From a virus: 21,317 bases of DNA. Under the pieces are notes generated by a model that was not told the origin of the DNA, did not search any database, and saw only the letters and a program-made list of their open reading frames with translations. Shown piece after piece: positions 1-21,317 of the stretch; the stretch's first letter is position 1, and every line of letters starts with the position of its first letter. The stretch covers positions 1 to 21,317 of the IMG/VR virus record IMGVR_UViG_3300024265_000224; one strand, 5' to 3'. A program made the position numbers and the translations under genes.

Positions 1-2
1 AG

Positions 3-260
3 AATCAGAAAAAAGCAGATTATCTAATACCTAAAGAACGACAGGCTTTATTGAATCTAAGTCTTACTAATCATTATATTATTTGTGAACCTTTCAAAGC
101 AAACAGGACCTGTTATGTTAAATTAAGACCTTGGGATTTGAAAGGAGTTGTAATGACACCAGAAGATTTTATGAGAAAAGTGTATGGAATTAAATCACCT
201 TTGACTTGGAGAGAATTTCATGCCAAGCATAGATTGTATAAGAAATCTTATAAGCAGTAA
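3..260 (+). CDS. Hypothetical protein, 5'-truncated by window edge
   Basis: The frame is open from base 3 to the TAA at 258-260 without a stop, so the start most likely lies outside the window. An in-frame TTG at 51 gives a 69-residue product, but the upstream codons read as normal protein (NQKKADYLIPKERQALL), which argues that TTG 51 is internal. The visible 85 residues are basic, with many Lys, Tyr and Arg, and no recognised motif. It ends 15 bases before the ParB-like gene and probably belongs to the same operon. I do not recognise a family. Confidence 0.6.
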   Translation, partial: NQKKADYLIPKERQALLNLSLTNHYIICEPFKANRTCYVKLRPWDLKGVVMTPEDFMRKVYGIKSPLTWREFHAKHRLYKKSYKQ

Positions 261-275
261 GATTATTCACTTTCT

Positions 276-872
276 ATGGCAGAAGCATTAAGAGCAAAAC
301 TAACAAACATCACTGAATTAATACCATATGAATTTAATGTTAAAAAACACACTAAAACTCAGATAGAAGGTATAGCAGAATCCATGAAAAAATTTGGAAT
401 ATATGCTCCAATAGTTGTGGATAAGAATAACATAATTGTAATAGGTCATGGTAGATTAGAAGCAGCAAAACTATTAGAAATGAAACAGTATCCTGTAATT
501 AAGAACGAGGACATGACAAAGGAAGAAGCAAAGGGATTACGACTTTTAGATAACAGGATCTCAGAATCTGATTGGGATATAGATAATTTAAAACATGAAA
601 TGGAAGATATGAAATTTGATTTTGATGCGTTCAACATTAACTTTGACGACTTATACATGCCAAAACTGCAAGATATGTCAATAGATATTGATCCGTCAGA
701 CCAACACATGGAATCTTATTTACATGGTAACATTAAACAAATTACCTTAGTATTCAGCAACGAAGAATTTGAGAAAGTGATGGCTCGAATGGAAAAAGCA
801 GGTAAAGAATTAGAAGCAGAATCAAATACTGAAATACTAATTAAACTCTTAGATCATTACGAATCTAAATGA
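276..872 (+). CDS. ParB/sulfiredoxin-fold domain protein
   Basis: The 198-residue product has the N-terminal ParB-like domain. An early strand leads to the hallmark GHGRLEAAKLL at residues 57-67 (the GxxR nucleotide-binding motif). The block DMTKEEAKGLRLLDNRIS (79-96) matches the 'adaptation' segment of phage ParB-like proteins that sit near DNA methylases and terminases. The C-terminal third is acidic and unrecognised, and there is no ParB-type HTH domain, so plasmid partitioning is unlikely. In this fold known members bind or hydrolyse nucleotides or nick DNA; here the exact activity is unknown. Its stop overlaps the start of the dioxygenase by ATGA, which implies coupled translation and a shared role, plausibly in DNA modification. 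The fold call is strong, the function inferred. Confidence 0.85.
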   Translation: MAEALRAKLTNITELIPYEFNVKKHTKTQIEGIAESMKKFGIYAPIVVDKNNIIVIGHGRLEAAKLLEMKQYPVIKNEDMTKEEAKGLRLLDNRISESDWDIDNLKHEMEDMKFDFDAFNINFDDLYMPKLQDMSIDIDPSDQHMESYLHGNIKQITLVFSNEEFEKVMARMEKAGKELEAESNTEILIKLLDHYESK

Positions 873-1891
873 AAACATATTATGTAACACCACTTGATCT
901 TAACTACAAAGATTATATTAAAAGACCTGCTCATCCTAAAGATTATACTAATTTAATTAAGGGAGATGCCATTGTTATAGATAGTTCTACAAATGAAATT
1001 GTAGTAGTCTATATGAAATTACCTGAAAAGGAAATAAAACTACTTAGAGAAGTTGTTAAGAGAGTACATTACCAAAAGACTAGAAGAACATCAGGTCTTA
1101 GTACGGACAGTAGAATATTTGGGTACATGCCAAGAGAAACTATACGAAAAGATTATTGCAGTTCATCAGCATTAGTAAGAGATCAACCAAAATATCATGC
1201 AATTATTGCAAACTTTGGTGCAAGATTAGCACAATATTATCAACAATTAGCACCAGAAGTATATACTGAACATAAAAAAATAGCAGATGAAAAGATACTA
1301 CCTGAATGGAGAATAAAAGGTAGTCCATTTACAAGTGGCATTATCAATAAGAATACGCAACTTAATTATCATTTTGACACTGGTAACTTTAGAGATGTTT
1401 ATAGTAATATGATTGCATTTAAGAATCAGTGTGAAGGTGGTTACTTAGCATTTCCAATGTACGACATGGCACTAGAAATAGGAGATGGAACTATTGCTTT
1501 CTTTAACGGACAAAAGCATTTGCATGGAGTGACACCATTTACCAAAGGAGTTGGTGGTTATAGATTTACTCTAGTATATTATACACTACAACAAATGTGG
1601 AAATGTGATCCAGTAGATGAGGAAGTTGCTAGAATAAGAGATAGAAAAACTAATAGAGAAAAGAATAGAGTAAAGTATTTGAAAGGAGAGTTAAACTTTT
1701 GTCAGAAGTGCATGACTTGGACAGAACCTAGTGGTGATATGTGTACTAAATGTAATTTAAAGTACAGAAAGAAGAAATCATTTAATGAAGATATATTTAC
1801 AGAACTTGGTATAGACCACAAATATATTGGAGTACCATTTACTTCACTACCATTGGATATTCAGAAGAAACTGAATAATTATAAACGATGA
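869..1891 (+). CDS. 2-oxoglutarate/Fe(II) dioxygenase, TET/JBP-like, with C-terminal zinc ribbon
   Basis: The 340-residue product has a double-stranded beta-helix dioxygenase core. Iron ligands are H168 and D170 in NYHFDTGNF and H219 in HLHGVTPF; the 2-oxoglutarate-binding Arg is R232 in GYRFTLVYY. GGYLAFPMYDMALEIGDG (190-207) is the usual strand between them. The HxDxGN form and the GG-L-FP and HGVTP blocks resemble the TET/JBP branch, which hydroxylates 5-methylcytosine or thymine in DNA, more than prolyl hydroxylases; this is my reading, not a search result. A four-Cys zinc ribbon follows (C278, C281, C292, C295), suggesting nucleic-acid or protein binding. It overlaps the genes on both sides by ATGA, between a ParB-like protein and an FkbM methyltransferase. 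Dioxygenase is secure; a DNA substrate is inference. Confidence 0.82.
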   Translation: MKTYYVTPLDLNYKDYIKRPAHPKDYTNLIKGDAIVIDSSTNEIVVVYMKLPEKEIKLLREVVKRVHYQKTRRTSGLSTDSRIFGYMPRETIRKDYCSSSALVRDQPKYHAIIANFGARLAQYYQQLAPEVYTEHKKIADEKILPEWRIKGSPFTSGIINKNTQLNYHFDTGNFRDVYSNMIAFKNQCEGGYLAFPMYDMALEIGDGTIAFFNGQKHLHGVTPFTKGVGGYRFTLVYYTLQQMWKCDPVDEEVARIRDRKTNREKNRVKYLKGELNFCQKCMTWTEPSGDMCTKCNLKYRKKKSFNEDIFTELGIDHKYIGVPFTSLPLDIQKKLNNYKR

Positions 1892-2541
1892 AACTCTATC
1901 AACATAAATCAGGTCTTATGTTAAGGGAGGGCAGTACAGACCATAAAACATTAGTTGAAATAAAAAGAGAATATACTTGGATGCCTGTAAGAGGTAAAAA
2001 GGTATTAGATATTGGTGGTTGTTTTGGTGGTTATTCTAAACATGCAGTAGAAAGTGGTGCAAGTGAAGTATGGGTATTTGAACCAGAACCTAGAAATGTT
2101 GAAACAATAGTTCAAAATCTACAAGGTAAGCATGGAGTAACTGTTTTTAATTGTGCTGTAGTGCATGATGATTTAGAGAAAATACCATTTTACATAAGTC
2201 CATCTGGAAAATCTTATGGCAACTTCTCTACATCTAAGTATAGAGGTAGAACTGAGATTAAAGTTCAAACAAAGCGATTTAGTAAAATACTAGATGAATT
2301 TAAACCAGAGGTGATTAAAATGGATTGTGAAGGACAAGAGTTTGACCTACTTAGAGAACCATTACCTGATTATGTGAAATACTTTACTATGGAAATTCAT
2401 TTCAATTCTCCTGCTGGATTAAAACCTACTTGGCTAGAAAGAACTCCACAACTGATTAAACAGTTTGATAGTTGGGAATGTGTAAAGAAGCCAAAACTAT
2501 CACCGACTTTATGGCATACAATAGGAGCATGGAAAAGATGA
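1888..2541 (+). CDS. FkbM-family SAM-dependent methyltransferase
   Basis: The 217-residue product is a class I methyltransferase. Motif I is VLDIGGCFGGYS (39-50), the acidic ribose-binding strand is VFEPEPRN (63-70), and IKMDCEGQEFDLL (143-155) is the diagnostic FkbM block. FkbM enzymes usually O-methylate sugars or polyketides, so the target here may be a sugar made or transferred by the next two genes. Start ATG 1888 overlaps the dioxygenase stop (ATGA), and the stop overlaps the dehydrogenase start in the same way. The length fits a stand-alone FkbM domain. Family call is firm; the substrate is unknown. Confidence 0.88.
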   Translation: MKLYQHKSGLMLREGSTDHKTLVEIKREYTWMPVRGKKVLDIGGCFGGYSKHAVESGASEVWVFEPEPRNVETIVQNLQGKHGVTVFNCAVVHDDLEKIPFYISPSGKSYGNFSTSKYRGRTEIKVQTKRFSKILDEFKPEVIKMDCEGQEFDLLREPLPDYVKYFTMEIHFNSPAGLKPTWLERTPQLIKQFDSWECVKKPKLSPTLWHTIGAWKR

Positions 2542-3374
2542 AGATTTGTATTATTGGAAGTGGTGTAGTAGGAAAGGCAACAGGAGATTCATTCATTGCA
2601 AAAAAACATGAAGTAACATTTAATGATATTAGCCATGATGTTCTAAAGAAATTACATTATCATGGATTTAAAGTGGGAGATAACACTCCAATAGTTGTTA
2701 AAGATTCTACTGTTGTATTTATTTGCGTTAATACTCCAACATTATCAAATGGCGAACAGGATTTAGAACAAGTAAATTCAGTCTTACCTTACATAGTGCA
2801 TGGTATAAACCAAAGTGATTCACCTACAACAATAATACTTAGAAGTACTGTACTTCCAACTAAATGTTATGGTGTTCTTGAATTTCTTAAACGTAATATT
2901 ATAGATAGAACATATCAGAAGGATTGGAATTTCTTTTACAATCCTGAGTTTCTAGTAGCAGAAAATGCATTTGAAACTATGAGCAATCCAGACAGAATTG
3001 TAGTTGGTGGAGAGAAAGCAAGTAATTGGGATGTAATTAATAGACTATATGGTGATTGGAATTGTGAAATAATAAAGACAGGATTAGGAGAAGCAGAGAT
3101 GATAAAATATGCATCTAATTGTTTTCTTGCTATGAAAATATCGTACTTTAATCAAATGGGTATTGTAGCAAATAAGTACGGACTTGATATTAAGACAATA
3201 GAGAGGGCAGTTAGTTTAGATAAAAGAATTGGTAATTACGGAACTATATCAGGTCGTGCTTATGGTGGTGCTTGCTTTCCTAAAGACACCAAAGCATTTA
3301 GTACGTTTATGAAAAATGTAGTTCCATTCGACTTAGTAAAAACAGCAATATTCATCAACGAGGATATGGAATAA
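2538..3374 (+). CDS. UDP-glucose/GDP-mannose dehydrogenase family protein, shortened
   Basis: From ATG 2538 the product is 278 residues. The NAD-binding Rossmann motif is IGSGVVGKATG (6-16). FICVNTPT (61-68), RSTVLP (102-107), YNPEFLVAENAF (134-145) and IKYASN (189-194, with K190 and N194) follow the family order, and the catalytic Cys is C246 in GGACFPKDTKAF. These enzymes oxidise a nucleotide sugar to its uronate in two NAD-dependent steps. Normal members are about 400-450 residues; this one stops soon after the catalytic Cys and lacks the C-terminal UDP-binding domain. The start at 2538 is chosen for the ATGA overlap; ATG 2529 is possible. It overlaps the glycosyltransferase start by TAATG. 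Either a minimal viral enzyme or one needing a partner. Confidence 0.87.
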   Translation: MKICIIGSGVVGKATGDSFIAKKHEVTFNDISHDVLKKLHYHGFKVGDNTPIVVKDSTVVFICVNTPTLSNGEQDLEQVNSVLPYIVHGINQSDSPTTIILRSTVLPTKCYGVLEFLKRNIIDRTYQKDWNFFYNPEFLVAENAFETMSNPDRIVVGGEKASNWDVINRLYGDWNCEIIKTGLGEAEMIKYASNCFLAMKISYFNQMGIVANKYGLDIKTIERAVSLDKRIGNYGTISGRAYGGACFPKDTKAFSTFMKNVVPFDLVKTAIFINEDME

Positions 3375-4318
3375 TGGATAAAGTAAATATGTTCTACTTG
3401 GCTAAGCCAATTTATGGTGGTTGGGTAACAGGAACTTGTCACCTAATGCATAAGATAGGACAGAAGGTAGTGTATAAAATAAGTAAGAAGTTAGAACAAA
3501 CAACAAGACCTTTTGGTTATGGCATATTTTATCAGAACGTTCCACCAGAAGCACTAAGTCAATTACCAAATGTATGTGTACAGGTTTTAGACCGACACCA
3601 TTATCAATATTTCAAATACTTTAACAAACCAATACTTATCCTACATGATACAATAGAAGTGGACTACTTTAAGAAACATCCAGATATTATTGAGGTCTTA
3701 CACAACTGTAAAAGAATAATAACTATCCGACAGAAGATCACTGATTATCTAAAACAGGTATTAGACATAGATTCTGAATATCTTTATCATCCATTCTTTC
3801 CATTTCCATTACCTGAAGTGTCTGAAAAAAAAGGTGCTGTAGCAACTAGCAGAATTGATTGGGATAAGCACACTGATGTAATAATAAAGGCAAATGACCT
3901 GTTAAACCAACAACAAAGAGTTGATATTTATGGAGCACCAAATCGTATGTATATTTATCACAAATTAACTCCAATAGGATTTGAGAAATACTACAAAGGT
4001 TCTTATCCAAAAGACTTTGGAGTAATTGGCAAGATGTTAGCACCTAAGAAATTTATGGTTGACTTAACGATGATAAAGAATGATGGTGGTGGAACTCAGT
4101 GGGGATTCTTAGAAGCAATACATGCAGGTTGTTGTTTAATTATGAATAGAGATTGGGTAAGAAAAGGTGGTGACTTTGTAGAAGGTGAGAATTGCTTGGC
4201 AGTAGATACACCAGAAGAACTAGCAGATATTTTAAAACGTGATCCAGATGTGAAGGATATTGTTAAAAACGCAAGAAAGATAGTTGAGAGAAATATACAA
4301 GTTGACTACAAATTTTGA
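3374..4318 (+). CDS. GT-B fold glycosyltransferase
   Basis: The 314-residue product has the C-terminal nucleotide-sugar domain of GT-B enzymes. A segment GAVATSRIDWDKHTDVIIKA (154-173) corresponds to the 'solo/reconnaissance' strand and helix of GT4-like enzymes. The block GGGTQWGFLEAIHAGCCLI (238-256), with E247, is the donor-binding E-x7-type motif, and EGENCLAVDTPEELADIL follows as usual. It is last in the operon and directly follows a nucleotide-sugar dehydrogenase, which suggests a uronic-acid donor. Acceptor could be hydroxylated DNA bases, virion protein or host glycan; the sequence cannot decide. About 380 gene-free bases follow. Confidence 0.82.
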   Translation: MDKVNMFYLAKPIYGGWVTGTCHLMHKIGQKVVYKISKKLEQTTRPFGYGIFYQNVPPEALSQLPNVCVQVLDRHHYQYFKYFNKPILILHDTIEVDYFKKHPDIIEVLHNCKRIITIRQKITDYLKQVLDIDSEYLYHPFFPFPLPEVSEKKGAVATSRIDWDKHTDVIIKANDLLNQQQRVDIYGAPNRMYIYHKLTPIGFEKYYKGSYPKDFGVIGKMLAPKKFMVDLTMIKNDGGGTQWGFLEAIHAGCCLIMNRDWVRKGGDFVEGENCLAVDTPEELADILKRDPDVKDIVKNARKIVERNIQVDYKF

Positions 4319-4369
4319 TTAAAACACCTCCCTACTGTTCTTAAATCAACTAAAACTCATACCATTTAA

Positions 4370-4439
4370 AAGCAATAACGAGGTTAAGAAGGTAAGACGA
4401 TCTTACCAAAGGAAGTCTTGCCAAATTCCGAAATTGCTT
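4370..4439. other. Nested inverted repeats, possible structured RNA
   Basis: An outer helix AAGCAAT (4370-4376) pairs with ATTGCTT (4433-4439). Inside it GGTAAGA (4391-4397) pairs perfectly with TCTTACC (4401-4407) over a three-base loop. GGTAAGAC can alternatively pair with GTCTTGCC (4415-4422) with one G-U. GGAA (4411-4414) and TTCC (4426-4429) allow a second inner stem. The multibranch layout is seen in the sequence; expression as RNA is inference. Confidence 0.45.
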
Positions 4440-4477
4440 ATTCATTTGCTTTTTCGACATTAGGGATTTGGTAATAT

Positions 4478-4524
4478 TTCCCTGCTAGAACTCCATTCCC
4501 AATTATTGAAGAACTAGCAGGGAA
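4478..4524. repeat. Perfect 11-bp inverted repeat with 25-base loop
   Basis: TTCCCTGCTAG (4478-4488) and CTAGCAGGGAA (4514-4524) are exact reverse complements. An AT-rich tract follows. It may terminate the operon ending at 4318, be a protein-binding site, or be part of an RNA. Confidence 0.6.
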
Positions 4525-4528
4525 TAAT

Positions 4529-4536
4529 TTTATATA
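4529..4536 (+). promoter_or_regulatory. TATA-like box of a possible small RNA
   Basis: TTTATATA is the strongest TATA-like octamer in this gene-free region. A transcript starting about 27 bases downstream, near 4556, would reach the hairpin plus T-run at 4587-4607 after about 50 bases. No start codon fits a gene at that distance. Confidence 0.35.
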
Positions 4537-4586
4537 ATTTGTTTAGAACCCAACACGTATAGAATGGTTCAACTCTGACTCTCATA

Positions 4587-4607
4587 TTGTTCTGTAACAA
4601 CGTTTTT
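4587..4607 (+). terminator. Hairpin plus T-run
   Basis: TTGTT (4587-4591) pairs with AACAA (4596-4600) over a CTGT loop, followed by CG and five Ts (4603-4607). A T-run is sufficient for many archaeal terminators. It would end a short plus-strand RNA starting near 4556. Confidence 0.4.
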
Positions 4608-4665
4608 AAGATACTTCGTGAAGAATTTAAGCATTAGAAACATGGGCTGTCGTACACATTACACA

Positions 4666-4697
4666 TTGGCGATGATGAAACTTAACGGTTCTGAGCC
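4666..4697 (+). ncRNA. C/D-box (kink-turn) like element
   Basis: GATGATGA (4671-4678, box C consensus RTGATGA) is followed by 12 bases and CTGA (4691-4694, box D). They are flanked by GGC (4668-4670) and GCC (4695-4697), which can form the terminal stem; AAC and GTT inside can pair. The 12-base spacing matches archaeal C/D guide RNAs, but no second C'/D' pair was seen, so it is either a mini-element that binds L7Ae or chance. Confidence 0.25.
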
Positions 4698-4702
4698 TTC
4701 AA

Positions 4703-5386
4703 TTATACTAAATTCCAGTAGAAGTTATAAAAATTACAAGGTTTCTTAAAGCCTTCCCAACTTCCTTCCCAATATCTACATTTTATTGTATCTCCTAATC
4801 CATTATGTACTCCAACAGGAACTCCTTGAGGTGATTCACTCATTATAGTCCAACCATTAGGAAAGTTTCTACGTTCATAATCATCATTAGATATTTCATG
4901 TCCTAATCCCCAAATGTGACCAAACTCATGTAAGGTAGTAATTAACAAACTTCTATTATTTCTAGTTCCATTCCAAGTATTGATATACATAGGGCAAACA
5001 TCATCATTAGCATTATCAGTCCAACAAACTGCTACTCCATTTACTGTATCATAAACTCCATCTTTATCGTAAGACCATGCTTGATCTAAATAATAGACCA
5101 TTACATTACAATCAGGATGAACATAAGTGGCATTATTTACTCTGTGTCCAACTGTACCATTCATACCAAATATTCGTTCAAATTGATGATTCCATAAACC
5201 CATAGCAACAGAACCAATCATCATTTCTTCACCATCTAATGGCTCATTAAAACAAACTAGTGGTTTCTTCTCCCAAGTCCATTGTAAAGTGGGTATAGTA
5301 ACAGCGTCAGCACTTTGATAAACTACAAATCCCCAAGCCATAAACAGAATAAGAAGGGCAAATAGAACAGTTAGAATCTTATCCAT
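4703..5386 (-). CDS. Secreted or membrane-anchored matrixin-like zinc metallopeptidase
   Basis: The 227-residue product starts with a hydrophobic signal peptide or anchor (about residues 4-24). The metzincin site is HEFGHIWGLGH (153-163: H153, H157 and H163 bind zinc, E154 is catalytic), followed by a likely Met-turn in TIMSES (M182). Six Cys residues and four N-x-S/T sequons (N76, N85, N139, N144) fit an exported, disulfide-bonded, N-glycosylated protein. No prodomain with a cysteine switch is seen. It would cut proteins at or outside the cell surface, for example the host S-layer, during entry or exit. It is a single gene on the minus strand with a TATA-like box 29 bases upstream of its ATG. 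A second matrixin without signal peptide is at 16474-17271. Confidence 0.85.
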   Translation of the reverse strand: MDKILTVLFALLILFMAWGFVVYQSADAVTIPTLQWTWEKKPLVCFNEPLDGEEMMIGSVAMGLWNHQFERIFGMNGTVGHRVNNATYVHPDCNVMVYYLDQAWSYDKDGVYDTVNGVAVCWTDNANDDVCPMYINTWNGTRNNRSLLITTLHEFGHIWGLGHEISNDDYERRNFPNGWTIMSESPQGVPVGVHNGLGDTIKCRYWEGSWEGFKKPCNFYNFYWNLV

Positions 5387-5407
5387 AACAAAGGTGTTTA
5401 GGCAACG

Positions 5408-5415
5408 TTTATTAA
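5408..5415 (-). promoter_or_regulatory. TATA-like box of the minus-strand matrixin
   Basis: On the minus strand the sequence reads TTAATAAA. Its upstream edge is 29 bases before the ATG at 5386, the spacing expected of a leaderless archaeal transcript. Confidence 0.5.
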
Positions 5416-5426
5416 CATAAAATTAA

Positions 5427-5516
5427 GAGGTAAGCAGAGCAATAAAGTATGAAACCCTCAATAAGATTGCGAGATAAACTAAAAGAGAATCCCAAGAACA
5501 TACTTCGAGCCACCTC
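5427..5516. repeat. Interrupted inverted repeat between divergent genes
   Basis: GAGGT (5427-5431) pairs with ACCTC (5512-5516), and AAGTATG (5445-5451) with CATACTT (5499-5505). Unpaired bases separate the two helices and a 47-base loop is enclosed. It occupies most of the 220-base space between the divergent starts at 5386 and 5607; I see no other gene there. Confidence 0.35.
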
Positions 5517-5579
5517 ATAACTGAAATCCAATTCTAATTGGCGAGAAACAACCACTTTGAAACCCACCGACCAAATTCG

Positions 5580-5585
5580 TTTATA
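5580..5585 (+). promoter_or_regulatory. TATA-like box for the 5607 gene
   Basis: TTTATA lies 27 bases upstream of ATG 5607, supporting that ATG rather than the TTG at 5538 as the start of a leaderless message. Confidence 0.5.
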
Positions 5586-5606
5586 GAGGTAATACTTAGT
5601 AAGAGT

Positions 5607-5768
5607 ATGCCTTTAATTCCAAATGAACATTTTCTACCAATAAAGACTGATGCCAATAGAGGTACAGCAGGTAGAGCAGGTAGAGTAATATTCAATACAG
5701 ATGACGGTGAAACTAATGTAGATGACGGTACAAATTGGATACTATCATCAACTGGCGTGGCTACTTAA
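5607..5768 (+). CDS. Small virion/tail-associated-like protein
   Basis: From ATG 5607 the product is 53 residues. The segment GTAGRAGRVIFNTDDG (residues 19-34) followed by DDGTNWIL resembles short modules in phage fibre and tail-tip proteins, where an 'A-G-x-V-I-F-N-T-D-x-G ... D-x-G-T-x-W' pattern recurs. The start is chosen for the TATA-like box 27 bases upstream; an in-frame TTG at 5538 would add 23 residues of unlike composition. It stands alone between two minus-strand genes. A virion role is inferred from the motif only. Confidence 0.6.
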   Translation: MPLIPNEHFLPIKTDANRGTAGRAGRVIFNTDDGETNVDDGTNWILSSTGVAT

Positions 5769-5795
5769 AAAAATAGAATTAGGGTTAGATTCCCT
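5767..5795 (-). terminator. Minus-strand hairpin plus T-run
   Basis: On the minus strand AGGG (from 5795) pairs with CCCT (to 5781) over a seven-base loop. After a short spacer comes a run of seven Ts (plus-strand A-run 5767-5773). The hairpin overlaps the stop codon of the gene at 5785-6123. The A-run also lies just after the plus-strand stop at 5768. Confidence 0.5.
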
Positions 5796-6123
5796 TGATA
5801 TAGTAATGTCCGTTAAATGCTCCCAATGGTACGATGCTTTTAGCAAGTCCAGTTTGTTCTAATGAATAGATAGATAAACCAATATAAGTTTCATCTACTA
5901 CAACAGGAATTACATTTTTAGCACCACATAGGTCAGTTCCACAAGCAGGACTTGTGTACCAATCATAGCCACCAATCTTAGGAATATTTGGTCCCTTGTT
6001 AAAATCTGGATGATAACTCACATTATCACCAAGAGGATAACCAAATCCTTCAACATTACCAGTTAAACTAGACAGTACGAGAACTAATCCAGCAACTAAT
6101 AGAGGTATTGCAATATACTTCAT
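5785..6123 (-). CDS. Small exported protein of unknown function
   Basis: The 112-residue product has a clear N-terminal hydrophobic segment (IAIPLLVAGLVLVLSSL, residues 4-20) that is a signal peptide or membrane anchor. It is followed by a Gly-, Pro- and Tyr-rich domain with two Cys in CGTDLC and one sequon near the start of the mature part. No family is recognised. It has a probable terminator at its end and shares a near-palindromic TATA-like box with the divergent zinc-finger gene. Its location beside a secreted protease suggests a cell-surface role, which is inference. Confidence 0.75.
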   Translation of the reverse strand: MKYIAIPLLVAGLVLVLSSLTGNVEGFGYPLGDNVSYHPDFNKGPNIPKIGGYDWYTSPACGTDLCGAKNVIPVVVDETYIGLSIYSLEQTGLAKSIVPLGAFNGHYYIKGI

Positions 6124-6144
6124 AATAAGAGGTGAATATCTCTG

Positions 6145-6151
6145 TTAATTA
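6145..6151. promoter_or_regulatory. Shared divergent TATA-like box
   Basis: TTAATTA contains the palindrome TAATTA, centred at about 6148. The centre is about 27 bases from the plus-strand ATG at 6175 and about 25 from the minus-strand ATG at 6123, so one box can serve both divergent genes. The octamer TTTAATAC at 6158-6165 is too close to 6175 to be its TATA box. Confidence 0.45.
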
Positions 6152-6174
6152 GCATTTTTTAATACTTAAATTTG

Positions 6175-6468
6175 ATGGGTTTCCCTCATAATCAGGAAGA
6201 AATAATGAGGGTTTCAAAAAATAATGATGGAATAATCATACCTAACAACCACCAGTTTCCATTTATTAAAATTGCAAATAAAGACGGAGATGCTAGTATG
6301 CTAAATGATCCTAGATATTCAGTTCTAGGTTCTAACCAAGATGGTTCTGACTTCCATTGTTGTACAAAGTTTTGTAGTAAAATGCCACAGACAGTTTGTA
6401 AAGAATGTAATGAATACATATGCGAAGATCATTTATTCCGACACCCAAATTGTCAAGAAGGTCGATGA
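6175..6468 (+). CDS. AN1/B-box-like zinc-finger protein
   Basis: The 97-residue product has a disordered N-terminal half and a C-terminal zinc site. The Cys/His order is CCTKFC, then CKECNEYIC, then DHLFRHPNC, which follows the C-x2-C-x4-C-x2-H pattern of AN1 and B-box treble-clef fingers. Such fingers bind proteins or nucleic acids. ATG 6175 is chosen for its distance to the TATA-like box at 6145-6151; TTG 6172 and ATG 6205 are alternatives. The stop overlaps the next start (ATGA). A shorter relative (CEICGEYLCDNH) is encoded at 17705-17863. Confidence 0.75.
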   Translation: MGFPHNQEEIMRVSKNNDGIIIPNNHQFPFIKIANKDGDASMLNDPRYSVLGSNQDGSDFHCCTKFCSKMPQTVCKECNEYICEDHLFRHPNCQEGR

Positions 6469-6734
6469 CTATGTATATTTGTAGGAACTGTAAAAAAGAA
6501 TTTGAAAAGAGTGAAAGTAAGACACCAGAAGGAAGTGTACCTTTCTATTGTACCAATGATTGTTATGAAGAATCATATGCAAAATTAGAGGTAATATGGC
6601 AGAAGAATAATCATAATGAAGAAAAGGCTTGGGCAGAATTTGAAAAGACAGTATGGGGAAAACAAGAATCATATACAGTAAAGCATGAGAAGGCAATAGA
6701 GTTTAAGGATGGGAAGAAAATTGAATATCGGTAG
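6465..6734 (+). CDS. Zinc-ribbon protein (FCS/MYM-like)
   Basis: The 89-residue product begins MTMYICRNCKKEF and continues to VPFYCTNDCYEES. The CxxC...CxxxC arrangement with aromatic flanks looks like a small FCS/MYM-type zinc finger, followed by a charged helical tail. The start at 6465 is chosen because it overlaps the preceding TGA; ATG 6471 is also possible. Function unknown. Confidence 0.7.
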   Translation: MTMYICRNCKKEFEKSESKTPEGSVPFYCTNDCYEESYAKLEVIWQKNNHNEEKAWAEFEKTVWGKQESYTVKHEKAIEFKDGKKIEYR

Positions 6735-6840
6735 TAAATTAACAAAATGTGAGTGCTATTGTGGATGTACTGCAATGGCTTTTACTAAGAGATGCTTGAG
6801 TTGCGAAACTCTAATTTCAAGGAGTGTTCCACATGGCTAA
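6709..6840 (+). CDS. Cys-rich microprotein, zinc-ribbon-like
   Basis: The 43-residue frame begins MGRKLNIGSKLTK and carries CECYCGC followed by CLSC, enough ligands for one or more zinc ions. It starts inside the end of the previous gene (26-base overlap) and its TAA overlaps the next ATG (6833). The chained overlaps and the Cys pattern support a real gene. Confidence 0.55.
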   Translation: MGRKLNIGSKLTKCECYCGCTAMAFTKRCLSCETLISRSVPHG

Positions 6841-7063
6841 AGACCTAGCAAATATTGAAGCAACTAAGAGGGCATTAGAGGATCTAAGAGATATGAGAGA
6901 TAGATGGAATAGAATACTAAGTCAACTAGACCTGTATTATACTAGAACTCCACAGGCAAATGGCTTTCCTAAAACTCAAGAATGGGCAATGGAACAATTA
7001 CAGAAGATTAATCAAACATCAGATGTATTAGAAGATCATCGAGAAGCATTGGAGAAAACATAA
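6833..7063 (+). CDS. Small helical protein of unknown function
   Basis: The 76-residue product, starting MAKDLANIEATKRALEDL, is strongly charged and predicted helical with heptad-like spacing, suggesting a coiled coil. The start at 6833 is chosen over GTG 6824 because it overlaps the preceding stop. The TAA shares its last base with the next ATG. Confidence 0.7.
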   Translation: MAKDLANIEATKRALEDLRDMRDRWNRILSQLDLYYTRTPQANGFPKTQEWAMEQLQKINQTSDVLEDHREALEKT

Positions 7064-7161
7064 TGGAAAGAGTTTATTGTAGAAGTTGCCCATTAGAAAG
7101 ACACTGTGTTAACAAATGTACTTGTATGGTAGAGAGGTTAATTGATGAAAACAACTCCTAA
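7063..7161 (+). CDS. Cys-rich microprotein
   Basis: The 32-residue frame reads MERVYCRSCPLERHC and then CTC. Five Cys and one His within 20 residues suggest a zinc knuckle. It overlaps the previous stop (TAATG) and the following gene. Confidence 0.55.
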   Translation: MERVYCRSCPLERHCVNKCTCMVERLIDENNS

Positions 7162-7273
7162 AAGATTAAGGCGAGGATACAAACAACTCGGAGAAGAACA
7201 AACTAGAGAATCCTATTTAGAGAATCTGTTTGATGAAATAACAGAAGCAATAGAGGATACTGATGAAGAATAA
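7145..7273 (+). CDS. Acidic microprotein of unknown function
   Basis: The 42-residue product has a basic start (MKTTPKRLRRGYKQL) and an acidic helical end (FDEITEAIEDTDEE). It overlaps both neighbours (7145 within the previous gene, stop within the next). No family recognised. Confidence 0.55.
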   Translation: MKTTPKRLRRGYKQLGEEQTRESYLENLFDEITEAIEDTDEE

Positions 7274-7415
7274 ATACGCACTAATCAAACTACCAGATGG
7301 GAAATATATGAAGATACAAAACCTAAAACAGTGTAGTGAATGTAAGCATATACCTTGGTGTACTCTGTTTGATTTGCATGAATACGGACATAAGAAGGAG
7401 TGTAGTTGGAGTTGA
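7263..7415 (+). CDS. Zinc-knuckle microprotein
   Basis: The 50-residue product has CSECKHIPWC and a later C in KKECSWS, with His residues between, consistent with a single zinc site. The TGA overlaps the TTG start of the terminase small subunit (TTGA). Position just before the terminase pair is notable; function unknown. Confidence 0.6.
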   Translation: MKNKYALIKLPDGKYMKIQNLKQCSECKHIPWCTLFDLHEYGHKKECSWS

Positions 7416-7903
7416 CAGAACAAACTGAAAAGGATAAGGAGGTAGAAAAACGTAGAGTTAAGATAAATTTTATGCTAACCAAAGGTTTAACAGAATTAGA
7501 TATTGCTCAACAAACTGGTTGGTCTATTGCGACTATTGAAAGAGATGTTGCATGGTTAAGAGAAGAATCTAAGAATTGGATAGATACTCTAGCCAAGGGA
7601 GGTTTTATTTTTGAATGGCAGAAACATCAAGAGAAATTAAAAGATACAGAACGTCAACTGAATATTATGTTAGAGGAAACTGACTTAGATGAACAGAAGA
7701 AAGATGCAGAGGGCAAACCAAAAAGAAAGTACAAGATTAGAGGAGAAGAACGAGCAAAGATATTGAAACAAAGAGATGATAACATTGCAATGCAAAATCA
7801 AATGATGTTAGATGGTCCTACTGTGCATATTATGAAAACAAGATTAGGAGGATTGGAAGAAGATGGTCAAACAGCCAGCAAATTTTCGCAAGAAAGCCAA
7901 TGA
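7412..7903 (+). CDS. Terminase small subunit-like protein
   Basis: The 163-residue product has an N-terminal helix-turn-helix (about residues 25-50, GLTELDIAQQTGWSIATIER) followed by long charged helices, the usual layout of TerS DNA-recognition subunits. It overlaps the TerL start by 41 bases, which is the main support for the call. The start is the TTG at 7412, overlapping the preceding TGA; TTG 7406 would add two residues. It would bind viral DNA and pass it to TerL. Without a profile search an unrelated HTH regulator remains possible. Confidence 0.7.
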   Translation: MTEQTEKDKEVEKRRVKINFMLTKGLTELDIAQQTGWSIATIERDVAWLREESKNWIDTLAKGGFIFEWQKHQEKLKDTERQLNIMLEETDLDEQKKDAEGKPKRKYKIRGEERAKILKQRDDNIAMQNQMMLDGPTVHIMKTRLGGLEEDGQTASKFSQESQ

Positions 7904-9704
7904 GTATGGTCTTACTGAAACTGAAGTAGGATTACCAAAACTTCCTACTGATTATATCAAGTGGATAGAACAAGCAAGACCTATTGTAGAAGGTGGTATC
8001 CGTAGAGATTGGAGATTAACACCAATGTGGGAAGCACCATATTACGACAGAGAAGATTTAATGGTAGTTAATGGAAGGCAAACTTACAAATCTACATTTG
8101 CTACTGACTTGTTAGCATGTGAAACAACTTCTAAAAAAGGAAAGAGTGTAGCATACATTACCTATGATGATAATTCTAGGTCAGCATTTTCTAATCAGAA
8201 ATTAAGAGTAGGAACATTTCTTATGAATCCAGTACTTAGTAGATTTCCAAGACGAGGAAAATCAGCAGGTAATGTAGGTGAAGTATCTTTATTCAACAAC
8301 AGTTCTATCTATTGTATTACTGATAACTATGAGTACAGACATGCAGAAGGTAAATCATTATCATTAACAATTTGTGATGAAGCACAATATCAAGACATAC
8401 AATTCTTTCCTAAGTTACAAGAAACAATGACAGCAACCAAGGGAAGATTAGCAGTATTAGGAATTGGTGGAGAATCTGGTTCACCTTATGAAAAACTATG
8501 GCTTACTTCTAATCAAATGGAATGGATATATGATGACAAGTTTTGGCGAGAGGGATTAAGATTTGGTTACACTAATCTAAATGGAAAAGAAGAATACATA
8601 TTTGCTAACACTAATTTGATAGTTGGTGATTATCTTTACAAATTACTCAAAGGTCATTGGGAAATTCCTAGTGGTATAAAGGATAATCAATTCTTTCATG
8701 GCTATCATATGCCACAACATATCTTTCCTACAATACCTTTGACAATAAAAGACGCAGTAGAAAAGTATGGATTAAAACCAAGAGATAGTATAGAGTACAA
8801 ACAGATTCACAATCCTCCTAGTGTTTATCTTACTCACGTTCTTGGTGGATTCTATCATGCAGTAAGACGACCTGTAACAAGAGAAATGGTATTGGCTTGT
8901 ATGGAACCATATCCATATTATCGACTTAGTACACCAGAACAAATAGCAGGAATAAAAGATATTTACCAAGATACTGTTAAGATAGGTCTTGGAGTTGACT
9001 TTGGTTCAGGTCCTAGTAGAAGTGCTACAGTAATTGCAATAATAATTCACTGGTTAAAATCTAATAGATACCATCTAGCATATTTAGATAAAAGACCACA
9101 GGAAAATCAATTAGAACAGGCAGAACTAATCAATGGAATATTCAAGAGGGCAAAATGTGATATAGGAATTGGTGATTTAGGATACGGACAGAACCAAGTT
9201 AAGTTAATTCAAGATGGTGGTGCTAATCCTAAGACTGGAAAACTATTTGATGGTGTAGGTAGTGGTGCTTTCATAGGCAGTAGAATGATAGGAGATGAAC
9301 GCAAACCATTCTTAAAATATGAGAAGAAAATAGATGAACATGGTGAAATTGCAGGAACTTTCACAATGGATAAGACTACAGAGATTCAAGGATTTATTGA
9401 TATGTTAGGAATACAAATATCTCATCCAAATCATCCTACTAACAGTAGATATAGACGACCTAAATTTATGATACCATATCATTATGAATCACAGTGGGAA
9501 ACAGAATGGTTAATTGATGACTTTACTGATATAACTAGAAGGGATTTAGAAAAGTCTGATGATATTGCAGTAACTGAGGATAGACGAATAAAGGCAAGGA
9601 AACAGTTTAACCATCCAAAAGATAGTACAATGGCTATCATATACGCAAAACGTGCAATCGAATCAGCAACTGAATGGTATTGGGTAAGTGCTGGAAGTTC
9701 TTAA
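7863..9704 (+). CDS. terL: Terminase large subunit
   Basis: The 613-residue product is the DNA-packaging ATPase/nuclease. The ATPase half has a Walker A-like VVNGRQTYKST (68-78) with K76 and S77, and Walker B LTICDEAQ (168-175) with D172 and E173. The nuclease half has the RNase H-like first acidic strand GLGVDFGSGPSRSATV (375-390, D379), a second acid in GIGDLGYG (D438) and a third near HPKDSTMAIIYAKRA (D587). The Walker A departs from the usual GKS/T: Tyr replaces the Gly before Lys. Length is normal. No portal gene follows, although phages usually place it there; a SPOUT-like gene comes next. Confidence 0.95.
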   Translation: MVKQPANFRKKANEYGLTETEVGLPKLPTDYIKWIEQARPIVEGGIRRDWRLTPMWEAPYYDREDLMVVNGRQTYKSTFATDLLACETTSKKGKSVAYITYDDNSRSAFSNQKLRVGTFLMNPVLSRFPRRGKSAGNVGEVSLFNNSSIYCITDNYEYRHAEGKSLSLTICDEAQYQDIQFFPKLQETMTATKGRLAVLGIGGESGSPYEKLWLTSNQMEWIYDDKFWREGLRFGYTNLNGKEEYIFANTNLIVGDYLYKLLKGHWEIPSGIKDNQFFHGYHMPQHIFPTIPLTIKDAVEKYGLKPRDSIEYKQIHNPPSVYLTHVLGGFYHAVRRPVTREMVLACMEPYPYYRLSTPEQIAGIKDIYQDTVKIGLGVDFGSGPSRSATVIAIIIHWLKSNRYHLAYLDKRPQENQLEQAELINGIFKRAKCDIGIGDLGYGQNQVKLIQDGGANPKTGKLFDGVGSGAFIGSRMIGDERKPFLKYEKKIDEHGEIAGTFTMDKTTEIQGFIDMLGIQISHPNHPTNSRYRRPKFMIPYHYESQWETEWLIDDFTDITRRDLEKSDDIAVTEDRRIKARKQFNHPKDSTMAIIYAKRAIESATEWYWVSAGSS

Positions 9705-9708
9705 ATAT
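9701..9708 (+). promoter_or_regulatory. TATA-like box for the SPOUT-like gene
   Basis: TTAAATAT overlaps the TerL stop and lies 29 bases upstream of ATG 9730. A nine-codon reading frame (ATG 9707 to TGA 9731-9733) also overlaps this start, but is probably incidental. Confidence 0.4.
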
Positions 9709-9729
9709 GGGACAGAGGTTTGACTTAGT

Positions 9730-10206
9730 ATGACATTTGTAATTGGTTTAAGACGTAGAATAAATGAACACAAAATAAGACATTTAACAACTACTATGGA
9801 TGGAGAGGTATTTGAATTTATTGAGATGAGTGATCTACCTACTAACTTCCACAATGTATTTGTTGTTGATACTGTAAATGCTATGAAACATCTTATAGAT
9901 TACAAGCCACAAGAACTAAGAAATTACAAACATCCAGAAGATGCACTATACATATTTGGAGAAGATAGCAGTAATCTTGCATTTCATCAAGAGGTAATTA
10001 ATTCTAAGTTAAAGGGAGATGTTGTTTATATCGCACTTCCTAGTAGGGGAATGTTACACCAAGTAACAGCATGTGCATTTATTCTTTACGACAGGTACTA
10101 CAAACAATCTTTACAATATACTAATAAACCAGTGTTTGAAATGATGAATCGTGACTTACCGATTCAACAGAATACAAGTGAACAAGATTCTAGTATCCCT
10201 AATTAG
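9730..10206 (+). CDS. SPOUT (TrmH/SpoU-like) RNA methyltransferase-like protein
   Basis: The 158-residue product resembles the knotted C-terminal half of SPOUT methyltransferases. HPEDALYIFGEDSSNL (68-83) matches motif 2 (the 'G-x-E' turn), and VVYIALPSRGMLHQVTACAF (98-117) followed by ILYDRYY matches motif 3 (I-P ... N/H-x-x-x-A ... LY). Family members methylate ribose 2'-O or bases in tRNA and rRNA using SAM. The normal Asn in motif 3 is replaced by His-Gln. A diverged relative is encoded at 17273-17704. Substrate unknown; could protect viral or reprogram host RNA. Assignment rests on motif reading only. Confidence 0.6.
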   Translation: MTFVIGLRRRINEHKIRHLTTTMDGEVFEFIEMSDLPTNFHNVFVVDTVNAMKHLIDYKPQELRNYKHPEDALYIFGEDSSNLAFHQEVINSKLKGDVVYIALPSRGMLHQVTACAFILYDRYYKQSLQYTNKPVFEMMNRDLPIQQNTSEQDSSIPN

Positions 10207-10327
10207 AAATTTAGATGACTTAGATACAACTGAGTTAATTTCTGAGTTTAATTCTATTAGCCATTCTATGCAAGTTAGTGGTCAAAAATACATTTATGTT
10301 GTGGGACAAAACCACATTTATGAATAA
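10178..10327 (+). CDS. Small protein of unknown function
   Basis: This 49-residue frame, starting at GTG 10178 and reading MNKILVSLIRNLDDLDTTEL, has normal codon use and alternating hydrophobic residues. A further in-frame GTG at 10151 is possible. It overlaps the SPOUT-like gene by 29 bases and its TAA overlaps the next ATG (10320). No family recognised. Confidence 0.5.
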   Translation: MNKILVSLIRNLDDLDTTELISEFNSISHSMQVSGQKYIYVVGQNHIYE

Positions 10328-10478
10328 GCATAACGAGATAGAACCTACAGAAATCTGTCCTGTTTGTCGTAAGAAGATAACAAAACATTCTGACGATGAA
10401 GCAGAGAACTGTATGAAAGAGTTATTAATCCAAATTAAGAGGGAGCATAGGGAATTTGAACAAGAGTTCAGACCATAA
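10320..10478 (+). CDS. Zinc-finger microprotein (copy A)
   Basis: The 52-residue product begins MNKHNEIEPTEICPVCRKK and continues ITKHSDDEAENCMKELL, giving CxxC then H then C ligands and a helical tail. The start at 10320 overlaps the preceding TAA. It is closely similar in layout to the next gene, so the two look like a tandem duplication. Confidence 0.65.
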   Translation: MNKHNEIEPTEICPVCRKKITKHSDDEAENCMKELLIQIKREHREFEQEFRP

Positions 10479-10608
10479 TCTTAAATGTTCTATATGTGGA
10501 AAGATGACTAACGAGCATAATCAAGAACAGGCAATAAATTGTATTTCTGCGATAGATGAATGGCTCATCTACGAACTACAATCTAGGGTAAAGAAAAAGA
10601 ACGTATAG
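10456..10608 (+). CDS. Zinc-finger microprotein (copy B)
   Basis: The 50-residue frame from TTG 10456 reads NKSSDHNLKCSICGKM then TNEHNQEQAINCISAI: the same CxxC-x(6-7)-H-x(8)-C spacing as copy A, with a helical tail. It overlaps copy A by 23 bases. Shared spacing between adjacent genes supports both being real. Confidence 0.6.
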   Translation: MNKSSDHNLKCSICGKMTNEHNQEQAINCISAIDEWLIYELQSRVKKKNV

Positions 10609-10648
10609 GCATATTAATATAGAACATAATAATTTATGAAACTAGTAA

Positions 10649-10771
10649 TTGTCAAGAATAAAAGAAGTTTGCGATAATTGTGGTTTTATGATGCAAGGAT
10701 CTACAGCATGTCATTTACAATGTAAGAACTGTGGACATATGATGGACTGTACGGATTTGGGGTTACACTAA
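10649..10771 (+). CDS. Zinc-ribbon microprotein
   Basis: The 40-residue frame from TTG 10649 has CDNCGFMMQGSTACHLQC followed by CGHMMDC, a compact CxxC...C...CxxC...C zinc ribbon similar to Cys-rich tails of nucleotide-metabolism enzymes. A 13-codon frame from ATG 10636 overlaps its start, and a TATA-like TTAATATA sits at 10614-10621. Stop overlaps the next start (TAATG). Confidence 0.55.
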   Translation: MSRIKEVCDNCGFMMQGSTACHLQCKNCGHMMDCTDLGLH

Positions 10772-10878
10772 TGGTTTGTTCTAAATGCTTTATGCGAGAT
10801 AAGAAAGACCAGTGTGACCATGACAAAGGTATCTATCATAAGATTTACATTACAACATTTGAGGAAGAAAAGAAATGA
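10771..10878 (+). CDS. Zinc-knuckle microprotein
   Basis: The 35-residue product reads MVCSKCFMRDKKDQCDHDKG: CxxC...CxH provides four zinc ligands. Start and stop overlap both neighbours (TAATG and ATGATG). Function unknown. Confidence 0.55.
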   Translation: MVCSKCFMRDKKDQCDHDKGIYHKIYITTFEEEKK

Positions 10879-11051
10879 TGGAACAATGGTCAACCAAAAC
10901 AAGGTCTATAACAGCATGTAGAATGGAAACAAGGCATGGCAATCTTGGATTATATGTAGCATATGATGACGGTTGTGAAGAATTTACTTTTGGTGCTAGT
11001 TTGAAAATATTAAAGAAAACACTGGATGAGGTTTCTGTTGTTAGAGTGTGA
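10875..11051 (+). CDS. Small protein of unknown function
   Basis: The 58-residue product begins MMEQWSTKTRSITACRME and looks like a small alpha/beta domain (LGLYVAYDDG, then a helix SLKILKKTLDEV). It starts on an ATGATG that overlaps the previous TGA and overlaps the next frame by 14 bases. No family recognised. Confidence 0.55.
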   Translation: MMEQWSTKTRSITACRMETRHGNLGLYVAYDDGCEEFTFGASLKILKKTLDEVSVVRV

Positions 11052-11202
11052 TTATTGTAAGACTCATAAGTTTGAAGAATCTCTAGATGGATTAACTGCT
11101 TTATCTTATCATATTGTACTAGTACACGCAATGGAAATTAAGATGGCAGATCCTGTTGAATTAACAAATGATTGGTCAGGTAAGAGTGATATAACGCATT
11201 GA
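11038..11202 (+). CDS. C2H2-like zinc-finger microprotein
   Basis: The 54-residue frame from TTG 11038 has CDYCKTHKFEE and then SYHIVLVHAMEI, a CxxC ... HxxxxH spacing typical of C2H2 fingers. The stop TGA overlaps the next TTG start. Confidence 0.5.
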   Translation: MLECDYCKTHKFEESLDGLTALSYHIVLVHAMEIKMADPVELTNDWSGKSDITH

Positions 11203-11477
11203 ATGGTGTAGTAATTCCACAACCTCGTGCTAACTCAATACTTAGGGGAAATCTAAAGAAAATAGATCAAGAGGATCTACCAGTAACAATGGGAAGTGAA
11301 GTCTATATCATAAATGGTGGCTACGCACATGGAACTATGGTAATTGAGAAAATATCATTGGATAATGTTCATGGCTTTACTTGGTATCTAAAAGACATTA
11401 AGAGAATCATTCCTAAGAAGGTTAAGACTAAAGAAAAGAAATGGTCTAGATGGATAGAGGAAGTAGAACTTGTTTAA
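11199..11477 (+). CDS. Small beta-rich protein of unknown function
   Basis: The 92-residue product starts at TTG 11199, inside the preceding stop (TTGA). The middle part (VYIINGGYAHGTMVIEKI) looks like a small SH3/KOW-like barrel; the tail is Lys-rich and basic (PKKVKTKEKKWSRWIEE), which would suit nucleic-acid binding. Family not recognised. Confidence 0.65.
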   Translation: MNGVVIPQPRANSILRGNLKKIDQEDLPVTMGSEVYIINGGYAHGTMVIEKISLDNVHGFTWYLKDIKRIIPKKVKTKEKKWSRWIEEVELV

Positions 11478-11640
11478 TAAAGGAATAGTTGAAGAAATAG
11501 TATTCCATTGTGCTAACTGCTCTAAGATAATCAATCATCCTAGATGTGGGAAATTCTGTAATATGGGATGCTTTTACAGTCATATCAATAGTAATACTGA
11601 TATGTTTGAACACTGGTTAAGAAAGGAGATTGGAACTTGA
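11470..11640 (+). CDS. MYM-type-like zinc-finger microprotein
   Basis: The 56-residue frame from TTG 11470 has CANCSKIINHPRCGKFC followed by NMGC. The aromatic-flanked Cys pairs resemble FCS/MYM fingers. It overlaps the previous gene by eight bases; its stop overlaps a possible TTG 11637. Confidence 0.55.
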   Translation: MFNKGIVEEIVFHCANCSKIINHPRCGKFCNMGCFYSHINSNTDMFEHWLRKEIGT

Positions 11641-11761
11641 CATTACGTTCTCGATATTGTGGGCTATTGTTGTTATTGGATCTTGTGCGATCCTATACCA
11701 TGAGTGGAGGGCATTTAAGAAAGATAGACATAGATATTATGGAAGAACTGGAAAGGATTAA
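11630..11761 (+). CDS. Single-pass membrane microprotein
   Basis: The 43-residue frame from TTG 11630 contains a clear membrane helix, DITFSILWAIVVIGSCAILY, followed by a basic tail HEWRAFKKDRHRYY, which predicts the tail in the cytoplasm. Codon use is like the neighbours. A competing frame from TTG 11637 has a GGAG at 11625-11628 at good ribosome-binding distance but reads poorly in its first half, so this frame is preferred. Confidence 0.45.
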   Translation: MELDITFSILWAIVVIGSCAILYHEWRAFKKDRHRYYGRTGKD

Positions 11762-11792
11762 AGGCTTAAAAGATAAAGGTGCGAATCAGTGA
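11700..11792 (+). CDS. Overlapping helical microprotein
   Basis: The 30-residue frame from ATG 11700 (MSGGHLRKIDIDIMEELERI) overlaps the membrane microprotein out of frame by 62 bases. It runs into the start of the metallopeptidase gene. It could alternatively begin at TTG 11637, overlapping the previous TGA, giving 51 residues. Confidence 0.4.
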   Translation: MSGGHLRKIDIDIMEELERIKGLKDKGANQ

Positions 11793-12204
11793 TATGGAAA
11801 TCTCCTGTACTCCTGATGAAAACGTTTTTGACGATGGTGATTGGGAATTGATTGATGCCTTAGTAAGAGTATTCAGTTCTATGTTTCATATCAAAGGTCA
11901 TGTAACTGTACTAGATGATACCCAATGGAAAAACTATATGACAAACGGAGAAACACCAGCAGAGAAAAAGAAAACAGAAGCAGAAATAGATTCATTGTTT
12001 GGACAAGCAGATACTGAAACTAATTCAATATGGTTAAACCCAAGAATACTTAAACGAAGTTATGATCAACTAGTAGATACTATTGTACATGAATTATTAC
12101 ATATCAGATTCCCTAAAGACTCAGAGGAACAGATTATGAATAAAGAGAGAAAACTTATAGGGAGGTTTGATACGTTGAGAAAACAGAGATGGTGTTATGT
12201 CTAA
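11779..12204 (+). CDS. SprT-like putative zinc metallopeptidase
   Basis: The 141-residue product has the zinc motif VHELLHIRFP (103-112: H104, E105, H108) after a helix LVDTI, followed by DSEEQIMNKERKLIG, a typical arrangement in SprT-like and other minimal gluzincin-type domains where an acidic residue downstream is the third ligand. It has no signal peptide, so it acts in the cytoplasm or virion. GTG 11779 is listed; ATG 11794 is an equally good start. It overlaps the phosphoesterase start by eight bases. Possible roles include prohead maturation or cleavage of DNA-protein crosslinks; neither is shown. Confidence 0.7.
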   Translation: MRISDMEISCTPDENVFDDGDWELIDALVRVFSSMFHIKGHVTVLDDTQWKNYMTNGETPAEKKKTEAEIDSLFGQADTETNSIWLNPRILKRSYDQLVDTIVHELLHIRFPKDSEEQIMNKERKLIGRFDTLRKQRWCYV

Positions 12205-13033
12205 AACAAAACGTACAGTATTCATAAATGATACTCATTGTGGCTCTAGTGTTGGTCTAATGTCAGATAAAGCACAGGGAGATGAAGGTAGGAAAATAGC
12301 AATGACAACTCAGCAGGGTTACATGTTAGACCACTGGAAAGAAACTGCTAAGAAATGGCGAAATCCTGATTGTATTGTATTAATGGGTGACTTAATAGAT
12401 GGTAGAGCACGTTATGATAATTCAACTTCTGTTTGGACACCCGATATGGATTTACAAGCACAAGATTTTAAGAGATTATTTGATTTTTGGGGAAAGGCTA
12501 AGAATGTATATTGTATTATTGGTACTCCAACTCACGTTATGGATGCAACAATTAAAGTCGAAGAACAAATAGCAAGGGACCTTGGTGCAATAAGAGAAAA
12601 CTCTCGACATGCTACGGAAGCCAAGTTAATTAATCTAGCACCACCTCAAACTTACAATACAGATAAAGAAAGAATAGTTCACTGTGCTCATCATATAGGT
12701 TCTACTAAGGTATGGATGTATCGAGGAACTGCACCAAGTAGAGCAATGGCAATGATGATGTTAAATGAATCACACTTCCTAGAACGTAAAAGAAAAATAT
12801 TTGGTATAGTTAGAGCACACGTACATCACTATTGGCAAGAGAAAAGTTCCAGTAGATTAATGCAGATATTGCCATGCTACCAATTACAAACACCATTTAT
12901 GTATAAGGTAATGCCTGAATCTCCTCCCGACTTAGGATCAGTACAATTTACTTTTCACGAAGATGGAACTTGGGAAGATGAACATCACATGCTACCTTCT
13001 AAACTTATGCGTCATAAGGTACATCAAGCATGA
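12197..13033 (+). CDS. Calcineurin-like metallophosphoesterase
   Basis: The 278-residue product has the full metal site of the superfamily in order: D12 and H14 in NDTHCG, D65 in MGDLIDG (63-69), a variant of the usual GNHD/E block as IIGTPTH (107-113), HCAHH (162-166) and RAHVHHY (206-212) for GHxH. The Asn of GNH is replaced by Thr or Pro, as seen in other viral members. Substrates range from cyclic nucleotides and dinucleotides to DNA ends and phosphoproteins. In a virus it could act in DNA processing or in degrading host signalling nucleotides; the sequence cannot decide. It sits between small genes with overlapping ends. Confidence 0.87.
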   Translation: MSKTKRTVFINDTHCGSSVGLMSDKAQGDEGRKIAMTTQQGYMLDHWKETAKKWRNPDCIVLMGDLIDGRARYDNSTSVWTPDMDLQAQDFKRLFDFWGKAKNVYCIIGTPTHVMDATIKVEEQIARDLGAIRENSRHATEAKLINLAPPQTYNTDKERIVHCAHHIGSTKVWMYRGTAPSRAMAMMMLNESHFLERKRKIFGIVRAHVHHYWQEKSSSRLMQILPCYQLQTPFMYKVMPESPPDLGSVQFTFHEDGTWEDEHHMLPSKLMRHKVHQA

Positions 13034-13146
13034 GAAGTAAAACAGTAATTCAAAGAATGTATAAAGACGCAAAAGAATATAGTCATATAACAGAATACAA
13101 TCGAGGATATTTTAAATGCTTACAAGACATATTGGAAATAGGATGA
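13030..13146 (+). CDS. Microprotein of unknown function
   Basis: The 38-residue product (MRSKTVIQRMYKDAKEYSHI start) is a basic, probably helical peptide. Its ATG overlaps the phosphoesterase TGA (ATGA) and its TGA overlaps the next ATG. The coupling supports translation. Confidence 0.55.
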   Translation: MRSKTVIQRMYKDAKEYSHITEYNRGYFKCLQDILEIG

Positions 13147-13229
13147 CACCTTTGGAAGTTTGGTCTATAAGTAGTGTTATAGTTTGTATGGGATTATTGA
13201 CTTATGGATGGATGTTGTTTAGAAAATGA
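13143..13229 (+). CDS. Single-pass membrane microprotein
   Basis: The 28-residue product is nearly all membrane helix: VWSISSVIVCMGLLTYGWML (residues 6-25), ending FRK. It is linked by ATGA overlaps on both sides. Confidence 0.55.
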   Translation: MTPLEVWSISSVIVCMGLLTYGWMLFRK

Positions 13230-13312
13230 AATGTCCTAGATGTAATAAAGAAAATGATTCACCTTGGGTAGAGTGTAATGATTGTATTGAGAAGGTGTAT
13301 CCAGAAACATGA
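13226..13312 (+). CDS. Zinc-ribbon microprotein
   Basis: The 28-residue product has CPRCNKEN and CNDC, a minimal two-knuckle zinc ribbon. ATGA overlaps join it to both neighbours. Confidence 0.6.
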   Translation: MKCPRCNKENDSPWVECNDCIEKVYPET

Positions 13313-13404
13313 GTATTTTTACTGCAATGATAACTTGTCTAGCATTTGGTTGTGCATTTCTTGGATTTACAATAGGAGTTATAACAGGAGGTGCTTTAAA
13401 ATGA
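13309..13404 (+). CDS. Single-pass membrane microprotein
   Basis: The 31-residue product is one hydrophobic Gly-rich helix (MITCLAFGCAFLGFTIGVIT, residues 7-26). Its 3' end carries the ribosome-binding sequence of the next gene. Confidence 0.55.
   Translation: MSIFTAMITCLAFGCAFLGFTIGVITGGALK
13386..13393 (+). promoter_or_regulatory. Shine-Dalgarno-like site
   Basis: AGGAGGTG lies seven bases before ATG 13401 and decides that start. It indicates that internal operon genes here can use Shine-Dalgarno initiation while promoter-proximal genes look leaderless. Confidence 0.6.
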
Positions 13405-13730
13405 CAGGTTGGTTCACTAATTATGAAGATAATATTGACAAGGAAAATAAAGAAAAGATAGATTGGAATAAGCATACAGAAGTATTAGCATGGGATAAGG
13501 CAATGTTACAATACATATTCGATAAATTCCTACTAGAAGAATACAAATTAACATTAAAGGTAGGAGAGTTTATCACAGAAAGAAAGTGGCAACAGTGGCG
13601 ACTACTTAAAATTCAAAAGATATTTCATATATCAGAATCTTTATTTGCTCACATGCAACGAGATATGGCAAAGAAGATGTTAGTAGAAGAAGCAAATATG
13701 TTCACTAAAGAAAAAGAGAAAATGAAGTGA
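13401..13730 (+). CDS. Helical protein of unknown function
   Basis: The 109-residue product (start MTGWFTNYEDNID) is rich in Lys, Glu and Trp, and probably all helical with a long C-terminal helix (MAKKMLVEEANMFTKEKEKM). ATG 13401 is chosen for the preceding AGGAGGTG and the overlap with the previous TGA. No family recognised. Confidence 0.75.
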   Translation: MTGWFTNYEDNIDKENKEKIDWNKHTEVLAWDKAMLQYIFDKFLLEEYKLTLKVGEFITERKWQQWRLLKIQKIFHISESLFAHMQRDMAKKMLVEEANMFTKEKEKMK

Positions 13731-13831
13731 GTAGGGAAGTCTTATGGTCACACCAAGCACATCGTTCTATTCGCACATTGGAGAGAAAATGTATGAAGGG
13801 CAAGTGTAAGATTTGTAATGAGTTCAGATGA
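13727..13831 (+). CDS. Cys-containing basic microprotein
   Basis: The 34-residue frame from GTG 13727 (overlapping the previous TGA) reads MSREVLWSHQAHRSIRTLER then CMKGKCKIC. The basic N-terminus and Cys cluster suggest a nucleic-acid-binding zinc peptide. Confidence 0.45.
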   Translation: MSREVLWSHQAHRSIRTLERKCMKGKCKICNEFR

Positions 13832-13904
13832 TTATGTTAAATTATTATTGTACGAAAAAACAAGGTGTTATAAATGTATGCGTGAGTGGGCAAGGTTTGA
13901 CTAA
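13818..13904 (+). CDS. Zinc-knuckle microprotein
   Basis: The 28-residue frame from ATG 13818 reads MSSDDYVKLLLYEKTRCYKC and MREWARFD. It occupies the space before the promoter of the DnaJ-type zinc-finger gene, and argues that the latter starts at 13942 rather than 13828. Confidence 0.5.
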   Translation: MSSDDYVKLLLYEKTRCYKCMREWARFD

Positions 13905-13911
13905 AAAATAC

Positions 13912-13919
13912 TTTAATAC
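13912..13919 (+). promoter_or_regulatory. TATA-like box TTTAATAC
   Basis: It lies 30 bases upstream of ATG 13942 and is identical to the octamer upstream of the matrixin at 16474. Confidence 0.45.
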
Positions 13920-13941
13920 ATTAGCCAATAACCAGAAGCAT

Positions 13942-14445
13942 ATGTCACATGGAGAGAAATGCGTTATCTGTAATGGAGATGGCAAGATTCCAAGTGCTAC
14001 ATTAAAGCCTACTAAGAAAGTTTTCAAAGAAAAATGTCATGGTTGCTCAGGAAAAGGTTGGGTAACAATACATGATAGAATAGATTACACTAATCCTTAT
14101 CCACAATGGCAACCTTATTTTCCTACTTATCCTTATGATCCTATTAATCCTACAGGACCTGTATGGTGTGGAACTACTGCAACTGGAACTACAATAGATC
14201 CAAATAGTGGTGGTGGAACTACAGCACCTTCTGATTGGTCTGTTACAGCAGGAAGTGGAAGTATAACAGGAATACCTTGGATTGATTTTGGTGATAATGA
14301 TTCAGTATCTACAAACAGTTTTACTTCAACTGATACAGCAGGTAATGAAATAAGATTTACATTTTCTACATCTACTGACGCAACTACATCTGATTTTACA
14401 TCAGGTGGATTTCTAGATGATGACGAGAAGAAGAAGGGTAAATGA
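13942..14445 (+). CDS. DnaJ-type zinc-finger protein with Pro/Gly/Ser/Thr-rich C-terminus
   Basis: From ATG 13942 the product is 167 residues. It opens with two DnaJ-like repeats, CVICNGDGK and, about 25 residues on, CHGCSGKGW, the CxxCxGxG pairs that bind zinc in DnaJ. There is no J domain. A Tyr/Pro-rich linker (NPYPQWQPYFPTYPYDPINP) leads to a Thr/Ser/Gly-rich segment (TATGTTIDPNSGGG) and an acidic-basic tail. The frame is open back to ATG 13828, but a TATA-like box and a small gene in another frame favour 13942. The mix suggests a virion or assembly factor with chaperone-like zinc binding; inference only. Confidence 0.7.
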   Translation: MSHGEKCVICNGDGKIPSATLKPTKKVFKEKCHGCSGKGWVTIHDRIDYTNPYPQWQPYFPTYPYDPINPTGPVWCGTTATGTTIDPNSGGGTTAPSDWSVTAGSGSITGIPWIDFGDNDSVSTNSFTSTDTAGNEIRFTFSTSTDATTSDFTSGGFLDDDEKKKGK

Positions 14446-14583
14446 ATGTCTGTAAAGATTGACGATAAAAATGATATAGTATTATTAACACAAGCAGAAT
14501 ATTGGGCTATGGTAAATAAATACAAAGAACTAGAAATGAGGATAATGAGTCTTGAAAAACGAGTCGGAACAAAAGTCAATTAA
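14446..14583 (+). CDS. Coiled-coil microprotein
   Basis: The 45-residue product (MSVKIDDKNDIVLLTQAEYW start) ends in a heptad-like helix (VNKYKELEMRIMSLEKRV), a short coiled coil. It begins directly after the previous TGA and overlaps the next frame by 32 bases. Confidence 0.6.
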   Translation: MSVKIDDKNDIVLLTQAEYWAMVNKYKELEMRIMSLEKRVGTKVN

Positions 14584-14713
14584 AGGACAGGACTGGATTC
14601 ACTGTGAAGATTGTGGAATTGACATTATGCCATATAACGGAATTAAATCTGTTGAAGAAGCACAGAAACTTGGACATTACAAATGTATGTTAGGACTGAA
14701 GAAAGTTGCCTGA
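14552..14713 (+). CDS. Zinc-finger microprotein
   Basis: The 53-residue frame from TTG 14552 has IHCEDCGIDIMPYNG and GHYKCML: CxxC ... HxxxC ligands. It overlaps both neighbours. Confidence 0.5.
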   Translation: MKNESEQKSIKGQDWIHCEDCGIDIMPYNGIKSVEEAQKLGHYKCMLGLKKVA

Positions 14714-14855
14714 TTTAACAAATAGATGTTTGTATTGTGGTAAAGAGTTTATGATGAATGATGAGTTAATTGACCATCAAAAGAAAGCACATTCTGATAA
14801 AACTGTTCAGTATGACACTAAATTCCGAAGCACTAAAAAGTTCGTAGCGTTATAG
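14706..14855 (+). CDS. C2H2 zinc-finger microprotein
   Basis: The 49-residue frame from TTG 14706 has a classical C2H2 pattern, CLYCGKEFMMNDELIDH followed by QKKAH (C-x2-C-x12-H-x4-H), and a basic tail. Single C2H2 fingers are common in small archaeal virus DNA-binding proteins. Confidence 0.6.
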   Translation: MPDLTNRCLYCGKEFMMNDELIDHQKKAHSDKTVQYDTKFRSTKKFVAL

Positions 14856-14861
14856 ATTATC

Positions 14862-15158
14862 ATGGGTAAAGTAGAATACAGTGGGAAGATAGTAGAATAT
14901 CTACCTGAGAATTTTCCTAGACTTCCAGACCAAGGCAAAACAGCAGTTTACAATGCTTGCGTACAATTAACAAAAGATAAAGCACCAGTAATACCTCCTA
15001 ATGTGAGGAAAATAACAGGTCTTGGAAGAACCTCATCTTTATCTCATTTGACTAAACTGGTAAAAGAGAAATATCTTACATTAACTTATGCCAAAGTACG
15101 ATTTGAAAACAATACTGTAATCTGTGGTGTCTATAAATTAACTAAGAAAACATTATGA
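14862..15158 (+). CDS. Putative winged-helix protein
   Basis: The 98-residue product (start MGKVEYSGKIVEYLPENFP) has a helix-rich middle (GKTAVYNACVQLTKDKAPV) and SSLSHLTKLVKEKYLTLTY followed by a beta hairpin, which would fit a small winged helix-turn-helix. Stop overlaps the next start (ATGA). Fold assignment is weak. Confidence 0.65.
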   Translation: MGKVEYSGKIVEYLPENFPRLPDQGKTAVYNACVQLTKDKAPVIPPNVRKITGLGRTSSLSHLTKLVKEKYLTLTYAKVRFENNTVICGVYKLTKKTL

Positions 15159-15319
15159 GAAAATATACTGAAGAAGCATTAAAGGAAACTATTAAGACTG
15201 TAATAGGAAAGCCAATAACAGTGGATTTTGATACAGAGAATACAATAGGAGTAGTAACTGATGCTTGGTATGATGAGAGTATTCATGCAATAAGATTCAA
15301 AGGAAAAATTTATGATTAA
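15155..15319 (+). CDS. Small protein of unknown function
   Basis: The 54-residue product (MRKYTEEALKETIKTVIGKP start) looks like a helix followed by beta strands (TIGVVTDAWYDESIHAIRF), a small alpha/beta domain. ATGA overlap upstream; it overlaps the sulfotransferase-like start by eight bases. Confidence 0.6.
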   Translation: MRKYTEEALKETIKTVIGKPITVDFDTENTIGVVTDAWYDESIHAIRFKGKIYD

Positions 15320-15770
15320 GTTAGTTATATTAGGATTCAGTAAATGTGGACAACACTCTGTTATAGAACATCTGAATAAGAAGGGCTTTAATGTTAAGAA
15401 GTTAGAAATAGCATATCAACTAGGTGCTCCTTACACACTCAAAAGAAAGTATCCTAATTATAGACCTGTATTTGTAACAAGAGATCCTGCTGATATGGTT
15501 TGGTCAATGTATAATTATGAGTATAGGCAGGAGATGAGTTTTGAAAGTTTTGTGGAGAGGAAAGATGTAGTTGATAAAGCAGATTTTAGGAAGTGGATTA
15601 AACCATTTATTGAGAGAGAATTAAATCCACTGATATTAAACTTGGATGAGATGATGAAGGAAGAAGGATTTCCACATCTAAACAAGAATAAGAAATACCA
15701 TGAGATGCCTTTAAAGTTTAGAGCACTAGTTGATAATATACTTAAATCCAAACAGATCAAAGTTCTGTAA
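15312..15770 (+). CDS. Sulfotransferase-like P-loop protein (copy 1)
   Basis: The 152-residue product has a first strand and variant P-loop LVILGFSKCGQHSVIEHL (4-21), corresponding to the 5'-phosphosulfate loop of PAPS-dependent sulfotransferases. RPVFVTRDPADMVWSMYNYE (51-70) contains the 3'-phosphate-binding Arg (R57) and Ser (S65). It is shorter than typical sulfotransferases (250-300). A paralogue of 200 residues is at 18871-19473 with the same two blocks and a shared FPHxN element near the end. Likely substrates are cell-surface or virion glycans or Tyr residues; a small-molecule kinase with a similar fold is an alternative. It shares one base with the next gene. Confidence 0.65.
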   Translation: MIKLVILGFSKCGQHSVIEHLNKKGFNVKKLEIAYQLGAPYTLKRKYPNYRPVFVTRDPADMVWSMYNYEYRQEMSFESFVERKDVVDKADFRKWIKPFIERELNPLILNLDEMMKEEGFPHLNKNKKYHEMPLKFRALVDNILKSKQIKVL

Positions 15771-16039
15771 TGATACTCCAAGAGATTTATAGAGAGATTA
15801 TCATCGCTGTTGTATTATCAGTAGGTGCTTATGTTGCTAATTACTTTAGAAAGAGGGGAGATTGTATCAAAAAACTCAATAATCAAATGGAGAGATTATC
15901 AAGAACTCAGTGGCGTACTGCTAAAACTCTAATTATTCTTGCTAAACTAATAGATGACCAAACAAAGAAAGAACATCCAGACATTGCTACAGAATTAGAA
16001 GAAATAGCAAGAGAATTGTTATCAGATAATCCTAAGTAA
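15770..16039 (+). CDS. Membrane protein with coiled coil, possible holin/spanin-like
   Basis: The 89-residue product has one N-terminal membrane helix (EIIIAVVLSVGAYVANYF, about residues 9-26), a charged turn and a long helix (LNNQMERLSRTQWRTAKTL...) ending in an acidic tail. Such one-helix coiled-coil proteins are common near phage lysis genes. It overlaps the previous stop (TAATG) and is followed by a three-helix membrane protein with its own promoter. Confidence 0.65.
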   Translation: MILQEIYREIIIAVVLSVGAYVANYFRKRGDCIKKLNNQMERLSRTQWRTAKTLIILAKLIDDQTKKEHPDIATELEEIARELLSDNPK

Positions 16040-16079
16040 TTAACAGTTTCAACAAGCGTGGTTAGGAACGAAGATATAC

Positions 16080-16086
16080 TTATATT
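16080..16086 (+). promoter_or_regulatory. TATA-like box for the holin-like gene
   Basis: TTATATT is 29 bases upstream of ATG 16109, in a 69-base gap without coding sequence. Confidence 0.55.
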
Positions 16087-16108
16087 CCCACACTAATCAA
16101 ATCGTCTT

Positions 16109-16393
16109 ATGGGTTACGAACAATTAATCCTACAGTTGGCAGTTGGAGCAGGAATGGGATTCCTGATTTCAGCAATAAGTGTCTTGTCGGATACTAACAA
16201 CAAATGGAACAATCGACAATTCGCATATACTGCTATCTTAGGAGCATTTTCAGCACTCGGCATTATTCAAGGTGTCAGTGGTGGACTAACCGAAGCAAAC
16301 TTTATTGCTGTAGTCTTAATGATTGCAGGTGCTACATTCTTAGCGAATAAGAGCATAAAAATCGCAGCACGAAGTGGCTTACGGAAAAAATAA
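16109..16393 (+). CDS. Three-helix membrane protein, holin-like
   Basis: The 94-residue product has three hydrophobic segments: LILQLAVGAGMGFLISAI (6-23), YTAILGAFSALGIIQGVSG (about 40-58) and ANFIAVVLMIAGATFLA (about 63-79), with a basic C-terminus SIKIAARSGLRKK. This is the size and topology of class I holins, though it also fits a small membrane structural protein. It has its own TATA-like box and a strong terminator, and unlike its neighbours it favours C-ending codons (AAC for 4 of 6 Asn, TTC for 3 of 5 Phe, GTC for several Val), a sign of high expression. The next gene is a signal-less protease. Confidence 0.7.
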   Translation: MGYEQLILQLAVGAGMGFLISAISVLSDTNNKWNNRQFAYTAILGAFSALGIIQGVSGGLTEANFIAVVLMIAGATFLANKSIKIAARSGLRKK

Positions 16394-16397
16394 AACA

Positions 16398-16433
16398 GTT
16401 CCCTAGCCACAAACTAGGAACTTCCTTTTTTTT
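16398..16433 (+). terminator. Hairpin with T8 run after holin-like gene
   Basis: GTTCCCTAG (16398-16406) pairs with CTAGGAAC (16414-16421) with one bulged C and a seven-base loop. TTCC and eight Ts (16426-16433) follow. It is the clearest terminator in the window. Confidence 0.75.
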
Positions 16434-16445
16434 ATTTAACAAGAC

Positions 16446-16453
16446 TTTAATAC
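16446..16453 (+). promoter_or_regulatory. TATA-like box TTTAATAC for the matrixin gene
   Basis: It starts 28 bases upstream of ATG 16474, right after the terminator of the preceding gene, so the protease is transcribed separately. Same octamer as at 13912-13919. Confidence 0.5.
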
Positions 16454-16473
16454 TTTACTACAAACAGATTCTT

Positions 16474-17271
16474 ATGCCAACAAGACCTATTCAAATCACA
16501 ACCAGAAAGAAATACTGTCTAATGCTAGATCCTGATATGAAAGGAAAGAGTACAGGCAGAGTTCCTAGAAAGATTAAGACTAATTTTGAAACTAATATTA
16601 AAACTGAACCACTAATAGATGAGTGGCGTACTAAATGGGAAGATGGTATTGTAACTTATGGTGTAACAAGAAAAACAAATAAGAGTAAAGATATTTCTGA
16701 TTGGGAGAACAGAGCATTAACAATAGCATTAAGAACTTGGGGATTAAGAATATCAGATATTAAGTTTAGAAGAATAAGAAAGATAGATCCAGTTCATCCA
16801 CCTGATATTATACTTAGGTTTGTACCAAGAGATGAAGATCAACTGTTTAAGAATAATCTAAATGTATTAGCCTATGCTTATTTCCCAACTACATCACCAA
16901 TAGGAGGGGATATTACTTTCAACGATGATTTGATTTGGAGTAAAGATGGACTACCAGTTTCTGCACATGATTATGATCCTACTAACTATCCTAATGCTGA
17001 CACTAAAGTAAAGTTTAGAACTTACAATATTATCCACACTTTAACTCACGAAGTAGGACATGCATTAGGTCTAAAACATAATGATGAGTGTAGTGATTGT
17101 GTAATGTATCCATACTATAACGGAACTGTTACCTTAAAGGAAGGGGATATGGAAGAAGATGTTCCAAGAATACAGGCATTTTATGGTGCTAGAGGTCTTA
17201 GTAGATACTGGATTTCCTATTTCCACAATAGGTCTATAAGACGCTTTAATGGTGTAAGACCACTGGTTTGA
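16474..17271 (+). CDS. Matrixin (M10-type) zinc metallopeptidase without signal peptide
   Basis: The 265-residue product is a near-canonical matrixin catalytic domain. VTYGV (60-64) begins it, LAYAYFPTTSPIGGDITFND (132-151) matches the structural calcium/zinc strand ('A-x-x-P ... G-D-I-x-F'), HEVGHALGLKH (192-202) gives zinc ligands H192, H196, H202 and catalytic E193, and VMYPYY has the Met-turn M211. VPRIQAFYG (230-238) is the usual final helix. The first 50 residues are basic with no signal peptide or membrane helix and no cysteine-switch motif. It could be released through the adjacent holin-like protein to digest a protein cell wall (S-layer), or act inside the virion. Matrixin identity is firm. 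Confidence 0.93.
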   Translation: MPTRPIQITTRKKYCLMLDPDMKGKSTGRVPRKIKTNFETNIKTEPLIDEWRTKWEDGIVTYGVTRKTNKSKDISDWENRALTIALRTWGLRISDIKFRRIRKIDPVHPPDIILRFVPRDEDQLFKNNLNVLAYAYFPTTSPIGGDITFNDDLIWSKDGLPVSAHDYDPTNYPNADTKVKFRTYNIIHTLTHEVGHALGLKHNDECSDCVMYPYYNGTVTLKEGDMEEDVPRIQAFYGARGLSRYWISYFHNRSIRRFNGVRPLV

Positions 17272-17272
17272 A

Positions 17273-17704
17273 ATGATAGCAATATTATTTTATTATGAAG
17301 ATGAAAAAGAATCTGACCAGATAATGACAGTAGATGATACAATAATATCCAGACAATTTAATTTGTATGGTTACGAGATGTTTATTATAGATAGAACAGG
17401 TACTAGAAATGGCTCTATGATATTCCATTCATTAGATGAAGCAATAGCAGATCCTAGATTTAAAGACCATACTTGGATGTATTTCGATAGATTAGCAGGT
17501 GAATATCTAATTACTCATCCTAAAGAGAATGTAGTTTATGTTATAGGATCTGACTTGGAAGGTTATGGTTATGATAAGAAAAGTATTGAAGAAAGAAATG
17601 GCAAATCATACAAACTATCATTAAAGAATCCAGAGGAAATACATCATGCTAACCCAATTATGTCTTACATCATGGCTCATAGGTGGATAAAGGTAGGTTG
17701 CTAA
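17273..17704 (+). CDS. SPOUT-like methyltransferase-like protein (second copy)
   Basis: The 143-residue product shares a layout with the 9730 gene: THPKENVVYVIGSDLEGYG (81-99) corresponds to its HPEDALYIFGEDSSNL, and LSLKNPEEIHHANPIMSYIM (115-134) to its motif 3, here with the canonical-looking N (HHAN). SPOUT enzymes methylate tRNA or rRNA. The N-terminal half is unlike known RNA-binding domains and may be degenerate. It starts one base after the matrixin stop and is followed directly by a zinc-finger gene. Weak sequence match, so this could be a different Rossmann-like fold. Confidence 0.5.
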   Translation: MIAILFYYEDEKESDQIMTVDDTIISRQFNLYGYEMFIIDRTGTRNGSMIFHSLDEAIADPRFKDHTWMYFDRLAGEYLITHPKENVVYVIGSDLEGYGYDKKSIEERNGKSYKLSLKNPEEIHHANPIMSYIMAHRWIKVGC

Positions 17705-17863
17705 ATGTCTAAATGTTATTTCTGTGATGAAACTGATGTAAAGTATTGCGAAATATGTGGAGAGTATCTATGCGATAATCATAGAAGGAACTTTCCTAAA
17801 AGAGCACTAGGTATGTTTGCTAAGAAAATACTTAAACGTAGAGAGATGAGAAAGAAGGTATGA
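17705..17863 (+). CDS. Zinc-finger protein with basic tail
   Basis: The 52-residue product has CYFCDETDVKYCEICGEYLC followed by DNH, a double CxxC plus C-x2-H arrangement close to that of the 6175 gene (CKECNEYIC then EDH). A highly basic tail (AKKILKRREMRKKV) suggests RNA or DNA binding. It begins right after the previous TAA; the stop overlaps the next start (ATGA). Confidence 0.7.
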   Translation: MSKCYFCDETDVKYCEICGEYLCDNHRRNFPKRALGMFAKKILKRREMRKKV

Positions 17864-18075
17864 CTGTTGGCGATGAAATAGATACTTGGTTAATTGCTAA
17901 TACACCTCCTGCTAAGACAGGAACTGAGATTAAAGAAGGAATTGTAAGAAAGAATAGAAAGACAAAACACTGGATTTCTAAACTAATTAAAGATGGAGTT
18001 ATCACAATAGATACAGCAGATAGTTCTACTGATTTTAGACAGTGGGCAAAAGATACCTACGATGACGTTGTGTAA
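17860..18075 (+). CDS. Small winged-helix-like protein
   Basis: The 71-residue product (MTVGDEIDTWLIANTPPAKT start) has a short helix-turn-helix-like part (TEIKEGIVRKNRKTKHWISK) and a strand pair (GVITIDT), as in minimal winged helices. Last gene of this small operon; 42 bases of AT-rich sequence follow. Confidence 0.6.
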   Translation: MTVGDEIDTWLIANTPPAKTGTEIKEGIVRKNRKTKHWISKLIKDGVITIDTADSSTDFRQWAKDTYDDVV

Positions 18076-18084
18076 AATACTTAA

Positions 18085-18092
18085 TTATTAAC
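18085..18092 (+). promoter_or_regulatory. AT-rich promoter element for the structural genes
   Basis: TTATTAAC lies 33-26 bases before ATG 18118. Several AT-rich alternatives overlap it, so the exact box is uncertain. Confidence 0.35.
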
Positions 18093-18117
18093 AAACTTAT
18101 CAAATATTGACTAGTCA

Positions 18118-18453
18118 ATGGCAAAGAATGTATATTCCGTAGATCAATTTAGTGGCGTGGTAGTAACCAATCAAGAGTTTTTTACTGCTGATATTAAGTT
18201 CTCAATTAGAGCAGGTTCTTCAACTAAAGTCCGAGTAACAATCGCAGTAGATTCTAACTCAGTTATTGAAGCAACATTAGATGGTGGAACTACATGGTTA
18301 AGATTTAATCAGGGAAACAATATTCTTGCTGAATCTATTTATGATTTTGATTTACCTTTAAGAAACGGAGATTTATTTAATTTAAGAACTACCAATCCAA
18401 GTGGTACAACAGTTCGTTTATGCAGGTTAGACCAAGTAACAAATGAGGGTTAA
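18118..18453 (+). CDS. Beta-rich virion protein (tail/decoration-like)
   Basis: The 111-residue product (MAKNVYSVDQFSGVVV start) is rich in Val, Thr, Ser and Asn in alternating patterns, with a segment VIEATLDGGTTWLRFNQGNN that resembles small sandwich domains of phage tail or neck proteins. No Cys-based zinc site. It opens a run of similar beta-rich genes. Virion role inferred from composition and context. Confidence 0.6.
   Translation: MAKNVYSVDQFSGVVVTNQEFFTADIKFSIRAGSSTKVRVTIAVDSNSVIEATLDGGTTWLRFNQGNNILAESIYDFDLPLRNGDLFNLRTTNPSGTTVRLCRLDQVTNEG
18445..18450 (+). promoter_or_regulatory. Shine-Dalgarno-like site
   Basis: GAGGGT lies seven bases upstream of ATG 18458 and supports that start. 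Confidence 0.45.
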
Positions 18454-18457
18454 GTAA

Positions 18458-18874
18458 ATGGGTTCTTATCCACCTCAAGGAAGTGCAATTTCTCTTATAT
18501 CAACAACTCAAGATGAAGCAATTAGTGTTACTGATACATTCTCAACAGATTTTGTTATAGAATCAAACCATGTTAGAGATTCTGCTATTGTTATGTTTAA
18601 TGATGATGCAACTCAATCATTAATTTATAGAATTTACGGAACTCCAAAAGAATCAACAACTGTTCCAGCAGATGCAGATACATCATGGGTAAATATAATA
18701 GACCGAGAAGTAGAAGATCCAGCAGCATATGATCATAATTTCTCAAGATCAATTCCAGCAAAGGGAACATTCTATGAATCATTCTCAAATAAATGGAGTT
18801 GGGTTAGAATAGAAATGAAATCTTCTAGTGGAACAATAACTGCTAGAGTATGGCATCGTGGAACAACAAGATGA
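18458..18874 (+). CDS. Beta-rich virion protein
   Basis: The 138-residue product (MGSYPPQGSAISLISTTQDE start) has alternating hydrophobic strands, e.g. SAIVMFNDDATQSLIYRIYG and WVRIEMKSSSGTITARVWH, with little helix. It follows a similar gene by four bases. It is likely a tail, neck or decoration protein; no defined family seen. Confidence 0.6.
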   Translation: MGSYPPQGSAISLISTTQDEAISVTDTFSTDFVIESNHVRDSAIVMFNDDATQSLIYRIYGTPKESTTVPADADTSWVNIIDREVEDPAAYDHNFSRSIPAKGTFYESFSNKWSWVRIEMKSSSGTITARVWHRGTTR

Positions 18875-19473
18875 GTGTTGTAGTTTATCCACCAGATTTA
18901 CCATGTGATTTATCACCAATAGAATTTACAAAATATACTGCTAAGAATCCTAAAGTAAAATTAACTGGAAAAAAGTTTATTGTATTAGGATTTATGAAGT
19001 GTGGACAAAATTCTGTTGTAGAGTGGTTACAAGCAAAACATCATACAGTGATATTAAATGAAAGATTGATTGAACCTAAGTACATAAAAGAATGGGAAAA
19101 ATGCTATTCAGATTTTAGACCTGTAATAGTTGTAAGAGAACCAATAGAAAGATGTTGGTCACAGTACTGGTATATGGAATGGAATAAAAGAATGTCATAT
19201 GAGGATTTTCTTAAACATGATTTTCATGGAAGAAGTGACCAATCAGATCCTAAAATAATATCAGATTATAGGAGGTGGCTTGTACCTTGGTTAAAACATA
19301 ATCCATTAATATATATGCTAGAATACTTAAAAACATTAAAAGATTTTCCACATGTTAACTCTACCACTAGAAAAGGTTTGAAATATCCTAAAATGACAGA
19401 TAAAGATAGAGAGTTGACAAAGAGGTTTTTAAAGGAAGAAATTAGAAAAAATACTTATAATCTTAGAGAATAA
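18871..19473 (+). CDS. Sulfotransferase-like P-loop protein (copy 2)
   Basis: From ATG 18871 (ATGA overlap; in-frame ATG 18850 rejected) the product is 200 residues. FIVLGFMKCGQNSVVEWL (36-53) is the 5'-phosphosulfate loop and RPVIVVREPIERCWSQYWYM (83-102) the 3'-phosphate block with R89 and S97. Both blocks closely match copy 1 at 15312 (GFSKCGQHSV and VTRDPADMVWSMY), and both proteins share a late FPHxN element. An N-terminal extension of about 34 residues is specific to this copy. The position between virion genes suggests sulfation of a virion component or receptor-like glycan, which is inference. Confidence 0.65.
   Translation: MSVVVYPPDLPCDLSPIEFTKYTAKNPKVKLTGKKFIVLGFMKCGQNSVVEWLQAKHHTVILNERLIEPKYIKEWEKCYSDFRPVIVVREPIERCWSQYWYMEWNKRMSYEDFLKHDFHGRSDQSDPKIISDYRRWLVPWLKHNPLIYMLEYLKTLKDFPHVNSTTRKGLKYPKMTDKDRELTKRFLKEEIRKNTYNLRE
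19455..19460 (+). promoter_or_regulatory. TATA-like box inside the end of the sulfotransferase-like gene
   Basis: TTATAA is 29 bases upstream of ATG 19484, suggesting a separate leaderless transcript for the structural gene. Confidence 0.4.
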
Positions 19474-19483
19474 TCATATCAGT

Positions 19484-20023
19484 ATGGTAGCCACAGTTAT
19501 AATTAACAGATTAACAGGAACAATGCCTACAGTTACTCCAATCACAACTCTTAATACTAGAGCAAATGCTGCTGATACTCATACTACAGGTGATACAGCA
19601 AGTCCTATTGAGATTCCGGGAGCAGGTACTAACTATTCTTATTGGGTAGTTACAAGATTGGAAGCAACAGTAGCACCTGATAATTTAATTGATAATATTG
19701 AATGGTTTACAGATGGTTCCAATACTTACGGAACTGGAATTACTAATTTAGGAAATACTGCAACTGGATATGTTCAAGCAACAGGAACTCCGGGAGTGAC
19801 AGGAGCACAATTAACAACTGCTGCTTACGGAACTTTAACAGGAGCACCAACAGATGTTTTTGCTCATGTAACTGGTACGCCAAAAGCAGTTACAGGTTCT
19901 ACTTCTACTGCTATTGAGTTTGGTGACAGATTTGTATTTCAAGTTAATGTAGCAACTTCTGCTACAGCAGGAACTAAGCCTGCAACTCCTGAACAATTCA
20001 CTTGGAGATTTGACGAAACTTAG
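19484..20023 (+). CDS. Thr/Ala/Gly-rich virion structural protein
   Basis: The 179-residue product (MVATVIINRLTGTMPTVTPI start) has long beta-type stretches rich in Thr, Ala and Gly and a C-terminal TWRFDET. The NTRANAADTHTTGD and IPGAGTNYSYWV segments look like those of small tail or capsid-associated proteins in marine tailed viruses, as far as I can judge by eye. The codon usage and TATA-like box suggest strong expression. A minor capsid or major tail role is possible; no proof. Confidence 0.65.
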   Translation: MVATVIINRLTGTMPTVTPITTLNTRANAADTHTTGDTASPIEIPGAGTNYSYWVVTRLEATVAPDNLIDNIEWFTDGSNTYGTGITNLGNTATGYVQATGTPGVTGAQLTTAAYGTLTGAPTDVFAHVTGTPKAVTGSTSTAIEFGDRFVFQVNVATSATAGTKPATPEQFTWRFDET

Positions 20024-20045
20024 GTTTCATTGAGGTCGCAATGCA

Positions 20046-20465
20046 ATGCTGACTTGGCTTGTTCGTTACAAAACTGGAAAAGAATTTCCAAATATCCCAC
20101 ACAAGTTCACTTATGAGCACATTGATAGAAAAGAACTCGATGCCTTTGTAATTATTAATTCAGATAAAGACCTACCTGTATTTACAGTACACTTTGACGA
20201 TCCTAGAAAAAAATTAATCTATCGTAGAAGAACTGAAATGCCAAGTGCTGCTAGACCATTCCATGTAGTTTGTCATATTATAGGATGGCACATGAATGTT
20301 AAAGGAGAATCAATACAGAACATTAATTATGTTTATGAAACAATAGGTAGAAAAAATAAGAAAGGTGAGAAGGAAGATTTTCACTGGATAGAAAGTGCAG
20401 GAAAATGGGACAAGGATAGAAACACATGGTTCTATTCACCAATAATGAGGGCATATGAAAAATGA
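20046..20465 (+). CDS. Protein of unknown function
   Basis: The 139-residue product (MLTWLVRYKTGKEFPNIPHK start) is alpha/beta with many aromatic and charged residues, for example HVVCHIIGWHMNVKGES and DFHWIESAGKWDKDR. A GAGG about 11 bases upstream can act as a ribosome-binding site. No family recognised; context suggests virion assembly. Confidence 0.7.
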   Translation: MLTWLVRYKTGKEFPNIPHKFTYEHIDRKELDAFVIINSDKDLPVFTVHFDDPRKKLIYRRRTEMPSAARPFHVVCHIIGWHMNVKGESIQNINYVYETIGRKNKKGEKEDFHWIESAGKWDKDRNTWFYSPIMRAYEK

Positions 20466-20483
20466 TGGGAGAGTTCAAAGATT

Positions 20484-21044
20484 ATGGTTTTACAGAGAAA
20501 CAAATATGATGCTGCTTATTTTGGTGATGTAATTGAATCAGGTGGAACTAGACACGATGCTGGTTACACAAATTATTTAGAACTACACACTAATTGGAAA
20601 CAAAAACTTCAAATACAAAAATTTCTAACTAGACATAACATTCCCAAAACATCTAAGATCCTAGAACTAGGTGCAGGAGTTGGGTTCATGGGAAAGATAG
20701 CAACAGAAGAAGGTTATACAGATTGGACTTGCGTTGACTGGTCTAATTGGGCTAAAAGACATGAGGTTTATCCAGTAACAGAAGAAGATGGTCTTGTATT
20801 TTTACAAGCACAAACTGATAATGCCTTTGACTACATTGTATCTAGAGCATTTCTTGAGTGTATTCCATCTAACCAACTACAAAACTATGCAACTGAAGGA
20901 AAACGAGTAGCAACAAACCACATCCACACAACATTTCTTTCAGCCAACACTCAATATTATGAAATTAAGACTATACCTGATTGGGCTACAGACTTTCTTA
21001 ACGATCCTAATATCATTATAGAGGATTACAGAAAAGATGGCTAA
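20484..21044 (+). CDS. Class I SAM-dependent methyltransferase
   Basis: The 186-residue product has motif I KILELGAGVGFMGKIA (58-73), an acidic strand WTCVDWSNWAKRH (82-94) and motif IV-like FDYIVSRAFLECIP (115-128). The N-terminal 50 residues (HDAGYTNYLELHTNWKQKL) form the usual cap helices. This layout is common in viral methyltransferases of unknown target. It lies between structural genes, so a virion or glycan target is possible. In-frame TGA 20463 rules out an earlier start. The stop overlaps the next gene by eight bases. Confidence 0.8.
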   Translation: MVLQRNKYDAAYFGDVIESGGTRHDAGYTNYLELHTNWKQKLQIQKFLTRHNIPKTSKILELGAGVGFMGKIATEEGYTDWTCVDWSNWAKRHEVYPVTEEDGLVFLQAQTDNAFDYIVSRAFLECIPSNQLQNYATEGKRVATNHIHTTFLSANTQYYEIKTIPDWATDFLNDPNIIIEDYRKDG

Positions 21045-21317
21045 TGTTACAGTTGATTCTGCTGCTATTGTCGCAAGTGGTAATCGTGTAGTAATAAGAG
21101 ATTCTAATGATAGAGTATATGTCTTTGTAAATGCAGGAGGTAATGTTAGAGCATACAAAGGTAATGTCACTGGTGAACCTGCTTCATTTGCTGAACAAGA
21201 TGCTACTGGTGCTCCAAATGATACAGATTTTGCTGGTGTAGCAGCAGCAATAGATTCTGCTGGTGCAGTTCATGTAGCATATCAGTTCCAAGATTCAACA
21301 GCACATGGAGGAGCACC
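21037..21317 (+). CDS. Fibre/beta-propeller-like structural protein, 3'-truncated
   Basis: The frame is open from ATG 21037 to the window end (93 codons visible). Two repeats are seen: VVIRDSNDRVYVFVNAGGN and GVAAAIDSAGAVHVAYQFQD, the 'D-S-x-x-x-V-x-V-x-Y' strand pattern of propeller or Asp-box-like repeats found in receptor-binding and adhesin proteins. Thr/Ala/Gly-rich composition matches the preceding virion genes. Likely a tail fibre or adhesin, but most of the gene is missing. Confidence 0.65.
   Translation, partial: MANVTVDSAAIVASGNRVVIRDSNDRVYVFVNAGGNVRAYKGNVTGEPASFAEQDATGAPNDTDFAGVAAAIDSAGAVHVAYQFQDSTAHGGA

Follow-up and report, generated by a model that had tools for sequence, protein, structure and literature searches.

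The question raised by this locus is whether five tightly overlapping genes of an uncultivated virus serve to modify the viral DNA or to build a glycan. The window analysed here is a 21.3-kb fragment (21,317 nucleotides) of an incomplete virus genome. At positions 276-4318 of its + strand it carries five co-directional open reading frames encoding, in order, a ParB-fold protein, a TET/JBP-family dioxygenase (TET), an FkbM-family methyltransferase, a sugar dehydrogenase and a glycosyltransferase (GT). The successive genes overlap by 4, 4, 4 and 1 bases, the ParB/TET, TET/FkbM and FkbM/dehydrogenase junctions being ATGA overlaps and the dehydrogenase/GT junction TAATG, as a preliminary description of this DNA had reported.

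From the gene families and their neighbourhoods, we consider it very probable that this operon hydroxymethylates a base of the viral DNA and adds a sugar to it. In the pathway that we infer, hypermodification would be post-replicative: the ParB-fold protein would engage DNA together with TET, TET would hydroxylate the 5-methyl group of a pyrimidine and the GT4-like enzyme would place a sugar on the 5-hydroxymethyl group, while the short UDP-glucose-dehydrogenase-like enzyme would supply or make the uronic-acid form of the sugar and FkbM would O-methylate it. The modified base would then shield the viral DNA from restriction and from other DNA-recognising defence. For the uronic acid and O-methyl steps taken alone, our confidence falls a little short of even.

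The dioxygenase (869-1891, + strand, 340 aa) matches the Pfam profile Tet_JBP (PF12851) with 56.3 bits, above the curated cut-off of 34.9 (E 2.9e-15), while the generic 2OG-FeII_Oxy_3 scores only 0.01; the TET/JBP identity proposed earlier was therefore upheld by the profile search. In an alignment of 11 TET sequences the HxD...H iron triad and the 2OG-binding arginine (H168, D170, H219, R232) are invariant, and the top PDB matches of the TET profile are Naegleria Tet and TET2. The PHROG name of this protein, 'queuine tRNA-ribosyltransferase' (phrog_6059), was discarded, the domain being Tet_JBP. A C-terminal CxxC-CxxC ribbon is private to the window TET (1 of 129 TETs). The ParB-fold protein (276-872, + strand, 198 aa) matches PHROG 620 (1.2e-39) and, slightly under the cut-off, Pfam ParB_N (1.6e-5); encoded directly upstream, it is probably the DNA-engaging partner of TET.

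The neighbourhoods of both TET and GT were surveyed in viral records. Relatives of the two proteins (viral_contigs) were reached by alignment queries alone, single-protein scans with either returning none, and the alignment of 11 TET sequences could not serve as a scan query because of its divergence. The TET-centred survey comprised 80 viral loci (numbered here with L) and the window, 81 in all. In 74 of them ParB precedes TET by no more than 4 ORFs, in agreement with the earlier statement that ParB-like proteins are frequent neighbours of such dioxygenases. The slot beside TET is more variable: it holds TAGT alone in 51 loci, the window's GT family in 13 in all, aGPT/ADDT or a kinase in 9, FkbM in 3 (window included) and a C5-methyltransferase in 2 (L038, L040), and it is empty of such enzymes in 3. 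Partners are swapped even between closely related loci. The TETs of L091, with TAGT, and L106, where the window's GT family replaces it, are 97% identical, and those of the syntenic L020 (GT and PIG-L) and L025 (a phrog_3271 enzyme and a kinase) are 79% identical. In the closest relatives of the window (L015, L016, L017 and L027) PIG-L stands in place of the dehydrogenase and FkbM. This suggests that the ParB-TET core stays constant while viruses exchange the sugar-tailoring enzymes behind it (deacetylase, methyltransferase, dehydrogenase and, perhaps, sulfotransferase).

The glycosyltransferase ('GT17'; 3374-4318, + strand), third gene behind TET, matches Pfam only weakly (0.0024, under the cut-off), and neither PHROGs nor NCBIfam gave a convincing match. 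The GT-B/GT4-like fold is assigned from a predicted structure (pLDDT 87.4), for which Foldseek returned the UDP-sugar GT4 enzymes HepE, MshA and BshA with TM ~0.65. It does not match the TAGT profile PF20691, and its family forms a cluster of its own, separate from TAGT. An alignment-based search found 118 viral relatives; tblastn against the phage collection found none. In a GT-centred survey of 80 viral loci, TET lies within 3 ORFs of the GT in 51, 44 of which also have ParB. At 25 of the 29 loci without TET, the GT adjoins a 5-hmdU-kinase-type protein, a thymidylate-synthase-like protein or both, the references being two proteins of L161, the HMUDK_hel protein (PF18723, 1.6e-46) and the thymidylate-synthase-like protein (PF00303, 7.5e-21). 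These two contexts never mix, HMUDK_hel-type and thymidylate-synthase-like proteins occurring in 0 of the 51 TET loci. Because the GT goes along with one or the other of two pathways that lead to hydroxymethylated pyrimidines, DNA-base glycosylation is the probable role of its family.

The methyltransferase (1888-2541, + strand, 217 aa; PF05050, 2.8e-11; TIGR01444, 1.9e-21) recurs in the same two settings. FkbM adjoins TET also in L022, L075 and Pelagibacter phage HTVC112P, and it is found in GT clusters of the hydroxymethylase type at L138 and L142; the window protein is 42% identical to that of L142, whose cluster is of the thymidylate-synthase/HMUDK/GT kind. This recurrence supports the earlier proposal that FkbM performs a step of the same pathway.

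The linkage also bears on a glycan reading, in which the product of the dehydrogenase, FkbM and GT is a methylated uronic-acid glycan of the virion or host surface and TET and ParB are chance neighbours. Dehydrogenases and methyltransferases of these families are frequent in capsule and S-layer glycan loci, and the modelled GT fold resembles cell-wall and small-molecule GT4 enzymes. Against this, GT relatives stand beside TET at 51 of 80 loci and mostly beside the other hydroxymethylation genes elsewhere, FkbM recurs in both GT settings, and all five window genes overlap. Glycan synthesis as the role of the operon was rejected on this gene linkage, and we regard it as very improbable; the preference of the preliminary description for DNA hypermodification is strongly favoured by the two independent surveys.

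The fourth gene is less easily accommodated. Its product, a UDP-glucose-type 6-dehydrogenase (2538-3374, + strand, 278 aa), scores above the cut-off for TIGR03026 (NDP-sugar dehydrogenase), has the UDP-Glc dehydrogenase AglM as best equivalog (3.6e-49) and keeps the catalytic motifs GGACFPKD, with the catalytic cysteine, and KYASNCF. It consists of the NAD-binding and central domains only (PF03721 and PF00984), the C-terminal UDP-binding domain PF03720 being absent by Pfam; PF03720 is present in the dehydrogenases of SP-15 and of an Aphanizomenon phage. A frameshift or truncation artefact was ruled out, since the GT start follows directly and is aligned with the starts of its relatives, and since dehydrogenases of similarly short length, likewise devoid of the UDP-binding domain, occur in two other viruses. 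Lacking this domain, the enzyme could have its role at a different stage or form another product, and the proposal of the preliminary description that it makes the uronic acid to be transferred is tentative. No comparable gene was found in any other surveyed TET or GT17 locus, so that, also considering the missing domain, the dehydrogenase could be an addition peculiar to this virus. Of all parts of the proposed pathway, the uronic-acid step is the weakest; the other elements of that description, namely DNA hypermodification, an archaeal virus and an FkbM step, were retained.

It could accordingly be asked whether TET and GT modify DNA while the short dehydrogenase and FkbM were merely inserted for another purpose, for example a change of host glycans. 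The uniqueness of the dehydrogenase among the surveyed TET loci, its missing domain and the PIG-L of the closest relatives speak for such an insertion, which we judge unlikely in view of the gene overlaps on both sides, the recurrence of FkbM with TET and with GT, and a ParB-TAGT-short-dehydrogenase trio in Microbacterium phage Tyrumbra. Within the hypermodification pathway, a more speculative variant, to which we give only slightly more credit than to the insertion, is that the dehydrogenase, having lost its UDP-binding domain, would oxidise the sugar that the DNA already bears and FkbM would methylate it next, giving O-methylated glycuronosyl-pyrimidines to which sulfotransferase-like paralogues may add sulfate. 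If true, DNA modification would gain a new step, the oxidation of a sugar on the DNA polymer.

Two such paralogues are encoded in the window. The homologue of the first, a sulfotransferase-like P-loop protein (15312-15770, + strand; PF00685 only 0.093), is the ORF right behind PIG-L in L015, L016, L017 and L027, and the protein is a possible outlying member of the pathway. The second (18850-19473, + strand, 207 aa), 36% identical to the first over 156 aa, is another possible member; its top Foldseek matches are heparan-sulfate sulfotransferases (best E 5.6e-4), from a low-confidence model (pLDDT 65) that is too poor for a claim.

The earlier guess of an archaeal virus is backed by the terminase large subunit (7863-9704, + strand; PHROG 675, 1.6e-11), which is 45-51% identical to eight loci in Nitrosopumilales genomes, all 8 of the 8 genome matches. 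No further window gene matches at those loci, where the terminase alone is shared, and a second window protein had no match in 101 genomes. The window probably derives from a tailed virus of Nitrosopumilales (ammonia-oxidising archaea), a host group assigned through the terminase alone. Searches for TET, run without a positive control, gave no match in 250 Nitrosopumilaceae genomes or in the seven genomes from which the terminase matches came.

Concerning the base, thymine seems more likely than 5-methylcytosine. The enzyme family phrog_3271, seen in L025, includes the product of gene 3 of the ParB-TET phage Prince, and the ParB/TET/aGPT-PPlase2/kinase set of Tonitrus has been described as a likely system of thymidine hypermodification (PMC11955845). 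Alternatively, in the same pathway, a C5-methyltransferase of the host, or an unseen one of the virus, would provide 5-methylcytosine (5mC); TET could oxidise this base to 5hmC, and the GT would then glycosylate the 5hmC. The C5-methyltransferase directly adjoins ParB and TET in L038 and L040, which makes 5mC a substrate candidate in this TET family; 30 of 151 Nitrosopumilaceae genomes have the gene, which means that hosts sometimes make 5mC, and the incomplete virus genome leaves room for a viral one. Phage TETs are reportedly active on 5mC, in work by Burke et al. from 2021. In addition, TAGT relatives work in the 5hmC modification of T-even phages (PMC13390438; phrog_842). We hold this route possible but clearly the less likely one: PF00145 is absent from 42 of 44 related viral records (the exceptions being L038 and L040) and from 11 isolate phage genomes with TET, the other context of the GT has HMUDK_hel, a 5-hmdU-kinase domain, and a closely related TET would feed an aGPT/ADDT-type enzyme and a kinase.

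The hypermodification operon was also compared with known systems. The modules of the actinophages Tonitrus (Rhodococcus), Prince (Mycobacterium) and Wooper (Gordonia) likewise have a ParB gene that immediately or almost immediately precedes a homologous TET (~30% identity), near the terminase and with base-modifying enzymes behind, but they go on with aGPT-PPlase and a 5hmU kinase where the window, probably from an archaeal virus, has FkbM, the dehydrogenase and the GT. TET and TAGT (PF20691) modules, as in Arthrobacter phage Lilmac1015 and most surveyed IMG/VR loci, share ParB-TET with a GT in the neighbouring slot, whereas the window GT is GT-B/GT4-like. In HTVC112P, gp17-gp19 are homologues of ParB, TET and FkbM and keep the order of the window, with no dehydrogenase or GT behind them. 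Bacillus phage SP-15, whose DNA contains dihydroxypentyl-uracil with glucose and glucuronate, provides a precedent for uronate on phage DNA, and the glucuronate on its thymine-derived base is associated with a viral dehydrogenase and GTs (PMC5977210). By contrast, the hypermodified base of SP-15 is believed to arise at the level of nucleotides, a search for TET in this phage found none, and its dehydrogenase has three domains. Tyrumbra gp83-85 resemble the window in their overlapping genes for ParB, a TAGT-family GT and a dehydrogenase without UDP-binding domain, but neither TET nor a PF00303 thymidylate-synthase-like gene was found in the complete Tyrumbra genome.

As a viral DNA disguise, the operon would be of a known kind, with a new combination of genes. 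No such system of viruses of ammonia-oxidising archaea was found in the literature searched, and TET-based DNA hypermodification would hereby be extended to a virus of these hosts, which are relevant to the nitrogen cycle. A probable role is also given to a GT family with no good Pfam or PHROG model and more than 100 viral relatives. Finally, the exchange of tailoring enzymes behind the ParB-TET core suggests a range of possible new nucleosides in DNA that can be tested for directly.

The source record is a linear fragment of 21,317 bases from an uncultivated virus, and the five genes placed by the preliminary description were recovered at exactly its coordinates (276-4318), all on the plus strand, with 4-base ATGA overlaps at three of their junctions and TAATG at the other. 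The first protein (276-872) is ParB-like (PHROG, 1.2e-39; Pfam score slightly under the cut-off). The second (869-1891) matched Tet_JBP at 2.9e-15, well over the family cut-off, against just 0.01 for the generic 2OG-Fe(II) family, so that the profile comparison suggested in the preliminary description favours TET. Its active-site HxD, distal histidine and arginine are invariant across 11 aligned sequences, the best PDB sequences for a profile of eight TET relatives were Naegleria Tet and TET2 (weak matches), and a C-terminal CxxC-CxxC ribbon occurs in the window TET only, among 129 TETs. The labels "queuine tRNA-ribosyltransferase" or DpdA-like, widespread on actinophage TETs (phrog_6059; e.g. 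NC_011044), are apparently a propagated misannotation. The third protein (1888-2541) is an FkbM methyltransferase by family match, and the fourth (2538-3374) a nucleotide-sugar dehydrogenase with its catalytic motifs retained (top equivalog, UDP-glucose dehydrogenase AglM). The fifth (3374-4318) matches hardly any sequence family; the structure predicted for it with AlphaFold2 (pLDDT 87.4) resembles UDP-sugar-using GT4 enzymes (TM about 0.65).

IMG/VR was scanned with an alignment of the window TET and seven actinophage TETs, yielding 442 relatives, the best 80 of which (43-53% identity to the window TET) were retained. ParB lies within four ORFs upstream of TET in 74 of these 81 loci, window included, and only three showed no base-modifying candidate near TET; elsewhere the candidates were TAGT (PF20691), the glycosyltransferase (GT) family of the window, an aGPT/ADDT-type protein or P-loop kinase, FkbM, PIG-L deacetylase or C5-methyltransferase. 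Two TAGT representatives are near the Pfam cut-off but under threshold, and PHROG places one in beta-glucosyl-HMC-alpha-glucosyltransferase (6.8e-10). Four viral loci (L015, L016, L017 and L027) are considered kin of the window virus because their terminases are 45-46% identical to its own; three of them possess the window's GT, and all four have PIG-L and a sulfotransferase-like ORF, whereas the window has FkbM and the dehydrogenase. In these kin PIG-L and the sulfotransferase-like ORF follow the TET/GT genes, recalling heparan-sulfate chemistry. Partners can differ even between close TETs: those of L091 and L106 are 97% identical over 299 amino acids, yet L091 has TAGT and L106 a GT of the window's type. 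On a quick TET tree we counted 27 partner changes, against a mean of 36 and a minimum of 32 for shuffled labels, and therefore TET partners partly track descent and are also often exchanged.

A separate scan with a GT alignment found 118 relatives, 80 of them retained. TET lies within three ORFs of the GT in 51 of these 80 loci, with ParB as well in 44 (the two surveys share a dozen loci and include close relatives, and their counts are of records, not independent events). Among the 29 loci without TET, 25 encode a homologue of the HMUDK_hel protein (PF18723, 1.6e-46) and/or of the thymidylate-synthase-like protein (PF00303, 7.5e-21) of viral locus L161, while none of the 51 TET-bearing loci does, so that this GT goes with two alternative routes to hydroxymethylated pyrimidines. 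The window FkbM is 42% identical to that of L142, one of the loci with such genes. A hydroxymethylase role is assumed for the thymidylate-synthase-like proteins on the analogy of M6-like phages, in which a protein of this type partners aG/PT-PPlase1 in thymidine hypermodification (PMC9599517); Pfam and PHROG do not separate hydroxymethylases from thymidylate synthases. Radical-SAM proteins also recur in hypermodification clusters, adjoining the GT or between TAGT genes (L143:5027-6001, L151:7659-8708 and, of SPASM type, L017:3803-4792).

Hypermodification of DNA bases with a sugar, as already proposed for this operon, is its best explanation and is very likely; certainty falls progressively from thymine as the base, to O-methylation, to a uronic acid. 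The modified base is probably thymine. Tonitrus has a ParB, TET, aGPT-PPlase2 and kinase set regarded as a likely thymidine hypermodification system (PMC11955845). Loci L020 and L025 have common flanking genes and TETs 79% identical, the former with GT and PIG-L, the latter with a P-loop kinase and a phrog_3271 protein, and this pair suggests that a single TET product serves sugar transfer and the kinase/aGPT-ADDT route alike. The gene 3 product of the ParB-TET phage Prince also belongs to phrog_3271, although the L025 protein itself matches no Pfam family. PF00145 was not found in 42 of 44 related records, nor in 11 TET-bearing isolate phages. Against thymine count the C5-methyltransferases adjoining TET in two loci (L038 and L040) and those encoded in 30 of 151 Nitrosopumilaceae genomes.

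Concerning the sugar, a thymine-derived base in SP-15 DNA bears both glucuronolactone and glucose, and the virus encodes a UDP-glucose dehydrogenase (PMC5977210), a precedent that makes a uronic acid plausible here. However, the SP-15 enzyme has all three domains, whereas a Pfam search found no C-terminal UDP-binding domain in that of the window. This domain is also missing in phage C48C1, a TET virus, and in the Microbacterium phage Tyrumbra, where overlapping genes for ParB, a TAGT-family GT and a similarly short UDP-glucose dehydrogenase stand in a row (gp83-85, L182:7602-9789). No TET was found in Tyrumbra, and therefore its module may serve another base or route. Since the shortening is common to all three, we considered the hypothesis that the window enzyme oxidises the sugar at another stage, possibly when already bound to DNA. 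The window dehydrogenase matches 54 Microbacterium phage records, many with a GT annotated alongside. In C48C1 (L014:16584-20031), the genes after TET are an unassigned ORF and then a UDP-galactopyranose mutase (PF03275, 5.6e-52), and galactofuranose may be placed on its DNA; its short dehydrogenase lies with an epimerase about 12 kb upstream.

The host assignment is based on the terminase large subunit (7863-9704, plus strand), whose profile matched eight genome loci. Every one belongs to a Nitrosopumilus, Nitrosarchaeum, Marine Group I or Nitrosopumilales assembly, and several lie within contigs 184-451 kb long. The assignment depends on this protein alone, because no other window protein matched those eight loci and the window phosphatase had no match among 101 genomes. 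The window also encodes a clear matrixin of metzincin type (16474-17271, plus strand; PF00413, 2.5e-20), a second metzincin-type candidate (4703-5386, minus strand; weak match, 0.0016), a SprT-like metalloprotease candidate (11779-12204; PF10263, 2.8e-4, under cut-off) and, near the right end, a second SAM-dependent methyltransferase-like protein (20484-21044; PF13489, 2.2e-5, under cut-off). Each part of the operon is of a known kind; what is new is the gene combination, its setting in an archaeal virus and the likely role of the GT family.
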